Part shown: positions 1-64,000 of the stretch, piece by piece | Layout: the number at the start of each line of letters is the position of its first letter | How positions within the stretch are numbered: the stretch's first letter is position 1 | NCBI RefSeq assembly: GCF_015711645.1 | Contig: NZ_JABTEX010000004.1 | Coordinates: 558,001 to 622,000 of the forward strand | From: Planomonospora sp. ID82291 | Lineage (GTDB): Bacteria > Actinomycetota > Actinomycetes > Streptosporangiales > Streptosporangiaceae | Reading direction: 5' to 3' | Length of the DNA stretch: 64,000 nt | Notes under the pieces: generated by a model | What the model saw: the letters and a program-made list of their open reading frames with translations, nothing else | What the model was told of the DNA's origin: nothing | The model's database searches: none | Position numbers and translations under genes: made by a program

Positions 1-399
1 CAGCGCATGTGCCTGCAGTGGTCGGGCCGCCAGGTCTTCCTCTCGCCCGACCGCTTCTCCGTCTTCTACCAGTACTCCGACTCGCCCACCGGCACCTACT
101 TCTGCGTCGCCCACGTGGACCCGAGCCGGGAGCGGGACTTCGCCATCACGCTCGGCGTGCCGTACCGCGAGTCGCGCTGGTTCCGCGGCCGGGAGACCGT
201 GAACCGGACCAAGTCCGAGTGCCCGAGCGGCGACTGCTGCCGCCGGCCGCCGCCCGAGCTGACCCAGCGCTGGGAGGGCTACGCCTGGCCGTCGGCGCGC
301 GCCAACTCGCACGTCCTCGTGGCGTTGCCGCCCGGATCCTTCCCCGGGGTGGACGAGGCCGACGTCTACACCTTCCTGGAACGCCACGCCGCGGACTGA
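1..399 (+). CDS. hypothetical protein, C-terminal fragment
   Basis: The reading frame is open from the first base of the window to a TGA at 397-399, so the start lies outside and at least 132 residues are visible. An internal ATG at 7 exists but has no ribosome site in view, so I treat the gene as truncated by the window edge. The visible part is soluble, rich in aromatic and charged residues, and has a short Cys cluster (CPSGDCC) near its middle that could bind metal or form disulfides. I do not recognise the family. A 99-base gap separates it from the next gene on the same strand. Confidence 0.5.
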   Translation, partial: QRMCLQWSGRQVFLSPDRFSVFYQYSDSPTGTYFCVAHVDPSRERDFAITLGVPYRESRWFRGRETVNRTKSECPSGDCCRRPPPELTQRWEGYAWPSARANSHVLVALPPGSFPGVDEADVYTFLERHAAD

Positions 400-498
400 T
401 CCCCGGTGCCGCGGGACCGGTCCGGCCGATGATTCACGTCGCCACGGTGACCCATAGGGTGATACCCGTGCATTCCGGGGTGACGGGGAGGATGGGCT

Positions 499-1464
499 GT
501 GCTGCCTGAGGTGGAGGCATGGCTGCGCCGCCGTACGTCGTCCTGGGACGACTGGTCCCCGCCGGAGCTGCTGGAGGCCCGGGGGGACACGACGGTCAGC
601 GTGGTGCTGCCCGCGCGCGACGAGGGGGAGACGGTCGGGGAGATCGTCACCGCGATCCGGCGCGAGCTGATGGAGGCGGTGCCGCTCGTCGACGAACTCG
701 TGGTCGTCGACTCCCGCTCCACCGACGACACCGCCGCGCGCGCCGCGGCGGCCGGAGCCCGGGTGGTGGCGCAGGACGAGGTCCTGCCCGACCTCAAACC
801 GCTGGACGGCAAGGGGGAGGCGCTGTGGAAGTCCCTCGCCGCGACCTCCGGCGACCTGCTGGTCTTCGTCGACGCGGACCTGCGGGAGTTCCGCACCTCG
901 TTCGTGACCGGGCTGCTCGGGCCGCTCCTGGCCGACCCCGGCGTGGTCTACGTCAAGGGCTGCTACGACCGGCCGCTGCGCGACGCGCGGGGCGCGGACG
1001 CGCCGGGCGGGGGCGGACGGGTCACCGAGCTGGTCGCGAGGCCGCTGCTCAACCTGCACTGGCCGCTGCTCGCCGGGTTCGTCCAGCCCCTGGCGGGAGA
1101 GTACGCCGGGCGCCGCTCGGTCCTGGAGCGGGTCCCGTTCGTCACCGGCTACGGCGTGGAGCTCGGGCTCCTGATCGACCTGCTGGAGCTGTCGGGCCTG
1201 GACGCGCTGGCCCAGGTGGACCTGGGCCGCAGGGTGCACTCCCACCAGTCCACCGAGGCCCTCGGCGGCATGGCCGCGCAGATCCTGCAGACCTCCTGGT
1301 CGCGGCTGGCCCGCCAGGACAAGATGGTCCCGCTGCACGAGCCGTCCCCGCGCCTGGCCCAGTTTCGCCGCGGGCCGGCCGGGCACCATGCGACCGTGCG
1401 GGACGTGGCGGTCTCCGAGCGCCCGCCCATGGCCACCGTTCCCGGGTACGGCTCCTGCCGGTAA
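499..1464 (+). CDS. gpgS: glucosyl-3-phosphoglycerate synthase-like glycosyltransferase
   Basis: Family-2-type GT-A glycosyltransferase of 321 residues. The [14 protein letters not shown] strand opens the nucleotide-binding fold near residue 35, [10 protein letters not shown] follows, then a GKGEALWKS segment and FVDADLREF, the DXD-like metal and UDP-glucose site near residue 125. This order is typical of GpgS, which moves glucose from UDP-glucose to 3-phosphoglycerate, the first step to glucosylglycerate and, in mycobacteria, methylglucose lipopolysaccharide. The start is a GTG preceded by GGGGAGGA at 485-492; no nearer ATG fits. Length matches the family (about 320). It stands alone, with a palindrome and an acyl-CoA dehydrogenase gene following. 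Substrate assignment is inferred from motifs; a related GT81 enzyme is the alternative. Confidence 0.82.
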
Positions 1465-1474
1465 GGTAGAGGGT

Positions 1475-1489
1475 GTTACCGATGGTAAC
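1475..1489. promoter_or_regulatory. palindromic operator before acyl-CoA dehydrogenase gene
   Basis: GTTACC-GAT-GGTAAC is a perfect 6-base inverted repeat with a 3-base spacer, 22 bases before the ATG at 1511 and upstream of the GGAGGA ribosome site. Size and position fit a repressor operator overlapping a promoter. The ten-base string GGGTTACCAT at its right arm (reverse strand) recurs at 3053-3062 just before the TetR gene, so that regulator is a candidate. No binding evidence. Confidence 0.45.
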
Positions 1490-1510
1490 CCTTTCTCGGA
1501 GGAACGGACG

Positions 1511-2731
1511 ATGAGCGAGAACGGCTTCTGCCCGGAACCGAGCGCCGACGTGCGCGAGGTGCGCGACTGGGTGCACGAGTTCGCCCGGACGGTCGTCCGC
1601 CCGGCCGGCGCCGAGTGGGACGAGCGCGAGGAGACGCCCTGGCCGGTCATCCAGGAGGCGGCGAAGATCGGCCTCTACTCGCTCGACTTCTTCGCCCAGC
1701 AGTCCTTCGAGCCCAGCGGCCTCGGCCTGATGGTCGCCTTCGAGGAGCTCTTCTGGGGCGACGCCGGGATCGGCCTGTCCATCGTCGGCACCGGCCTGGC
1801 CGCCGCCGCCCTGTCGGCCACCGGGACCCCCGAGCAGATGGGCGAGTGGCTGCCGCAGATGTTCGGCACCCCCGACGACGTCAAGCTCGGCGCGTTCTGC
1901 GCCTCCGAGCCCGACGCGGGCTCCGACGTGGGCGCCATCCGCACCCGCGCCGTCCACGACGAGGCCTCCGGCGACTGGATCCTCAACGGCGTCAAGACCT
2001 GGGCCACCAACGGCGGCATCGCCGACGTGCACGTCGTCGTCGCCTCGGTCGACCCCTCGCTCGGCACCCGCGGCCAGGCCTCCTTCGTCGTCCCGCCGGG
2101 GACCCCCGGCCTGTCGATGGGCCAGAAGTTCAAGAAGCACGGCATCCGGGCCTCGCACACCGCCGAGGTCGTCCTCGACGGCGTACGGGTGCCCGGCTCG
2201 TGCCTGCTCGGCGGCAAGGAGAAGCTGGACGCCCGGCTCGCACGGGTGCGCGAGGGCGGCAGGGCCGGTGAGCAGGCGGCCATGCGGACCTTCGAGACGA
2301 CCCGCCCCTCGGTGGCCGCGATGGCGGTCGGCATCGCCCGCGCCGGGTTCGAGTACGCCCGGGACTACGCTCGGGAGCGTGAGCAGTTCGGCCGCCGGAT
2401 CGGGGAGAACCAGGCCGTCGCCTTCCTGCTCGCCGACATGGCCACCCGGGTCGACGTCGCCCGGCTGATGACCTGGCGCGCGGCCTGGATGGCCCGCAAC
2501 GGCCGGTCGTTCGACCACGCCGAGGGGTCGATGTGCAAGCTGGTGGCGGGGGAGACGGCGGTATGGGTGACCGAGCAGGCCATCCAGATCCTGGGCGGGG
2601 CCGGCTACACCCGCGACCACCCGGTCGAGCGCTTCCACCGGGACGCGAAGATCTACACCATCTTCGAGGGCACGTCCGAGATCCAGCGCCTGATCATCGG
2701 CCGCGCGGTCACCGGCCTGCCCGTTCGCTGA
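1511..2731 (+). CDS. acyl-CoA dehydrogenase
   Basis: Flavoprotein of 406 residues that would oxidise a fatty acyl- or branched acyl-CoA to the enoyl-CoA and pass electrons to ETF. Hallmarks: [15 protein letters not shown] (flavin and substrate loop), the mid-domain KTWATNGG segment, the [14 protein letters not shown] helix and, near the C-terminus, [11 protein letters not shown] and IFEGTSEIQ with the probable catalytic base Glu386. The open frame extends upstream, but the ATG at 1511 is chosen because GGAGGA lies 8 bases ahead and the homologous core begins there. Length is normal. It is monocistronic, with a palindrome in its leader. Substrate chain length cannot be read from sequence. Confidence 0.93.
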
Positions 2732-3011
2732 AGATGTCGGATTCCGCGGACGGGCTCTGACGGGCGTTCCGGATCTCTGGTCCGTCACCGGTCCGTGAGA
2801 ACCGGAAGAGCGGTGCAGACGGCCGCGCCGGAGCGGCCGTCGATCATTCACGGAGAGTGGTCGTCCAGGCTGATCGCGGGCAGTCCGCGGGTCTTGTCCG
2901 GCACAACTGCGCTCACACTGAGTAGTGATCTTCGGTGGGCCTCGCGACGGGGCCGTGGACCGTCTGTTCCGTCGCTGTTCCGTGTCGGTAACGGGCAATG
3001 GCTCCACTGAA
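2732..3011. other. intergenic region without a credible gene
   Basis: About 280 bases between the dehydrogenase stop and the operator of the next unit. A 71-codon open frame at 2795-3010 (+) has no ribosome site, no domain and unremarkable composition, so I do not call it. The right end (2900-3010) is less GC-rich than the genes and probably holds the promoter of the TetR-MFS operon. Confidence 0.5.
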
Positions 3012-3029
3012 TGAGTCATCCATGTCTCA
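3012..3029. promoter_or_regulatory. imperfect palindrome, candidate TetR operator
   Basis: TGAGTCATCCATGTCTCA is an 18-base inverted repeat with one mismatch per arm (TGAGTCAT/ATGTCTCA). A further ATGTCTC half-site lies at 3042-3048. It sits 40 bases before the TetR ATG at 3069, the usual place for autoregulation of a TetR-exporter operon. Confidence 0.4.
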
Positions 3030-3068
3030 CTTGAAGCATTTATGTCTCTTGTGGGTTACCATTGGCTC

Positions 3069-3620
3069 ATGAGCTTCGATCGTGATCATGTGCTGCACGC
3101 CGCCGCTGAGCTGCTGACACGCAAGGCGACGGCGACCATGGAAGAAGTCGCCCGAAGCGCGGGGATCAGCAGAGCGACGCTGAACCGTCACTTCGCCGGG
3201 CGCGATGCCCTTGTGCGCGCCCTGGAGGAGTTGGGCATCGCCGAATGCGAGGCGGCCTTGGAGGCGGCGCGCATCGAGGACGGTGCGGCCGCGGGCGCGG
3301 TGCGCCGTCTGATCTGCGAGATCCAGCCCTGTGCGGGGCTGCTCGCCTTCCTCTACTCCGAAAACCAGCTCTTCGAGGGCGAGAAGCAGAACGCGGGCTG
3401 GTTCCGTATCGAAGAGCGGCTCACCGGCCTGTTCCGCCGAGGCCAGGAGAACGGTGAGTTCCGCATCGACTTGAGCGCGACGTGGCTCGCCGAGGCTCTC
3501 TACGGCCTGCTGGCCGCCGGCAGCTGGGCCGTCATCGAGGGCCGGGTGGCCCGCAACGACTTCACCCACATGATCGCTGAGCTGCTGCTCGGCGGCGCGA
3601 CGCGAAGGGACGAATCATGA
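3069..3620 (+). CDS. TetR family transcriptional regulator
   Basis: Repressor of 183 residues. The N-terminal HTH reads ATMEEVARSAGISRATLNRHFAGRDALVRAL, a standard TetR DNA-binding domain; the all-helical C-terminal ligand domain is not diagnostic. The ATG at 3069 is preferred because TetR proteins usually begin about ten residues before the first helix; an in-frame ATG at 3042 would add nine residues, and neither has a strong ribosome site. Its last codons overlap the MFS exporter gene by 4 bases (ATGA), so the two are co-transcribed and coupled. The probable job is to repress the exporter until a toxic ligand binds. A palindrome at 3012-3029 is the likely operator. Confidence 0.88.
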   Translation: MSFDRDHVLHAAAELLTRKATATMEEVARSAGISRATLNRHFAGRDALVRALEELGIAECEAALEAARIEDGAAAGAVRRLICEIQPCAGLLAFLYSENQLFEGEKQNAGWFRIEERLTGLFRRGQENGEFRIDLSATWLAEALYGLLAAGSWAVIEGRVARNDFTHMIAELLLGGATRRDES

Positions 3621-5149
3621 CCGGTGTTCTGCATCCGGGGGAGCAGGACAGCGCGCAGCGGCGCTCCGGCCGCTGGCTCGCCTTGGGCGTCCTGGTCCTC
3701 GCCGTGCTGCTCGTGGCGGTGGACGCCACCGTCCTGGGCCTGGCCACGCCCTACCTCAGTGAGGATCTGCAGCCTTCCGGCACTCAGCTGCTGTGGATCG
3801 GCGACGCCTACTCGTTCGTGATCGCCGGCCTGCTCATCTCCATGGGCAGCCTGGGCGACCGCATCGGCCGCAAGCGCCTGCTGCTGGTCGGAGCCACCGC
3901 CTTCGGGCTGGTCTCGGTGCTCAACGCCTACGCGCAGACCCCCGAGATGATGATCGCCGCCCGGGCGCTGCTCGGTGTCGCCGGCGCCACGCTGATGCCC
4001 TCCACCCTCGCGCTGATCCGCAACCTCTTCCAGGACCCCCGTGAGCGCAGTCTCGCCATCGGCATCTGGAGCGCCGCAGCCTCGGCGGGTATGGCGGTCG
4101 GCCCGATCGTCGGCGGCCTGCTGCTGGAGCACTTCTGGTGGGGCTCGGTGTTCCTGATCAACCTGCCCGTGATGGCCCTGCTGGTCGTCGTCGGGATCAA
4201 GCTGCTGCCGGAATCGCGCAACCCCTCCCCGGGGCCGTGGGACCTGCCGAGTGTCCTGCTGTCGACGGTCGGCATGGTCGGCGTCGTGTACGCGATCAAG
4301 GAGGCCGCCGCCGACGGGTTCACCTGGCCCACCCTGGCGGCAGGCCTGCTCGGTGGGGCCGCTCTCCACGGGTTCGTCCGGCGCCAGCGCCGTCTGCCGA
4401 TCCCGCTGGTGGACGTCCGGCTGTTTCGCAGCGGCGGCTTCAGCGGCGCCGTCCTGGCGAACCTGCTGACCATCCTCGGATTGTCCGGGCTGCTGTTCTT
4501 CCTCTCCCAGTACCTGCAGCTCGTCCAGGACCGGCGGCCCATCGAAGCGGGCATCGCCGAGCTGCCGACCGCCGTCGGCGCGGTGGCGGCCGGCCTGATC
4601 GCCGGCGCCGCGGCGCGGCGCTTCTCGGTGCGCGCGGTCGTCTCCGGCGGCCTGGCCGTCATCGGCCTGGCCCTGGCCGCGCTCACCACGATCAGCCAGT
4701 CCACCGGCTACCCCCTGCTGGGCGCCACCCTGCTGGTCGTCGGCTTCGGCGCCGGGCTGTCGTTCACGGTCACCTCGGACGTCATCCTCACCGCCGTCCC
4801 CAAGGAGCAGGCCGGCGCTGCTTCGGCGGTCTCGGAGACGGCCTACGAACTGGGCACCGCTCTGGGCATCGCCCTGCTGGGGTCCGTCGTCACCAACATC
4901 TACCAGGACTTCACCGGACCGGCCGGAACCCCGCAGGCCGCACACGAGTCACTGGCCGGAGCCGTCGTGGCCGCCGCGCGCATGCCCGCCGATGCGGCCG
5001 CCGCGCTGCTGCACGCGGCACGCGAGTCCTTCGTCGGCGGAGTGGCCCTCGCCGCCGGCGTCGGCGCCGCCTTGCTGCTTGTCGCCGCCGCCGTCGCGTG
5101 GTTCCTGCTTCGCGGACAGAACCCGGCCGATGAGCCCGTCCAGCACTGA
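3617..5149 (+). CDS. DHA2-family MFS drug exporter (14 TM)
   Basis: Integral membrane proton-coupled exporter of 510 residues, long enough for 14 helices as in QacA/SmvA/EmrB relatives. Visible signatures are LLVAVDATVLGLATP in helix 1, GDRIGRKR (motif A) after helix 2, and GIWSAAASAGMAVGPIVGG (motif C, typical of antiporters) in helix 5. The start ATG overlaps the TetR stop. It closely resembles the second exporter at 17879-19462 (about four residues in five identical by eye over the first 190), so this is a recent or conserved duplication with a different partner regulator. The substrate is unknown; quaternary ammonium or lipophilic cations are family precedents. Confidence 0.9.
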   Translation: MTGVLHPGEQDSAQRRSGRWLALGVLVLAVLLVAVDATVLGLATPYLSEDLQPSGTQLLWIGDAYSFVIAGLLISMGSLGDRIGRKRLLLVGATAFGLVSVLNAYAQTPEMMIAARALLGVAGATLMPSTLALIRNLFQDPRERSLAIGIWSAAASAGMAVGPIVGGLLLEHFWWGSVFLINLPVMALLVVVGIKLLPESRNPSPGPWDLPSVLLSTVGMVGVVYAIKEAAADGFTWPTLAAGLLGGAALHGFVRRQRRLPIPLVDVRLFRSGGFSGAVLANLLTILGLSGLLFFLSQYLQLVQDRRPIEAGIAELPTAVGAVAAGLIAGAAARRFSVRAVVSGGLAVIGLALAALTTISQSTGYPLLGATLLVVGFGAGLSFTVTSDVILTAVPKEQAGAASAVSETAYELGTALGIALLGSVVTNIYQDFTGPAGTPQAAHESLAGAVVAAARMPADAAAALLHAARESFVGGVALAAGVGAALLLVAAAVAWFLLRGQNPADEPVQH

Positions 5150-5169
5150 GGAACGAGGAAGGCCGTGCA

Positions 5170-5185
5170 GGCGGCACCTGCCGCC
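5170..5185. terminator. possible terminator hairpin after MFS gene
   Basis: GGCGGCA-CC-TGCCGCC forms a perfect 7-base stem 20 bases after the exporter stop codon. There is no T-tract, which is common for GC-rich actinomycete terminators. Confidence 0.35.
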
Positions 5186-5327
5186 GCAGGAAAGGGCCAC
5201 GTCGGCGGACGGGTCCTGGCGGCCGATTCGCCTGAGTGACTGTTGCGAAACGTCCACCAAGTGAACCGCCCCGGGTTTGATGGAGACATCGAATGAGACG
5301 CGGTCGCACGGTGTGCGGTGCCGGCGG

Positions 5328-6053
5328 TCAGACGGTGACGACCGTGCGGAGTCCGCCTCGCTCGAGCACCTCTCGGGCGAAGGCCACGAGCTCCGGAGTC
5401 GACTCGAGCAGTACCTGGAACTCGGGGCGCACCCCGTGCCGGCGGAAGCCGATGACGACCACGCGCAGGTCCGGGTCGAGGGCCGCCAGCCAGTCCGCGG
5501 TGCGCGCGAGCTGATCGGGAGCGTCGTTGACGCCCGGCACCAGCAGGAGCCGCACCTCGTGCAGCCTCCCGCTGCCGTGCAGGTGCCGGATCGAGTCGCG
5601 CACCAGTTCGTTGCCGCGGCCGGTGAGCCGACGGTGCACGTCGGAGTCCAGCGCCTTCAGGTCGACCATGAACCCGTCGGTGACCGGGAGCAGTTCGTCC
5701 CAGACCCGGGGCAGGGCGTGGCCGTTGGTGTCGACGAACGTCGTCAGCCGGCGTAGCCGAGGGTCGGCGCGGACGCCGCCGAACAGGTCACGGATGAAGC
5801 GCCACTGACCGGTCGCCTCGCCCCCCGAGACGGTGAGCCCGGCGAGGTACGGCTCGGCCGACCGGATCTCCTCCAGCAGTTCCGCGACGGAGGCGTCCCG
5901 GGTGTCCGGGCGCCGGGGTGGGATGGTCTGGGGGTTGTGGCAGGCCAGGCAGTCGAACGAGCAGCCCTGGAGGAAGACCGTGAACCGGTTCCCCGGGCCG
6001 TCCACCCAGGAGAACGGGATGACCTCAGCGACGCGAGCCGACATCGAGCTCAT
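5328..6053 (-). CDS. yjjW: YjjW-type glycyl radical enzyme activase (radical SAM)
   Basis: Radical-SAM activating enzyme of 241 residues that should install the glycyl radical on the adjacent enzyme. The N-terminus carries DGPGNRFTVFLQGC and the CX3CX2C cluster motif (Cys31, Cys35, Cys38; GCSFDCLACHNPQT), which ligates the 4Fe-4S cluster that cleaves SAM. LTVSGGEATGQ near residue 85 is the SAM-binding GGE motif. Unlike PFL-activase relatives with an inserted 8-Cys ferredoxin domain, none is present here. The upstream gene ends inside it: the ATG at 6053 overlaps the radical enzyme gene by 29 bases, so translation is coupled. An in-frame ATG at 6044 is the alternative start. NrdG of anaerobic ribonucleotide reductase is less likely given the partner. 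Confidence 0.82.
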   Translation of the reverse strand: MSSMSARVAEVIPFSWVDGPGNRFTVFLQGCSFDCLACHNPQTIPPRRPDTRDASVAELLEEIRSAEPYLAGLTVSGGEATGQWRFIRDLFGGVRADPRLRRLTTFVDTNGHALPRVWDELLPVTDGFMVDLKALDSDVHRRLTGRGNELVRDSIRHLHGSGRLHEVRLLLVPGVNDAPDQLARTADWLAALDPDLRVVVIGFRRHGVRPEFQVLLESTPELVAFAREVLERGGLRTVVTV

Positions 6054-7566
6054 GGGCCATGATCCGTTTGGGCGCGCGGTGGTGGCCGTGCGACTGGGCG
6101 ACCGCTCCGGCACCGAGGAAGGTGCTGTCGTGACGGGCGCCGTCCTCGACCTTCGCAAGATCGGACTTGCGCACCATGTAGCCGGTGATCCGGATGAAGT
6201 CGTTGCTGTCGAGGTTGAACGTCACGTCCCGCATGCCGGTGCGCAGCGCCCCGCGGACGATGTCCACGACCGCGTCGGGGTTGCGCCGCGCGGTCTCGTC
6301 GAACGCGAGGATGTCGCTGATCCCGGCAGGGAACAGCACATGGTGAGGGGTGACCGTCTGGAGGTGTCGCAGCAGCCCGGGTTCCTCGCCGATCGGGATC
6401 CGGCAGCCGGCGGTCACGCCGACGTCCAGGTCGATGCCGGATTGGCTGTGCAGCAGTGCTCGGCCGGCGTTTCCCCCGCAGTAGGGCATCGGCCGTGCGG
6501 CGACCAGGTCGCGCACGCGGAGCAGGATCTGGTGGGCCAGCTCGTCGGCCACGTCGTCGTGGCCGTAGCGTGCGGTGACGCCCTCGCATCCCAGCACCAG
6601 GGCCACCGCCTCGGCGAGCCCGAACACACCGAACATCGCGGAGTACCGGTCCAGGTGGAGCAGCCCGTCCGCCACCAGCCAGGAGTGCTCGAAGAAGCCG
6701 GCCTCCTCGACGAGGTGCCGGATCCGTGCCTCCATCAGCTCGGCGGTCAGCTCCACGTAGCGCGGCAGCAGGTCGTCCAGGAAGGAGCTCCGCGACCCCT
6801 CGTGGAGCAGCGCCACCTCGCGCAGGTTCAGCCGCACCAGCGTGTGCGAACCGCCGCCGGAGCGGAGCGAGTTGTAGCAGGACGCCACGCCGTATTCCGG
6901 TCCGAGGTCGGCGACCATCATCGGGTGGTTGACGAAGTGCGGCTTCCCGCAGGCGAAGACGGTCTCCACGGCGTCGCGCACCAGGTCGTCCGGCGTCCGC
7001 GCCGGGTCGACCTTGAGCGTCAGGTTCGGGACGACCTGCAGCAGGTCGCGCTCCAGGCGCAGGGCGGTGCGGCCGACGCGGGTGTCGTCCGGGCCGAGGT
7101 TGGCGTGGGCGAACGCGTCGGGCAGCATCCGGTCCATCGCGATCCAGAACAGCCGGAGCCTGCGGTACAGCTCCTCGTCGGAGACGCCCTCGGTGTACGG
7201 CTCGAGCAGCGCGTCGAGGTCGCCCAGCCACACCGGGTAACCGGTGATCGAGGGGACCTGGGTGTAGCCGATCAGCAGCGTGTTCAGCGCCTCGTCCAGA
7301 TCGCGGGCCGGCTCGAGTTCGAGGAACGCGGACCCGTCGCGCAGAAGCTTCGCGTAGTCGGGGAGGATGTAGCGGGGCCGGTGCGGGGCGTTGCCCTCGT
7401 ACATGTCGCAGATGATCCGCTTCTCAAGCGCCTCGGCGCAGGCCGCCGAGACCGGCGGCGGATCGAGGGCGTTCTCGGACAGCCCGGCAAGGCGGTGCAT
7501 CCGCTGCCGGTAGGTCAGTGTCGGGTCGTCGATCACCTCCCGTGCCAGCGCGCGGACCTCAGTCAT
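6025..7566 (-). CDS. yjjI: YjjI-type glycine radical enzyme
   Basis: Protein of 513 residues matching the small YjjI (DUF3029) group of glycyl radical enzymes, whose reaction is unknown. The probable radical glycine is Gly462 in FIRITGYMV near the C-terminus, and the probable active-site cysteine is Cys230 in ASCYNSLRSGGGSHTLVRLN. It lacks the C-terminal Zn cysteines of class III ribonucleotide reductase and is far shorter than PFL. The ATG at 7566 is preferred over that at 7572 because AAGG lies at proper distance only for the former. The activase gene overlaps its end, giving a two-gene operon. Such oxygen-sensitive enzymes are rare in aerobic filamentous actinomycetes, which suggests acquisition or use under oxygen limitation. 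Confidence 0.82.
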   Translation of the reverse strand: MTEVRALAREVIDDPTLTYRQRMHRLAGLSENALDPPPVSAACAEALEKRIICDMYEGNAPHRPRYILPDYAKLLRDGSAFLELEPARDLDEALNTLLIGYTQVPSITGYPVWLGDLDALLEPYTEGVSDEELYRRLRLFWIAMDRMLPDAFAHANLGPDDTRVGRTALRLERDLLQVVPNLTLKVDPARTPDDLVRDAVETVFACGKPHFVNHPMMVADLGPEYGVASCYNSLRSGGGSHTLVRLNLREVALLHEGSRSSFLDDLLPRYVELTAELMEARIRHLVEEAGFFEHSWLVADGLLHLDRYSAMFGVFGLAEAVALVLGCEGVTARYGHDDVADELAHQILLRVRDLVAARPMPYCGGNAGRALLHSQSGIDLDVGVTAGCRIPIGEEPGLLRHLQTVTPHHVLFPAGISDILAFDETARRNPDAVVDIVRGALRTGMRDVTFNLDSNDFIRITGYMVRKSDLAKVEDGARHDSTFLGAGAVAQSHGHHRAPKRIMAHELDVGSRR

Positions 7567-7889
7567 CTCCATCCTTCGAAGGTACGCGGCCGGCGTCGGC
7601 CAGGGCAGGGACGAAAGACCTGAGATCGGCTCTCGGCTTGATCTTCGACCTGTGCCCTCGGCCGTCCCTCTGATCCGCTTCTGAGATCTCTCCGTTCGGC
7701 GGACACGAGTACGGCCGCCCGGCGCCGGGCGGCGGACCGGGCCGGCCGCCGTGGCGACGTAGAGCTGGACGACGTGCCTGCCGTACCGCTGACCGGCTTC
7801 GGCTTGGGCGCCGTCCCCCCTGTTCCCCAGGGCGTCATCGCCGGAATCGTGGACGGCCGGATCCGATCGGCTGAGCCGCGCTCCGGCGG
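7567..7889. other. intergenic region with yjjI promoter
   Basis: About 320 bases between the starts and ends of two leftward genes. The right part follows the TetR stop and the left part must carry the yjjI promoter. Short frames here lack ribosome sites and domains. I looked for an FNR- or Rex-like palindrome, as expected for an oxygen-sensitive enzyme, and found none convincing. Confidence 0.4.
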
Positions 7890-8570
7890 TCAGTCCGCAG
7901 AGCCGGCCGGCTCCAGCATGGGCACGAGGAACCGCCGGGCCACCGCGGCCAGCCGCCCGTCGTCGTCGAGGTCGACGACCTGGCTGGGGATCGCCAGGAA
8001 GGAGGCGGAGATCCGGACCATCAGCTCGGCCACGAGATCGGTGTCCAGGTCGCCCGAGACGTTGCCCGCGCGCTGCTCGCGGCGGAGCTGGCCTGCGACG
8101 AACTGCCGCACGATGGCGAGGGTGCGGCCTCCGTCGCTGACCATGGAGGGCACGATCAGGTCCGGTTCCGCGGTGATCAGGCCGCCGATCAGCGGGTTGC
8201 CCCGGATGGCGCGCAGCGAGCTCACGAAGCCCAGGACCACCCGGTCGGCGGCGGTGCGGGCCTGTTCGATGTCGGCGAGGAACCGGTCGAAGTAGCGGCG
8301 GAACTCCCGGCGGACCACGTGTTCGACCAGCGCGTCCTTGGTGGGGAACCGCCGGTAGACCGTGACCCGTGAGACCCCGGCCCGGCGCGCGACGTCCTCC
8401 ATGGTGGAGCGCCGGATCCCCAGGCGGCAGAACTGCTCGTACGCCGCGTCGAGGATGCGCGTCCGGGTCTCGTCCAGGTCGTCGACCCGTTCGACGGCGT
8501 CGGTGTAGGCGCGTTCCAGCAGCGAATCCGAGTCGGACGGCGCCATGAGCGCGGACAGCACGGGTTCCAC
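7890..8570 (-). CDS. TetR family regulator of the rubber-degradation genes
   Basis: TetR-type repressor of 226 residues, with HTH RSTMEDVARRAGVSRVTVYRRFPTKDALVEHV near residues 45-75. The open frame extends to 8681, but the GTG at 8570 is preceded by GGAGGT at 8575-8580 and gives a normal N-terminus, so the longer version is rejected. It is divergent from the two latex-clearing protein genes across a 152-base gap containing a strong palindrome. In Gordonia polyisoprenivorans a TetR protein (LcpR) next to lcp represses it; by position this is the equivalent. The ligand is unknown but would plausibly be an isoprenoid cleavage product. Confidence 0.87.
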   Translation of the reverse strand: MEPVLSALMAPSDSDSLLERAYTDAVERVDDLDETRTRILDAAYEQFCRLGIRRSTMEDVARRAGVSRVTVYRRFPTKDALVEHVVRREFRRYFDRFLADIEQARTAADRVVLGFVSSLRAIRGNPLIGGLITAEPDLIVPSMVSDGGRTLAIVRQFVAGQLRREQRAGNVSGDLDTDLVAELMVRISASFLAIPSQVVDLDDDGRLAAVARRFLVPMLEPAGSAD

Positions 8571-8653
8571 GATCACCTCCTGTGTTGATTCTGCCCGATC
8601 GCCCACAACCGCCGTCGCGGTCTTGTGGTGCACGACACGGTGTGCTCTATTGG

Positions 8654-8688
8654 TGATACGCAGATGCACTATACGTCTCATCGTATCA
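8654..8688. promoter_or_regulatory. operator region between tetR and lcp genes
   Basis: Two nested inverted repeats lie in the divergent promoter region: TGATACG (8654-8660) with CGTATCA (8682-8688), and ATACG-TCTCAT-CGTAT (8671-8686). They share the right arm, so a TetR dimer could bind the 16-base palindrome with an accessory half-site. The position, 35-70 bases before the lcp start, fits repression of lcp and autoregulation. Confidence 0.6.
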
Positions 8689-8722
8689 GCGGTGATCTCG
8701 ACCTCAGGAGAGGGGCGGAGGC

Positions 8723-9973
8723 ATGGGCGAATTCAGTAGACGCGACCTGCTGAAGGCGGGCGGGGCGTTGGGCACCATCGGGGCGTTGAGCTTCGCGACA
8801 CCCGCGCAGGCGCGCGTGTGGACGTGGTCGCCCAGCGGCTCGGTGGCGGGCACGGGGGCGGGCCTCGACCCGCGGTGGGTGTGGGACGAGGAGGCCGATC
8901 CGCTGGTCGCCTCGCTGATCGACCGAGGCGACGTGCCCAGGGTCAACGCGCTGCTGCGGACCTGGACCAAGAACGGCCAGCCGCTGCCGGACGGGCTCCC
9001 GGCGGACCTGCGGGCCTTCATGGAGAAGGCGCGCAGCATGCCCGCGTGGGCCGACCGGGGCAAGCTCGCCACCGCGGTCGAGTTCAACGACAAGCGGGGC
9101 CTCTACCTCGGCGTGCTGTACGGCTTCGCCAGCGGGATGATCAGCACGGTCATCCCCAAGGAGGCGCGTGCGGTCTACTACTCGCAGGGCGGCGCGGACA
9201 TGAAGGACCGCATCTCCAAGACCGCCAAGCTCGGGTACGACATCGGGTCCCGGAACGCCTACGACGACGACGGCGAAATGATCGTGACCTGCGTCAAGAC
9301 CCGGCTGGTGCACGCGGCCGTGCGCCACCTCCTGCCGAAGTCCCCACACTGGCAGGGGGCCGCCGACGAGGAGATCCCGATCAGCCAGGCGGACATGATG
9401 GTCACCTGGCACAGCCTGCCCACGACCGTCATGAAGCATCTGACCTCGTGGAAGGTGTCGATCCCCGACCACGAGTCCGTGGCCTTCCTGCACTCGTGGC
9501 AGCTGGCCGGGCACATGCTCGGCATCAAGGACGAGTACATCCCCGCGTCGTGGGCCGAGGCGAACTCCCAGGCCGAGCAGGTCCTGGACCCGATCCTGGC
9601 CCCGACGCCCGAGGGTCTCAAACTGGCCGACATCCTGCTCAACCTCGGCGCCCAGATCGACGCCGGCATCCTCAGCAAGCGCATACTCGGCGCGTTCACG
9701 CGCTTCCTGCTCGGCGACCAGATCGCCGAATGGCTGAAGATCCGCAGGTACCCGTTCTGGGACGGGATCCTCGACACGTTCTGGGAGCCCTTCATCGCCG
9801 TCCGCGAGGGCGTGCTCAAGGTGTTCCCGGGGACGGACAACGTCTACTGGCTTCTCGACGAGCTCATCCGCAAGCTGGTCCTGCTCTACCTGTCCGAGCT
9901 GAGGGAGATCAGCATCGAGATCCCGGTGGCCAACAACCCGAACTACCCGGGGAGCCCGGCATGGCGGAGCTGA
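8723..9973 (+). CDS. lcp: latex clearing protein (rubber oxygenase) 1
   Basis: Secreted b-type haem dioxygenase of the Lcp/DUF2236 family that cleaves poly(cis-1,4-isoprene) at double bases to oligo-isoprenoid aldehyde/ketones. The 416 residues begin with a Tat signal (SRRDLLKAGG; cleavage probably after PAQA at 30). Every residue known as functional in Streptomyces K30 Lcp (Glu148, Arg164, Lys167, Thr168, His198) has a counterpart one position lower: Glu147, Arg163, Lys166, Thr167 and the proximal haem ligand His197 in TRLVHAAVRHLLP. Ribosome site GGAG lies before the ATG. Its end overlaps the second copy by 13 bases, and oxiB-oxiA follow, the arrangement seen in rubber degraders. I am confident of the family; activity on rubber is inferred. 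Confidence 0.92.
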   Translation: MGEFSRRDLLKAGGALGTIGALSFATPAQARVWTWSPSGSVAGTGAGLDPRWVWDEEADPLVASLIDRGDVPRVNALLRTWTKNGQPLPDGLPADLRAFMEKARSMPAWADRGKLATAVEFNDKRGLYLGVLYGFASGMISTVIPKEARAVYYSQGGADMKDRISKTAKLGYDIGSRNAYDDDGEMIVTCVKTRLVHAAVRHLLPKSPHWQGAADEEIPISQADMMVTWHSLPTTVMKHLTSWKVSIPDHESVAFLHSWQLAGHMLGIKDEYIPASWAEANSQAEQVLDPILAPTPEGLKLADILLNLGAQIDAGILSKRILGAFTRFLLGDQIAEWLKIRRYPFWDGILDTFWEPFIAVREGVLKVFPGTDNVYWLLDELIRKLVLLYLSELREISIEIPVANNPNYPGSPAWRS

Positions 9974-11196
9974 GCAGGCGCAGGATGCTGATCTCGGGCG
10001 GGGCCCTGGGGGCGCTCGGAGCGCTGGGGGCGGCGTTCCCGGCCCGTGCGACCCCCTGGACCTGGTCGCCGAGCGGTTCGATCGCCGGCGTCGGCGCCGG
10101 CGCCGACCCCCGGTGGGTGTGGGACGAGGCGGCCGACCCCCTGGTCGCCTCGCTCTTCGAGCGCGGCCTCATCCCCGAGGTCAACCGTCTGCTCTGGAAC
10201 TGGGACCGCAATGACCAGCCCCTGCCCGAAGGGCTCCCGGCGGACCTGCGGGACTTCATGGAGGAGGCGCGCCGGCTGCCGTCATGGGCGGACCGGGGCA
10301 AGCTGGAGCGCGCGGCCGGGTTCAACAAGTCCCGCGGGCTGTACCTCAACCTGCTCAACGGCGTGGGCGGCGGCATGCTGAGCACCGCCATCCCCAAGGA
10401 GGCCCTCTCGGTCTACTACTCCAAGGGCGGCGCGGACATGGAGGACCGGGTCGCCAAGACGAGCCTCCTGGGGTTCGCCGTCGGAGACCTGAACGCCTAC
10501 CGGCCCGACGGCACCTGCATCGTCCAGGCCGTGAAGACCCGGCTGGTGCACGCGGCGGTGCGGCACCTGCTGCCGCAGTCCCCGCACTGGAAGGAGGTCT
10601 CCGGCGAGGAGATCCCGATCAGCCAGGAGGACATGCTGGTCACCTGGCACACCCTGCCGACCTTCGCCATGCGCAGGATGCTCGAGTGGAAGGTCCCGAT
10701 CACTCCCGCCGAGTCCGAGGCGTACCTGCACGTGTGGCAGGTGACCGCGCACATGCTCGGCATCAGGGACGAGTACGTCCCCGCGTCGTGGGCCGACGCC
10801 GACGCCCAGTCGGACCAGATCCTGCCCCGGAACACGGGCCCGACGACCGAGGGCGTGAAGCTGACCGACATCCTGCTGGACCAGCTCGCCGAGCAGACCA
10901 GCCTCGGCACCCGGGCCAGCCGGTCCCTGTGCAACGCGCTCGCCCGGTACCTGGTCGGCGACCAGGTGGCCGACTGGGACGGCATCGAGCGCGAGCCGGT
11001 GTGGGACCGGGTGATCCCCGCCGTCTGGCCGAAACTGGTGAAGTTCCGCGAGGGCCTCATCCCGCTGCCGCTGGTCCCCGAGACCGCCTGGGTGATCGAC
11101 GAGGCCGCGCGGAGGTACATCTTGCTCTACCTCACCAAGTTCAAGGAAACCAAGATCGACATTCCCGTGATCAACCGTCCGGTCCCGGGCCGCTGA
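9961..11196 (+). CDS. lcp: latex clearing protein (rubber oxygenase) 2
   Basis: Tandem paralogue of the preceding gene, 411 residues. It has its own Tat signal (ELSRRRMLISGG, likely cleaved after PARA at 30) and the same catalytic set: Glu147, Arg163, Lys166, Thr167, His197. The start ATG lies within the last codons of copy 1, so the pair is translationally coupled. By eye roughly 60-65 percent of residues agree, with most divergence in the C-terminal third, so the duplication is not recent and the two may prefer different chain lengths or lie on different extracytoplasmic faces. A four-base gap leads to oxiB. Confidence 0.92.
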   Translation: MAELSRRRMLISGGALGALGALGAAFPARATPWTWSPSGSIAGVGAGADPRWVWDEAADPLVASLFERGLIPEVNRLLWNWDRNDQPLPEGLPADLRDFMEEARRLPSWADRGKLERAAGFNKSRGLYLNLLNGVGGGMLSTAIPKEALSVYYSKGGADMEDRVAKTSLLGFAVGDLNAYRPDGTCIVQAVKTRLVHAAVRHLLPQSPHWKEVSGEEIPISQEDMLVTWHTLPTFAMRRMLEWKVPITPAESEAYLHVWQVTAHMLGIRDEYVPASWADADAQSDQILPRNTGPTTEGVKLTDILLDQLAEQTSLGTRASRSLCNALARYLVGDQVADWDGIEREPVWDRVIPAVWPKLVKFREGLIPLPLVPETAWVIDEAARRYILLYLTKFKETKIDIPVINRPVPGR

Positions 11197-11199
11197 GCG

Positions 11200-13518
11200 A
11201 TGACGGGATCGAATGACGGCATGCCGCCGGACGAGGCCGTCGGGCGGCGGCGGTTCCTCGGATACGTGCTGGCGGCCCCGACCCTGGTGGCCGCCGCCGA
11301 GCTCGGGGTGACGGCGTCGCCCGACATCCGGCCGCCCTCGCCCGACATCCGGCTGCCCTCGCCGGAGATCACGGAGATACTCGACCTCAACGACATGATG
11401 ACCCTGGCGGCGCTGCCCACCTCGGGCCTGGTCACGGTCGAGGTCCACCCGGACGGCACGGTCTCGTTCGCGCTGCCGCGGGCCGAGGTGGGCCAGGGCA
11501 TCACCACCTCGACGGCCATGCTGATCGCCGAGGAGATGTCCGTACCGCTGGACCGGGTGCGCGTCACGCTGGCCGACGCCCGGCCGGAGCTCGTGTTCAA
11601 CCAGCTCACCGGCGGGTCGAACACGACCATCGCGACCTACACCCCGATCCGGGTCGCCGCCGCCGTCGCCCGGCTCCGGCTGCTGGCCGCCGCGGCCGTC
11701 GAGCTCGGCTCGGCGGTCACCGACCTGGCACTGAAGGACGGGGTGGTCACCGCCCGCTCCGGCGCGAGCGTCGGCATCGGCGCGCTCGCCGGGACGGCCG
11801 CGAGCACGCGGACCCGGCAGGTGCCGGTGACGCTCACGCCGCGCGAGGACTTCACCGTCATCGGCAGGCCGCAGAACCGGATCGACGCGCTGGACGCGGT
11901 GACCGGGCGCAAGAAGTTCACGATGGATCTCGACGTCCCGGGCGCGAAGCCGACGATGATCTGCCGGCCGCCGACCATCAACGGCAGGGTCGGCCCGGTG
12001 GCCAACCTCGCCGAGGTCCGCGCCATGCCGGGCGTCACCGACGTCGTGACGGTCTCCACCGGGGTGGCGGTGCGCGCCGAGACCTTCGGCCAGTGCATCG
12101 ACGCCGTACGCGCGCTGAAGGTCTCCTGGAAGCCCGGCACCGCGGAGGGGAAGTCCGACGAGACCGTGCTCCGGGAGCTGGAGGCCGCGGAGCTTCCGAT
12201 CGGGCTCAGGCCGCCGACCCCGGTCGTGGAGGAGCGGTTCACCTTCCACTTCCGCAGCAACAGCGCGCTGGAGCCCAACTGCGCGATCGCGGACGTGCGG
12301 GCCGACCGCGCCGAGATCTGGTCGTCGCTGAAGTCGCCGATCGTCGCCCAGCAGGCCATCGCCGCCACGCTGAGGCTGCCGGTCGGCAGGGTCACCGTGC
12401 ACGTCACCGAGGGCGGCGGCTCCTTCGGGCGCAAACTCTTCTCCGACGCCGCGCTGGAGGCCGCCGAGGTCTCCCAGAAGCTCGGCAAGCCCGTCAAGCT
12501 CATGTGGCACCGCGCCGACGACTCCCGGCAGGGCCGCACCCACCCGATGGCCACCTCGCGGGTGCGCGTCTCCTACCTCGGCGACACCGTGCTGAGCTAC
12601 AAGCAGCGGCACACCAGCGTCTCCACCGACCTCGGCCACGGGCTCGGTGAGATCATCACCGCCACGGCCGCGAAGCTCCCGGTGGGCGACATCGGTTTCT
12701 CCGAGACGTTCTTCCAGCTCAGCCAGACGATGTCCTACGACTTCGGGAGCAGCAGCCGGCTGCTCAGCGAGACGGACAAGGGCTTCAACACCGGCAGCAT
12801 GCGGAACGTCTACTCGCCCGACGTCACCTGCGCCCGGGAGCTCATCGTCGACCGGCTCGCGGCGAGGATGGGCAGGGACCCCTACCGGTTCCGGCGCGAC
12901 TTCCTCCGGAACGACCGCTCCCGGGCGGTGCTGGAGAAGGCGGCCGAGGCCGGCGGCTGGGGGCGGCCGATGCCGGCCGGCACCGCGCAGGGCATCGCGT
13001 TCCACGCCGAGTACAAGTCCGTCAGCGCCGCGCTGGTGGAGATCGACTGCCGGCCCGAGACCGTCGGCCGGCCCATCCGCGACGGCGTGGCCGGACCGCG
13101 CGTCACCAAGGCCGTGTTCGTGGTGGACGTCGGCCTCGTCGTGAACCCGCGGGGCCTGGAGGCGCAGATGATGGGCGGCATCATGGACGGCATCGCGCTG
13201 GCCCTGACCTCCAGCCTGCACCTGCGCGACGGGTACTTCCTCGAGGCGAGCTGGGACAACTACTTCTACACCCGGCAGTGGAACACCCCGCCCGAACTCC
13301 AGATCATCATCATGCCCAGCGGCTCGGAGAAGCCCGGCGGCGCAGGGGAACTGGGCGTCGCCGCGTCGATGGCCGCGGTCGCCTGCGCGTACGGCCGTGC
13401 GACCGGGACGATGCCCACCGGCTTCCCGATCAACCACGGCACGCTCTCCTTCACCCCCAAACCGACCGTCCCGCCCGTTCCGCCCTCCCCGACCGACGGC
13501 TTGGACCACGCCCGCTGA
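11200..13518 (+). CDS. oxiB: molybdenum hydroxylase large subunit (OxiB-like)
   Basis: Molybdopterin-binding subunit of a xanthine dehydrogenase-family enzyme, 772 residues, of the isoquinoline 1-oxidoreductase type in which the large subunit carries a Tat motif (GRRRFLGYVL at 16-25). Cofactor motifs include AEVGQGITTS, EGGGSFGRKLF and KPGGAGELGVAAS with the probable catalytic Glu717. A short triplicated SPDIR/SPEI segment follows the signal region. In Streptomyces K30, oxiA-oxiB adjoin lcp and are thought to oxidise the aldehydes released from rubber to acids; position here (4 bases after lcp2, then the Fe-S subunit) supports the same role. No dedicated FAD subunit gene is present, as expected for this group. 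Confidence 0.88.
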   Translation: MTGSNDGMPPDEAVGRRRFLGYVLAAPTLVAAAELGVTASPDIRPPSPDIRLPSPEITEILDLNDMMTLAALPTSGLVTVEVHPDGTVSFALPRAEVGQGITTSTAMLIAEEMSVPLDRVRVTLADARPELVFNQLTGGSNTTIATYTPIRVAAAVARLRLLAAAAVELGSAVTDLALKDGVVTARSGASVGIGALAGTAASTRTRQVPVTLTPREDFTVIGRPQNRIDALDAVTGRKKFTMDLDVPGAKPTMICRPPTINGRVGPVANLAEVRAMPGVTDVVTVSTGVAVRAETFGQCIDAVRALKVSWKPGTAEGKSDETVLRELEAAELPIGLRPPTPVVEERFTFHFRSNSALEPNCAIADVRADRAEIWSSLKSPIVAQQAIAATLRLPVGRVTVHVTEGGGSFGRKLFSDAALEAAEVSQKLGKPVKLMWHRADDSRQGRTHPMATSRVRVSYLGDTVLSYKQRHTSVSTDLGHGLGEIITATAAKLPVGDIGFSETFFQLSQTMSYDFGSSSRLLSETDKGFNTGSMRNVYSPDVTCARELIVDRLAARMGRDPYRFRRDFLRNDRSRAVLEKAAEAGGWGRPMPAGTAQGIAFHAEYKSVSAALVEIDCRPETVGRPIRDGVAGPRVTKAVFVVDVGLVVNPRGLEAQMMGGIMDGIALALTSSLHLRDGYFLEASWDNYFYTRQWNTPPELQIIIMPSGSEKPGGAGELGVAASMAAVACAYGRATGTMPTGFPINHGTLSFTPKPTVPPVPPSPTDGLDHAR

Positions 13519-13533
13519 GACCAGGAGATCCGA

Positions 13534-14010
13534 GTGCCCGAGTACACCTTCCGCGTCAACGGGGAGCAGGTCACCGTCGACGTCCCCGGCGACGTGCGCC
13601 TGCTGTGGGTGCTGCGCGACATCCTCGGCATCACCGGGCCGAAGTACGGCTGCGGCATCAACGTCTGCAAGGCCTGCACCAGCCATGTCAACGGCCGCGC
13701 CGTCAACCCCTGCGCGGTCCCCGTCGCGGACCTCCGGCCGACCGACGAGGTCACCACCATCGAAGGGCTGGCGGCCACGGTCGGCGAGGACCTGCACCCC
13801 ATGCAGCGGGCGTGGATCGACCACGACGTCGCCCAGTGCGGCTACTGCCAGCCCGGCCAGATCATGGCCGCCGTGGCACTGGTCCGCCGGGTCGCCGCCG
13901 AGGGCCGCGAGATCACCGACGCCGACCTCGACGGCCTCCGCAACATCTGCCGCTGCGGCACCTACTTCCGCATCCGCGAGGCCATCCGGGCAGGTGCGAA
14001 GGACATGTGA
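13534..14010 (+). CDS. oxiA: 2Fe-2S subunit of molybdenum hydroxylase (OxiA-like)
   Basis: Small iron-sulfur subunit of 158 residues that passes electrons from the molybdenum site of OxiB. The N-terminal plant-type 2Fe-2S cluster ligands are in CGINVCKACTSHVNG with a fourth Cys at VNPC; the C-terminal helical domain holds the second cluster in CGYCQPGQ and NICRCGTYFRIREAI. It lacks a signal peptide, so it is probably co-exported with the Tat-bearing OxiB. The start is GTG at 13534 with AGGAG about 8 bases ahead, 15 bases after the oxiB stop. It ends the rubber operon. Confidence 0.9.
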   Translation: MPEYTFRVNGEQVTVDVPGDVRLLWVLRDILGITGPKYGCGINVCKACTSHVNGRAVNPCAVPVADLRPTDEVTTIEGLAATVGEDLHPMQRAWIDHDVAQCGYCQPGQIMAAVALVRRVAAEGREITDADLDGLRNICRCGTYFRIREAIRAGAKDM

Positions 14011-14031
14011 GACCGTACGGCCGGGCGGTCC

Positions 14032-14098
14032 GCGCCGCCGCGGCGGCGCCCGGCGATCCCCGGGGCCCGCCGCCGCGGTCCCGGCCCGCCCGGCGGGC
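14032..14098. terminator. hairpins between convergent genes
   Basis: Two perfect GC palindromes lie between the convergent oxiA and cueP-like stops: GCGCCGCCG/CGGCGGCGC at 14032-14049 and GCCCGCC-C-GGCGGGC at 14084-14098. Together they plausibly serve as a bidirectional terminator; there is no T-tract. Confidence 0.45.
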
Positions 14099-14143
14099 AC
14101 GGGGCGACGCCGGGGATCCGACCGCGGACGCGATCGCCGGGCC

Positions 14144-14752
14144 TCAGGCGAGGCGGAGCGTGGTCAGGCAGGTCGGCGCCTCCTGGCCGGTGGTGATCTC
14201 CGCCTCACCGGTCCTGCCGCCGTAAGTGATCTTCAGGGTGCCCTCGATGCCGCGGGGCAGCCAGAAACCGGTGAACCCGTTGGCGAAGGTGGTGCGCGTC
14301 TCGTCGACCAGCACCCTGCCGTTGGTCTCGTCCACGATCTTCACCTGTATGTCCCGGGCGGCCAGTTCGCCCTTGCAGGTGGTCAGCGAGTGGTGGAAGC
14401 ACTCGTGGGTCTGATCCGTGTAGGGGGCCACCGACAGGTAGAAGCGGTCATCGGGGACAGGGAGGCCGACCTCCTGGGCGCCGCCGGAGACCACCAGTTC
14501 GCCGGGTCGGACCGACGCTCTCAGGTCGGTCGGGCGCTCCTGGAGGCTCAACCGGTCGAGATGGTCGATGATCTCCACGGTGCTCTTGCCGTCCAGGCCG
14601 TGGGAGGCCAGCAGCGGTCCGGCTCCGGCGGACGCCGACGGTGCCGCGCTCGGCGCGGTGGTGGCCGGGGCGGCGGTCGTGTCGTCGCCCGGGGTCGCGC
14701 ACCCGGTCAGCAGCAGGGCGGAGACCGCGGTCGCGATGACGAGTCGTTTCAT
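14144..14752 (-). CDS. cueP: CueP-like copper-binding lipoprotein
   Basis: Exported protein of 202 residues with a lipoprotein signal (LLLTGC, lipid on Cys18), an Ala/Thr/Ser/Pro-rich tether to about residue 45, and a folded domain with the conserved HECFHHSLTTCKGEL segment whose Cys and His residues fit the metal site of CueP, the periplasmic copper protein of Salmonella. A second Cys lies in APTCLTTL near the end. It would buffer or hand over copper on the outer face of the membrane. It follows a membrane protein gene by 42 bases on the same strand. No copper ATPase or CueR/CsoR gene is next to it. Confidence 0.75.
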   Translation of the reverse strand: MKRLVIATAVSALLLTGCATPGDDTTAAPATTAPSAAPSASAGAGPLLASHGLDGKSTVEIIDHLDRLSLQERPTDLRASVRPGELVVSGGAQEVGLPVPDDRFYLSVAPYTDQTHECFHHSLTTCKGELAARDIQVKIVDETNGRVLVDETRTTFANGFTGFWLPRGIEGTLKITYGGRTGEAEITTGQEAPTCLTTLRLA

Positions 14753-14794
14753 CCCTGGATCCTTCGCTGCGTCTCGTCGTGGTGTTCAGGGCGT

Positions 14795-15451
14795 TCACAT
14801 GTGCATGCCGGCGTGGCCCGCGGTGTGGTAGCCGAACAGCGTCGGGTCGAGCATCCCGAAGATCATGGCGATGTGCGCGACGATGAGGAACAGTCCCACG
14901 AAGGCGGCGTGCCACTTCAGCCGGGCGGTGTCGGTGAGGCCGCGGCCCAGGACGCGCAGCTCCAGCAGGGCGATGCCGAACAGCGGGACGACGCCGGACA
15001 GGTAGCCGCCGACGGCGATGACGTCGATCGGCCCGCGCCAGCCTCCGCCGGTGGTCAGGGGGATGGCGGCGTTGACCATCAGGTAGCCGAAGACGGCGAG
15101 GAAGTACAGGCCGCCGATGATGCCGGCCCAGCGGTTGAGGGACGTGACCCACGCCTTGGCGTCGCGGTTGAACAGCAGGGCCAGTTCGGTGATCGCGACG
15201 GTCTCGGCCAGGACGACCGGTGCGGCCATGAACATCAGCAGGTTCCACGGCTGGTTGGTGGCCAGCAGTTCCATGTAGTGGGTCATGGCCACGGAGGCGC
15301 CGTCGGTGGGCAGGGCCGGCAGCGCGAACGCGCCGGCGGTCGCGGCCAGTACCGCGGCGCCGGCCACGGCGGTCCCCAGAGCCCATCGGGGCCGGTGCGC
15401 CGTCGGGGCGGTGGCGGTGGCGCTGGCGGGACGGGTCTGGGTGGCGGACAT
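14795..15451 (-). CDS. membrane protein linked to CueP
   Basis: Predicted integral membrane protein of 218 residues with an N-terminal Pro/Thr/Ala cytosolic stretch and about five hydrophobic helices (near residues 26-45, 68-90, 105-128, 140-165, 185-205). The C-terminus ends in a His/Met-rich tail (HTAGHAGMHM), a composition common in copper-handling proteins. AGGAGG precedes the ATG. It is upstream of the cueP-like gene in one operon, so a role in copper transfer or tolerance is likely. I believe it belongs to an uncharacterised actinobacterial family often next to cueP, but cannot name it with certainty. The 293 bases upstream to the next gene hold the promoter and no credible gene. Confidence 0.7.
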   Translation of the reverse strand: MSATQTRPASATATAPTAHRPRWALGTAVAGAAVLAATAGAFALPALPTDGASVAMTHYMELLATNQPWNLLMFMAAPVVLAETVAITELALLFNRDAKAWVTSLNRWAGIIGGLYFLAVFGYLMVNAAIPLTTGGGWRGPIDVIAVGGYLSGVVPLFGIALLELRVLGRGLTDTARLKWHAAFVGLFLIVAHIAMIFGMLDPTLFGYHTAGHAGMHM

Positions 15452-15744
15452 GTCGTTCCTCCTGTGGTGTGGTCGCCGACCTCCTCAGCATCGGGTGCTT
15501 CCCCGAAGGTCACCCTGCGGGTTCGATGAAGATTCGATGGAGAGCCACCCGGCGGGTTCTCCGTGGTGCGGTGGTGCGGTGCGGCCGATGGCGCGGTGCG
15601 GCGGACCTTCACCTGACCGCCAGGGGCGAAGGTCCGCGACGAACGGCCGGGCGACCAGCCGTGGCGGCTTCTCCCTGACCGCGTCGCCGGCGCGACCGGG
15701 CTCGGCGGTCGATCGGCCGCCGGCCGGAGCCGACGGCCGCGGGA

Positions 15745-17133
15745 TCAGGAGCCGAAACCGAGGCCGAGGCGGTCGAGGAGGCGCAGCCAGAGGTTACGGC
15801 GGCCGGTGCGGTCTTCACGGGCCATCGACCATCGGGTGATCTGGATGCCGATCCATGCCAGCGGTTCCGGGGGGAAGGGCACGCCCTGGTGGCGGACCAT
15901 GCGCAGGCGGGTGCGCTCGGTGGGTTCGCCGGACAGCAGATCGAGCATGACGTCGGCGGCGAAGCGGGCGGCGGTGACGCCGAGGCCGGTGAAGCCGGCG
16001 GCGTAGGCGACGCGGTCGTTGCGGGTCAGACCGTAGAAGGCGCAGAAGCGGGTGCTGGTGTCGATGACGCCGGCCCAGCGGTGGGTGAAACGGACACCCT
16101 TCAGCTGGGGGAAGGTCTCGAAGAACTGGTCGGCGAGGAGGGTGTGGGTCTTCTCGCGGTCTTCGTGCTCGGGTCGGATGGAGCGCCCGTAGTGGTAAAC
16201 GGCGTCGTAGCCGCCCCACAGGATGCGCCCGTCGGGGGTGCGGCGGTAGTAGTGGAACCGGTTGCCGGTGTCGCTGATGCCGAACTGGCGGTCCCATCCG
16301 ATGGAGCGATGCTGCTCGGGAGCCAAGGGCTCGGTGGCCAGAACGTAGTCGTAGACGGGGACGACCGCGTATCTCCGCCAGCCGAGCAGCGAGGTGAAGA
16401 CGTTCGTGGCCAGGGCGACCTGCCGGGCCCGCACCCGCCCCTGGGGCGTGTGCAGCACGACGGCGTCCTGGTGGTCGGTGATGCGCTCGACCGGGGTGTG
16501 CTCGGCGATGCGCACGCCGAGGTCTTCGGCGACCGCGGCCAGCCCCCATGCCAGACGGGCGGGGTTCACCAGAACGGATTCGTCGGAGTCCATCCGGCCG
16601 GCGAGGTAGGTGGGGGAGTCCACGAGTCGGCGGACGGCGTCCTGGTCCAGGAATCCGGGTAGGTCGGGCTGGAAGGCGGCGATCTGGTGCTCGCGGGTGG
16701 CGACGTTGAGGGAGGCGCCGCGCGTGAAGTCGCAGTCGATGCCGTAGCGCGCGATGGTCTCGGCGATGGCGTCGAGGTTGTCCATGCCGAGCCGGTGCAG
16801 GGTGTCGTACTCCTCGGGCCAGCGCTCGCGGCCGTTGGCGGAGCCGTGGGTGAGGCTCGCATTGCAGAAACCGCCGTTCCTGCCGCTGGCGTGCTCGGCG
16901 ATCCGGTCCCCTTCCAGCAGCAGCACGTCGAGGCCGGGGTCGCGTTCCTTGGCCCGCACCGCCGTCCACAGGCCGGTGAATCCGGCACCGACGATGACCA
17001 GGTCCGCTGCCGCGTCGCCGGTCAGAGCGGGCCGCGGTGCGGGCCGACCGGGGTCGTCGAGCCAGAGCGGGACGTGCTTGGCTCCGCTCAGCGCGCTCGC
17101 GGCGGCATCGGGGTGCGGGGACGTGGTGTGCAT
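15745..17133 (-). CDS. FAD-dependent amine oxidoreductase (DAO/PuuB type)
   Basis: Flavoenzyme of 462 residues in the D-amino acid oxidase fold. The Rossmann motif DLVIVGAGFTGLWTA starts near residue 46; GRNGGFCNASLTHG near 85-98 is the loop that in many members covalently or tightly holds FAD; WGGYDAVYHYGR and YAAGFTGLGVTAARFAADVM close the FAD site near the end. The closest named relative by pattern is gamma-glutamylputrescine oxidase PuuB and related amine oxidases, so a secondary amine or amino acid substrate is likely. GAGG lies before the ATG. It is divergent from the MFS exporter across a region with two copies of the cluster operator. Its role in this amide/amine cluster is inferred from neighbours. 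Confidence 0.85.
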   Translation of the reverse strand: MHTTSPHPDAAASALSGAKHVPLWLDDPGRPAPRPALTGDAAADLVIVGAGFTGLWTAVRAKERDPGLDVLLLEGDRIAEHASGRNGGFCNASLTHGSANGRERWPEEYDTLHRLGMDNLDAIAETIARYGIDCDFTRGASLNVATREHQIAAFQPDLPGFLDQDAVRRLVDSPTYLAGRMDSDESVLVNPARLAWGLAAVAEDLGVRIAEHTPVERITDHQDAVVLHTPQGRVRARQVALATNVFTSLLGWRRYAVVPVYDYVLATEPLAPEQHRSIGWDRQFGISDTGNRFHYYRRTPDGRILWGGYDAVYHYGRSIRPEHEDREKTHTLLADQFFETFPQLKGVRFTHRWAGVIDTSTRFCAFYGLTRNDRVAYAAGFTGLGVTAARFAADVMLDLLSGEPTERTRLRMVRHQGVPFPPEPLAWIGIQITRWSMAREDRTGRRNLWLRLLDRLGLGFGS

Positions 17134-17355
17134 GCGTACCTCGGTAGGTGTCCGTCCACAGAAGGGCTGGTTTTGGAGAAGGGGGTCGAATCGGGCAGGG
17201 CCGCCTCAGAGCGGCAGGGCGGAGAAGCCGTGGCGCGATCGCCCTTGAGCCGCGGTGAGCGGCAGCGCGCCTTTACCGCCGGCCGTCTCCCCGGCCTGCG
17301 CCGAAGTGGACCGGCGGTTCCCTCATGGAGACCGTGCGTAAGATGGCCTTCAATA

Positions 17356-17371
17356 TACAACACCCATTACA
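17356..17371. promoter_or_regulatory. cluster operator site A
   Basis: TACAACACCCATTACA (reverse strand TGTAATGGGTGTTGTA) fits the palindrome TRTAAYG-NN-CRTTAYA with two mismatches. It lies in an AT-rich island about 220 bases before the oxidase gene. Confidence 0.5.
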
Positions 17372-17545
17372 TAACGCAAGCAATATGTCGAATGCGATGT
17401 CGTCGGCCTCGCCGGGCCGTTCGGGCTCGTGGTGGTCGGGGTGCGGCCCGAGATCCGGGTCCGCATCCCGTCGCATCTCCGCCCGGCCCTCTCGCCGACT
17501 TGGATCCGCACGTCGCAGCGATGAGGTCGACCGGCCTTGCTTTTG

Positions 17546-17561
17546 TGTAATGAGCGTTATA
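17546..17561. promoter_or_regulatory. cluster operator site B
   Basis: TGTAATG-AG-CGTTATA is the best copy of the shared motif: both 7-base arms match TRTAAYG/CRTTAYA exactly. It sits between the oxidase and MFS genes, about 320 bases before the MFS start. Confidence 0.55.
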
Positions 17562-17878
17562 TATCTGTTGGTGCATGAAACGCCGACGGGGTGCGAGCGG
17601 CGGACTTCGGGGGAACGGGGCAGTCCGGCCGTGGTCCACGGGTGCGCGCAGGCGCCGAACGGTGCGCCGCCCCGGTCCGGCGGGCGTGGCATGTCGTCGG
17701 TCCGGGGAAGCGCCGCATCACCGCGCCGTCGAGGCGCGCCGCCGCGGCGTTCGGCTGCGGCGTTCGGCGGCGGCGTTCGGCTGCGGCGGGCCGTACCGCG
17801 GCCGTACAGGCCGGGCATCCGCCTTCATTGACTCGATCACGAGCTGTTGCTCGATGAGCGCAGACGAAAGGAACGACC

Positions 17879-19462
17879 ATGACCAGCGCCTTGGGGAAGG
17901 CCGGCACTCCGGCGACCAGGCGGCCCAGCCGCTGGCTGGCGCTGTCGGTACTCATCCTGGCCGTTCTGCTGGTGGCCGTCGACTCGACCGTCTTGGGTCT
18001 GGCGACGCCCTACATCAGTGAGGACCTGAATCCGTCGGGCACCCAGCTGCTGTGGATCGGGGACGTCTATTCCTTCGTCCTGGCCGGGCTCCTGGTGTCC
18101 ATGGGCAGCCTGGGGGACCGTGTCGGCCGCAAGCGCGTCCTGCTGCTGGGCGCGGCGGGCTTCGGCGCGATATCGGTGCTCACCGCCTACGCCTCGACGC
18201 CCGAGATGATGATCTTTGCGCGTGCGCTGCTCGGGGTGGCGGGCGCCACCCTCATGCCCGCGACGCTCGCCCTGATCCGCAACCTCTTCGATGATGCACG
18301 CGAACGCAGCGTCGCCATCGGCGTGTGGGGCGCCACCGCTTCGGCGGGGATGGCGGCCGGTCCGATGCTGGGCGGCCTGCTGCTGGAGCACTTCTGGTGG
18401 GGCTCGGTCTTCCTGATCAACCTGCCCGTGATGGCCGTGCTGATCGTCATAGGCGGCAAGCTGCTGCCCGAGTCCCGCAACCCCGCTCCGGGCCCGTGGG
18501 ACCTGACCGGAGTCGCCCTGTCCATGGCGGGGATGTTCGGCCTCGTGTACGCCCTGAAGGAGACCGCCGCGCACGGGTTCGGCCTGGCTCCGCTCGCCGC
18601 GGCCGTGCTGGGTACCGCAGCCCTGTACCTGTTCGTCGGCCGCCAGCGGACGCTCGCGGTTCCGCTGCTGGACATCGGGTTGTTCCGCCATCGGGGATTC
18701 AGCGGCGCGGTGCTGGCGGACATGCTGACCATCCTGGGACTGTCCGGCCTCGTCTTCTTCCTCTCGCAGTTCCTGCAGCTGGTTCAGGGACGGGGACCGT
18801 TCGAGGCCGGGCTCGCCGAGCTGCCCACCGCCGTGGGGGCGATCGCGGCCGGACTGGTCGCCGGACGCGCGGCGCGCCGTTTCTCGGTCCGCACCGTGGT
18901 CTGCGGCGGGCTCGCCGTCATCGGCCTGGCGCTCGCCCTGCTCACCGCGATCGACGAGTCCACCGGTTATCCGCTGCTGCTCACCGCCCTGCTGATGGTC
19001 GGCCTCGGCGCCGGGTGCTCCTTCACCGTGACCGCCGACGTCATCTTGTCCAGCGTTCCGAAGGAGCAGGCCGGGGCCGCGGCCGGGGTGTCCGAGACCG
19101 CCTACGAGCTGGGTGCCGCCCTCGGCATCGCACTGCTCGGCTCCATAGTGACGGGCACGTACCAGGGCTTCACCGGGCCGGCCGGAACGCCGGCCGCGGC
19201 GCACGAGTCCCTGAGCGGCGCAGTGGAAGCCGCCTCCCGCCTGCCTGCCGACACCGCTGCGGCTCTGCTGGAGGCCGCCCGCACGTCCTTCGTCGACGGC
19301 ATCGTCCTCGCCAGCGGCGCGGGTGCGGTGATCCTCCTGACCGCCGCCGTCGTGGCCTGGTTCCTGCTGCGGGGGCAGGAGCTCGATCAGCGGGACCGCG
19401 GTCGGCCGGGTCCGCCGCAGGTCCTCAGAGGGCGGCGACCGGCAGGTCGATCAGGTTCATGA
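17879..19462 (+). CDS. DHA2-family MFS exporter (14 TM)
   Basis: Membrane exporter of 527 residues, paralogue of the one at 3617-5149, with the same signatures: LLVAVDSTVLGLATP in helix 1, GDRVGRKR after helix 2 and GVWGATASAGMAAGPMLGG in helix 5. The start ATG has GAAAGGA 9 bases ahead. The C-terminal ~25 residues after the last helix are Arg/Gly/Pro-rich and read through the tail of the convergent TetR gene (38-base overlap), so the end may have been extended by loss of an earlier stop. Within the cluster it probably exports the pathway substrate, an intermediate or a toxic analogue. Confidence 0.88.
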   Translation: MTSALGKAGTPATRRPSRWLALSVLILAVLLVAVDSTVLGLATPYISEDLNPSGTQLLWIGDVYSFVLAGLLVSMGSLGDRVGRKRVLLLGAAGFGAISVLTAYASTPEMMIFARALLGVAGATLMPATLALIRNLFDDARERSVAIGVWGATASAGMAAGPMLGGLLLEHFWWGSVFLINLPVMAVLIVIGGKLLPESRNPAPGPWDLTGVALSMAGMFGLVYALKETAAHGFGLAPLAAAVLGTAALYLFVGRQRTLAVPLLDIGLFRHRGFSGAVLADMLTILGLSGLVFFLSQFLQLVQGRGPFEAGLAELPTAVGAIAAGLVAGRAARRFSVRTVVCGGLAVIGLALALLTAIDESTGYPLLLTALLMVGLGAGCSFTVTADVILSSVPKEQAGAAAGVSETAYELGAALGIALLGSIVTGTYQGFTGPAGTPAAAHESLSGAVEAASRLPADTAAALLEAARTSFVDGIVLASGAGAVILLTAAVVAWFLLRGQELDQRDRGRPGPPQVLRGRRPAGRSGS

Positions 19463-20012
19463 AGTGGTGCAGGGCCTCGATCTGGTGCTCGGGGGTCCAC
19501 AGTTCGGGATGCTCGACCGTGGAGAGCACGACTCCGCTGGTCCACACGCGGATCAGGTCGACGGTGGCGTCAAGCCGGTGCCGGCCGATGAAGTCCTGGA
19601 CGGCGGTCCGGATCAGCTCCCGCATCACCGGCTCGATGAGATCCAGATACTGCTGGATGAAGGGTTCGACGTCGCGGTGGCTGGCCAGGGCGACGCGGGC
19701 GCGTTCGATGGCCAGCGCTTCGTCATCGGTGGGCAGGAAGTACCGCACGGCGGCCTCCAGCCGATCGTGCGGATCCTCGATCGCCGCCAGTTCCTCCTGC
19801 GTTGAGCGGGCGTCGTCCAGCGTCTGCTCAAGCATCCTGACCAGCAGTGCTTCGCGGTTGGGGAAGTAGTGGGTGACCAGCGTGACCGACCCGCCGAGCC
19901 GGTCGCTGACCGCGCGCAGGGAGAAGTTGGCGAAACCACGCTCCCCGAGAACCCGGACCGCCGCGTTCACGATCTTCTCGCGCCGCTCGTCGTGATCGAC
20001 CTGGATCGGCAC
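19425..20012 (-). CDS. TetR family regulator, probable master of the amide/amine cluster
   Basis: TetR-type protein of 195 residues; HTH region NFSLRAVSDRLGGSVTLVTHYFPNREALLVRML near residues 25-60. The frame is open to a TTG at 20042, but AGGAGG at 20018-20023 correctly positions a GTG at 20012. The longer start would place the operator-like palindrome (20038-20053) across the start codon, while the chosen start leaves it in the promoter, consistent with autoregulation. The same motif recurs before every operon from 15.7 to 29.2 kb, so this is the natural candidate regulator. It converges on and overlaps the MFS gene by 38 bases. Confidence 0.86.
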   Translation of the reverse strand: MPIQVDHDERREKIVNAAVRVLGERGFANFSLRAVSDRLGGSVTLVTHYFPNREALLVRMLEQTLDDARSTQEELAAIEDPHDRLEAAVRYFLPTDDEALAIERARVALASHRDVEPFIQQYLDLIEPVMRELIRTAVQDFIGRHRLDATVDLIRVWTSGVVLSTVEHPELWTPEHQIEALHHFMNLIDLPVAAL

Positions 20013-20037
20013 CGGCACCTCCTGGCGAATTTTTTTG

Positions 20038-20053
20038 TACAACGGTAATTACA
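20038..20053. promoter_or_regulatory. cluster operator site C (tetR promoter)
   Basis: TACAACGGTAATTACA; on the reverse strand TGTAATTACCGTTGTA, matching TRTAAYG-NN-CRTTAYA with one mismatch per arm. It lies 25 bases before the TetR GTG, in a short AT-rich stretch. Confidence 0.55.
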
Positions 20054-20131
20054 TTCTAGGGGATCGGGGATCCCGGGCCCGCCCGTCCCGGGACGGGCGG
20101 CTCCGTCGCCGCCCGCCCCGGGGCCGGCGGG

Positions 20132-21712
20132 TCAGAGCCGGGTGTCGATGACGCCCTCGTGCAGGGGGTTCGGCTCCTCCTTGAGCGCCGCCTTGTGGAT
20201 CTTGCCGCTGGCGGTGTAGGGCAGCTCGGTGCGGAACTCCACGTACCGGGGCACCTTGAACGGCGCCAGCCCTTCCCGGGCCCAGGCGACGACCTGATCG
20301 GCGGTGAGGTCGGCGCCGCCTTCGGGCACGATGATGACCTTGACCTCTTCCTCGCGGTCGGGGTCGGGGACGGGGACGGCGGCGATGTCGTCGACGCCGG
20401 GCATCGTGCCGATGTGGAGTTCGAGTTCGGCGGCGGAGATGTTCTCGCCGCTGCGGCGGATCATGTCGCGCAGGCGGCCGATGTAGAAGTGCTGGCCGTC
20501 GGCGTCCTTGACGGCGATGTCGCCGGTGCGGAACCAGCCGCCGGGCAGGAACAGCTCGGCATTGGCCTCGGGGCGGTTGTGGTAGCCCAGCATCATGCCG
20601 GGTCCGCGGAAGCACAGCTCTCCTGCGGTGCCCGGGGGGACCTCTTCGAAGCGCTCATCGACGATCTTGGATTCGCGGTTGGGGAAGCAGAAGCCCATCG
20701 AGCCGTTGCCCGCCAGATCGTCGCGCTCGAAGGGTACGGCGGTGCCCGAGCCGATCTCGGTGCTGGCATAGCATTCGCGGGCCTTGATCCCGAAACGCTC
20801 CTCGATCGGCGCATACGCCTCGCCGGGCATCCCGGCCACGGGCGCGCGGGTGAGGGCGAGGTCCTTGTCTCGGGGGTCTTCGGGGAACAGCAGGAGGTCT
20901 TCGTCGATCCAGGCGAAGTCGATGCGGTAGTCGTGCAGCCAGTTCATGAATTTGCGGCGGCTCAGGCCTGGAGTGATGTAGAGGGCTCCGCCCTTGAACA
21001 GGGCGACCATCAGGTACGCCTGGTTCTGCATGTAGTAGAAGGGGTGGTCGGCCAGCAGCCGGACGGAGTCCGGGTTGAGCGTGGCGCCGAAGATGCCCAT
21101 CTCCATCCAGTACTCGTGCGTCAGCAGGCAGCCCTTCGGCAGCCCGGTGGTGCCCGAGGTGAACTGGATGTTGGCGATGTCGAGCGGGTCGAGGTCGGTG
21201 CGGCGGGGTGTCGCGGGCGTCTGCAGGAGATCGTCGAAGCTGAGGGCGGCCAGGTCGCCGGCACCGATCGAGACGACGTGGTCCAGGTCGACCGGGCCGA
21301 TACGGCCGTCGTCGGCGGTGGCTTCGAGGAGGTCGCCCGTGCCGATCAGCCAGGTCGCCCCGGCATCGCCGAGCACGAAGTCGATCTCCCGGGCGGTGTA
21401 CTTGGGGTTGAGCGGCACGATCGCGGCGCCGGCCTCGACGATCGCCAGCCAGGCGATGGGGAACTCGAGCTGGTTGCGGACGATCACGCCGACCTTGTCG
21501 CCGGGGCGGACGCCTGCCGTCTCCAGGCCGGAGCGGACGGCGGCGGTCACGGTCCGCACCTGGCTCCAGGTCAGGGAGCGCTTCTCCCCTTCGATCTCGT
21601 GAAGGGCCGGCCGGTCCGGCCAGGCCTGGGCGGCGGCGTCCAGGGCGTCGGGGATGGTCTTGCCCCGCAGTGCCTGCTGGTGCGGGGTCAGAGTGGCGAC
21701 GATCTGCGTCAT
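20132..21712 (-). CDS. AMP-dependent acyl-CoA ligase
   Basis: Adenylate-forming enzyme of 526 residues that would activate a carboxylic acid to its CoA thioester with ATP. Signatures in order: FTSGTTGLPKG (P-loop A3, about 175), YASTEIGSG (A5), GWFRTGDI (A7), IGRLRDMIRRSGENIS (hinge A8) and YTASGKIHK with the catalytic lysine of A10 near the C-terminus. The acid substrate cannot be read; medium-chain, cyclic and crotonobetaine-type ligases all look similar. It follows the hotdog gene by 28 bases in one operon, and acid released by the cluster amidase would be a logical substrate. Confidence 0.9.
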   Translation of the reverse strand: MTQIVATLTPHQQALRGKTIPDALDAAAQAWPDRPALHEIEGEKRSLTWSQVRTVTAAVRSGLETAGVRPGDKVGVIVRNQLEFPIAWLAIVEAGAAIVPLNPKYTAREIDFVLGDAGATWLIGTGDLLEATADDGRIGPVDLDHVVSIGAGDLAALSFDDLLQTPATPRRTDLDPLDIANIQFTSGTTGLPKGCLLTHEYWMEMGIFGATLNPDSVRLLADHPFYYMQNQAYLMVALFKGGALYITPGLSRRKFMNWLHDYRIDFAWIDEDLLLFPEDPRDKDLALTRAPVAGMPGEAYAPIEERFGIKARECYASTEIGSGTAVPFERDDLAGNGSMGFCFPNRESKIVDERFEEVPPGTAGELCFRGPGMMLGYHNRPEANAELFLPGGWFRTGDIAVKDADGQHFYIGRLRDMIRRSGENISAAELELHIGTMPGVDDIAAVPVPDPDREEEVKVIIVPEGGADLTADQVVAWAREGLAPFKVPRYVEFRTELPYTASGKIHKAALKEEPNPLHEGVIDTRL

Positions 21713-21740
21713 GGGTGGGTGCGTCCTCAGGTGTCGGAGG

Positions 21741-22262
21741 TCAGGAGGTGGGCCGGCCGGCCGGGCCGGAGGCGATGTCGGTGACCCACAGGGCGCGCTG
21801 TGTGGCGACGAAGGCGGGCCTGTCGCGGCCTTCGACCTGGGCGATGAGGTCGGCGACGACCAGGTGCCCCTGGGCGCCGCGGTCGATGACCTCGCTGATG
21901 GTCCCGGTGATACGGAACCGGTCGGTGAGGCGGACCACCGACACGAACCGGACCCGGTCCAGCCCGTAGTTCCACGGCACGCACCTGAAGTCCGCCCTCA
22001 GCACGTGGTTGAGCAGGAAGTCGATCATTCCCAGGAGGTGGAAGCCCTCGACGAGGCCGTCGCCGTAGCCCTCGCCCTCCTCCTCCTCGTACGGGTGGGG
22101 GTAGCCGTCGAGGTAGGTGGCGTACTCGAACTGCTCCGAGCGGTCACGGTCGACCGAGAACCAGGGCGTGGTGAACGAGCGGCCGACGATCCCCGGCAGG
22201 TCGGCGGGTGTCGCGACGTGGACCGTCACGACCTCCGAGGTATCGGTGAGATCAACACCCAT
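21741..22262 (-). CDS. MaoC-like hotdog-fold protein
   Basis: Protein of 173 residues with the pattern of a MaoC/NodN-type hotdog: a helix around GLVEGFHLLGMIDFLLNHV, then the strand VPWNYGLDRVRFVSVVRLTDRFRITGTISEV and a terminal strand ending FVATQRALWV. MaoC proteins hydrate enoyl-CoA esters; the D-x4-H catalytic signature is not clear here, so a thioesterase or binding role remains possible. An acidic run (EEEEGEG) sits in the N-terminal third. It is first in an operon with the acyl-CoA ligase, and an AT-rich operator lies 20 bases before its ATG. Confidence 0.68.
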   Translation of the reverse strand: MGVDLTDTSEVVTVHVATPADLPGIVGRSFTTPWFSVDRDRSEQFEYATYLDGYPHPYEEEEGEGYGDGLVEGFHLLGMIDFLLNHVLRADFRCVPWNYGLDRVRFVSVVRLTDRFRITGTISEVIDRGAQGHLVVADLIAQVEGRDRPAFVATQRALWVTDIASGPAGRPTS

Positions 22263-22280
22263 AATATAATCCTTTCGTTG

Positions 22281-22296
22281 TATAACGTATTATATA
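22281..22296. promoter_or_regulatory. cluster operator site D (half-site)
   Basis: A very AT-rich island holds the perfect half-site TATAACG (22281-22287) followed by a degenerate second arm, and CGTTGTA (22276-22282) overlaps it in the opposite sense. It directly precedes the hotdog-ligase operon. Confidence 0.4.
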
Positions 22297-22340
22297 TTTA
22301 AAGATTGCGGTGGCACCCGGCAGGCCTGTTGCCGAGGGGG

Positions 22341-23132
22341 TCAGGCCGGGCGCCGCCGCGGCCGCCAGCCCGGCCGGGGGACCGCGTCCACCAGAGCCCG
22401 GGTGTAACCCTGCCGGGGGGCGTCGAGGACGTCGGCGGTGGGGCCGCTCTCGATGAGGCGTCCGTTGCGCAGGACGATGCAAGTGTCGCTGACCTGCCGG
22501 ACGACGCCGAGGTCGTGAGATACGAACAGGTAGCTGATGCGGGTGCGCTCGCGGATGTCGGCCAGCAGGTTGAGGACCTGGGCCTGGACGCTGACGTCGA
22601 GTGCGGAGACGGCCTCGTCCAGGATCAGCAGCGCCGGGTTCAGCGCGAGGGCGCGGGCGATCGCGACGCGCTGGCGCTGGCCGCCGGACAGGGAGGCGGG
22701 ATACCGGCCGGCGTGCCGGTCGTCCAGGCCGACGGACTCCAGCAGCTCGCTCACCCGGGTCCTGCGGTCGGCTCTGCGGCGCATTCCGTGGATCTTCAGC
22801 AGTTCGTGCAGGCCCGCTCCGACGGCCTGGCGCGGGTCGAGTGAGCCGTAGGGGTCCTGGAAGACCATCTGCACGCCGTGCCGGGTCTTGCCGCCGGCCC
22901 GCCCGTCGGTGACGACGACGGTGCCGGAGGTCGCGCTCTCCAGGCCCGCCACGATCCGGGCCGCGGTGGTCTTGCCGGAGCCGGACTCACCGACCACGGC
23001 CAGGCAGGAGCCGCGTTCGATGGAGAAGCCGATGCCGCGCAGGGCTTCGCGGGGGCCGCCGTTGCGGCTGTGGAAGGTCTTGCGCAGTCCCCGGACGTCC
23101 AGAACGAGGTCGCGGTGAGCGGGGATGGTCAT
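22341..23132 (-). CDS. Opp/Dpp ABC transporter ATPase (DppF type)
   Basis: ATPase subunit of 263 residues with Walker A GESGSGKTT near 55, Q-loop VFQDPYGSLDPR, signature LSGGQRQRVAIARAL, Walker B LLILDEAVSALD and H-loop VSHDLG, all intact. The frame extends further upstream, but the ATG at 23132 overlaps the preceding ATPase stop by four bases (ATGA), which fixes the start. It is the last gene of a five-gene importer operon running leftwards from 27580 and works as a heterodimer with the next ATPase. Confidence 0.93.
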   Translation of the reverse strand: MTIPAHRDLVLDVRGLRKTFHSRNGGPREALRGIGFSIERGSCLAVVGESGSGKTTAARIVAGLESATSGTVVVTDGRAGGKTRHGVQMVFQDPYGSLDPRQAVGAGLHELLKIHGMRRRADRRTRVSELLESVGLDDRHAGRYPASLSGGQRQRVAIARALALNPALLILDEAVSALDVSVQAQVLNLLADIRERTRISYLFVSHDLGVVRQVSDTCIVLRNGRLIESGPTADVLDAPRQGYTRALVDAVPRPGWRPRRRPA

Positions 23133-24121
23133 GAGGCGCGCTCCTCCAGCCGGTCCGCGATCTCCTCGACGCGGTGGCAGGCCACCGTGCGTCCCTCGAT
23201 GGACCGGTCGTGCGGCCGCTCGGCGCGGCACCGCTCGACGGCGAAGGGGCAGCGGGGCGCAAAAGAGCAGCCCGTACCCGCCTCATGGGCCGCGACGGGT
23301 CGTCCGGGGATGGCGGTCAGCCGCTTGACCTCCGCGGTGGACGGGCGGCACTGCAGCAGACCGGCGGTGTAGGGATGCAGAGGTCGGGCGGAGATCTCCG
23401 CCGAGGGCCCGGTCTCGACGATCGAACCGGCGTACATGACCGCCAGACGGTCGGTGACGGCGGCCGCCAGATCCAGGTCGTGGGTGACGAACAGCATCGA
23501 CACCTGCCGCTCGCGGATCTGCTCCAGCAGGATCGCCATGACGTCGGACTGGACCGTCACGTCCAGGGCCGTCGTGGGCTCGTCGGCGAAGATCAGCCGC
23601 GGAGAGGGGAGCAGCGCCGCGACGATCATGACGCGCTGGAGCAGACCGCCCGACAGCTGGTGCGGGTACTGGTGGAGGCGCCGGGCGGCGTCGGTGATGC
23701 CGACGTCCGCCATCAGGGCGCAGGCCCGTTCGGTCGCCTCGGCCCGGTTCATCTGGCCGGTGTGCACGACGCCTTCGGTGAGGAACGCGCCGACGGTGCG
23801 GGTCGGGTTGATGTGCGCACGGGGGTCCTGGTGGATCAGTGCCACTTCGCGGGACCGGTAGCGGGCCAGCTCGCGCCGGCCGAGTGTGAGGACATCACCG
23901 CCGTCGAACGCGATGCGTCCCTCGGCGCGGGTGCCGCGCGGCAGCAGCCGCATCGCGGCTTTGATCGACACCGACTTGCCCGAGCCGGACTCGCCGACCA
24001 GGCCGACCGACTGACCTGACCGGACGCTCAGCGACACCTCCCGCACCAGGGTCCGCTCGCCGCCCCGATGGCGGAGGCGGACGTGCAGATCCTGTATGCG
24101 GAACAGCGGTGCGGGCGTCAT
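23129..24121 (-). CDS. Opp/Dpp ABC transporter ATPase (DppD type)
   Basis: ATPase of 330 residues: Walker A GESGSGKSV near 45, signature LSGGLLQRV, Walker B LIFADEPTTALD, H-loop VTHDLD. After the core it has the oligopeptide-ABC C-terminal extension with the Cys motif (GTGCSFAPRCPFAVERC...VACH) that may bind a 4Fe-4S cluster in this family. The ATG at 24121 overlaps the permease stop by four bases, so the much longer upstream frame is a shadow. Confidence 0.93.
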   Translation of the reverse strand: MTPAPLFRIQDLHVRLRHRGGERTLVREVSLSVRSGQSVGLVGESGSGKSVSIKAAMRLLPRGTRAEGRIAFDGGDVLTLGRRELARYRSREVALIHQDPRAHINPTRTVGAFLTEGVVHTGQMNRAEATERACALMADVGITDAARRLHQYPHQLSGGLLQRVMIVAALLPSPRLIFADEPTTALDVTVQSDVMAILLEQIRERQVSMLFVTHDLDLAAAVTDRLAVMYAGSIVETGPSAEISARPLHPYTAGLLQCRPSTAEVKRLTAIPGRPVAAHEAGTGCSFAPRCPFAVERCRAERPHDRSIEGRTVACHRVEEIADRLEERAS

Positions 24122-24975
24122 CGGCGGCCTCCGGATCGGGACGAGAGCTGGGCTCCCAGGACGTTGAACGCGACGACCGTGACGACGATCAGGGTTCCGG
24201 CCGAAAGGCTCTGCTGGAGGGCTCCGTCCAGCAGTTCCGAGCGCCCTTCGGAGACCATGACGCCCCACTCGGCGGCCGGCGGCTGGATGCCCAGACCGAG
24301 GAAGGAGACCGCCGCGAAGTCGGCCAGCGCGGAGCCGAAGCCGTAGGTGCCCTGAGCGGTGACGATCGGCAGGACATTGGGCACCAGATGCCGCAGGCAG
24401 ATCCGCCACGACGACATGCCCGCCAGCTGAAGGCTCTCCACATAGCCGCGGTGGCGCTCGCGCACCGCGACGCTGCGCACGACCCGCGCCATGTAGGGCA
24501 GGTAGACCACGCCGAGAGCCAGGACCGGCGCCCAGAACCCGGAGCCGAACACGGCCGAGGACAGCACCGCGACCAGGACGCCGGGTACGGAGAACATGAC
24601 GTTGAGCAACCGGTTGACCATGCGGTCGACCCGGCCTCCATGCCACGCACTGAAGATCGCGAGCGCGGTGCCGAGGATCGTGCTGATCAGCATGATCACG
24701 GCAGGGCCGGCGAAGCTGAGCCGGGCTCCGGCCAGGGCGCGGGAGAGGATGTCGCGGCCGAGGGAGTCGGTGCCCAGCAGGTGCCGGGCACCGGGTCCCT
24801 GGTGTGCGGCCAGCACATCGGTGGCGTCGGGGTCGTACGGCGCGATCCACGGGCCGATGACCGCGATCAGCGTCAAACCGCCGGCGACCAGCGTCGAGGC
24901 GATCAGGGCGGGCCGGCCCAGGGACGCGAATCTGCGCCGGGTGAGCTCCCCGGCGGTTCCCAAGGTGACCGCCAT
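24118..24975 (-). CDS. Opp/Dpp ABC transporter permease (DppC type)
   Basis: Inner-membrane permease of 285 residues. It has the N-terminal TM, the HLLGTDSLGRDILSR box diagnostic of DppC-type permeases, five more helices and the EAA-like coupling loop near ESLQLAGMSSWRICLRHLVPN. The ATG at 24975 overlaps the DppB stop by one base. It pairs with the upstream permease to form the channel. Confidence 0.93.
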   Translation of the reverse strand: MAVTLGTAGELTRRRFASLGRPALIASTLVAGGLTLIAVIGPWIAPYDPDATDVLAAHQGPGARHLLGTDSLGRDILSRALAGARLSFAGPAVIMLISTILGTALAIFSAWHGGRVDRMVNRLLNVMFSVPGVLVAVLSSAVFGSGFWAPVLALGVVYLPYMARVVRSVAVRERHRGYVESLQLAGMSSWRICLRHLVPNVLPIVTAQGTYGFGSALADFAAVSFLGLGIQPPAAEWGVMVSEGRSELLDGALQQSLSAGTLIVVTVVAFNVLGAQLSSRSGGRR

Positions 24976-25937
24976 CAGGAGGTGGCCCTTTCTCGCGGGT
25001 CCAGGGCGACCTGGAGCAGGTCGATGAGCGTGGTGACCACCACGAACGCGACCACGATGATGAGGCTGACCGCGGTGACGACCGGATGGTCCTTGCTGGA
25101 GATGCTGCGGATGAGCAGGGCTCCGACACCGTCGACGGCGAACATCTGCTCCACCACCACCGTTCCGGCGACCAACCCGGCCACCGCCAGGCCCGAGGCC
25201 GTCAGGACCGGGACGGCGGCGTTGCGCAAGGTGTGATGACGCAGCACGACGCCCGCGGGAACACCGCGGCCGCGCGCGGTCATGACGTACTCCTTCTCCG
25301 ACTCCTCCGCGACCGCGGCCGCCGTCAGCTGGGACACATATGCCCCGTAGCCGATCGACAGGGCGACCGCGGGAAGGGTCAGGTGCCACACCCGGTCCAA
25401 CAGGCCGTGGCCACTGCCGTAGGTGGGAAACCAGCCGAGGTCGACCGCGAAGACGCCGATGAGCGCGTTGGCGGCCACGAAGCCCGGCACCGCGATCCCC
25501 AGTCCCACCAGGGCGGACACGACGGCGCGGCCTCGCCGCGACAGGCCGCCGACCACGCCGAGCCCGATCCCGACCACGACCACGAGCAGCGCTGCCATGC
25601 CGACCAGCAGGAACGTGGTGGCCAGGCGCGGCCCGACGAGGTCGGTGACCTCTTGGCGAGAGGTCAGCGAGATGCCGAAGTCGCCGTGGAGCGCTTCGGT
25701 CAGCCAGTGCCGGTACCGCTCCAGCAGCGGGTCGTCCAGGCCGAGCCGCCGGCGCATGTTCGCGCGGGCCTCGTCGGTGGCCTTGGCGCCCAGGAGCTGG
25801 GAGACGGGATCGCCCGGGGCCGCCGCAAGCCCGGCGAAGATGACGAACGACGCGGTCAGGACCGTCGCGCCGGCCCCGGCGACCGTCGCGGCGATCTTGC
25901 GCGCCGCCGCACCGCGCGGCGTATGGTCCCGCTTCAC
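24975..25937 (-). CDS. Opp/Dpp ABC transporter permease (DppB type)
   Basis: Permease of 320 residues with an N-terminal TM, a periplasmic loop with PGDPVSQLLG and a RLGLDDPLLERYRHWL segment typical of DppB, five further helices, and the EAA loop around TARGRGVPAGVVLRHHTLRNA. The start is a GTG overlapping the binding-protein stop (GTGA), which supports the choice. Confidence 0.93.
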   Translation of the reverse strand: MKRDHTPRGAAARKIAATVAGAGATVLTASFVIFAGLAAAPGDPVSQLLGAKATDEARANMRRRLGLDDPLLERYRHWLTEALHGDFGISLTSRQEVTDLVGPRLATTFLLVGMAALLVVVVGIGLGVVGGLSRRGRAVVSALVGLGIAVPGFVAANALIGVFAVDLGWFPTYGSGHGLLDRVWHLTLPAVALSIGYGAYVSQLTAAAVAEESEKEYVMTARGRGVPAGVVLRHHTLRNAAVPVLTASGLAVAGLVAGTVVVEQMFAVDGVGALLIRSISSKDHPVVTAVSLIIVVAFVVVTTLIDLLQVALDPRERATS

Positions 25938-27580
25938 CGGGCGGCACCGATGAAGGCCATCTGCGGCGTCGACCAGTAGGCGAAGGAGGTGATCGCGCCG
26001 GTCAGCCGGTGGTTGATGAACGTCGCGGTGTTGGTCGACACCAGTGGGATCGTGCCCGTGACAGGTTCGTAGATCTCCTGGGCCTGGACGATCAGTTTCG
26101 CGCGTTCTCTGGCGTCGAAGGAGGACCGGGCGTCGTTCAGCAGCTTGGTGACCTGCGGGTCGTCGAAGTCCGTGTAGTTGTAGGGCTGGCCGGGCAGCAG
26201 GCCGAAACCGAGAGGCTCCAGCGGGTTCTGCGAGGAGTTGAAGCTCGCGCCGTAGAGCAGGTCGATGCCCTTGCGCTTGGTGGCGTCATAACCGGCCTGG
26301 TCGAACACCAGCGGTTGCATCGCCTGGATCGTCACGGTGACACCGATCGCCTTGGCCTGCTGCTGGAACAGCTGCGCGATGCGCGAGGCCGCCTGGTCGC
26401 CGGCCTGGATCGCCAGCACCAGTGCGCGGCCGTCGTAGGAGGACTGCTTGACCAGCCGCTTGGCGGCCTCGAGGTCGAAGGACCGGGCGGCGGCCCACGT
26501 GTCGTAGTCGGCCTGGTAGATGTCGCGTTCGGCGTTCGGCCAGGACGCGGGCGTCAGCTCGGTGTAGTTGGGCTGGGCGGCGCCGTGGTAGACGACCTTG
26601 GCGATCGCCGCCCGGTCCACGGCCCGCTGGAAGGCGTCGCGGAGTTTCCGGTCCTTCAGCGGGCCGTCCGGGCGGGCGACGGAGATCGACGTGCTCTGGG
26701 TGGACGGCCCGAACACCAGGCGGCCGGTGGCGGAGCGGGACAACTTGGCGAACGTGGAGACCGGCACCTCGTACGAGCCGTCGATCTCGCCCGCCTCCAG
26801 CGCCTGGGCCAGTGCGGTGTCATCCGCCACGAAGGTGAAGTCGACCTGCTTGGCCTTGGGCTTCAGCCCGGTGTTCCAGTAGGCGTCGTTGCGCTCGATC
26901 GTGATCCCGCTGCCCGCGCGCCAGGAGGCGAACCGGTAGGGGCCGGTGCACATCAGGCCGCCGCTCGCCGTACCGACCTCGTCGCCGGTCCGCTCCGCCC
27001 ACGCCTTCTGGACCACGACGCCCGCCAGCGTCGCCAGGCTGGTGACGAACGTCGAATCCGGCCGGCTGAAGGTCACCGTGATCTCCTGGGCGCCGGTGGC
27101 CTTGATGCTCTGGACGAAGCCGAAGGCGAAGGCGACCGCCGAGTCCTCGGCGGCCGACCGCTTCAGGCTGAAGACGACGTCGGCGGCGGTGAGGGGTGTG
27201 CCGTCCCAGAACGTCACGCCGTCGCGGACCGTCAGCTTCAGCCGCGTGGGGGAGACCTGCTCATATGTCGCCAGGTTCGGGCCGATGTCGAACGTCTCGT
27301 CCATCGTCAGCAGGCCCTCGCACATGTTGCGCACGATCTGACCGGAGCCGTAGTTCACCGCGTTGCGCGGGTCGAGGGTGTCGGGCTCCCCGCTCACGTT
27401 CCAAGTGATCTTTTCGACGTCGGCCGTGGCGGTCGGCAGCACCGCGATCAGCTCGGATGCGCCGGTCGGCGGCTGCGACGCCGTGCCGTCGCCGCTGCTG
27501 CACGCCGCGAGCGTGCCGCCCGCGAGAAGCACGGCAATGGTCGCCGCCGTCCCACGCGCTGTCAGGGGGGCGAGATTCAT
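25934..27580 (-). CDS. ABC transporter substrate-binding lipoprotein (SBP_bac_5)
   Basis: Extracytoplasmic binding protein of 548 residues for the importer. It has a lipoprotein signal (LAGGTLAACSSGDG), then the family-5 pattern: SGEPDTLDPRNAVNYGSGQIV, GVTFWDGTPLTAADVVFSLKR near 130, GPYRFASWRAGSGITIERNDAYW and a C-terminal lobe. AGGAGAAGG precedes the ATG at 27580, so the upstream frame is rejected. Family members bind peptides, nickel chelates, opines or other amide compounds. With an amidase and amine oxidase encoded alongside, an amide or opine-like ligand is plausible but unproven. Confidence 0.92.
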   Translation of the reverse strand: MNLAPLTARGTAATIAVLLAGGTLAACSSGDGTASQPPTGASELIAVLPTATADVEKITWNVSGEPDTLDPRNAVNYGSGQIVRNMCEGLLTMDETFDIGPNLATYEQVSPTRLKLTVRDGVTFWDGTPLTAADVVFSLKRSAAEDSAVAFAFGFVQSIKATGAQEITVTFSRPDSTFVTSLATLAGVVVQKAWAERTGDEVGTASGGLMCTGPYRFASWRAGSGITIERNDAYWNTGLKPKAKQVDFTFVADDTALAQALEAGEIDGSYEVPVSTFAKLSRSATGRLVFGPSTQSTSISVARPDGPLKDRKLRDAFQRAVDRAAIAKVVYHGAAQPNYTELTPASWPNAERDIYQADYDTWAAARSFDLEAAKRLVKQSSYDGRALVLAIQAGDQAASRIAQLFQQQAKAIGVTVTIQAMQPLVFDQAGYDATKRKGIDLLYGASFNSSQNPLEPLGFGLLPGQPYNYTDFDDPQVTKLLNDARSSFDARERAKLIVQAQEIYEPVTGTIPLVSTNTATFINHRLTGAITSFAYWSTPQMAFIGAAR

Positions 27581-27635
27581 GCCTTCTCCTCCATTGAAAC
27601 CGCATCCCGGCATGTGACCCACACCACGTCGGTTG

Positions 27636-27651
27636 TGTAACGGTGAACATA
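27636..27651. promoter_or_regulatory. cluster operator site E (importer promoter)
   Basis: Perfect half-site TGTAACG at 27636-27642 in an AT-rich stretch 56 bases before the binding-protein ATG. Read more widely, GGTTGTGT (27631-27638) and ATATAACC (27649-27656) form a spaced inverted repeat allowing R/Y changes. Confidence 0.42.
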
Positions 27652-27733
27652 TAACCAACGCGATAAAACGGGCAATGCATCCCGGTGGATGTGACCGGAT
27701 GGAAATCCAGCCGACCGTTCCCGCAGAGGCGGA

Positions 27734-27761
27734 CGGCCCGCCGAGAGGACTCGGCGGGCCG
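27734..27761. terminator. terminator hairpin after amidase gene
   Basis: CGGCCCGCCGAG-AGGA-CTCGGCGGGCCG is a perfect 12-base stem with a 4-base loop, 33 bases after the amidase stop. It should end amidase transcription before the importer promoter; no T-tract follows. Confidence 0.7.
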
Positions 27762-27793
27762 CGCAAGGGGCGAGACGCAGGAAGGGGACGGGA

Positions 27794-29209
27794 TCAGAGG
27801 TCGGGATGGCGGGTGTGCCAGTCGGTCGCACGCTGGTAACGGGCGGCCACCGAGATCACGTCGGCATCGGCCCACAGGCGGCCGATGAACTGCAGGCCGA
27901 TCGGCAGCCCGTCGGCGTCGAAGCCGCCGGGCACGCTGATCGCGGGGAGCCCGGCGTGGCTGGGCGGCTCGGTCATCGCGTGGATCAGCAGGCCCAGCGG
28001 CGGGGCCTGCCGCCCGTCGACGAGGCGGGCGGGGCCGTAGTCGCCGCCGTGCGGGAAGGCCGGAACGGGGGTGGTCGGGGTGACCAGGACGTCGGCGCCG
28101 CTCATCGCCTCGGCGAAGGCGTTGTAGATGTCGGTCCTGCCGCGCCGGAAGGCGGCGTTGACCTGCCGTCCGGTGACGCTCCTGGCGCGCTCTCCCACCT
28201 CCTGGATCATGGGCCACGGCTCCAGGCCGCCGGCCTGCATCTCTTCCACGAACTCCAGGTACTCATAGCCGTTGAAGTGGTCGAAGAACAGCGCGGTGTC
28301 GGGCAGCCGGACACCGACCTCCTCGACGGTGGCGCCTGCGGCGCGCATGTCGTCCAGCGCCTCCGTGAAGAGCCTGCGCACGTCGGGGTCGAGGACCTTC
28401 TGCCCCAGGTCGTAACAGGCGGCGATGCGCACACCTGTCAGGTCTCCCGGGGCGAGGGCGGCGTGAACATAGCTGCGGGTGTCACGCGGCACGGAGAACC
28501 GGTCGCAAGGATGGTGGCCGGCGGTGGCCTCCAGCACCATCGCGGCGTCGAGCACGGTGCGGGCGATGGGGCCGTCGGTGGAATCGCCGTCGGTGTTGTC
28601 GGCGGTGGGGACGCGGCCGATGGACGGCTTGATCCCCACCGCGCCGCACAGCGACGACGGCACGCGGATGGACCCGCCGCCGTCCGATCCCCAGGCGACC
28701 GGGCCGACCCCCGCGACGACCGCAGCGGCCGCGCCGCCACTGGATCCGCCCGCGTTGTAGCCCGGCCGCCACGGCGTGCTGGTCGAGCCCGTGAGCTTGC
28801 TCTCGGTGACCCCGAGCAGCCCGAACTCCGGGGTCGTGGTCTTGCCGAGCAGGATCACGCCCTGCTCCTTCAGCCGCGCCCATCCGATCGCGTCCTCCTG
28901 CGGCACGTACTCGGCGAAGGCCGTACAGCCGTAGGTGGTCCGCACCCCGGCCGTCTCCGTCAGGTCCTTGACCGTCATCGGCACCCCGAACAGCGGTGGC
29001 AGCTCCTCTTTCGCCCGCAACCGCCGCTCGGCCTCCCTGGCGTCCTCGCGCGCCTGCCCGGCGGTGACGGTGACCATGACGTTCAGGGCGGGATTCACCC
29101 GGTCCATCCGGTCAAGGACGGCGTCGACCACCTCCACAGGGGACACCTCGCCGCTGCGATACAGCGCACCGAGCTCCGCGGCGCTCTTCCAGTACAGGTC
29201 ATCCGACAT
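27794..29209 (-). CDS. amidase (amidase signature family)
   Basis: Amide hydrolase of 471 residues. The Ser-cisSer-Lys triad is complete: Lys81 in MTVKDLTET, Ser156 in YNAGGSSGGAAA and nucleophile Ser180 in SDGGGSIRVPSS. The frame runs to 29269, but GGGAG precedes the ATG at 29209. Length is typical. It hydrolyses a carboxamide to acid plus ammonia or amine. It stands upstream of the importer on the same strand, with its own terminator and a cluster operator half-site in its promoter. The acid could feed the CoA ligase and the amine the FAD oxidase; this link is inference. Confidence 0.92.
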   Translation of the reverse strand: MSDDLYWKSAAELGALYRSGEVSPVEVVDAVLDRMDRVNPALNVMVTVTAGQAREDAREAERRLRAKEELPPLFGVPMTVKDLTETAGVRTTYGCTAFAEYVPQEDAIGWARLKEQGVILLGKTTTPEFGLLGVTESKLTGSTSTPWRPGYNAGGSSGGAAAAVVAGVGPVAWGSDGGGSIRVPSSLCGAVGIKPSIGRVPTADNTDGDSTDGPIARTVLDAAMVLEATAGHHPCDRFSVPRDTRSYVHAALAPGDLTGVRIAACYDLGQKVLDPDVRRLFTEALDDMRAAGATVEEVGVRLPDTALFFDHFNGYEYLEFVEEMQAGGLEPWPMIQEVGERARSVTGRQVNAAFRRGRTDIYNAFAEAMSGADVLVTPTTPVPAFPHGGDYGPARLVDGRQAPPLGLLIHAMTEPPSHAGLPAISVPGGFDADGLPIGLQFIGRLWADADVISVAARYQRATDWHTRHPDL

Positions 29210-29261
29210 GCCGTCTCCCTGGGGCCGAGATGGATCCCCGAAGTATGTATGACGCCCGTCG

Positions 29262-29277
29262 TGTAACACAACACTTA
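29262..29277. promoter_or_regulatory. cluster operator site F (amidase promoter)
   Basis: GTGTAACACAACACTTA contains the half-site TGTAAC seen at the other promoters, but the second arm is weak. It lies 53 bases before the amidase ATG. Confidence 0.35.
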
Positions 29278-29497
29278 AATAATGGTTCCAGTGCGACCGG
29301 CTGATGAACCGCGCCGAGTTTCGTGGAGGCCGGGTTCGTGGTCGCCCGGCCGGCGATCATGCGTGAGCAGGCGTCGGCGAAGGCGATTACCTGGGCGGCG
29401 GATCGTGTCACGGTCCCTCAGCCGACCGGCGTCGTCCCGCTGCCGTCCTCGACGACGGGGGCCGGCGTCCGATCCGCCGACCCGGCGACCCCGTCGG

Positions 29498-29872
29498 TCA
29501 GGATGCCTGGCGCTGCTTGAGGCGCTGTGCCTCCTTGCGCACCTCGGCCTGGACCGACCGCTCACGCTTCAGCCACTCGGGCTCCTCCGCCTTGATGGCG
29601 TCGATCTCGGCGGTGGTGAGCGGCCCGGTGACGCCGCCCCTGGCCAGGCCGGAGTTGGAGACGCCCAGCTTCACGGCGACGACCTGCCGGGGGTGCGGCC
29701 CGTTGCGCCGCAGATCGGCCAGCCAGGCCGGCGGAGCGGCCTGCAGCGCGTCCAGCTCGTCCCTGGAGACGACCCCCTCCTGGAACTCGGCGGGAGTGGC
29801 CTCCAGGAGTACACCCAGCTTCTTGGCCGCGGTCGCGGGCTTCATCGTCTGGGCGGTCTTGAGCTTGGTCAT
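29498..29872 (-). CDS. DUF5997 family protein
   Basis: Small soluble protein of 124 residues matching a conserved actinobacterial family of unknown function. The pattern TMKPATAAKKLGVLL, TPAEFQEGVVSRDEL, PPAWLADLRRNGPHPR, KLGVSNSGLARGGV and a basic C-terminal helix (KRERSVQAEVRKEAQRLKQRQ) is characteristic. The ATG at 29872 begins just before the conserved core; a much longer frame upstream is a shadow of the next gene. It is divergent from a LysR-effector-like gene 54 bases away, a pairing I associate with this family, so the two may act together, perhaps with the small protein supplying nucleic-acid binding. Confidence 0.82.
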   Translation of the reverse strand: MTKLKTAQTMKPATAAKKLGVLLEATPAEFQEGVVSRDELDALQAAPPAWLADLRRNGPHPRQVVAVKLGVSNSGLARGGVTGPLTTAEIDAIKAEEPEWLKRERSVQAEVRKEAQRLKQRQAS

Positions 29873-29926
29873 GGTGCCAAGGGTAGGGCGTGAATCCGCC
29901 TCCTCCGGCATCGGTACCCTGGGGAG

Positions 29927-30640
29927 GTGACCGACAGGGAGTTCCGGCTGGCGTACGTGCCCGGGGTGACGCCCGCCAAGTGGGCCGGTGTCTGGGCCGA
30001 GCGCGTGCCCGACGTGCCGCTGACCCTGGTCCCCGTCGCCGCCGCCGAGGCGGTGGGGCTCCTGCGCGCAGGCGGCGCCGACGCCGGGTTCGTACGGCTG
30101 CCCGTCGACCGCGAGGGGCTCAGCGTGATCCCCCTCTACGTCGAGACCACCGTGGTCGTGGTGTCGAAGGACCATCCGGTGGCCGCCGCCGACGAGGTGA
30201 CCCTCGCCGATCTCGCCGACGACGAGGTGCTCCACCCGAGGGACGACACCCTCGGCTGGACGGCCCTGCCGGGGCTGCCGGCCTTCACGCGTCCGGACAC
30301 GACGGCGGAGGCGGTCGAGCTGGTGGCGGCGGGGGCCGGGCTGCTGCTGGTCCCGCAGTCGCTGGGGCGCCTGCACCACCGCAGGGATCTGACCTGCCGG
30401 CCGGTGGCGGACACGCCGCAGTCGCAGGTCGCGCTGGCCTGGCCTGCGGAGGCGACGACCGAGCTGGTGGAGGACTTCGTCGGCATCGTCCGCGGACGCA
30501 CGGCGAACAGCTCGCGGGGCCGTACCCCCGCGCCCGCCCCGGAGAAGGCGCGGAAGCAGCCGCGGCGACCCGCTCCGGACGGGTCGGGTCGCCGCGGCGC
30601 GCGAACCGGCCGGGGCGGGAAGGGCCACCGGCCCCGCTGA
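29927..30640 (+). CDS. LysR-type substrate-binding domain protein without HTH
   Basis: Protein of 237 residues resembling only the effector-binding part of LysR regulators: FRLAYVPGVTPAKWAGVWAE, a GADAGFVRLPVD segment, the KDHPVAAADEVTLADLADDEVL hinge and AAGAGLLLVPQSLGRL. No N-terminal winged helix is encoded, and the start (GTG at 29927, GGGGAG directly abutting) leaves no room for one. The last ~55 residues are an Arg/Gly/Lys/Pro-rich basic tail that could bind nucleic acid non-specifically. It is divergent from the DUF5997 gene and may be its partner. Confidence 0.78.
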   Translation: MTDREFRLAYVPGVTPAKWAGVWAERVPDVPLTLVPVAAAEAVGLLRAGGADAGFVRLPVDREGLSVIPLYVETTVVVVSKDHPVAAADEVTLADLADDEVLHPRDDTLGWTALPGLPAFTRPDTTAEAVELVAAGAGLLLVPQSLGRLHHRRDLTCRPVADTPQSQVALAWPAEATTELVEDFVGIVRGRTANSSRGRTPAPAPEKARKQPRRPAPDGSGRRGARTGRGGKGHRPR

Positions 30641-30751
30641 AGGGCCGTCTCCGCCCGCGGCGGACCTTCCGGCGGTCCCTCCGGTGGACTCCGGCGGTCC
30701 CTCCGGCGCGGCCCGTCGCCGGACGGCCGGCTCCGGCGGACCCGCGGAGGC

Positions 30752-31999
30752 TCACCCCTGCAGGGCGGCCTCGGGTTCGTCGTGAGTGATGTGCATGAGC
30801 TGGCGCCAGAGCGCCGCCACGAAGACGGCGGAGCCGGTGAAGGCGAACCAGAAGGGGGCGGTCACGCCGTAGCGGGCGGCCAGCGCCCCGCCGATGAGCG
30901 AACCGGCGACCAGGCCGCCGAAGATGCAGATGGTGTTCACCCCGCCCGCCCGGCCCTGCAACTCGGCCGGGACGGCCCGCTGCCGGACGGTGACCGCCGT
31001 GGTGCCCCAGATGGACAAGTGCGCGCCGAACACCAGGAAGATCGCCGAGGCCGCCCACGGGGAGGTGGTGAGCGCGAGGCCGAGATGCGTGAGCGTCTCG
31101 AGGATCAGCCCGACGCGCATGATCGCTCCGAGGCTGAACCGGCGGGTGATCGTCCCGTAGAGGGTGGTGCCGATGAGTCCGCCGATCGCGCTGACGGTGG
31201 TGAGCAGGCCGAAGCCGATCGGGCCGAGGCCGAGCCGTTCCAGGCTGTAGAGGACCAGCACCGACCAGGCGGCGCCGAACGTGATGTTGAAGATCAGGAT
31301 GGTGAGGGCCAGGGTCCGTACGGCGGCGTGCCGGACCGTCCAGCCGAGCCCTTCCCTGAGGTCCTGCCGGAGGCCCGCGGCTCGGGCGCCGTCCTCCCGC
31401 CCGTGCGGCGGCAGCGAGATCCGGGAGACCATGACGAGTCCCGCCGTGACGAGCAGGAACTGCCCGGCGAACGGCCAGGTCGCGCCGGCGGTGAAGAGCA
31501 GCGCGCCCAACGGCGGCCCGGCGAGCTGGTTGAGGGTGAGGAAGCCGGTCTGCAACCGGGCGTTCGCCACCATGAGATCGTCGCGGGCGACCAGCATCGG
31601 GGTGAGCGTCGCGGTGGTGTTGTCGGCGAACACCTCGGTGATCCCGACCAGCGCCAGTGCGATCAACGCCCCGGCCACCGTCGCGGTCCCGGTGGCGATC
31701 ATCGTGATCAGCCCGGCCAGGATCGCCAGCCGTACGGCGTTGGCCGTCAGCACGATCCGCCGCCGGTCCAGCCGGTCCGACAGCACCCCCGCGTAGAGGC
31801 TGAACGCCAGCGGCGGCGCCCAGCCGATCAGCGCGCCCAGCGAGATCAGGAACGGGTCGCGCGTCAGCGACGCGATGAGCAGCGGCGCCGCCGCCATCGC
31901 CACACCGTCGCCGAGGTTGGTCGCCCAGCTCGATCCCAGCAGCCACCGGAACGACGATCCCAGCCGTTCGGGTACGAATCGCCCGATCACCTTGCGCAT
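30752..31999 (-). CDS. MFS transporter (EntS-like, 12 TM)
   Basis: Membrane transporter of 415 residues with the 12-helix pattern of the enterobactin-exporter/macrolide-efflux group: GSSWATNLGDGVAMAAAPLLI in helix 1, YAGVLSDRLDRRRIVL as motif A, and LNQLAGPPLGALLF in helix 5. The ATG at 31999 follows GGAG at proper distance; a GTG three bases upstream is a weaker start. It converges with the LysR-like gene and has no obvious regulator. The substrate is unknown. Confidence 0.87.
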   Translation of the reverse strand: MRKVIGRFVPERLGSSFRWLLGSSWATNLGDGVAMAAAPLLIASLTRDPFLISLGALIGWAPPLAFSLYAGVLSDRLDRRRIVLTANAVRLAILAGLITMIATGTATVAGALIALALVGITEVFADNTTATLTPMLVARDDLMVANARLQTGFLTLNQLAGPPLGALLFTAGATWPFAGQFLLVTAGLVMVSRISLPPHGREDGARAAGLRQDLREGLGWTVRHAAVRTLALTILIFNITFGAAWSVLVLYSLERLGLGPIGFGLLTTVSAIGGLIGTTLYGTITRRFSLGAIMRVGLILETLTHLGLALTTSPWAASAIFLVFGAHLSIWGTTAVTVRQRAVPAELQGRAGGVNTICIFGGLVAGSLIGGALAARYGVTAPFWFAFTGSAVFVAALWRQLMHITHDEPEAALQG

Positions 32000-32132
32000 C
32001 ACAGCTCCAGGACCTTACGGCCCCCCTCCGCCGGAGGCAACGCGAATACGGTCACCCCCCGGCGGCCCTGACGGCGACGGGCGGGCCGGCGCCGTTCCCG
32101 GTGCGGCCCGCCGAGGACCGAGGATCCTCCGG

Positions 32133-34181
32133 TCAGCCGCCGCCCCACCGCCCCGTCACGGCCGTACGGTGCCCCCGCACCTCCAGGACCTTGGCGAAGC
32201 CCCGCTGGCGGTGTGGGAGGCCGTGGACCAGCATGACCTCGCGGGCGCCGACTTCGTCGGCGATGTCGAGGAGTCCCCGCCTGTCGGCGTGGGCCGAGAG
32301 CCGCATCATCTCGATCCGCGCCCTGAGCGGGATGTCCCGCTGCACGCCGTGGTCGTCGACGGACAGCAGAGGGGCCCGCTCTTCGACCAGCCTGAGCAGC
32401 CGGGCGCCGGCGGACTCCTCGTCCTGGTAGCCGGAGAGGAACAGCGCGCTGCGGGGCTCCGGCAGGATCCGGGCGGCCCACTGGACGGCGGGTCCTCCGG
32501 TGAGCATGCCCGACGTCGTGATCACGACACCGGAGGTGAACAGGTCCAGATCACCGGGGCGCCGGGCACGGGCCACGTTCTCGCCGAGGATGCGCAGGGG
32601 AGCCGACCGGTCCGCCGTGATGCGCTCGAAGGACGACGTCACGTCGGCGGCCATCCCGTCGAGCAGCACCGGCACGTGCGGAAGGTGCCTACGCATGATC
32701 ATGGCGAGCTCCTGCGCCCGACCCAGCGCGAAGGCCGGGATGAGGACGCGCCCGCCGGCCGTGCAGACCTCCGCGACGGCCCGGATCAGGTCCTTGACCC
32801 GGGTCTCCCGCGGGTCGTGGTTCTCGGCGCAGCAGGTGGACTCCATGACGAGGAGATCCGCCTCGCGTGCCGAGTCCGGGACGGCGTAGCCGTCGACGGT
32901 CTCCTGGCGGAAGCCCGAGATGTCGCCGGTGATGACGACGCGCTGGTCACCGGCCCGGATGACGACTCCCGCGGCGCCGAGGACGTGCCCGGCCGGGAAC
33001 AGCTCCACCGTGAGGTCGCCGATCCGGCGCACGGCGCCGAACGGGACCTCCTCGCAGCGTCGCGCGGCGGCCTCCACCGCGTCGCGCCGGTACAGCGCCT
33101 CGCCGTCCCCGCCCCACCGGCGGTGGAGCCGCTCGCGCTCGCCCATGAGCTTCGCGGAGTCCGCCCACATCCGCGGCATCAGCTGGGCCGTCTCCGGAGT
33201 GGAGACGATCCGCAGATCCGGGAGGCGTTCGACCAGGGCGGGAACGTAACCGCAGTGGTCGGTGTGGGCGTGCGTGACCACGACGGCGTGCACCGGCCCG
33301 GCCAGGGCCCGGGCGATGTCACGCGGGGGGAGGGCCGTCTCACCGGGCCGTAGCCCGGCGTCGACCAGCAGGCGGGTCCCCGCCGCTTCGACGAGCACGC
33401 AGGAGCCGCCGATCTCCCCGCCTCCTCCCAGGGGATGGACGCGGAGGCGCCGTTCTCCGGTGACGGCCGCCCGGGGGGACTCCGCCGCAGGCCCCGGAGG
33501 CGTGATGATCGCCTGAAGCGCCGCGGCGAGGGCCTCCGGCGTGATCCCGGCGGCCCGGGCCGCGAGCACGATCGGGGGTGCGGGCCTTTCCCGGGGTCCG
33601 GTCCGGACGTTGCGCGGGTCCCGGGTCTCGGGGCCTCCGTCGACGGTGTCGGGCGACTGCTGCAGAACCGCGAGCAGACCGGACGCCAGGCTGTGGGGAT
33701 CGTGCAGCCGCCGCTGCAGGGCGGCCACCTGCGTGTCCAGCTCCTCCGCCCGTTTCTCCGCGTCGGCGAGCGCGCCCCTGGCGCTCTGGAGCGCTCCGTC
33801 GGCGTGCTCGTACCGTCCTCTGGCCGTCTCCAGCCGGTCGCGCAGCTCGTCGAGCTTCTCCTGCCGGCGTTTGTGCAGGGTACGGCGGGCCTCCGCTTCC
33901 CTGCCCAGCCGCTCCGCCAGCCGGAGGCCCGCCCGGACGGTGTCGTCGTCCGGGGACAGGACCAGCGTGGCGAGGGCCTGCAGCTCCGTCCGGTCCCGGC
34001 GGATCCGCAGCTCCCGCCGGATCCTGGAGCGGAGGGCGGGCACCTGGAGCAGCGCGTCGACGATCACCCGGCGCCGTTCGACGACGAACCGCTCCACGTC
34101 GTGTCCCTGCCCGGCCAGCCCCGGCCGGGACAGCATCACCTCCGCGGCCGCGCGGAGGATCGGCAGGAGGGGATCCGTCAC
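32133..34181 (-). CDS. beta-CASP metallo-beta-lactamase RNase with coiled-coil N-terminus
   Basis: Protein of 682 residues. The first ~250 are helical, with a long heptad-like coiled coil around 95-180 (KLDELRDRLETARGRY... and the EKRAEELDTQVAALQRR run), then a Pro-rich linker. The rest is a metallo-beta-lactamase/beta-CASP nuclease: metal motif THAHTDH near 300, FPAGHVLGAAG, ITGDIS, ESTCCAENHD in place of ESTYG, FALGRAQELAMI, SGYQDEESAGARLL, LSAHADRRGLLD and VHGLPHRQRG. That architecture is RNase J/CPSF73-like. The GTG start overlaps the preceding giant gene stop (GTGA), so the two are translationally coupled. The usual C-terminal RNase J domain is absent. Likely the effector of a two-protein system. 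Confidence 0.83.
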   Translation of the reverse strand: MTDPLLPILRAAAEVMLSRPGLAGQGHDVERFVVERRRVIVDALLQVPALRSRIRRELRIRRDRTELQALATLVLSPDDDTVRAGLRLAERLGREAEARRTLHKRRQEKLDELRDRLETARGRYEHADGALQSARGALADAEKRAEELDTQVAALQRRLHDPHSLASGLLAVLQQSPDTVDGGPETRDPRNVRTGPRERPAPPIVLAARAAGITPEALAAALQAIITPPGPAAESPRAAVTGERRLRVHPLGGGGEIGGSCVLVEAAGTRLLVDAGLRPGETALPPRDIARALAGPVHAVVVTHAHTDHCGYVPALVERLPDLRIVSTPETAQLMPRMWADSAKLMGERERLHRRWGGDGEALYRRDAVEAAARRCEEVPFGAVRRIGDLTVELFPAGHVLGAAGVVIRAGDQRVVITGDISGFRQETVDGYAVPDSAREADLLVMESTCCAENHDPRETRVKDLIRAVAEVCTAGGRVLIPAFALGRAQELAMIMRRHLPHVPVLLDGMAADVTSSFERITADRSAPLRILGENVARARRPGDLDLFTSGVVITTSGMLTGGPAVQWAARILPEPRSALFLSGYQDEESAGARLLRLVEERAPLLSVDDHGVQRDIPLRARIEMMRLSAHADRRGLLDIADEVGAREVMLVHGLPHRQRGFAKVLEVRGHRTAVTGRWGGG

Positions 34182-37100
34182 CGGGGGGTCCCCATCCGCT
34201 GGGTCGCCTTCAGCACGACGGGTTCCAGCCGCAGCGTCCCGTCGCCCTGGGGGACCAGCGCGCCGAGGATCCGGAGCACGTCGACCAGATCGGCGGCGGA
34301 GACGTAGCCCTCCTGCCGGAGGTTCGCCTCCGACAGGGGATGCGCCGCACCGTCGGCTCCGACCGAGGCGATGAGCTCGGCGAGCGTCTCCGGGCTCTCG
34401 GAGAGGTCGGGAAGCTCCACCAGCGTGCGCCATGCGGCGCTGAGCGCGGGGCCGGAGAGCACCCCGGTCGATCGGACGAACTCCTCCGGGGCCTCCTTCA
34501 GGTACGTCCGGCAGCACTCCAGGGCGTGTTCGCGGTCGGCGTCGGCGCCGGAGAGCACGTGGACCACCTTGCTGATCAGCAGCGGCCAGCCCCCGGTGGC
34601 GCGCAGCAGCGCGTCCTGGCTCGACCTGTCCTGGAAACCGAGGCCGACCTCGTGCATCCACTGCCGGACGGCGGCCTGGTTGAAGCGCTGCAGCTCGATC
34701 AGTTCGGCGACGCCGGTCAGGTCGCCGGGGCCGCCGTCTCCCCCCGCGGTCCCACGGCCGGCCGAGAGCCATTCCGCGGCGTGCTCGGGCGGCGCGACCA
34801 GGACGACGGAGCGCGTGCCCCTGGCTCCCCTGACCGGGGTGGAGACCGCCCCGGCCGCGGCCCGGGCGAGGGCGGCCGCCTTCCTCGGCGGCTGGCCGGT
34901 GAGGTCGACGATCACGATGTCGTGTCCGGAACTCTGCGGGGCGCGTTGCAGCGCCCCTTCCAGGGTGAGACCGTCCGCCCCGACCCGCAGCGTCCGTGCC
35001 TGCTTGTGCCGTGACGCGGCCTCCTCCAGCGCGGCGGCCACCCGGTCGATCTGCAGCGCCGGGGAACCGGCGATCAGGTGCAGCGCGTTGCGGTGGCCGA
35101 GCAGCCGGGCCACCTGGCTGCCGGTCAGGGGGGAGCGTTCGCCGTGCTCCTTGTAGGCGTCGCGGTAGGACTGCGCGTCGAACTCCTCGGGCCGCTCGAA
35201 CGTCTCGGCCTGCCCGAGCACGGCCTCGACCTCGTCGGCCCCGCCGAGCAGGTTGAGGATGTGCGGGGTGCGCAGCCGGTAGCGTTCGCCGTCGGCGGCG
35301 AGCACGCCGAGGTTGACGCACTCCTCCAGCAGTCCCCGGAACCCGTCGCTGGTGGAGTCCCTGAACCCGTGCGGCCACCACTCCAGGCATTCGGCCCGCA
35401 GCTGGTTCGCGGTCAGTTCGCCGGCGGCGCCTTCGTCGAGTGCGTGGAACGCCACGGTGTAGGCGATGACCTTGTATCGCTTGTCCAGGTTCAGGGTCCA
35501 TTCGAAGCGGTCGCGGAACCCCCGGGCCAGCTTGTTGTCCCGCCAGACCGCGTCCACGTCCTCCCGCGTGATCTCGTACGGCAGGGCCGCGTGCGTCGCC
35601 GAGATCCGGCGCAACCGGGTCAGCAGGGCGTCGGCGAACAACTGGATGAGGGCGGGGGCGTTGTTCGCCTCGGCGATGACACGCGCCCCCAGCCGCGGGG
35701 AGAAGCGGAACCCCAGCGCCTCCAGCGGTTTGGTCAGCAGGCTGTAGGCGTCCTGCGGGTCGAGCGGGCCGACCGCGATGGGCGTGCCCAGGTGGGCGAG
35801 GGGCTGGTTGGACAGGCTCTCGAACCGGGCGGTCTGGTGCAGGCCCGCGAAGACGACCTTCACCCGCCGCTCCGTGTCGTTCATGAGGTTGCGCAGCGCG
35901 ATGACGTTGCCGAAGGAGGCGTCCCTCGCGTCCGCGTTGAGGAACTCGTCGGCCTCGTCCAGCAGGATCAGCAACTGCCGCGCCGGATCGCCCTCGGCCC
36001 ACTCCTTCACCCTCCGGCAGATCTCCTCCGGATCGGCCGGAGGGACCGGGGCGCTCGGCAGCACCTCGGCCTGGGCGAGCCGGTCGGCGAGCATCCGCCA
36101 CAGCGCGGTGACCGATTCGATCTTGCCGATGTTCTGGATGACCTCGGAGATGACCACCCGCGTCCCGTCGGTCTTGCGGATGTTGCGCTCGGCCTTGCGC
36201 AGCAGCGCGGACTTGCCGAGCTGGCGCCCGCCGTACACGAACGAGGACCCGGTCCGGCTGGTGACCTCCTGCAGCTGGTCCAGGCGCCCGTAGAACATCT
36301 CCTCCGGCACGTCGCCGGTGGGCGCGTACGGGTTCGTGGCGGTGAACGGAGCCAGCAGACCCACCGTCGCGGTCCAGTTCGCGTCGGGCAGGCAGGCCAG
36401 GTAGCTGATCGCGGCGTCGTCCAGGAAGGCCGCGACCGGCGTGGGACGCCTGCGGCTCACCGCGGCCAGCTGGCGGCGCTGCTCCGTCGTGAGCACCCCG
36501 AAGTAGAAGACCAGGACGGTCTGGTCCGTCGGCTGGTCCTTCAGCCATTCGACGACCTGCTGCGGCCCCGGCGGCTTCCACACCAGCAGCAGCTGGAGCC
36601 GGTCACCGGACGGGCTCATCCGGGACCCGAAGGCCGGCAGCAGCGGATCGCCGATCGTCCGCACCCGGTCCAGCGTGATCCAGAGGCGGTCCCGCTCCCC
36701 CCGGGAGGCCCCCTGATCGCCTTCGAGGCCGATCAGCCGCAGCACGCTCGCGACGGCGGTCCGGATGTTGCCGGCGGCCTTCGGCCCCTGGGACATGGTC
36801 TGCCAGACGCGCAGGCCGTATCCCGCCACTCCACGCTGTCCTCGGGGGACGCCGGAGACCGACAGCCCGGTCCGGCGCAGGAGGTCGGCGAGGTCGGGAT
36901 CGGCGACCTCGCTGCCGACGTCGAGCGCGTCCTTGAGCTTCAGGAGCCATTCGGCGCCTTCGCGGCCCTTCTGCTTCCCCGGCAGCCGGGCGGACATGCT
37001 CTCGAAGGCCTGCGGGAAGTGCGGGAAGAACCGCTCCAGGTGGTCGACGGCGTCCGAGATCTCGGGCAGCCGGTTGCCGTTCTTCGCCTGGACCGTGAAC

Positions 37101-40100
37101 TCGCGGGCCGTGGTCAGATCGCCGTCCTCGATGTAGGCCCTGATCCGTTCGCGGACGGCGGCGACATCGGTGTTCTCCGCGCTCAGGGCGGCCAGGGAGC
37201 CGAGTTCCGCGGCGATCTCACGGTCGCGGATCCGGGCCGCCTCCAGCTCCAGCCCGTCCAGGGCGTGCATGATGGCGTCGAAGTCGTCCCGGTCGTCGCT
37301 GCCGAGCGCCTGGAGGGCGGCGGCGAAGCGGGTGGCGTCGATCTCCGGCAGTACGCCGTCGCGGCGCCACTCCGCGATCCGGTCCTGGACGTCCTCGACG
37401 CGGTCGTCGCGTTCGCGCCGGGCCGTGTCGACCAGCTTGTCCCTGCGCTGGCGGAGTTCGGCGGCGAGCGTCTGGTCGTGGTGGGCCAGGACCGACAGCA
37501 GGGCGCGTGTGCCGCGGTGGTCGCCCCGTCCGGCACGCGCCTCGAAGGCCGCCCGCCAGTCGCGGTCGCCCGCCGTGCAGAGGGGGAGCAGGTCTTCCGG
37601 CGCGGGGCCGGTCAGCGGGGCGACGGCGTCGGCGTCGAACCCGATCGCGGGGGACAGGAGCAGGTCGCCGTTGAGCAGGTGCGCGATGGGGGGCTCCGAC
37701 TGGGGGAGCGGGCCGCCGTCCAGCAGGCGCAGCGCGTCGCGGACCAGCGCGGACAGGCCGGCCGCCGCCGCGGCCACGAGGACGTCGGGCGAGTCCTCCA
37801 GGCCGGCGAGCTCGCTTTCGACCTGCGCCCGGTGGCGGTGCACGGTCGTCCGGAGCTCGTCCAGGTGCCGGAAGACCCAGGAGACGCCTGAGCTGTCCGG
37901 TCGCAGGGACTTCGCCTCGCCTATCGCCGCGACCCATTTCGCCACGAGGTCCAGCGCTTTGTCGATCTTCTCGATCAGTTTGGCCCGGGCGCCGGAGTGA
38001 ATGCGGCTGCCGCGTTTGCGGGAGGCCCGGTCCTTGGTCGCCGCGTCGACCATCCGCTCGATCGCGTCGCCGGTCCGCAGCGCGTCGAGCTCCTGGCCGA
38101 TCTCGTCCACGCGGGAGTCGTCGTCATGGGCGACGACGGACAGCAGTTTGCCCAGGCCGGTCGAATCGTCCTGGAGCAGGGACTTCCAGACCTCTGTGGC
38201 CAGCGCGAACTTGATCGTCTGGGACGGACCCTCCTCCAGGAACCTGGCCGCGGCGGCGGAGGCCTGCTCCCGGCTCCCCTCCGCGCGGGAGGTGTCGTAC
38301 ATCCGCCCCGACAGGCCGGGCACCAGGTAGGCCCCGGCCCGCGCCGCCCTGCCGAACGCCTCACCGCAGGCCGTCAGACCGGGGTACGGCGAGACCACCG
38401 GCGAGAGCTCGTCCAGGAGCCGGGTCGCTTCCGGCGTCGGGTGGATCAGCCCCGTGCGCAGCGCGGCCGCCCAGGTGATCAGCTGTCCGGGCGCGTCGTC
38501 GCCGAGGGCCTTCATCGTCACGCTCCCGGCGGACTCGGTGAAGGCGGCCGACAGCCGGCCGGCGAACTCGCTCATCGCGGTGGAGATCGCGGCGCACCGG
38601 CGCGCGTTCACCTCCGCCGGCGGCCTGCCCGCGGCCTCACGCAGCCAGGCCGTCAGCCCGAACCGCCCGGTGCGCAGCGAGACCGCCTCGGCCTCGGCGG
38701 TGTCGCCGGCGAGGCCGGTCCCGCCGGTCGGCCCCGCCGACCTCGGGGACTCCGGGGACTCCTCGGCGAGCGGCGCGGAGGAGTTCCGGGCGGGCTCCGC
38801 GGGGAGCACCCCACCGGCCTCGTCGGCCCGGGGCGCCCGCACGTCCGGCGGAGGGATCCGCTCCGGGCCGGGCACGCGGGCGGACGACGGGCCCGGTTGC
38901 GCCGGCTGCACCGGGACGCCGGCGATGAAGGCGTCCAGGGAGGCCAGCTCGTCCGGGTCCGCCGAGCCGGTCGGGGCCTCTTCGGCGAGCGGCGCGGACG
39001 GTGCCGGCGGGCCGTCCGCAGAGGAGGCCCCGCCTCCGTCGCCCCCGCCTCCGTCGCCCTCGGCTCCGTTCTCTTCGGCTCCGTCGGCCCCGCCCGCGGA
39101 GTCCTCGGGGGAGAGCCCGTCCGACGGGGCCGGGGCGCCGCGGCGACCGTCCTCTGCGGAGCCCTCCGGGGCGGGGACGGCGGGCAGGACGATGCGCGCG
39201 TCGGCGGGAACGGTCAGCCAGCCCCGCACCGCCGCCGCACCCAGCTTCCGCCAGCCGGGGGGCGCCTCCTGGCGGAAGCGTTCCTGCAGGTCGTCGGTCT
39301 GCTCAAGGGCATCGGGGTCGTCGGCGAGGCTGATGAGCTCTGCGAGGATCCCCAGCACGGGGGATTCGGAGACGGCGGCCTCACGGACCTCCCGGAGCAG
39401 GTCCTCAAGGCCGGGGGGACCGCTGATGTGCGCCATCGCGAGGATCCGCCTGCGCCGGGAGCGCGCGGCGTCGAGGTGATCGAGCGCGTGCCCGAGCGCC
39501 TCGGCGGTCGCGTCGGGTGGCAGGGGGCCGTGCACGGACTCGATCGCGTCCCGCAGGCCGTCGAAGTCCCCGACGCTCCGCAGGATCACGTTGACGTCCT
39601 CGTCGAGAGGGCGCCGGGCGTCGTCGAACGCCCGTCGTACCCGTTCGGCGGCGTCCGCCGCGGCCGGAAGCGCGCGGCGCAGGAGGTCCAGCTCTGCGCG
39701 GAGCGCCTCGACGGGGGACTCCTGACCGTCCGCGGCGGCTCCGTCGGCGGCCGGGGCCGCCTCCTCGTCGCAGGACGTGCCGATCGCGGCTCCATCTGAT
39801 ACGTGCGATGCGTCAGATATGTCTGACGCGTCCGGTCCGTTTGATCCGTTCAAGGGAGGTTCCTGGAGTGATCGGGCGGGGAGCAGGGGCAGGGCGGCGT
39901 CTCTGAGCCCGGGCAGTGGGATCGGTCTTCCGGGAAGCTCCGGGTGGAGGACGCAGAGCTCCTGCCAGGCCGAGCGGACCGCTTCCGCGGCTTCGGGACC
40001 CATGCGCTCGGCGGAGCCGGTGAGCAGGGCGAGCGCGATCCCTGACAGCGGCACGTCGTGCTGGTAGGCGTCGGTGAGAACGAGGTCGATCATGTTCTCG

Positions 40101-40543
40101 GTGAGCGCTCTGGTGTTCGCCAGCATCTCGACCAGGGCGTGCGCCTCGGCGAGGACCGCGGCGGCGGCGTCGGGACGCAGCAGCCTGGCGCACTCGTCCT
40201 CGGAGAGCTCGTCGTGGTTCTCGAAACCGCCGATGAAGGGCCTGCTCAAGGTGCAGATGAGCGAAGCCCGCCGCTTCTTGTCGTTTCCGTGGAGAAGGCG
40301 GGCGAGGTTGGTGGTCGCCGATCTGGTGATCGACCGCATGTCGCGCAGCCCGACGTGGCTCAGTATCTTCTTGCGGAGCGCCGGGGGGTAGGCGCGGATC
40401 GAGAGAAGGTCGTCAGAGGTCACCCTGGCCGCCACGTCGGCCATGACCGTCTCGACGCGCGCGAACGCGGGAAGTCCGCCGACTCCGCCCAGGGGGGTCG
40501 GATGTCGTCCGTGCGGGCCGTTCTCGTCACAGCGTCGTCGCAT
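34178..40543 (-). CDS. giant STAND/AAA-like ATPase (unknown system)
   Basis: Very large protein, about 2,121 residues. Residues ~35-205 form a helical domain, 230-310 an Asp/Ser linker and coiled coil, 450-615 a Pro/Glu/Gly/Asp-rich disordered linker, and 615-1330 long helical arrays. A P-loop ATPase follows: EMFYGRLDQLQEV, Walker A YGGRQLGKSALL near 1440, Walker B LLILLDEADEFL near 1523, sensor VVFAGLHQT near 1565, then helical and winged-helix-like segments to about 1770 and a C-terminal region with a VIVDLTGQPP strand. The ATG at 40543 has GAGGAAGGGCGAGG ahead; ATG at 40444 (33 residues later) is an alternative. It is coupled to the beta-CASP RNase gene. No named family is recognised; STAND sensors and ORC-type ATPases share the core. 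Confidence 0.8.
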   Translation of the reverse strand: MRRRCDENGPHGRHPTPLGGVGGLPAFARVETVMADVAARVTSDDLLSIRAYPPALRKKILSHVGLRDMRSITRSATTNLARLLHGNDKKRRASLICTLSRPFIGGFENHDELSEDECARLLRPDAAAAVLAEAHALVEMLANTRALTENMIDLVLTDAYQHDVPLSGIALALLTGSAERMGPEAAEAVRSAWQELCVLHPELPGRPIPLPGLRDAALPLLPARSLQEPPLNGSNGPDASDISDASHVSDGAAIGTSCDEEAAPAADGAAADGQESPVEALRAELDLLRRALPAAADAAERVRRAFDDARRPLDEDVNVILRSVGDFDGLRDAIESVHGPLPPDATAEALGHALDHLDAARSRRRRILAMAHISGPPGLEDLLREVREAAVSESPVLGILAELISLADDPDALEQTDDLQERFRQEAPPGWRKLGAAAVRGWLTVPADARIVLPAVPAPEGSAEDGRRGAPAPSDGLSPEDSAGGADGAEENGAEGDGGGGDGGGASSADGPPAPSAPLAEEAPTGSADPDELASLDAFIAGVPVQPAQPGPSSARVPGPERIPPPDVRAPRADEAGGVLPAEPARNSSAPLAEESPESPRSAGPTGGTGLAGDTAEAEAVSLRTGRFGLTAWLREAAGRPPAEVNARRCAAISTAMSEFAGRLSAAFTESAGSVTMKALGDDAPGQLITWAAALRTGLIHPTPEATRLLDELSPVVSPYPGLTACGEAFGRAARAGAYLVPGLSGRMYDTSRAEGSREQASAAAARFLEEGPSQTIKFALATEVWKSLLQDDSTGLGKLLSVVAHDDDSRVDEIGQELDALRTGDAIERMVDAATKDRASRKRGSRIHSGARAKLIEKIDKALDLVAKWVAAIGEAKSLRPDSSGVSWVFRHLDELRTTVHRHRAQVESELAGLEDSPDVLVAAAAAGLSALVRDALRLLDGGPLPQSEPPIAHLLNGDLLLSPAIGFDADAVAPLTGPAPEDLLPLCTAGDRDWRAAFEARAGRGDHRGTRALLSVLAHHDQTLAAELRQRRDKLVDTARRERDDRVEDVQDRIAEWRRDGVLPEIDATRFAAALQALGSDDRDDFDAIMHALDGLELEAARIRDREIAAELGSLAALSAENTDVAAVRERIRAYIEDGDLTTAREFTVQAKNGNRLPEISDAVDHLERFFPHFPQAFESMSARLPGKQKGREGAEWLLKLKDALDVGSEVADPDLADLLRRTGLSVSGVPRGQRGVAGYGLRVWQTMSQGPKAAGNIRTAVASVLRLIGLEGDQGASRGERDRLWITLDRVRTIGDPLLPAFGSRMSPSGDRLQLLLVWKPPGPQQVVEWLKDQPTDQTVLVFYFGVLTTEQRRQLAAVSRRRPTPVAAFLDDAAISYLACLPDANWTATVGLLAPFTATNPYAPTGDVPEEMFYGRLDQLQEVTSRTGSSFVYGGRQLGKSALLRKAERNIRKTDGTRVVISEVIQNIGKIESVTALWRMLADRLAQAEVLPSAPVPPADPEEICRRVKEWAEGDPARQLLILLDEADEFLNADARDASFGNVIALRNLMNDTERRVKVVFAGLHQTARFESLSNQPLAHLGTPIAVGPLDPQDAYSLLTKPLEALGFRFSPRLGARVIAEANNAPALIQLFADALLTRLRRISATHAALPYEITREDVDAVWRDNKLARGFRDRFEWTLNLDKRYKVIAYTVAFHALDEGAAGELTANQLRAECLEWWPHGFRDSTSDGFRGLLEECVNLGVLAADGERYRLRTPHILNLLGGADEVEAVLGQAETFERPEEFDAQSYRDAYKEHGERSPLTGSQVARLLGHRNALHLIAGSPALQIDRVAAALEEAASRHKQARTLRVGADGLTLEGALQRAPQSSGHDIVIVDLTGQPPRKAAALARAAAGAVSTPVRGARGTRSVVLVAPPEHAAEWLSAGRGTAGGDGGPGDLTGVAELIELQRFNQAAVRQWMHEVGLGFQDRSSQDALLRATGGWPLLISKVVHVLSGADADREHALECCRTYLKEAPEEFVRSTGVLSGPALSAAWRTLVELPDLSESPETLAELIASVGADGAAHPLSEANLRQEGYVSAADLVDVLRILGALVPQGDGTLRLEPVVLKATQRMGTPR

Positions 40544-40877
40544 GGTCCTCGCCCTTCCTCGTATGGCCCATGACCGTAGGGGCCGCAGATCACAAATCGT
40601 CGACGGACGGCAGGATGGGAGTCTTTCTCGCAAGGCCGGGCACGGCGCGCTTCTCCGGCGGCGCCGCCGGGCCGTCTTCGGGCACGCGGCGTCGGACATG
40701 GCGGCGGAATCGGCTGGCGCCGGTCGGCAAAGGAGAGGCTCCTCGCGGTGAGGGGGACGAGGGCGTCGCCTCGGGCCCCGACGTGCGTCGATATTATCGC
40801 GACAAACCCACCTATGCAACGTGAATACGGTTCACGGATGCATGGTTATCTGCGACCATGCATGAGAGATGTCCGTC
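40544..40877. other. promoter region of the giant ATPase operon
   Basis: About 334 bases between the GNAT stop and the ATPase start, both leftward. It is AT-richer around 40785-40865 (TCGATATTATCGCGA, itself near-palindromic, at about 40788-40802), which probably holds the promoter. No credible gene. Confidence 0.45.
40838..40863. promoter_or_regulatory. perfect inverted repeat upstream of the ATPase operon
   Basis: ATGCATGG-N10-CCATGCAT is an 8-base perfect inverted repeat with a 10-base spacer, 15 bases beyond the GNAT stop and ~295 bases before the ATPase start. It is AT-rich for this genome and has no T-tract, so an operator is as likely as a GNAT terminator. Confidence 0.45.
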
Positions 40878-41459
40878 TCAGACGCCGGTGGTCCTGCTGC
40901 GCCGTTCCAGCAGCAGCACGTCCCGCCAGACGCCGCGGTGGCGGCCGATGCGCTCGCGCACGCCCACGACCCGGAAGCCGAGCGCCTCGTGCAGGCGCAG
41001 GCTGGGGGTGTTCTCCGGGAAGACGCCGGACTGGATCGTCCAGATCCCGTTCTCCTCGGCGGCGGCGATGAGGGCCGCCAGCAGCGCGCGGCCGACGCCG
41101 CGGCCCCGGTGGCCGGGATGGACGTAGACGCTGTGCTCGATCACCCCGGCGTAGACGCACCGCGACGACACCGGTGAGGCGGCGATCCAGCCGGTCACCT
41201 CGCCGGTCGCGGTGCCGGTCGTGGTGCCGGTCGCGGTGCCGGTCGCGACGAAGCGCAGGTGCGCGGGCCGGCCCGCGGTGAAGTCCGGCCAGCTCGGCAC
41301 GGCCGTCTCGAAACCGGCCTGCCCGCCGTCCAGCCCGGCCTGGTAGACGGCCAGCACCTGCTCGGCGTCGCCGTCGCGCATCGGCCGTACGGCCGGCCCG
41401 GGGCCCCGGGGCGGTCCGGTGATCGCGGATTCCCGGAGGGGGGCGGCGTCGTGGGTCAT
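40878..41459 (-). CDS. GNAT N-acetyltransferase (phosphinothricin/arsinothricin type)
   Basis: Acetyltransferase of 193 residues. The GNAT core is clear: VRPMRDGDAEQVLAVYQAGL, EHSVYVHPGHRGRGVGRALL (acetyl-CoA pyrophosphate loop R-G-R-G-V-G) and LHEALGFRVVGVRERIGRHRGVWRDVLLLER, an ending typical of PAT/BAR and ArsN1 enzymes that acetylate phosphinothricin or arsinothricin. Residues ~72-86 are a Thr/Gly/Ala dipeptide-like repeat (TATGTTTGTATG) from a short DNA tandem repeat, inserted in a loop. Ten bases separate it from the upstream ArsR gene, so the pair forms an operon. Confidence 0.87.
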   Translation of the reverse strand: MTHDAAPLRESAITGPPRGPGPAVRPMRDGDAEQVLAVYQAGLDGGQAGFETAVPSWPDFTAGRPAHLRFVATGTATGTTTGTATGEVTGWIAASPVSSRCVYAGVIEHSVYVHPGHRGRGVGRALLAALIAAAEENGIWTIQSGVFPENTPSLRLHEALGFRVVGVRERIGRHRGVWRDVLLLERRSRTTGV

Positions 41460-41469
41460 GGGGGAGTCC

Positions 41470-41820
41470 TCATCGGTGTGCGGGGGCGGCGGGGGCCGGG
41501 GCGGTGGGGGCCGGAGCGCCCATCACCACGTCGGCCGCGGTGGGGAAGCGGCCGACGCAGGCGTCGTTGATCCGGTACAGGCTGCTGGTGCCGCGGCGCT
41601 CGACCAGCACGAACCGCACCTCGGCCAGGATCCTCAGGTGGTGGGAGACGGTCGACTGGCCCACCCCGACCGAGGTGACGATCTCGCCGACGCTCATCGG
41701 CGCCCGGCGGCGGGCCAGCAGGGAGACGATCCGGACCCGGGTGGCGTCGGCCAGCGCCTTGAACCAGGTCGCGTACTCCTCGGCGGAGGAGCGGTCGAGT
41801 GGGACGGCGTTCTCATTCAT
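41470..41820 (-). CDS. ArsR family transcriptional regulator
   Basis: Winged-helix repressor of 116 residues: LADATRVRIVSLLARR, PMSVGEIVTSVGVGQSTVSHHLRILAEVRFVLVERRG and a final YRIND strand. The usual metal-sensing CXC in the recognition region is missing (only one Cys, in NDACVGRF), so it probably senses another signal or binds metal elsewhere. The C-terminus is an Ala/Pro repeat. It is first in the operon with the acetyltransferase, and a palindrome overlaps its promoter. Confidence 0.88.
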   Translation of the reverse strand: MNENAVPLDRSSAEEYATWFKALADATRVRIVSLLARRRAPMSVGEIVTSVGVGQSTVSHHLRILAEVRFVLVERRGTSSLYRINDACVGRFPTAADVVMGAPAPTAPAPAAPAHR

Positions 41821-41834
41821 CGCTCATCGACGAT

Positions 41835-41845
41835 ATTCGATGAAT
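41835..41845. promoter_or_regulatory. candidate ArsR operator
   Basis: ATTC-GAT-GAAT, an AT-rich inverted repeat 15 bases before the ArsR ATG, with ATCGCTCATCGACGAT next to it. Position and size fit ArsR autoregulation. Confidence 0.42.
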
Positions 41846-41896
41846 GATGGAGGCGCAACGCCGTCCCGCCCCGTCACCGGGCGGACGGCCGTTCTC

Positions 41897-41988
41897 CGGT
41901 CGCCCGGATCCCGGTCGCCCGGATCCCGGTCGCCCGGATCCCGGGCGCCCGGATCCCGGGCGGTCCGGATCCCGGGCGGTCCGGATCC
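41897..41988. repeat. 15-16 base tandem repeat array
   Basis: Three identical 15-base units (CCGGTCGCCCGGATC), one variant unit, then two 16-base units (CCGGGCGGTCCGGATC). It lies between the ArsR operon promoter and the end of the ABC ATPase gene, outside any gene. Slippage expansion explains it; the arms are self-complementary, so it may also terminate transcription. Confidence 0.8.
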
Positions 41989-42024
41989 CGCGCGGCCCGC
42001 CGGACCCCGCCGGACCCCGTCGGG

Positions 42025-42630
42025 TCAGCGCAGACGCTCGACGGCGATCCGCTCGTCGCAGAGCCGGTCGAGCAGCGCCGGCTCGTGACTGATGACGACC
42101 ATGCCGAGGCCGCGTTCGCGGACGATCCCGCTGAGCGCGTGCCAGATCTGCGCCTGCGTGATCGCGTCGAACATGGCGGTCATCTCGTCGGCGACGAGAT
42201 ACCGGGTGGCGGGATGCAGCGCGCGGGCGATGCAGAAGCGCTGCAGTTCGCCTCCGGAGAGTTCGGCCGGCCAGCGGTCGAGCCACTCGCTCCTGATGCC
42301 GAGCAGATCGAGCGTCCTGCGGGGCACCGCGTGGGATTCCCGGAGCACCGAGCGCATCCGCCACTTGTGGTTGACCGCCCGTTCGGGATGCTGGTGGATC
42401 AGCTGCACCGGTCGGAACCCGCGCCGGGGCAGCGGGGCGCCGTCGACCGTGATCTCACCGGACCGCGCCCGGAGGTCGCCCGCCAGGAGGGCGCCGAGCG
42501 TCGACTTGCCGCTGCCGCTCGGTCCGGTGACGCCCACGACGCTACCGGCCTCCACCCGGAAGGAGGCGTCGCGGTACAGCGTCCTCCCGCCGGGATGGCC
42601 GTAACCGAGCCCGCTGACTACCAGTGCCAC
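42025..42630 (-). CDS. Opp/Nik ABC transporter ATPase (DppF type)
   Basis: Compact ATPase of 201 residues: Walker A GPSGSGKST near 32, Q-loop LIHQHPERAV, signature LSGGELQRFCIARAL, Walker B YLVADEMTAMFD, H-loop ISHEPA. GGAGG lies 6 bases before the GTG at 42630, inside the end of the previous ATPase gene (13-base overlap). It lacks the usual C-terminal extension of DppF, and the Walker B region is less canonical (EMTAMFD), as in NikE- and CntF-like subunits. Last gene of the second importer operon. Confidence 0.88.
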   Translation of the reverse strand: MALVVSGLGYGHPGGRTLYRDASFRVEAGSVVGVTGPSGSGKSTLGALLAGDLRARSGEITVDGAPLPRRGFRPVQLIHQHPERAVNHKWRMRSVLRESHAVPRRTLDLLGIRSEWLDRWPAELSGGELQRFCIARALHPATRYLVADEMTAMFDAITQAQIWHALSGIVRERGLGMVVISHEPALLDRLCDERIAVERLR

Positions 42631-43421
42631 TCCACACCTCCGGCGGAGAATCGGTTCTGCGGCAGCGCGCGCCACAGATCGCGCGCGAAGGGATGGCCGA
42701 GCCCGTCGCCGTCCCCGGTGAAGGCGGAGGCGGACTCGACGGTGACGAGGCGCCCGCCGTTCATCACCGCCACCCGCTCGGCCACGGCCGCCGCCGAGAG
42801 GATGTCGTGGGTGATGAGCAGCACGGCGACCCCCTCCGCGGCGAGCTCGCGCAGGTGCCGGAGCACCTCTGCGACGGCCTCGGCGTGCAGGCCCGGGGTC
42901 GGCTCGTCGGCGATGATCAGCCGTACGGTGTCCCGGACGCTCGTGGCGAACAGCACCCGTCTGAGCATCCCCCCGGACAGCTCGAACGGGTAGAGCCCCG
43001 CCACCTCGTCCGCCAGGTCGTAGCGGGCGAACAACCGGCGTTGCTCCTGCCGCGCCGTCCTCGGATCGAGGCCGATCCGCACCTGCCTGCCGACGGGCAT
43101 CAGCGGATCGAGGTTCGTCACCGACTGCGGGATGTAGGAGATCTCCCGGCCGAGCGTCCGCCGGCGCCTGGCGGCGGTCAGCCGCTCGCCCCGGAAGCGG
43201 ATCTCGCCGGTGACGTCCGCGTTGCGCGGCAGGATGCCGAGGATCGCCTGCGCGAGCAGGGTCTTGCCGGACCCGCTCGCGCCGATGACCGCCAGGACCT
43301 CCCCCTCGCGGACCTCGAGGTCCAGGCCGGCGATGCCGGTGACCGTCCGCGTGCGCAGTCCTCCCGCGTACTGGACGAAACCGACGCCGAGCTCGGAGAC
43401 CGTCAGGATCGGTTCGCTCAT
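42618..43421 (-). CDS. Opp/Nik ABC transporter ATPase (DppD type)
   Basis: ATPase of 267 residues: Walker A GASGSGKTL near 49, signature LSGGMLRRVLFATSV, Walker B LIIADEPTPGLH and H-loop ITHDIL. The D-loop reads PGLH instead of SALD, as in NikD-like subunits. The Cys-rich oligopeptide extension is absent, which also points to a metal-chelate rather than peptide importer. The ATG at 43421 follows the permease by 7 bases. Confidence 0.9.
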   Translation of the reverse strand: MSEPILTVSELGVGFVQYAGGLRTRTVTGIAGLDLEVREGEVLAVIGASGSGKTLLAQAILGILPRNADVTGEIRFRGERLTAARRRRTLGREISYIPQSVTNLDPLMPVGRQVRIGLDPRTARQEQRRLFARYDLADEVAGLYPFELSGGMLRRVLFATSVRDTVRLIIADEPTPGLHAEAVAEVLRHLRELAAEGVAVLLITHDILSAAAVAERVAVMNGGRLVTVESASAFTGDGDGLGHPFARDLWRALPQNRFSAGGVEWHW

Positions 43422-43428
43422 CCGGCCC

Positions 43429-44298
43429 TCACCCGTTCGACGTCGCGGGGTCGAGCACCGTGCGCACCCGGTCGCCGAGCCGCGCGAAGCCGAGCACGAG
43501 CAGCAGGAGCGCGAGGCCGGGGAACACCGCGAGCCACCACATGCCGCTGGAGATGTGCGGCATCCCCTCCGACAGGAGGATGCCGATCGCCGGCGTCTGC
43601 GGTGAGAAGCCGAACCCGAGGAAGGTGAGTGCGGCCTCGTGCAGGATCACGTGCGGGAACATGAGGACGAATCCGACCAGGAGTTGGGGCAGGACGAGCG
43701 GCAGGACGTGCCGGCGGGCGATGAAGAGCGGTGACCTGCCGAGACCGCGGGAGACGAGGATGAACTCCGCGCCGCGGATCTGCTTCACATCGGCCCTGAC
43801 CAGCAGCGCGAGCGACATCCAATGGGTCAGCGCGATGCCCAGGACGATGCCCGGCACCCCACCGCCGACGGTGAAGGCGAGCAGGATCATGAAGATCAGG
43901 TGCGGGATGCCGATGGACAGGTCGATGAGCCAGGAGACGACGCCGTCGACCCGCCTGCCGAGGAGCGCGGCGCAGATGCCGAGCACCGCGGAGACCGCCG
44001 TGCTGATCGCCGCCGTGAGCACGCCGATCCCCAGGGAGAGCGCGAGTCCCTTCACCACTCTCGTGAAGAGGTCCTGGCCGAGGTGATCGGTCCCGAAGGG
44101 GTGCTCCACGCCCGGCGGAGACGACCGCGGCGCGGAGTTCGGCCGCAACGCGGCGTCGTCGAGGAGGAGATGGCCTGCGATGACGCAGACGACCAGGAGC
44201 ACCACGACGGAGAGCGAGACGACGACGTCCCGGCGTGCGCGCAGGCGCGGGCGGGGGCGAGAGCGGGAGTGGAGGCGGGGATCGGGCGGCGCGTTCAT
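43429..44298 (-). CDS. Opp/Nik ABC transporter permease (DppC type)
   Basis: Permease of 289 residues with an Arg-rich N-terminus, a first TM (VVVSLSVVVLLVVCVIAGHLLL), the EHPFGTDHLGQDLFTR box of DppC proteins, further helices and a coupling loop at FILVSRGLGRSPLFIARRHVLP. The ATG overlaps the DppB stop by four bases. Confidence 0.9.
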   Translation of the reverse strand: MNAPPDPRLHSRSRPRPRLRARRDVVVSLSVVVLLVVCVIAGHLLLDDAALRPNSAPRSSPPGVEHPFGTDHLGQDLFTRVVKGLALSLGIGVLTAAISTAVSAVLGICAALLGRRVDGVVSWLIDLSIGIPHLIFMILLAFTVGGGVPGIVLGIALTHWMSLALLVRADVKQIRGAEFILVSRGLGRSPLFIARRHVLPLVLPQLLVGFVLMFPHVILHEAALTFLGFGFSPQTPAIGILLSEGMPHISSGMWWLAVFPGLALLLLVLGFARLGDRVRTVLDPATSNG

Positions 44299-45263
44299 GC
44301 CCTCCTCCGGATCCGCGGGTCGGTCGCGGCGTTGACGACGTCCGCGATCAGGTTCCCGGTGAAGACGAACAGCGCGCTGACCAGCACGATGCCCAGCAGC
44401 AGCGGGACGTCGCCGCCGAGCGCGGCCTCGGTCAGGGTGGAGCCGAGACCGGGGTAGGAGAACACCGTCTCGGCGAGCACCGACCCTCCGAACAGCTCCG
44501 CGAAGTAGGCGAACTGAAGGGTCGTCGCCGGAACCACGGAGTTCCGGAACCCGTGATTTCTGAAGATCTGCGCGGTGGTCTCGCCCCGTGCACGGGCGAA
44601 TGCCACGTAGTCGCTGTTCAAGACGTCCGTCATCTTCTCGCGGGTGTGCATGGCGATGTTCGCGACGCCGACCGCGGACAGGGTGAGCGCCGGCAGCACG
44701 AAATGGTGGAGCCGCTGGGCGAACGTGACGTCCGTCGCCGGGACGCCCTGCGGTCCGGCCAGCCCCACGGGGAACCAGCCGAGCCACACGGAGAACACGA
44801 CGAGGAAGACGATGCCGAGCCAGAAGGTGGGCGTCGCGGACAGGGTGTAGCTGTACCACGAGACGACCCGGTCCGCGAGCCGTCCGCGGTGCATCGCCGC
44901 GGCCACCCCGAGCAGGTATCCGAGCACCCCCGACATCGTCCAGGCGACGCCCATCAGTGCGAGCGACGCGCCGAAGCGGGCGCCCATCACGTCGAGCACG
45001 GGAGCCTTGTAGAGCGTCGAGGTCCCGAAGTCGCCCTGAACCAGGGTTCCGGCCCAGGCGAGGTACTGCTCGACCGGTGAGCGATCCAGGCCCCACTGCT
45101 CGCGGAGCCTCGCCAGCTGCTCGTCGGTGATGTTCACGTCGGCGCCGATGTACGCCTGGACCGGGTCGATCGGCGAGTTGCGGACGAGGACGAAGGCGAG
45201 CACCGACACCCCGATCAGCAGGGTCGCCAGACGCAGGAGCCGCAGCAGCACCAGCCTCGGCAT
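44295..45263 (-). CDS. Opp/Nik ABC transporter permease (DppB type)
   Basis: Permease of 322 residues. After the first TM (LATLLIGVSVLAFVLV) come DPVQAYIG and the LREQWGLDRSPVEQYLAW segment typical of DppB, then five helices and the coupling loop YVAFARARGETTAQIFRNHGFRNS. The ATG at 45263 is chosen over the longer frame, which is a shadow of the binding-protein gene. It follows that gene by 32 bases. Confidence 0.9.
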   Translation of the reverse strand: MPRLVLLRLLRLATLLIGVSVLAFVLVRNSPIDPVQAYIGADVNITDEQLARLREQWGLDRSPVEQYLAWAGTLVQGDFGTSTLYKAPVLDVMGARFGASLALMGVAWTMSGVLGYLLGVAAAMHRGRLADRVVSWYSYTLSATPTFWLGIVFLVVFSVWLGWFPVGLAGPQGVPATDVTFAQRLHHFVLPALTLSAVGVANIAMHTREKMTDVLNSDYVAFARARGETTAQIFRNHGFRNSVVPATTLQFAYFAELFGGSVLAETVFSYPGLGSTLTEAALGGDVPLLLGIVLVSALFVFTGNLIADVVNAATDPRIRRRA

Positions 45264-45295
45264 GACGAGCGCCCTTCCGGTCGGCCGGAGGGTCC

Positions 45296-46969
45296 TCACT
45301 TCTGCCAGCGCCACTGGGTGAGGGTGGTGAACAGCGCCCACTCGTGCCCGTGGCCCTGGATCGGCTGTTCGCCGAGGTGCAGTCCGTCCCGGACGAGGTA
45401 GAGGTGGTCGATCCGGACGAGCCAGATGATCGGCGCGTCGCCGTCCGGCCCGGCGAAGCCGGTCTCGCCGTCCCACTGCGCCCGCTTCCAGTGCGTGTCC
45501 GCCTCGTCCTGGGTGGTCGCGGACAGCGCGCGGTCGAGGTGGCCGTCGACCGTCGGGTTGGAGTACTGCGGCATGTTGTTGTAGCCGGTGTCGATGACCT
45601 TCGACGAGTACATCGAGTACAGCTGGTGCGCGTGGTGGCGTCCGCCGCCCCAGGTCACGGCGTTCGCCTTGCCCTCGAGGTAGATGCCGTCCCACGTGCT
45701 GCCCTTGGTCGTGATCTGGATGCCGAGCGCGCGCGCCTGGTCCGCCACCACCAGCGCGAGGTCGCTGCGGAGCTTGTCGTCCGACGGGTACATCAGGGTG
45801 AACCCGGCCTTGCGCCCGTCCTTCTCCGCGATTCCGTCACCGTCGGAGTCGCTCCAGCCGGCCTCGGCGAGAATGCGCCTGGCGTCGTCGACGCGGCCGT
45901 CCTCGAAGGCCGCCTGCTCGTTGAACCACGGCAGGCCGTCGACGAGGGTGTGGGCCGGGCGGCCGTGGCCCTGCAGCACGATCTCGACGATCCCCTCGCG
46001 GTCGAGGCCGATGTTCAGCGCCCGGCGGATCGCCGGGTCCGCGGTCACGTCGTTGCCGACCGCGACGTCGTTGCCCTGGATCTTGCCCTTGCCGCCGGCC
46101 GGCAGCGTCGGCAGGGACAGGCCGCGGGAGTCGACGGTCGCGAAGCTCTGCAGCGTCATGCCGGCGATCCGCTGGCCGGCGAAGGTCGGGGGGACGTACG
46201 CGATGTCGACGGTCCCGGCCCTGGCGGCGGCGAGGGCCGCGTCCTCACCGAGGAAGAGGAAGGTGAGCTTGGTGAACTGCGGCCGCCGCCCGTACCAGTG
46301 GGGGTTCGCCTTGAGGATGAGCTGCTGTCCCTGCTGGTGGTCGACGACGGTGTACGGGCCGGAGCCGATCGGGTTCTTCGAGTAGTCCGCGCCGTAGTGC
46401 TCGGCGGGCAGGATCGGGATCTCCGAGAGCTGGCTGACGAAGGTCGACCGCGGTTCCTTCAGGTGGAACTCGACGTGGGACCCGTCGGTGGCGGCGATCC
46501 GGTCGACGAACGTCAGGTCGAATCGCGTGCCGTCCTTCTTCAGCGTCTCGTAGGTGAAGACGACGTCCCGGGCGGTGACCGGCTCGCCGTTCGACCAGCG
46601 GGCGTTGTCCCGGAGCGTGAAGCTCCAGGTCTTCGCGTCGTCGCTCACCGAGTACTCCGACGCCAGGTCGCCGACGAAGTCGACGTCCTCATCGACGGTG
46701 AGCAGCGAGCTGTGGATCGGCCGGATCTGCGCGGGCCGGGAGCCCCAGCCCTTCAGCGGGTCGAACTCGCCGCCGGCGATGTCGCCGACGGCGATGACGA
46801 GCTCGGTGCCGCGGCGCTGCGGTCCGCCCGGGGACGACGCGCTCTCGCCGGTCCGGCCCCACCGCGTCGTGACGCCGACGGTCACCCCCACGACCACGAT
46901 GAGCGCCAGCGCGGCGGCGATCCATGCGCGCCCGGCCTTGCGGGGCAGACGTTCCTCAGCTTGAGACAA
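45296..46969 (-). CDS. ABC substrate-binding protein, probable metal-chelate or peptide binder
   Basis: Family-5 extracytoplasmic binding protein of 557 residues: DNARWSNGEPVTARDVVFTYETL near 130, GSGPYTVVDHQQGQQLILKANPHWYG and the C-terminal lobe. The N-terminus has a signal-anchor-like helix (WIAAALALIVVVGVTVGVTT) but no lipobox cysteine, unlike most actinomycete members. The start is a TTG at 46969 with CGAGG 8 bases ahead; no ATG or GTG fits better. It is first of five genes, and 76 bases before it lies a Zur/Fur-like box, which suggests uptake of a metal-chelate, as in Cnt or Nik systems. Confidence 0.87.
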   Translation of the reverse strand: MSQAEERLPRKAGRAWIAAALALIVVVGVTVGVTTRWGRTGESASSPGGPQRRGTELVIAVGDIAGGEFDPLKGWGSRPAQIRPIHSSLLTVDEDVDFVGDLASEYSVSDDAKTWSFTLRDNARWSNGEPVTARDVVFTYETLKKDGTRFDLTFVDRIAATDGSHVEFHLKEPRSTFVSQLSEIPILPAEHYGADYSKNPIGSGPYTVVDHQQGQQLILKANPHWYGRRPQFTKLTFLFLGEDAALAAARAGTVDIAYVPPTFAGQRIAGMTLQSFATVDSRGLSLPTLPAGGKGKIQGNDVAVGNDVTADPAIRRALNIGLDREGIVEIVLQGHGRPAHTLVDGLPWFNEQAAFEDGRVDDARRILAEAGWSDSDGDGIAEKDGRKAGFTLMYPSDDKLRSDLALVVADQARALGIQITTKGSTWDGIYLEGKANAVTWGGGRHHAHQLYSMYSSKVIDTGYNNMPQYSNPTVDGHLDRALSATTQDEADTHWKRAQWDGETGFAGPDGDAPIIWLVRIDHLYLVRDGLHLGEQPIQGHGHEWALFTTLTQWRWQK

Positions 46970-47044
46970 GGGAGTGACCTCGGTTTCTCGCGGTTGTCCG
47001 GGCGGGATCGCTGCCGGTGAACGGGCAACGGCGAGTCACTGTAG

Positions 47045-47059
47045 TGATAATCGTTATCG
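47045..47059. promoter_or_regulatory. Zur/Fur-like box in importer promoter
   Basis: TGATAAT-C-GTTATCG follows the 7-1-7 inverted repeat of Fur-superfamily sites (TGATAAT-N-ATTATCA) with two mismatches, and a third imperfect arm (GTTATTCA) follows to 47066. It is a conspicuously AT-rich island in the 313-base gap 46970-47282, which holds no gene. A short CGCAGTCG tandem lies at about 47098-47122. Confidence 0.6.
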
Positions 47060-47282
47060 TTATTCAAATTGGGCCGACTCCGTGCGGCGGCGGGATCCGC
47101 AGTCGCGCAGTCGCGCAGTCGGGTGGTCGCGGGTGCCGCAGGACGGCGCCACCGTTCGAGGGCGGAGACGGCGGCCCGTCCGGTGGCGCCGGCGAGGAGG
47201 CCGTCACCGTTGCCGCGATCGGGCACGGCGGCCGGGACTCCCGGCGACCGGCGCATCCGCCCGGGCGTGGGATCCTGGGCGG

Positions 47283-47555
47283 ATGGCGGTTGGGTGGTCC
47301 CGGCGGGAGATCCTCGTAGCGCTCAGGAGGCGCCTGCTCCGTGCGGGTGCGGTGACGGACGGGTACGCCGGCGTGGACGTCGTCGCGGAGCCGGACGCCA
47401 TGCTGGTGGTCTTCCGCTGGCGGCGGGATCCGAACACCTACGCCGTCGAGGTCGGCTTTCCGGCGAGGCCCGAGAGTCCGGTGACCGGCGAGCCGTTGGA
47501 CTCGGCGGATCAATGGGCCGCGGACGTCGAGCTTCACCGAGACCTCCGGAGGATG
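47283..47555 (+). pseudogene. 5' part of a gene split by a TnpB element
   Basis: An ATG at 47283 opens a 91-codon segment of an unknown protein (REILVALRRRLLRAGAV, then VVAEPDAMLVVFRWRRDPNTYAVEVGF). At codon 91 it runs into the left end of the mobile element and would continue as nonsense to 47831. Joining codon 91 directly to 48919 restores one frame of about 286 residues, so this is the 5' portion of the same gene. The function is not recognised. Confidence 0.75.
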
Positions 47556-47692
47556 CCCCGGCCTTCAGGCCGGGGAGGAATCCGGACCCCGCCAGGGGCG
47601 GCCCGGCGAAGCCGGGACAGCCCAAAGCACGAAGCGCGCACACGTCCTCCCATTCGCTTACGGATCATGCTGCGTTTCGGTAAGATGAAAAC

Positions 47693-48895
47693 ATGCGCAC
47701 GGCGTACAAGGTGCGGGTCTACCCCACCTCCCACCAGGCGGCGGTGCTCAACCGCACGTTCGGATGCGTACGCCTGGCCTGGAACAAGGTCCTGGCGTGG
47801 CGGCACGCCCGCTACCACACGCAGGGCGTGAAGACCTCCTACGCCGAGACCGACCGGTACCTGACCGCGCTCAAGCGCGAGCCGGAGCACGGGTTCTTGT
47901 CCGAGGTGTCCTCGGTGCCGCTTCAGCAGGCGCTGCGGCACCAGTACACGGCGTTCGTGAACTTCTTCGCCGGGCGCACCCGCTACCCCCGCTACAAGTC
48001 CCGGCACGGCAAGCAGTCGGCCACCTACACCCGTTCGGCGTTCCGCTGGCGCGACGGGCGACTGCACCTGGGCAAGATGGACGGCCCGCTGATGTTCGTG
48101 TGGTCCTGGCCCGACATCGACGTGACCACGCTGAACCCGACCACGGTGACCATCTCCCGCGACCCGGACGGCCGCTGGTACGCCTCCCTGGCGGTCGAGA
48201 CCAACGCCGAGCCGGAGCCGCTGCCCGCCACCGGCCGGGCCGTCGGCGTCGACCTGGGCGTGAAGGACTTCGCCGTCACCAGCGACGGCGAGCGCATCCG
48301 CAACCCGCGTCACCTGGAGCGCAAGGCCCGGAACCTGGCCCGCTACCAGCGCCGCATGGCCCGCAAGCAGCGCGGGTCGAACAACCGCGCCAAGGCCAAG
48401 GCCAAGGTCGCCCGCACGCATGCGAAGGTCCGCGACGCCCGGCGGGATTTCCTGCACAAGGCCGGCACGCGGCTGGTCCGCGACCACGACGTGATCGCGA
48501 TCGAAGACCTCAACGTGCGCGGCATGGTCCGCAACCGGTCCCTGGCCCGCGCCATCTCCGAGTGCGGGTGGGGTGAGTTCCGCCGCCTGCTGGAGTACAA
48601 GTGCGAGCGGTACGGCCGCCGCCTGGTCGTCATCGACCGCTGGCACCCCACGTCCAAGACCTGCAGCGCGTGCGGGCACCTGCTCGCCGGGCTGTCGCTT
48701 TCCACCCGGCACTGGACGTGCCCGACCTGCCGCACCCGGCACGACCGGGACATCAACGCGGCGAAGAACATCCTGGCCGCTGGTCAAGCGGTGTCTGCCT
48801 GTGGAGCTGACGTAAGACATTCCGGGTCCTCCCGGGTGCGGTCGGCGGTGAAGCAGGAAGCCCAGTCCGCGAGGACTGGAATCCCCCGCCTTTAG
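47693..48895 (+). CDS. tnpB: TnpB RNA-guided nuclease
   Basis: Transposon-encoded nuclease of 400 residues, ancestor type of Cas12. The RuvC triad is intact: Asp187 in VGVDLGVKDFA, Glu271 in VIAIEDLNVRG, and Asp351/Asp353 in TRHDRDINAAKNI. The zinc ribbon CSAC...CPTC (Cys324, 327, 343, 346) lies before the third motif, and the N-terminal AYKVRVYPT and NRTFGCVRLAWN segments are typical. The stop codon falls in the loop of the right-end hairpin. Full length and intact residues suggest an active enzyme that uses right-end RNA as guide. Confidence 0.95.
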   Translation: MRTAYKVRVYPTSHQAAVLNRTFGCVRLAWNKVLAWRHARYHTQGVKTSYAETDRYLTALKREPEHGFLSEVSSVPLQQALRHQYTAFVNFFAGRTRYPRYKSRHGKQSATYTRSAFRWRDGRLHLGKMDGPLMFVWSWPDIDVTTLNPTTVTISRDPDGRWYASLAVETNAEPEPLPATGRAVGVDLGVKDFAVTSDGERIRNPRHLERKARNLARYQRRMARKQRGSNNRAKAKAKVARTHAKVRDARRDFLHKAGTRLVRDHDVIAIEDLNVRGMVRNRSLARAISECGWGEFRRLLEYKCERYGRRLVVIDRWHPTSKTCSACGHLLAGLSLSTRHWTCPTCRTRHDRDINAAKNILAAGQAVSACGADVRHSGSSRVRSAVKQEAQSARTGIPRL

Positions 48896-48918
48896 GCGGG
48901 GGAGGAAGTCAACTCATG
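48790..48918 (+). ncRNA. probable omega-RNA (reRNA) of TnpB element
   Basis: In characterised TnpB systems the RNA spanning the end of tnpB and the right end of the element serves as guide scaffold. Here the 3' end of tnpB overlaps a CCAGTCC-GCGA-GGACTGG hairpin (about 48859-48876) and the terminal CCCCCGCC-TTTA-GGCGGGGG hairpin. The guide would come from host sequence immediately after the element (from about 48916 or 48919). Boundaries are inferred. Confidence 0.5.
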
Positions 48919-49506
48919 GAAGAACTCGACACCGGGCTGGTCCACCGGAGCCGCCGCGTGATCCGGGACGGCCGCGTCGTGCTGGACACCCGCGACGCCC
49001 CGGACGTCTGCCCCGCCGGGTTCTCCATCGGCCCGGTCCCGTCCGACGGCGATCCCCCCTTCCCCGGGCCGTCGCGGAGGAGGACCTGGAGGGGTCTCGC
49101 CGCCCTCCGGGGCCGTCACCGGCACCGGTTTCCGCCGGCCGGAGCCGGCCACCGGCTGGCCGAGGCGGGGATGGACGTGACCGTTCCCCGGCGATCGATC
49201 GCCGAGGGCCGGCTCGCCTGCTGGCTGCAGGCCTGCGTCGACGACGACCGCGGGGGACATCCCGTCGGACACGCGGTCGCGTCCTGGGAGGACGAGCGGC
49301 GCACCACCGCCCGGCTCGACCTCGTGCGCATCCGGCCCGGCGTCCCGCCGGAGGTGCGCGGCGCACTGGTGCGTCTCGCGGTCCGCACGGTGACCGAGGA
49401 CGGCGCTTCGCGCACGGTCACCGCGATCGACGTGCCCGAACTCCACGGACTGGGGTTCCGGCCCGGGCCCGGCGGCCTCCTGCGGGACGGCCGCGAGCAC
49501 GGGTAG
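48919..49506 (+). pseudogene. 3' part of the gene split by the TnpB element
   Basis: About 195 codons that continue the frame of 47283-47555 once the insert is removed. An ATG at 48916 (shared by element and host) could allow a truncated product. The segment has LVHRSRRVIRDGRVVLD and ends in an acetyltransferase-like AVRTVTEDGASRTVTAIDV...LHGLGFRPG stretch, but I do not assign a family. The change is probably loss of function. Confidence 0.65.
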
Positions 49507-49542
49507 GCCGGACGCCCGGCGTCGCAGGCGATCAGGCGGGCG

Positions 49543-50178
49543 TCATCCGGCGTGGGCCAGGCGTTCGGCCCGGGCTTTCATCCCCAGCAGCATCTTGCGC
49601 TCCATCACCAGGCTGCCCGGCTCCATGACCATCATGGTGACCAGCCGCCCGAGCGGGCCGGAGTCCGGGGCCGCGATCCGGTTGCGGCTGATCAGCCTCG
49701 TCGCCCGGCCTTCGGGGTGGAGGACGAAGGCCCACACCCAGTTGCCGTCCTCGGACCGGAACACCAGCGCCCGTTCCGGATCCACGATCTCCGCGCGCAT
49801 CCGCGGCCCGGTCGTCCCCAGCGGAAGGAGGTCGCCGGCCCGGAGGTCCTGGAACTGCGGCAGGATCTCGTCGGCGCTGTGCATGTCCAGGCCGAAGAGG
49901 TTCTCGATCCAGTCGTAGGTGTAGGCGCCGCCGCGCCCGCTGCCCATCTGCACCAGCCACGGCCAGATCGCGCCGGGCGGCGCGTCGACGGTGACGGCGC
50001 GGGTGGCGATCAGGCCGGGAGCGGGCAGCAGGTCGTCCCCGGGCAGCGCCTCCCGCGCCTCCTCGGGGGTGGCTCCCCAGGTCAGGCACCATCGGCGCAG
50101 CAGCAGCGGGTAGAGCGCCGCGGCGATGCCGGCGGTGAGCAACCCGGCCCGGACGGACGACCTCAACACGTTGTCCAT
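49543..50178 (-). CDS. SRPBCC family protein
   Basis: Protein of 211 residues with a START/polyketide-cyclase-like fold: APGLIATRAVTVDAPPGAIWPWLVQMGSGRGGAYTYDWIENL, then the strand pair MRAEIVDPERALVFRSEDGNWVWAFVLHP and a final helix with LVMERKMLLGMKARAERL. An N-terminal hydrophobic stretch (AGLLTAGIAAALYPLLLRRW) may anchor it to the membrane. Such proteins bind lipids or hydrophobic ligands; no catalytic residue can be named. It follows a 51-codon gene by 7 bases. Confidence 0.82.
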   Translation of the reverse strand: MDNVLRSSVRAGLLTAGIAAALYPLLLRRWCLTWGATPEEAREALPGDDLLPAPGLIATRAVTVDAPPGAIWPWLVQMGSGRGGAYTYDWIENLFGLDMHSADEILPQFQDLRAGDLLPLGTTGPRMRAEIVDPERALVFRSEDGNWVWAFVLHPEGRATRLISRNRIAAPDSGPLGRLVTMMVMEPGSLVMERKMLLGMKARAERLAHAG

Positions 50179-50185
50179 CCCGGCC

Positions 50186-50341
50186 TCAGAGGGGTGCGCC
50201 CGCTCGGGAGCCCTCGGGTGCGCCGGTCAGCGTCTCGACCAGGTTCGTGAGGCGGGCGAGGCGGATCTCCAGTTCGTGGATGCGTGCCTCCAGGACGGCC
50301 GTGGACGGGGGCTGGTAGGTCAGGGCGATCTGGCGGGCCAT
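50186..50341 (-). CDS. small coiled-coil protein (51 aa)
   Basis: A 51-codon gene missed by length filters. GAGGAGC lies 5 bases before its ATG and its product has a clear amphipathic heptad stretch (STAVLEARIHELEIRLARLTNLVETL), so it is probably real and oligomeric. It stands 7 bases ahead of the SRPBCC gene on the same strand and divergent from the universal stress protein across a gap with DevR-like palindromes. The function is unknown. Confidence 0.6.
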   Translation of the reverse strand: MARQIALTYQPPSTAVLEARIHELEIRLARLTNLVETLTGAPEGSRAGAPL

Positions 50342-50467
50342 CTCTGCTCCTCTTCTCCGGTCGGGGCGGCGCCGGGACGCGGGGTGCGCGTCCGGAGCGG
50401 TCCCGTCGTCGCGTGCGGACGGGTCGTCCGTGCCTCCAGTGTCGGCGCCGGCCGGACCGCCGGCTAC

Positions 50468-50502
50468 GGCCGATGGGCCCGCGGTCATGGGCCGACCGGC
50501 CC
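50468..50502. promoter_or_regulatory. paired palindromes resembling DevR/DosR boxes
   Basis: GGCC-GATG-GGCC (50468-50479) and GGGCC-GACC-GGCCC (50489-50502) are two GC palindromes 21 bases apart in phase, between the small coiled-coil gene and the stress-protein gene. DevR/DosR sites are similar palindromes that often occur in pairs before usp genes. Confidence 0.42.
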
Positions 50503-50567
50503 TGGTCGCCGGGTGAGGGGAGAGCTGTGATGGGGGAGAACCCAAGGAAGGGTAAAGGAGGAAGGCC

Positions 50568-51428
50568 ATGTCCGATCCCGTGATCGTGGGCACCGATGGT
50601 TCCGCCGCCGGTTCCGCCGCCGTGGAATGGGCCGCCGACGACGCCGCACGCATGCGTGCTCCGCTGCGCATCGTCTTCGCCCTGGACCGCTCGCCGTACC
50701 AGATTCCGAGGTTCTCCGCCCCCGAGTGGGGCGACGCGCTGATCCGCAACGCCGAGCGGGTCCTGGCCGAGGCCGAGGCCCTCGCCCGCGGGCGGCGGCC
50801 CGAGATCGAGGTCACCACCCGGGTGGTCGAGGGGGCGCCCGCGGTGGTCCTGCGCGACCAGGCCGCGGACGCCACCGAGATCGTGATCGGCAGCAGGGGC
50901 CTGGGCGGTTTCGCCGGAGCCGTGCTCGGCTCGGTGAGCATGCACGTGGCCGGGCACGCCCGCGGGCCCGTGGTCGTCGTCCACGACGGGCCGCGGACCG
51001 CGCACGGGGAGGTCGTCGTCGGTATCGACGACTCGCCGGAGTGCGATCCCGCCCTGGCCTACGCCTTCGAGCAGGCGGCGCTGCGCGGCGCCGGGCTGCG
51101 GGCGGTCTACGCCTGGCAACTGCCGGTGCACGTCTACGCCCCGGAGATCGTCTACGACATGGACGAGATCCGCCGGGCCCAGCACGAGGTCGCGGCGGCC
51201 AAGCTCGAATCGTGGCGGGAGACCTACCCGCAGGTGAAGGTGGTCGAGGACGTCCGGCCCGGGCATCCGGTCGAGGCGCTGACCGCGGCGTCGGAGCAGG
51301 CGGACCTGGTCGTCGTGGGTTCCCACGGCCGGGGCGCCCTCGGGTCGCTGGCGCTGGGCTCGGTCAGCCGCGGGGTCCTGCACCACGTCCGCGGCGCCGT
51401 CGCGGTGGTCCGCGCGCCGCGCGCCTGA
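50568..51428 (+). CDS. universal stress protein, tandem UspA domains
   Basis: Cytosolic protein of 286 residues with two UspA domains (about 1-140 and 145-286). Both keep the ATP-binding pattern G-2X-G-9X-G-S: GSRGLGGFAGAVLGSVS and GSHGRGALGSLALGSVS, with VGTDGS and VGIDDS at the N-terminal strands. AAAGGAGGAAGG precedes the ATG. Tandem USPs of this type belong to the hypoxia/dormancy regulon in mycobacteria. The neighbouring CBS genes suit an energy- or oxygen-stress module. Confidence 0.93.
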   Translation: MSDPVIVGTDGSAAGSAAVEWAADDAARMRAPLRIVFALDRSPYQIPRFSAPEWGDALIRNAERVLAEAEALARGRRPEIEVTTRVVEGAPAVVLRDQAADATEIVIGSRGLGGFAGAVLGSVSMHVAGHARGPVVVVHDGPRTAHGEVVVGIDDSPECDPALAYAFEQAALRGAGLRAVYAWQLPVHVYAPEIVYDMDEIRRAQHEVAAAKLESWRETYPQVKVVEDVRPGHPVEALTAASEQADLVVVGSHGRGALGSLALGSVSRGVLHHVRGAVAVVRAPRA

Positions 51429-51460
51429 CGCGCGGTGGCGGCCGGTCGGCGCGGTGTCAC

Positions 51461-51474
51461 AGGGCGATGGTCCT
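51461..51474. promoter_or_regulatory. DevR-like palindrome before CBS gene
   Basis: AGGGCGATGGTCCT is a GC-rich partial palindrome (AGG-C....G-CCT) 85 bases before the CBS gene start, similar in layout to the boxes before the stress-protein gene. Confidence 0.33.
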
Positions 51475-51558
51475 CGCGGGGGGTGACGTTCGGCCCGTGC
51501 CGGGGCCTGCCCGCAGGTGTGCGATGAGGGAAGAGCGCGGAGATCTCAAGGAGAAGCG

Positions 51559-52041
51559 ATGAACATCGAGACCGTGACCGCCGAACAGGTGATGAGCCGG
51601 GTCCTGGTCACCATCACGCCCGAGGAGTCGCCGCTGATGGCCTGGGAGCTGATGCGCCGTGCGGGCGTCCACCACCTCCCGGTGATCGACGCCCAGGCCC
51701 GTCCCCTGGGCATCCTCACCCGCCAGGACCTGGCCGACAACTGGTCCGGCGGCCCCGCCGAGCAGTCCCGCCGCCAGGTGCACAGCCTGCTCGGGCGGGT
51801 CAGGACACCGCACGCGCGTCCCGGTCACTCGCTGGCGGAGGCGGCGGCGGCGATGCTCGACGCCTCCTGTGACGCGATCCCGGTCGTCCGCGAGGACGGC
51901 CGCCTGATCGGGATGATCACCACGGTGGACGTCCTGGCGGCCGTGGCGGGCCGTACCGTCGTCGGTGAGGGGGCGGGCGAGCTGCGGACCGCGCTGTTCC
52001 GCATCGAGCCCGTGCCGCTCCCCACCGGGGAGCGGTCATGA
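51559..52041 (+). CDS. CBS-domain pair protein
   Basis: Stand-alone CBS protein of 160 residues: a Bateman module of two CBS repeats, MSRVLVTITPEESPLMAWELMRRAGVHHLPVID...GILTRQDLAD and ARPGHSLAEAAAAMLDASCDAIPVVRE...GMITTVDVLAAV. Such modules bind adenine nucleotides and report energy state. AAGGAG precedes the ATG at 51559; an in-frame ATG at 51517 lacks one. The next gene overlaps by 4 bases (ATGA). Confidence 0.9.
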   Translation: MNIETVTAEQVMSRVLVTITPEESPLMAWELMRRAGVHHLPVIDAQARPLGILTRQDLADNWSGGPAEQSRRQVHSLLGRVRTPHARPGHSLAEAAAAMLDASCDAIPVVREDGRLIGMITTVDVLAAVAGRTVVGEGAGELRTALFRIEPVPLPTGERS

Positions 52042-52502
52042 CGCGGTCGCACCGGCGCCGGCGCGACCTCTCCGGCCGGCGGCGGGCGGTGATCCTGACG
52101 GCGGCCTCCATCGAGCTGTCGCTCACCGCCACGGCCGCCGCCGACCTGTGGCGCCGGCCGGCGGAGCGGGTCCGGGGGCGCAAGGCGCTGTGGTGGCCGC
52201 TGCTGCTCGTCCAGCCCTTCGGCCCGATCGCCTATCTGGTGCTGGGCCGCGTCCCGTCGTCCCGGTGGCCCGGCCGGGCGCCGGGCGGGCGGGCCGCAGG
52301 ACCCGCGGCGGGGTGGCCGCAGGGCAGGAGGTCCCGCGCCGAACGGGACGTTCCGCCCTGTCGGGCGCGGAACCCGCACCGGATGATGAGGATGTGGACG
52401 AGCCCGCCCGGGCGGCCCGCATCCGGGCCCCCACCCTCCCCGCGGCGGCTCGCTTCCGATGGATCCGCGTCCGGCACCGGCTGCCCAGGCCGGGTGGAGT
52501 GA
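52038..52502 (+). CDS. small membrane protein with PLDc_N-type segment
   Basis: Protein of 154 residues. Two hydrophobic helices (VILTAASIELSLTATAAADLW and WWPLLLVQPFGPIAYLVLG) with the connecting PAERVRGRKALW match the PLDc_N domain found in small membrane proteins of actinomycetes. The remaining ~85 residues are Pro/Arg/Gly-rich and may be disordered. Its start overlaps the CBS gene by four bases, so it is co-translated with it. The function is unknown; it may tether the CBS partner. Confidence 0.65.
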   Translation: MTRSHRRRRDLSGRRRAVILTAASIELSLTATAAADLWRRPAERVRGRKALWWPLLLVQPFGPIAYLVLGRVPSSRWPGRAPGGRAAGPAAGWPQGRRSRAERDVPPCRARNPHRMMRMWTSPPGRPASGPPPSPRRLASDGSASGTGCPGRVE

Positions 52503-52515
52503 GAGGAGACCGGCC

Positions 52516-53187
52516 ATGTCGATCGAGGTCAGAGATGTGATGGGACGCGTGGCGATCGCGGTGCGGCTGGACGCGACCTTCGCTGAGATCATCGCGGCGA
52601 TGAAGCGCTTCGCGGTCGGCGCGGTCGCGGTGGTGGACGCCGACCGGCGCCCGGTGGGCGTGGTGTCGGAGGACGACCTGCTGCTCAAAGAGGTGGACCG
52701 GGTACGGCCCGGCATCGCGATCTTCGGGGGCGCGAAGCGCCGGCAGGAGCAGCGCAAGGCCGCGGGGGTCACCGCCGCCGAGCTGATGACGAGCCCGGCG
52801 ATCACCGTGACCCCGGGCGCACCGGTTCGTGACGCCGCCCGGCTGATGCACGACAGGAGGATCAAGCAGCTGCCGGTGATCGATCCGGTCACCGGCCGGA
52901 TCATCGGCACGGTGCACCAGCGGGACCTGCTGCGGGTCTTCTCCCGGCCCATGGGGGAGGTGCGCGCCGAGATCGACGCGGTCGTCCGGGACGTGGCCGG
53001 GCTCGCCCCCGACGCGCTGTCGATCGAGGTGCGCGACGGGGTGGTCACGGTCGGCGGCGTCGTCGAGCGCACGTCCCAGATCGCCCGCCTGGTCGAGGCG
53101 ATCGGCCGGGTGCCGGGCGTCGTCGCGGTCGTGCCCGAGCTGGTCTGCCCGCGCGAGGAGCTGGCGGTCACCCCGCCCCTCTACTAG
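52516..53187 (+). CDS. CBS-BON domain protein
   Basis: Protein of 223 residues with two CBS repeats ([22 protein letters not shown] and [38 protein letters not shown]) followed by a BON domain from about 155 ([35 protein letters not shown]). Such proteins pair nucleotide sensing with a lipid- or surface-binding module. GAGAGGAG precedes the ATG at 52516, 14 bases after the PLDc_N gene, so it is third in the operon. Confidence 0.9.
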
Positions 53188-53202
53188 CCGCTCCACGGAA
53201 GA

Positions 53203-53225
53203 ATGTCGGTTCTGTCCGACAGGAT
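53203..53225 (+). promoter_or_regulatory. PafBC/RecA-NDp-type promoter for DNA ligase
   Basis: ATGTCGGTT (53203-53211), 8 bases, then CAGGAT (53220-53225) fit the actinobacterial DNA-damage promoter TTGTCRGTG-N8-TANNNT with few mismatches. A start 7 bases after the -10 would be the ligase ATG itself. TGTCGG-N6-CCGACA also forms an inverted repeat here (53204-53221). Confidence 0.5.
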
Positions 53226-53231
53226 GCCCTT

Positions 53232-55337
53232 ATGAATGACGCCCCCGCCACCCCCGTCGCTCCCGCCCTCACCGTTCTCGCCGACGAGGCCGCTTACGCC
53301 GCCGCCGTACAGCTCGCGGTCGACGCGGCCGCGACCTACTACGGTGACGGCACCTCCCCGCTCGACGACGACGCCTACGACCGGTTGGTGCGCGGCATCG
53401 AGGCCTACGAGGCCGGCCACCCCGACCAGGTGCTGCCCGGCTCGCCCACCGGCAAGGTCGCCGGCGGCGCGGTGACCGGCGATGTGCCGCACACGGTGCC
53501 GATGCTCAGCCTGGACAACGTCTTCGATCCCGCGGGGCTGGAGCGGTGGGCCGCGGGCCTGGAGCGCCGCCTGGGCCGGGAGGTCACGGCGTGGAGCGTG
53601 GAGCCCAAGCTGGACGGGCTGGCGATCTCGGTCCGCTACCGGCGCGGTCGCCTCGTCCAGCTGGTGACGAGGGGTGACGGCGCCGCCGGCGAGGACGTGA
53701 GCCACGCGATCGGAACCGTCGTGGGCCTGCCCGGGACGCTCACCGAGCCGGTCACGGTGGAGATCCGGGGCGAGGTGATGATGACGGCCGCGCAGTTCGC
53801 CGACGCCTGCGCCAAGCGGCAGGCCCACGACGGCACGACGTTCGCCAACCCGCGCAGCGCCGCCGCCGGGACGCTGCGGGCCCAGGACCGGCCGTACGCG
53901 TGCGAGCTGACGTTCTTCGGCTACGGCGCGCTGCCGCTGCCGCCCGGTGACGCCTCCGACCTGGCGGACCGGCTGCGCACGCTGCCGCACAGCCGGATCA
54001 TGGACCAGGTCGCCGCCTGGGGCGTGCAGACCACCGCGGCCACCCCGGTGGCCGGCGTCGTCGCCGCGACCGTGCCGGAGGTCCAGGCCCGCATCACCGA
54101 GATCGCCGAAGCACGCGCCACGCTGCCGTTCGGCATCGACGGCATCGTCGTCAAGGCCGACCTCGCCGACGACCAGGCCCGGGCCGGGTTCGGCTCGCGG
54201 GCGCCGCGCTGGGCGATCGCCTACAAACTCCCGGCCGTCGAGAAGATCACCAAGCTGATCGCCGTGGAGTGGAACGTCGGCCGCACCGGCATCATCGCCC
54301 CGCGCGCCGAGCTGAAGCCCGTCGAGATCGACGGCAGCGTCATCACCTACGCCACCTTGCACAACGCGGCCGACATCACCCGCCGGGGCCTGATGCTGGG
54401 CGATCACGTGACCGTGTACAAGGCCGGAGACATCATCCCGCGCGTGGAGGCCCCGGTCGTGCACCTGCGCACCGGCGACGAGCAGCCGATCGCCTTCCCC
54501 GAGGTCTGCCCGAACTGCGGAGCCGCCATCGACACCGGCCAGGAGCGGTGGCGGTGCGTGCGCGGGCGGGCCTGCCGGGCGCTGGCCTCCATCACGTACG
54601 CGGCCGGCCGCGACCAGCTCGACATCGAGACCCTGGCCACCTCCCGCATCCAGCAGCTGCTCGATGCGGGGTTCATCACCGACTTCGCCGACCTGTTCAC
54701 CGTCACCCGCGAGCAGCTCCTCACCCTGGAGCGGATGGGCGCCACCAGCGCCGACAAGCTGCTGGCCGCCGTCGAGGCGGCCAGGAGCCGGTCGCTGAGC
54801 CGGGTGTTCTGCGCCCTGGGCGTGCGGGGGACCGGCCGGTCGATGTCACGGCGGATCGCCCGTCGCTTCGGGACGATGGAGGCGATCCTGGCCGCGACCG
54901 CCGAGGACCTGCGGGCCGTCGACGGCATCGGCCCGGAGAAGGCGCCGGTGGTCGTGGAGGAGCTCGCCGAGCTGCGTCCGCTCATCGACAAGCTGGTGGC
55001 GGCCGGGGTGAACATGACCGAGCCCGGCGTCGTCCCGGCGACCGCGAGCGGGACCGCCGACGGTGCGGCGGCGGGGCCGGTCGCCGAGCCGCCGCTGGCG
55101 GGCATGTCGGTGGTGGCCACCGGGACGATGACCGGCCCGCTGGCGGAGCTGTCGCGCAACCAGGTCAACGAGCTGATCGAGCGCGCCGGCGGCAAGGCCT
55201 CCTCCAGCGTCTCGGCCAGAACCGGGCTGCTGGTGGCGGGGGAGAAGGCGGGATCCAAGCGGGCCAAGGCCGACGACCTGGGCGTGCGGATCGTCACCTG
55301 CGAGGAGTTCGCCGCCCTGGTCGCCGACTTCCGGTGA
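53232..55337 (+). CDS. ligA: NAD-dependent DNA ligase
   Basis: Full-length LigA of 701 residues. Domain order: Ia ([18 protein letters not shown] near 40), adenylation domain with active-site Lys126 in [13 protein letters not shown] fold, four-Cys zinc finger (CPNC...CVRGRAC, about 426-446), helix-hairpin-helix repeats (about 490-590) and a C-terminal BRCT domain (about 625-700). The start has no ribosome site; the ATG coincides with the expected transcription start of a damage-inducible promoter, so the mRNA is probably leaderless. Actinomycetes usually carry another, housekeeping ligA elsewhere, so this may be an accessory, stress-induced copy. Confidence 0.93.
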
Positions 55338-55490
55338 CCTCCGCGCGCCGCCCTTCCCGGCCGTCCCGGCCCGGCCCGGCCCGGTCCGGCTCCTCGGCGT
55401 CGACGGCGTGATCGGTGTGATCGGCGTCATCCGGCCCGGTGGCCGGGGAGACGTCCCGCGTCGAGGGGCCGGCCGCTCCGGCGGTGAGGT

Positions 55491-56498
55491 CTACCGCCTG
55501 CGCGGGGCGCCGGCTTCGGCGTCGCCTCGGGCGGCAGCGCCGGCTTCGGTGTCGCCTCGGGCGGCAGCGCCGGGTCGGCGGCGGGACCGCTCGGCGGTGA
55601 CCGGGTCCTCCCTCGCCGGTCCGGGGCGGGACGGCGGTGCGGAGTGCGTCGAGAGACGGAGAAGGTGCAACGCGGCCTCGGAGGGCGAACCCGATTCGGC
55701 GCTGTAGGCGATGATCCGCTGTCCGGAATCTCCGGGTATGAGAAGGTTTTCGAAGTAGAGTTCCATCGGGCCGACGACCGGGTGGTGGAAGCGCTTGACC
55801 CCCGAGGTGCACGTGCGCACCGGGTGCCGGGCCCAGCGCGCGGCGAACTCCTCGCTCTGGATGACGAGCCGGCCGACGAGCTCGGCCAGCCTGCGGTCGT
55901 CCGGATGGCGTCCCGCCGCCAGGCGCAGCGCGGCGACGGCGAGCGTGGCCTCCTGGGGCCAGTCGGGGTAGAGCTCGCGGAAGTGCCCGTCGAGGAAGAG
56001 CAGCCGGACCAGGTTGGGGCGCGCGGCCGGGTCGCCGGGGGCCGCGGAGTCGAGGTGACCGGCGAGCAGCGCGTGGCCGAGCCGGTTCCAGGCCAGGATG
56101 TCGTTCCTGCGGTCCAGCACCAGGGCGGGCGCCTCGGTCATCGCGTCCAGCAGCCGTCGGGCCGAGCGGCTCGCGTGCTCGGGCCGGGGCGGGGCGGGTC
56201 GCACGGACGCCGACGGCCGGGCGAGACGTTTGAGATGGGCCGTCTCGTCCCCGGTCAGCCGCAGGGCGCGGGCCAGCGCGTCGAGTACGGCGTCGGATGC
56301 GCCCGCCGACCGCCCCTGCTCCAGGCGGGTGTAGTGGGTCACGCTCACCCCCGCGAGCATCGCGAGTTCCTCGCGGCGCAGACCTGACACGCGACGGCGC
56401 GTGCCGTACGCCTTCAGGCCCAGGTCCTCGGGACGCAGCCGCGCCCGCCGGCTCTTGAGGAAGTCGCCCAGTTCTCTCGTCCTGTCCACGCGTTCCAT
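55491..56498 (-). CDS. XRE/MmyB family transcriptional regulator
   Basis: Regulator of 335 residues. The N-terminal HTH reads VSGLRREELAMLAGVSVTHYTRLEQGRS and is followed by the MmyB-like ligand domain (LDRRNDILAWNRLGHALL and FARWARHPVRTCTSGVKRFHHPVVGPMELYFENLLIPGD). The last ~35 residues contain a 21-base tandem repeat (AAARGDTEAG/AAARGDAEAG, 55508-55575), an unconserved tail. It is divergent from the MFS gene, a common pair in which the regulator controls the transporter. Confidence 0.9.
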   Translation of the reverse strand: MERVDRTRELGDFLKSRRARLRPEDLGLKAYGTRRRVSGLRREELAMLAGVSVTHYTRLEQGRSAGASDAVLDALARALRLTGDETAHLKRLARPSASVRPAPPRPEHASRSARRLLDAMTEAPALVLDRRNDILAWNRLGHALLAGHLDSAAPGDPAARPNLVRLLFLDGHFRELYPDWPQEATLAVAALRLAAGRHPDDRRLAELVGRLVIQSEEFAARWARHPVRTCTSGVKRFHHPVVGPMELYFENLLIPGDSGQRIIAYSAESGSPSEAALHLLRLSTHSAPPSRPGPAREDPVTAERSRRRPGAAARGDTEAGAAARGDAEAGAPRRR

Positions 56499-56649
56499 GA
56501 TGCGCGCCGGGAACGGCGGAGGGGCGGCGGAAGCCTGGTCGGAAAATGACCACCCTTCCGGACACCGGTCTGATCCCGGTTCTGGCCGGTCGCGGGGCGG
56601 CGGATGAGTCTTCTCTCCTGCGGTAACCGAGAGAAGGGATCACCTACCC

Positions 56650-58167
56650 ATGTCGACCACCGACGCCACCGACGCCACACGCACCGTGGGCGGTGCCGGC
56701 ACCAGCGCCGGCACCGCCGACGCCGTCGACGTCATCCGTGCTTCCGGCGCCGGGACCGCGCCGCCGGGCGCGCCCCGGCGGCTCACCCCCCGACTGCTGC
56801 TGGTGCTGGTCGTCCTGCTGGCCGCCCAGTTCATGCTGGCCGTGGACTTCTCCATCCTCAACGTGGCGCTGCCGGTCATCGGCGAAGGGCTGGGGTTCCC
56901 GCTGGCGCGCCTGCAGTGGATCGCCACCGCCTTCGCGCTCTGCGCCGCCGGGTTCACGCTGCTGTTCGGCAGGTTGGCCGATCTCTTCGGCCGCCGAAGG
57001 ATCTTCCTGGGCGGACTCGCCGTCCTGGGCGCCGCCTCGCTGATCGGGGGCCTGGCGCAGAGTCCGGAAGCGCTGATCGTCGCCCGCGTCCTCCAGGGGC
57101 TGGCCACCGCGGCGGTCACCCCGGCGGGGCTCTCCCTGCTGACCACGTCCTTTCCGGAAGGCCCGCTGCGGGAGCGGGCGCTCGGCCTCAACGGCGCGCT
57201 GATGTCGGCCGGTTTCACCACCGGAGCCGTCCTGGGCGGGCTGCTGACCGACCTGCTCTCCTGGCGGTGGGCGTTCTTCGTCAACGTGCCGGTCGCCGCG
57301 GCCGTGCTCGTCGCCGCCCCTTTCGTGATCAAGGAGTCCAGGCCGGAACACCGGCCGAGGCTGGACGTGCCCGGCGCGGTCAGCGTCACCCTCGGCCTGC
57401 TCGCCGTCGTCTTCGGGCTCACCCAGGCCGGAGAGCACGGCTGGGGCACGGCCGGCGTCGTCGTTCCGCTGGCCGCGGGCGGGCTGCTGCTGGTCGTGTT
57501 CCACGTCGTCGAGCGCCGGTCCGCCGCGCCCCTGGTGCCTCCCGCGGTGCTGGGCAGGCGCACGGTCGCATGGGGGAACGTCGCCGGGCTCATCGCCTTC
57601 CTGACCGAGACGTCCCTGGTCTTCCTGCTGACGCTCTACCTGCAGAACGTGCTGGGCTTCTCACCGCTGGCGGCGGGGCTCTCCTTCGGCGTGCTCGGCG
57701 TGGGAACCGTGATCGGCGGCTCGATCGCACCGAAGGTCATCGGAAGGATCGGCGCCCGCCCGGCGCTCGTCACCGGAGGGCTGGTGCAGGCGGTCTCCAC
57801 CGCAGCCCTGCTCGGCCTGAGGGACGAGCGCTCCTGGATGTGGCTGCTGCTGGCGGCCACCTTCGCCGGCGGTGTCGGCAACATGCTGGTCATCGTCGGA
57901 TTCATGGTCACCGCCACCTCCGGCCTGCCCGACCACGAGCAGGGGTTGGCGACCGGGCTGGCCACCATGACCCAGCAGGTGGGCATCACCATGGGCACCC
58001 CGATCATGAGCGCGATCGCCGCGTCGGCGATCACCGGGACCGCCGTGCCCGCCGTGCTCGGCGGTCTGAAGGCGGCCATCGCGGTGAACGCCGCCATCGT
58101 GCTGCTGGGGGTCCTCACCACCCTGATCTTCCTGCGCGGTCGGACCCCCCGCCGCCGCCGGGGGTGA
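56650..58167 (+). CDS. DHA2-family MFS exporter (14 TM)
   Basis: Exporter of 505 residues with a ~45-residue Thr/Ala/Gly-rich cytosolic N-terminus. Helix 1 has LLAAQFMLAVDFSILNVALPVI (antiporter-type D), motif A is GRLADLFGRRRIFLG, and motif C is ALMSAGFTTGAVLGGLL. GAAGGGAT lies 11 bases before the ATG. It is controlled by the divergent XRE regulator by position; substrate unknown. Confidence 0.9.
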   Translation: MSTTDATDATRTVGGAGTSAGTADAVDVIRASGAGTAPPGAPRRLTPRLLLVLVVLLAAQFMLAVDFSILNVALPVIGEGLGFPLARLQWIATAFALCAAGFTLLFGRLADLFGRRRIFLGGLAVLGAASLIGGLAQSPEALIVARVLQGLATAAVTPAGLSLLTTSFPEGPLRERALGLNGALMSAGFTTGAVLGGLLTDLLSWRWAFFVNVPVAAAVLVAAPFVIKESRPEHRPRLDVPGAVSVTLGLLAVVFGLTQAGEHGWGTAGVVVPLAAGGLLLVVFHVVERRSAAPLVPPAVLGRRTVAWGNVAGLIAFLTETSLVFLLTLYLQNVLGFSPLAAGLSFGVLGVGTVIGGSIAPKVIGRIGARPALVTGGLVQAVSTAALLGLRDERSWMWLLLAATFAGGVGNMLVIVGFMVTATSGLPDHEQGLATGLATMTQQVGITMGTPIMSAIAASAITGTAVPAVLGGLKAAIAVNAAIVLLGVLTTLIFLRGRTPRRRRG

Positions 58168-58283
58168 CGGGACGCGCGAAGACGATCGGCGGGCGGTCCG
58201 GTACGACACTCCCGCGGAGACCGTGCGGTGCGCCGTGCCGGGGCCTGCCGACGCCCCTCTCTGTCAGACCGCCGCGGTCGGCG

Positions 58284-58310
58284 ACGAGGCCGGGGGACGC
58301 CCGGCCTCGT
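58284..58310. terminator. bidirectional terminator between convergent genes
   Basis: ACGAGGCCGGG-GGACG-CCCGGCCTCGT, a perfect 11-base stem with a 5-base loop, placed between the convergent MFS and chemoreceptor genes. Confidence 0.75.
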
Positions 58311-58364
58311 ACAGCCCCTTGACGAACGCGCGCCCGCGCCCCTGCTGACGCTCCGGGAACGGGG

Positions 58365-59981
58365 TCAGTACCGGAAGGAGGCGACGATCTCCTGCAGCGC
58401 GCCGGACATGTCGGTCAGTTCCGTCGAGGCACCCAGCGCGGCGTCGGCCTCACCGGTCGTGGCGGCCGCCGTCTGCGCCACGTCGGCGATGGTGTCGGCG
58501 ATCCGCTGGGATCCGCCGGCCAGTTCGCCGACGCTGCGGTTGATCTCCTTGCTGGTGGCCGACTGCTCCTCCACCGCGGCGGCGATGGTCGACTGGATCT
58601 CCGACACGCGCTCCACGATCTGGGAGATCTCGGTGATCGCCTGGGTCGCCCGCCCGGTCTCGTCCTGGATGGAGGCGATCTTGGAGATGATGTCCTCGGA
58701 AGCGCGGGCCGTCTCCTGCGCCAGGTCCTTCACCTCGCCCGCGACGACCGCGAAGCCCTTGCCCGCGTCCCCGGCGCGCGCGGCCTCGATGGTCGCGTTG
58801 AGCGCGAGCAGGTTGGTCTGCTCGGCGATCGAGGTGATCGTCTTGACGATCTGGCCGATCTCCGCGCTGGCCTCCGACAGGTGACCGACGGTCTGGGAGG
58901 TGACCCGGGCGCTGGTCACGGCCTCGGCCGCCACGCCCGCCGCCGCGGAGGTGCCGCGGGCGATCTCGTCGATGGCGGCGTTCATCTCCTCGGCCGCCGC
59001 GGCCAGGGCCGTGACGTGGCTGGAGACCTCGGCGGCCGAGTGCGACACCTCCTCGGCCTTGCCGCTGGTGACGGAGGCCTGGACGTCCAGGCGCTCCGAC
59101 AGCGACGACAGCTGGCGGCCGGAGCAGGTCAGGGCGTCGGTGCGCTCGCCGACGCCGGTCAGCGCCTCGCGCATCGCGCCGCTCGCCCGGTTGAAGGCCC
59201 GCGCCATCTCCGCGATCTCGTCGTGCCCGTCCTCGGGCAGGGTCTGCGACAGGTCGCGCCGGGCCAGGGTGCGCAGCCCGTCGACGACCCGCCGCACCGG
59301 GCGCACCACGCTGGCGGTGATGAGGTAGGTCAGCCCGACGGCGATGACCAGGGCCAGGCCCACCCCGATCAGCAGCACGGTGCGCGTCTGCTCGGCGACG
59401 TCCTCGGCCTCGGCCTGGGCGGCGTCCGCGCGCTGCTTCACCGAGTCGATGAGCGCGGTGGTCGACTCCAGGATCTCGTAGTAGGCGTCGTACCCCGGAC
59501 CGACGATGAGCGCGTTGCCCTCCTTGGTCCCGGCGGGGCTGTCCTTGCGGAAGTGGGTCACCACCTGGCCGTCGTAGTCGAGGAACGTCCGGAAGCTGGA
59601 GGTGATCTTCTCGAACAGGGCCTTCTCCGCCGGCGACAGGTGCTGCACGTGCACCGCCGCCAGATCCTTCTCCAGCGCCGCGGCCGAGTCCAGGAAGCCC
59701 TTGCGGTTGGGTGAGCCGTCCTCGGTCGCGGCGGTGCCGCCGATGAAGGGGACGTCCCACGCGTAGGCGACCTGCCAGCCGCTGACGTCCGCGTCGCGGA
59801 ACTTCAGCTCCATGACCTGCCGGGTGAGCCCCTGCATCTGCCCCACCCGCTCGGTGACCTCCTGCTGGGCGGCGGACTGGCTCAGGCCCATCACGGCCAT
59901 CCCGGCCAGCAGGGCGCACAGGATGCCGAAGGCGACGAGGAGCCGGGTGCGCAGGCGCACGGAACGCAGCAGGGTGATCAT
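58365..59981 (-). CDS. methyl-accepting chemotaxis protein (orphan)
   Basis: Chemoreceptor of 538 residues: TM1 at about 12-32, an extracellular four-helix sensor domain to about 200, TM2 ([21 protein letters not shown]), HAMP domain (about 220-270), and the signalling hairpin with tip [45 protein letters not shown]. Heptad glutamate/glutamine pairs suit methylation. There is no CheA, CheW or CheR gene nearby. Flagellated actinomycetes with motile spores use such receptors; otherwise it may signal to other partners. Confidence 0.93.
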
Positions 59982-60063
59982 GAGAGGCCTTTCGAGTCAG
60001 GCGATACGCCTCATATCGGCGACCCGGGCCACCGCCTGAGTGAACGGATTCTTGCTCTGTTCC

Positions 60064-61083
60064 TCAGCCGGCCCGCCGGTCCCGCCGCGGGCCCCGGTAC
60101 GCCAGCCGCGGCGGTTTCCCGCCGAACAGCTCGGTGACGGTGACGAACCGGTAGCCGCGCGCGGAGAGGCGCTTGAGCACCTGCGGGATCGCCTTCACCG
60201 TCGTGGGGTGGATGTCGTGGAACAGGATGACGTCTCCCGGATCCACCGCCCTGACCGCCCTGCGCGCCACCGCGGAGCGGTCGCGGTGCCTCCAGTCCTC
60301 GGTGTCCACGCTCCACAGGACCACGGGACGCCCGATCCGCCTGCGGACGGCGGCGTCGTGGGCGCCGTACGGCGGGCGGACGGTCGCCGGCGTGACGCCC
60401 GCCGCCTTCTCGACGGCCCGGTCGGTGCGGGCGAGCTGGGTGCGGATCGCGGCGGCCGGCAACCTGGTGAGGTCCGGATGGGACCAGGTGTGGTTGCCGA
60501 TCTCGTGCCCGGCCTCGACCATCCGCCGTACCGCGCCGGGGTGCTCGGCGACGTTGCGCCCGACGACGTAGAAGGTGGCGCGGGCGCGGTACTCGGCGAG
60601 GTGGCGCAGCAGCGTGCCGGTGTGCCGCCCCGGACCGTCGTCGAAGGTGAGGGCCACGCACATGACCCGGCGGCAGTCGGGGGATCCCTGCGCGGCGGGC
60701 GTCCGCGGGCGGACGGTGGGTGCCTGCGCGGATGCGGTGGGCTGTGCGGATGCGGGTGCCTGCGCGGATGCGGTGGGTTGCGCGGACGGGGCGGACGCCT
60801 GCCGGGACGGAGCCCCGGACGCGGGGGAGCCGGTTCCCGGTGGTGGCGACGGCGACGGCGAGGGCGACGGCCGTGCGGCCGGGGCGGCGTGGGCGACCGG
60901 AGCGGCCAGGGAGCCGGTTCCGCCGGGCGGCCCGCTCCCGGCGGAACCGGCTCCCTGGCCGGTGGCGCACGCCGCCGTCAGGACGGTGACGGCGAGCACC
61001 CGTGCGGGGTTCCACCGCGTGCCGGCCCGAACCGGCCGGTACGGCCGCGCCGCGTTCTTCGTCGACTCGCCGGTGACACCCAT
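60064..61083 (-). CDS. polysaccharide deacetylase (NodB domain)
   Basis: Exported enzyme of 339 residues. The N-terminal ~40 residues carry a probable lipoprotein signal (VTVLTAACATG), then a Ser/Pro/Ala/Gln-rich linker with a repeated QPTASAQAPASA unit, and the NodB catalytic domain from about 140: TFDDGPGRH (metal and catalytic Asp), NHTWSHPD (metal His pair), RPPYGAHD and ILFHDIHPTT. All metal residues are intact, so it should deacetylate chitin, peptidoglycan or another surface glycan. AT-rich DNA from 61270 to 61340 in the 281-base gap upstream holds the divergent promoters. Confidence 0.9.
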   Translation of the reverse strand: MGVTGESTKNAARPYRPVRAGTRWNPARVLAVTVLTAACATGQGAGSAGSGPPGGTGSLAAPVAHAAPAARPSPSPSPSPPPGTGSPASGAPSRQASAPSAQPTASAQAPASAQPTASAQAPTVRPRTPAAQGSPDCRRVMCVALTFDDGPGRHTGTLLRHLAEYRARATFYVVGRNVAEHPGAVRRMVEAGHEIGNHTWSHPDLTRLPAAAIRTQLARTDRAVEKAAGVTPATVRPPYGAHDAAVRRRIGRPVVLWSVDTEDWRHRDRSAVARRAVRAVDPGDVILFHDIHPTTVKAIPQVLKRLSARGYRFVTVTELFGGKPPRLAYRGPRRDRRAG

Positions 61084-61364
61084 TCCGCACGCTCCAGCTC
61101 TCCGTGAACGGTCTCGGCGCCCCGGTGGAATCGGACCGTTCCATCCCGTTCGACGACCGCTGCGCGCAGATGGTTCGGAACGGATTCGCCTCGGGGCGGC
61201 GCTCTCCGGAGGCCGGTGCCCTCCACCGCGGGGGTGGGTTCCCCGACGCCCTGCGGCCCTGTCGCCCTATGGGGTTTGACGGGCTTGATCATCCACAAAA
61301 ACCGGATAATCAGCAGCGTTAACGGTGTTGGACCTGCCGGCCGGGCGAACGCCAGGCTTGCGCC

Positions 61365-62570
61365 ATGTTCGTGAAGCGATACGCCGAACTCCTCGCCTCT
61401 CCCGGGAGCGCCGGGTTCACCGGCACCGGACTGCTGCTCCGGCTGCCGTTCATGATGAACGGCGTCTCCACGATCATGCTGATCGCGCAGTTGCGGGGTT
61501 CCTACGCGATGGCCGGAGCGGTGGGGGCCTCCGCGCTCGCCGCCGGGGTGGTGACCGTGCCCTGGATCAGCCGCCTGATCGACCGGCGGGGCCAGCTGCG
61601 CGTGGCGGTCCCGGCCGTCCTCAACTGGGTCTTCTGGTCCGCCGTGCTCCTGATCTGCTGCCGCTCGGGCGCCGCCGAGTGGACGCTCTTCGCCGCGGCG
61701 ATCCTCTCGTCGACCTATCCGAACGTGGGCGGGCTCAGCCGCGCGCGGTGGGCGGAGCTCCACCGTGACGACCCCGCCTCCCTCCACGTGGCCACATCGC
61801 TCGAGCAGGTCATCGACGAGGTCGCCTTCGTCATCGGCCCGGTCCTGGCGGCGGCGCTCTGCGGCCTGCTCCCCGAAGCGGGCCGGGCCGCGGGGATCGC
61901 GCTGGCCCTCGTGGGCCTGGTCTGCCTCTCCGCGCAGCGCGGGACCGAGCCGCGTCCGGCCCCGGGCGGGAAGGCGTCCGGTTCGTCGCTGACGCATCCG
62001 GGGATGCGCGTGCTTCTCGTCGTCTTCTTCGGCACCGGGATCCTCTTCGGGGCCCTGGAGATCACGACGGTGGCGGCCACCGAGGCCTGGGGGGTCCCCC
62101 TCGCCTCGGGGTTCGTGCTGGCGCTGCAGGCGGCCGGCTCGGCCGTGGCGGGACTGGCGCTGGGCGCCGCCGAGCAGGGGGGCGAGACCGCCACCCGGTT
62201 CCTGCGGGGGCTGGGCGGAATGGCGCTCTGCGTCTCGCTCCCCATCGCCGCCTGGAACCTGCCGAGCCTCGCCCTGCTGATGTTCCTGGCGGGGACGGCC
62301 ACCGCGCCCACCATGATCAGTGGCATGTCGCTGCTCCAGCGGATCACTCCCCGGTCGCAGCTGAGCGAGAACCTGGGGATCGCCGTCGTCGCCATCTCCA
62401 CCGGCATCGCCGCCGGGTCCGCGCTGACCGGTTCGATCATCGAAAGCCTGGGGGCGCAGACCGGTTACCTCCTGCCCCCGGCGGCCGCGGCGCTCAGCCT
62501 CGCCGTGGCGTTCGTCGGCCGGTCCCGGCTCCGCCCGGCCGCGGCGTCAGCCGGCGGACGAGAGCGGTAG
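61365..62570 (+). CDS. MFS transporter (12 TM)
   Basis: Transporter of 401 residues in a group of actinomycete MFS proteins with little named precedent. Helix 1 has GTGLLLRLPFMMNGVSTIMLI, motif-A-like VPWISRLIDRRGQLRV follows, and the later helices are rich in Ala/Gly. No strong ribosome site precedes the ATG. It overlaps the convergent LysR gene by 24 bases. Confidence 0.85.
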   Translation: MFVKRYAELLASPGSAGFTGTGLLLRLPFMMNGVSTIMLIAQLRGSYAMAGAVGASALAAGVVTVPWISRLIDRRGQLRVAVPAVLNWVFWSAVLLICCRSGAAEWTLFAAAILSSTYPNVGGLSRARWAELHRDDPASLHVATSLEQVIDEVAFVIGPVLAAALCGLLPEAGRAAGIALALVGLVCLSAQRGTEPRPAPGGKASGSSLTHPGMRVLLVVFFGTGILFGALEITTVAATEAWGVPLASGFVLALQAAGSAVAGLALGAAEQGGETATRFLRGLGGMALCVSLPIAAWNLPSLALLMFLAGTATAPTMISGMSLLQRITPRSQLSENLGIAVVAISTGIAAGSALTGSIIESLGAQTGYLLPPAAAALSLAVAFVGRSRLRPAAASAGGRER

Positions 62571-63512
62571 CAGGGCCTCGTCCTCCGCGGGCAGCCACGT
62601 CCCCGGCGGGCGGAGCAGCCACCCGCCCGCCCGGGCGAGTTCCTCGGTGACCCCGCGGATCGCCTCCAGACCGGGGTGGTCCAGGGCGGGGTGATGCACC
62701 AGCCCGAGCAGGTGCAGCGGCACGGGGGCGACCAGCGGACGGAGCACCGTCCCGGGGATGTGCGGCCCGTCCACGGTGGAGAGCACCGGATGGGGATGGC
62801 GGCGCATGTGGTGGGCCATCTCGTCGGTCCCGGCGGGAGCCGTCCACCCCGGTGCCGGCAGGACGCCGAATTCGGCGAACAGCCGAGCGGCCATGTCGCT
62901 CCACTCGGGGGTGCGCGGGTCCTCCGCGCAGGCGCTGACCTCGACGCCGCGCACCAGGGCCATCGGGATCTCCGGGAGCCCCGCCAGCGGATGGCCGTCC
63001 AGGACGATCAGGGCGAGCGGCTGCAACCGCACCGGATGGTGGACGAGAGCCCGGCGCACCGGCGGACCGAGTCCGGCGAACCGGCCGAAGGAGACGTCGA
63101 GCCGGCACGTGACCAGGTCTGCGGCGGCCGCCGTGAGCCCGCCGTAGAAACGCGCGATGAACTCCAGCTCGGGCGCGGCGGCCCGTACCGCGGCCAGGAA
63201 CCGCTCGGTGAGCATGCCCGGGCTGTTGAGGTCGGCCAGGAACGGGCGGCCGGGGGAACCGGCCGCGATCTCGTCGTGGAGGGCCAGCAGCCGGCGGGCA
63301 CGGGGGAGCAGCCGCTCCCCGTCGCCGGTCAGCACGACCCGGCGGGTGCTCCGGGTGAACAGCGCGTAACCGAGCAGCCGTTCCAGCTGGGCGATGTCCC
63401 GGGAGAGCGCCTGCTGGGCGAGGTACATCCGAGCCGCGGCCCGGCCGAAGTGCTGTTCCTCGGCCGCTGTGACGAACACCCGGAACAGCCGCGGATTGAT
63501 GTTGATCGGCAC
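62547..63512 (-). CDS. LysR family transcriptional regulator
   Basis: Regulator of 321 residues with a complete N-terminal winged helix (LFRVFVTAAEEQHFGRAAARMYLAQQALSRDIAQLERLLGYALFTRSTRRVVLTGDGE) and an effector-binding domain with a LYS-type cleft (FIARFYGGLTAAAADLVTCRLDVSFGRF). The start is GTG at 63512; no ATG is nearer. It converges with the MFS gene and is 76 bases from the luciferase-like gene on the same strand, which may be its target. Confidence 0.9.
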   Translation of the reverse strand: MPININPRLFRVFVTAAEEQHFGRAAARMYLAQQALSRDIAQLERLLGYALFTRSTRRVVLTGDGERLLPRARRLLALHDEIAAGSPGRPFLADLNSPGMLTERFLAAVRAAAPELEFIARFYGGLTAAAADLVTCRLDVSFGRFAGLGPPVRRALVHHPVRLQPLALIVLDGHPLAGLPEIPMALVRGVEVSACAEDPRTPEWSDMAARLFAEFGVLPAPGWTAPAGTDEMAHHMRRHPHPVLSTVDGPHIPGTVLRPLVAPVPLHLLGLVHHPALDHPGLEAIRGVTEELARAGGWLLRPPGTWLPAEDEALLPLSSAG

Positions 63513-63588
63513 GGTGCGGAATGGTACAGGGAGACGGAAACGATCTTCCGTGGTCTCCGTGCGGCCGTCCTCGGCGCCGGTTCCGGCG

Positions 63589-64000
63589 TCAGGCGGGGAC
63601 CAGGCCGTACTCGTCGGCCAGCAGCTCGAAGGAGCGCAGCCAGGCCCGCCTGTCGGGGGCCGCGGAGACGACGATGAGCTCGTCGGCGAGGGCGTGCTCG
63701 GCGAACCGGCCGAGGTACTCCGTCACCTCCGCCGGGGTGCCCACGGCGGAGTACCGGGCCATCTGCAGGATCTGCCGCCCGGCCGGGGAGGCGAGGACCA
63801 GGTCGGCCTCCTCCGGGGTGAACGTCCGGCCCCGCCCGAGGAACAGGCCCACCCGCCGGCGCTTGGCCTCCAGGAACTGCTCCTGCGCCTCCTGCGCGGT
63901 GTCGGCCGCGATGACGTTCACCCCCGCGATGACGTACGGCTCCCGCAACTGCGCCGACGGGGTGAACTCGCGCCGGTACAGCGCGACGGCCTCCTCCAGG
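63589..64000 (-). CDS. LLM-class flavin-dependent oxidoreductase, C-terminal part
   Basis: The frame is open to the window edge; the last ~137 residues are visible. The pattern (FTPSAQLREPYVIAGVNVIAADTAQEA, GRQILQMARYSAVGTPAEVTEYLGRFAEHALADELIVVSAAPDRRAWLRSFELLADEYGL) matches the C-terminal region of luciferase-like monooxygenases that use FMNH2 or F420. The N-terminal flavin site is outside the window. Confidence 0.82.
   Translation of the reverse strand, partial: LEEAVALYRREFTPSAQLREPYVIAGVNVIAADTAQEAQEQFLEAKRRRVGLFLGRGRTFTPEEADLVLASPAGRQILQMARYSAVGTPAEVTEYLGRFAEHALADELIVVSAAPDRRAWLRSFELLADEYGLVPA

Follow-up and report, generated by a model that had tools for sequence, protein, structure and literature searches.

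A 64,000-nucleotide stretch of the Planomonospora sp. ID82291 genome (the window) carries two adjacent genes for latex-clearing proteins (Lcps), followed by two genes for a putative molybdenum hydroxylase and preceded by a divergent regulator gene, which raises the question of what the locus does, how it is controlled and why it holds two Lcps. Lcps are haem b oxygenases that cleave polyisoprene into oligo-isoprenoids with aldehyde and ketone ends. An earlier note on this DNA had proposed a rubber-degradation operon, and our analysis arrives at the same reading: judging from the sequence and from analogy with characterised strains, the locus is very probably an inducible operon for the utilisation of natural rubber (cis-1,4-polyisoprene), of the known TetR/lcp1–lcp2–oxiB–oxiA kind (Table 1). 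This gene arrangement is not new, having already been reported in Actinoplanes sp. OR16 and other strains; what is added is regulatory detail, namely that the palindrome ahead of lcp1 – a predicted operator – belongs to a conserved 35-bp site.

Table 1. Features of the locus (window coordinates)
Feature	Position	Strand	Description and basis
lcpR-type TetR gene	7890..8570	-	226 aa from GTG 8570; open frame reaches 8681
Promoter block TTGTGG-N17-TCTATT	8623..8651	+	Candidate; pattern conserved in relatives
35-bp operator, consensus TGATACrCaGAtnC-N7-GTwTCAnnGTATCA	8654..8688	.	Predicted; conserved upstream of lcp
lcp1	8723..9973	+	Lcp1 clade, Tat-type motif SRRDLL; 5o1l match, residues, tree
lcp2	9961..11196	+	Lcp2 clade, Tat-type motif SRRRML; 5o1l match, residues, trees
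oxiB	11200..13518	+	Molybdopterin subunit, aldehyde dehydrogenase-like enzyme; MoCoBD domains, 8gy3_C, motifs
oxiA	13534..14010	+	2x[2Fe-2S] subunit; Fer2/Fer2_2 domains, 8gy3_B, Cys set

Gene order in the window and in known systems

The spacings along lcp1–lcp2–oxiB–oxiA are -13, 3 and 15 bp, and a single transcript over the four genes is plausible by analogy with Actinoplanes sp. OR16 (ACTI_59620), for which the available text of PMC7413915 reports positive RT-PCR over all three corresponding junctions. The two loci are alike in gene order, divergent TetR gene, Tat motifs and a palindrome within the TetR-bound region; the same text describes binding of the OR16 regulator to the lcp1 promoter by EMSA, latex induction of 22.2- and 17.1-fold, and activity of both Lcp1 and Lcp2 (4.02 and 1.17 U/mg, as oxygen consumed with rubber latex). 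As OR16 Lcp2 is thus 3.4-fold less active than Lcp1, Lcp2 could be the minor partner. OR16 differs in carrying one further lcp, its third, at another place together with a second regulator, whereas a profile search of the window's own genome found two Lcps only.

Streptomyces sp. K30 likewise has an lcp followed by oxiB–oxiA, but a single lcp is reported in the available text of PMC9108482. Adjacent lcp pairs followed by oxiB–oxiA are described for Dactylosporangium sp. AC04546 and Streptomyces CFMR 7 (PMC11169899, available text) and for Microtetraspora AC03309 (PMC8538451), although in AC04546 (our locus L017) lcp2 is preceded by a 91-bp gap that contains an operator of its own, and a 277-bp gap is reported for AC03309 (PMC8538451). 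Gordonia polyisoprenivorans VH2, by contrast, has its two lcp genes split between chromosome and plasmid, and Gordonia is given as being without oxiAB in the accessible portion of PMC11169899.

Among the relatives, at least 26 of 79 loci have the identical lcp1–lcp2–oxiB–oxiA order; order counts of this kind are lower bounds because the 79 loci come from the best 80 of 94 and some end at contig ends, and one locus with lcp2–oxiB on the opposite strand (L018) was excluded from all of them. OxiB was found in 17 of 17 tandem-lcp genomes. Three close relatives (L007, L008 and L010) have an lcp1 without adjoining lcp2–oxiBA, and no OxiB match at E 1e-60 was present in three genomes whose operator letters are identical to those of the window (G043, G057 and G132), so the downstream part is dispensable in near relatives.

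Two old paralogues

Over their full length, the two Lcps align with PDB 5o1l ('Rubber oxygenase') – Lcp1 with E 5.3e-153 and 56.6% identity (query residues 2–406), Lcp2 with E 5.6e-157 and 57.6% identity (query residues 4–407) – and we take this structural reference to be the Streptomyces K30 Lcp. PMC11095694 is consistent with that identification. The K30 residues Glu148, Arg164, Lys167, Thr168 and His198 correspond to E147, R163, K166, T167 and H197 in both window proteins, which bears out what had been claimed of them from inspection, and Arg195 and Arg202 are likewise kept; over 118 aligned rows the named residues are invariant, apart from a single X at 164 and another at 198. The evidence for Tat export lies in the N-terminal motifs (Table 1): the Pfam TAT_signal model gave Lcp1 19.7 bits, below its cut-off of 22.7, and had no match in Lcp2, while an NCBIfam scan matched neither Lcp.

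Lcp1 and Lcp2 are, on the evidence of the tree, old and distinct paralogues. They form separate clades (SH-aLRT 99), in which each copy clusters with its positional counterparts from Streptosporangiaceae, Pseudonocardiaceae, Micromonosporaceae and Frankiaceae; both pieces of one split lcp2 (L052) were omitted. The two types differ by fixed residues at 19 positions, including 138, 165, 169 and 233, which are named as pocket or tunnel residues in PMC11095694. Clustering of the fixed differences near the active site was considered and set aside: 8 of the 19 fall in K30 131–173 (post hoc p 0.00027), but this fades to 3 of 11 (p 0.1) once five Lcp3-like rows are retained.

OxiB and OxiA

Both subunits of a molybdenum hydroxylase directly follow lcp2, as had been suggested, and the Pfam domains agree with this. 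OxiB contains MoCoBD_1 and MoCoBD_2, the motifs VGQG, GGGSFGRK and GGAGE, and a Tat-type RRRFL at residue 16. OxiA contains the two [2Fe-2S] domains Fer2_2 (E 2.5e-25) and Fer2 (E 3.6e-06) and eight Cys residues (40, 45, 48, 60, 102, 105, 139 and 141), with no export signal of its own evident. A molybdenum subunit with MoCo motifs and a subunit with two [2Fe-2S] domains thus adjoin lcp. By E-value, the closest solved relative of both is the aldehyde dehydrogenase 8gy3 (OxiB residues 81–740 against the large subunit 8gy3_C, E 4.7e-34; OxiA against 8gy3_B, E 1.1e-39), presumably a periplasmic enzyme that is bound to the membrane and includes a cytochrome subunit; unlike in 8gy3, no cytochrome domain was found in the 22 neighbouring ORFs scanned. 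OxiBA would oxidise the aldehyde ends of the cleavage products, a role that we infer from K30 genetics as cited: the available texts of PMC9108482 and PMC7413915 attribute oligo-isoprenoid aldehyde oxidation to K30 OxiAB. The further suggestion that the pathway from polymer cleavage to aldehyde oxidation is packed into one operon fits the cleavage and OxiBA genes; the operon does not hold the pathway in full, since genes for uptake and beta-oxidation lie outside it.

A predicted 35-bp operator that marks lcp promoters

The divergent regulator has a TetR_N domain (E 7.8e-15), and the GTG at 8570, behind AGGAGG, is the likelier start within its longer open frame. The palindrome has perfect 7-bp arms, and its conservation in relatives marks it as more than a chance occurrence; the pairing of a divergent TetR gene with a palindromic operator, noticed earlier, stands. 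The operator was found in 83 of 115 lcp upstream regions. Of the 83 first-gene lcp starts that were scored (30 downstream or cut lcp starts having been set aside), 64 adjoin a divergent TetR homologue, and the operator is present at every one of these. Across 297 family genomes, 73 of 76 sites lie no more than 300 bp ahead of an lcp and three elsewhere; the site is carried by 67 of 69 genomes with a strong Lcp and by none of those without one. The window's own genome has one site at up to three mismatches, and a wider LcpR regulon there was rejected on this ground, though diverged sites would escape such a mismatch search.

The literature searched for published lcp operators contained single-strain palindromes, as quoted in the available text of PMC7413915, and no 35-bp LcpR consensus. 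The OR16 palindrome corresponds to columns 11–35 of the site. LcpR-VH2 is also a TetR regulator of lcp, and its published lcp2 palindrome fits the 35-bp matrix clearly (26.8), whereas the fits of VH2 lcp1 (16.8) and OR16 lcp1 (17.4, with 25 bases overlapping) are weak; each of the three outscores all of 1000 shuffles. There is no fit to the unrelated LcpRB site. According to the available text of PMC8235351, homologues of LcpR-VH2 occur widely, while the LcpRB site, a different one, shows conservation across twelve strains.

The promoter block ends 2 bp ahead of the operator. Besides a plain -35/-10 promoter, it accommodates a CRP-like reading: TGTGG-N6-ACAC at 8624–8638 is also legible as a CRP-like box, with a degenerate half in the window. 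On this candidate reading the block combines a CRP-like box with a -10 element. With patterns that were picked after inspecting the sequences, TTGTGR-N16..19-[TG]NTN[AT][TC] is found ahead of 44 of the 83 operator sites (mean of 0.2 after shuffling). TGTGR-N6-NCAC is found ahead of 50 of them (mean of 0.18 after shuffling) and in none of 32 operator-less lcp upstream regions. The form TGTGA-N6-TCACT, reported with a CRP regulator (CRP-VH2) in G. polyisoprenivorans VH2 (PMC8235351, available text), precedes none of the 83.

The overlap of lcp1 and lcp2

The gene coordinates confirm the 13-base overlap of the lcp genes, but not the fixed enzyme ratio once attributed to it: an overlap may couple translation, yet it sets no ratio. 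Nor is it a conserved coupling device, as gaps range from -8 to 426 bp among the 26 same-order loci – 19–426 bp in 24 and -8 in two, with starts as given by tblastn hits. In the nearest relative, Planomonospora L006, 206 bp separate the genes and include an operator (score 47.5) before lcp2, and Streptosporangium L009 has a 426-bp gap with another (46.7), the two sites being identical at 32 of 35 positions. In the 300 bp before the window's lcp2 the best score is -24.4 (accepted sites, 31.8–58.6). A clear second operator precedes lcp2 in four of 24 scored same-order loci (L006, L009, L017 and L046; L043 scores 3.3), the denominator being 24 rather than 26 because two lcp2 starts (L027 and L042) were unscored. 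Parsimony on the Lcp2 tree alone needs at least eight changes for the 34 scored rows and does not distinguish a single loss in the window from a gain each in L006 and L009; the near-identity of the L006 and L009 sites favours loss. The overlap is probably a deletion scar, left when the intergenic region and the lcp2 operator were removed, and with that operator deleted lcp2–oxiBA would now depend on the lcp1 promoter.

Alternative readings

Relatives in which lcp2 has an operator of its own, together with the separation of lcp2–oxiBA from lcp1 in at least six of 79 loci (best 80 of 94), lend something to the idea that lcp2–oxiBA is transcribed on its own from a promoter inside lcp1, with the Lcps regulated apart. 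We consider this unlikely for the window, where the two genes overlap and nothing operator-like lies in the 300 bp before lcp2, although a promoter inside lcp1 could do without this operator. That the second lcp arose by recent duplication and provides dosage only is the least probable of the alternatives, with a very slim chance: the copies are adjacent, of one family and 56.7% identical, but they group by position across four families, and of the two clades it is Lcp2 to which the K30 Lcp lies closer (support 92, unstarred).

The Lcps might instead act on another or an additional isoprenoid – gutta-percha, squalene, a carotenoid or another terpenoid – with rubber clearing incidental, and the fixed differences between the two types, pocket residues included, are what such a reading would draw on. 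It is nevertheless improbable, marginally more so than a separate lcp2 unit: every named catalytic residue is kept, pocket and tunnel residues account for 4 of the 19 differences without enrichment (p=0.12), the OR16 lcp1 and lcp2 products consume oxygen with latex, and all three Lcps of Dactylosporangium AC04546 degraded natural rubber (PMC11169899, available text). Rubber utilisation from one operon remains our preferred reading.

Proposed mechanism

In the absence of rubber, the LcpR-type TetR would occupy the 35-bp operator, covering the point where transcription is expected to begin, and keep the genes silent until a compound derived from rubber releases it, possibly in concert with a global regulator of the CRP type at the preceding block. 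One transcript would then yield two Tat-exported haem b Lcps that cut polyisoprene extracellularly into oligo-isoprenoids with one aldehyde and one ketone end, the two enzymes probably sharing out the work. The Tat-type signal on OxiB may serve to export OxiBA as a whole, taking OxiA with it, and the molybdenum and two [2Fe-2S] centres of the enzyme would turn the aldehyde ends into acids, as the K30 work is cited to indicate. A deletion in this lineage probably took the lcp2 operator, leaving lcp2–oxiBA to be driven from the lcp1 promoter.

Implications

The find is solid and mostly ordinary, and the regulatory detail is its useful part. It adds a rubber-utilisation locus for a soil actinomycete of the Planomonospora/Planobispora vicinity. 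A literature search found no paper linking a rubber oxygenase with Planobispora. A wider reading, possible rather than probable when its parts are taken jointly, is that rubber breakdown across several actinobacterial families stands under one dedicated 35-bp LcpR box, which has four half-sites for a pair of adjacent TetR dimers, frequently follows a CRP-like box and governs hardly anything but lcp genes; that Lcp1 and Lcp2–OxiBA were once separately operated modules, which became fused when the second operator was lost on repeated occasions, the window being one of them; and that the Lcps, differing in the pocket, have different jobs. As a sequence rule marking lcp promoters, the box could aid the discovery of rubber degraders, the definition of operators for binding studies and inducible expression. 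With two conserved paralogue types and a set of pocket differences between them, the question of why there are two Lcps becomes directly testable.

Gene order and known relatives

The boundaries that an earlier note had assigned to lcp1, lcp2, oxiB, oxiA and the divergent TetR gene proved correct when the sequence was re-read. Because Actinoplanes sp. OR16 has an identical order – TetR divergent from lcp1-lcp2-oxiB-oxiA (PMC7413915) – and adjacent lcp pairs also precede oxiB-oxiA in Streptomyces CFMR 7, Dactylosporangium AC04546 and Microtetraspora AC03309 (PMC11169899, PMC8538451, PMC9108482), the locus is, judged by gene order, a further example of an arrangement already described. For OR16, PMC7413915 reports RT-PCR linking all four genes, induction by latex (lcp1 22.2-fold, lcp2 17.1-fold), a shift of the lcp1 promoter by the TetR protein and oxygen consumption with latex by both Lcps; the activities, 4.02 (Lcp1) and 1.17 U/mg (Lcp2), give a ratio of 3.4, where the Discussion says about 7 times.

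Features of the locus and its surroundings
Feature	Coordinates	Strand	Remarks
Acyl-CoA dehydrogenase	1388-2731		several kb from operon
Radical SAM protein	5328-6158	-	overlaps next gene; probably its activase
YjjI-like glycyl radical enzyme	6025-7572	-	Pfam E 5.8e-201; RITGYM motif close to C-terminus; actinomycete host
TetR gene	likely GTG start 8570		divergent from lcp1; AGGAGG ahead of start
Promoter-like block	8623-8651		TTGTGG-N17-TCTATT
Palindrome	8654-8688		included in 35-bp operator
lcp1	8723-9973		latex-clearing protein
lcp2	9961-11196		latex-clearing protein; 13-base overlap with lcp1
oxiB	11200-13518		molybdopterin domains
oxiA	13534-14010		both [2Fe-2S] domains
CueP-like copper-binding protein	14144-14752	-	directly past oxiA, opposite strand; Pfam E 1.5e-54
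AMP-binding ligase	20132-21712	-	several kb from operon

Both Lcps match PDB 5o1l, taken here as the Streptomyces K30 enzyme, over their whole length (56.6% and 57.6% identity; 56.7% to each other). As the earlier note had claimed, both retain K30 residues Glu148, Arg164, Lys167, Thr168 and His198, and also Arg195 and Arg202; all seven are invariant over 118 aligned rows, save one X each at 164 and 198. By identity (86-87%) and tree, the closest named relatives of Lcp1 among the matches listed are from Planomonospora sp. ID67723, Planobispora and Planomonospora venezuelensis. The 7.58-Mb genome (window at G000:C10:558001-622000) has five PF09995 matches, but at E 1e-40 the Lcp1/Lcp2 profile picks out only the lcp1 and lcp2 products. 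Uptake and beta-oxidation genes are not within the operon; six MCE-domain matches form a single run in this genome, and the dehydrogenase and ligase genes have no demonstrated link to the operon.

The operator

Of the 115 regions examined upstream of lcp genes, 83 contain the 35-bp site, TGATACrCaGAtnC-N7-GTwTCAnnGTATCA, with scores of 31.8-58.6 (best shuffled control 7.7); since the matrix was trained on these very regions, a genome search is the better test. At up to two mismatches, the 297 genomes of the family set hold 76 sites (reversed-pattern control, 0), 73 of them no more than 300 bp ahead of a strong Lcp gene (235 bits or more, our own cut) and 67 of these at 29-60 bp. The operator is carried by 67 of the 69 strong-Lcp genomes (exceptions: G151 and G295) and, in the same search, by no family genome without a strong Lcp; at up to three mismatches, the ID82291 genome has this single site. 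Specificity in this search is independent of training; sensitivity is not, because many training loci come from the family. Where a divergent TetR homologue adjoins a first-gene lcp start, the operator is always present (64 of 64); 12 of the 19 starts without such a neighbour have it too. The operator's four half-sites suggest binding of two TetR dimers.

Among published palindromes, that of lcp2 in Gordonia polyisoprenivorans VH2 clearly fits the matrix (26.8), while those of VH2 lcp1 (16.8) and OR16 lcp1 (17.4 over 25 bases) fall below every accepted site and above all 1000 forward-direction shuffles; the S. coelicolor LcpRB site gives no fit.

Three of the 76 sites lie away from a strong Lcp gene (G102:C1:3985822, G191:C2:273831, G246:C8:76488), possibly further LcpR targets or chance occurrences. 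Five Actinomadura lcp genes (loci L023, L024, L032, L039, L048) have neither an adjoining TetR gene nor the operator; all five carry an inverted repeat, TATTGGC-N5-GCCAAT, 83-169 bp before the lcp start, found in 0 of the 110 other upstream regions, which may be an alternative control site.

The operator begins 2 bp past the promoter-like block. Similar elements precede 44 of the 83 operator sites (shuffles, 0.2), and the block's first part can also be read as a CRP-like box, TGTGR-N6-NCAC, a pattern present at 50 (shuffled mean 0.18) but in none of the 32 lcp upstream regions that lack the operator, both patterns having been picked after the sequences were seen. Of the 83 sites, 16 have the stricter TGTGA-N6-TCAC and none the form published for Gordonia, which ends in TCACT; the window's copy, TGTGG-N6-ACAC, is degenerate. 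The region would comprise an RNA-polymerase site with a TetR operator covering the start, possibly under CRP-type control; in VH2, CRP has been reported to regulate rubber degradation (PMC8235351, section 22).

The lcp1-lcp2 junction

In Planomonospora locus L006, the window's sister for Lcp2 (100/98) and nearest row for Lcp1, lcp1 ends in NNPDY and is followed by 206 bp holding a second operator (score 47.5), 32 bp ahead of lcp2. Streptosporangium locus L009, the next branch on the Lcp2 tree (84/79, weaker), has a 426-bp gap with an operator scoring 46.7, identical to that of L006 at 32 of 35 letters. In the window, the lcp1 frame continues into lcp2, and the 300 bp before lcp2 hold no second operator (best score -24.4). 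By parsimony, one loss in the window ties with two gains, because the five neighbouring rows lack the second operator and at least eight changes are required over 34 rows; the near-identical sites and flanks of L006 and L009 favour loss. A deletion, then, most likely left the overlap as its scar; it would have removed lcp2's operator and made lcp2-oxiBA rely on the lcp1 promoter. Such reliance supports the single transcript that the overlap had earlier been taken to imply, lcp2 having no operator of its own; the fixed enzyme ratio also proposed does not follow.

OxiB and OxiA

OxiB carries a Tat-type RRRFL at residue 16, and OxiA eight cysteines (domains by Pfam). Across the 37 loci with oxiB in line, RRx[FL][LMI] stands at or just ahead of the OxiB start in 34, and GGxGE and the OxiA cysteine pattern in all. 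The best solved relatives of both are subunits of one aldehyde dehydrogenase, 8gy3, which we take to be periplasmic, membrane-bound and equipped with a cytochrome subunit. Given this relative and the motif, OxiBA is likely exported via the OxiB signal. The presumed OxiAB substrate is carried over from cited work on Streptomyces K30.

Distribution and age of the two Lcp types

Among 79 fetched loci (from the best 80 of 94, some cut at their ends, so that counts are lower bounds), at least 26 have the order lcp1-lcp2-oxiB-oxiA, at least six have lcp2-oxiBA separate from lcp1, and at least five have two lcps before oxiBA in a different order. In the family set, the Lcp profile finds matches in 87 of 297 genomes at E 1e-40, including the 69 with a strong Lcp; 17 have an adjacent same-strand pair. 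Within the 69, the 17 tandem genomes and one other (G070) all have an OxiB at 68% identity or above; a homologue at 58-61% is present in five more genomes, beside lcp in one (G065). Loci L007, L008 and L010 (Planobispora, Planomonospora venezuelensis) retain TetR, operator and lcp1 without adjoining lcp2-oxiBA, and genomes G043, G132 and G057, identical to these loci in operator letters, lack any OxiB match at E 1e-60.

The two types show 19 fixed differences (90% rule, five Lcp3-like rows left out; 11 with them), including, on the residue list of PMC11095694, substrate-pocket Ser138/Gly and Ser233/Thr and tunnel Ile165/Val and Ala169/Ser. Pocket and tunnel residues are not enriched among them, and these four are offered as a lead.

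In a quick-method tree of 118 Lcps, the first-gene clade (71 rows) and second-gene clade (42 rows) each have an SH-aLRT of 99 and cover several families, with K30 Lcp beside the Lcp2 clade (support 92, unstarred). Section 22 of PMC8235351 suggests separate lcp evolution in each genus; the two multi-family clades found here do not simply fit that scheme. The Lcp1/Lcp2 pair is old.
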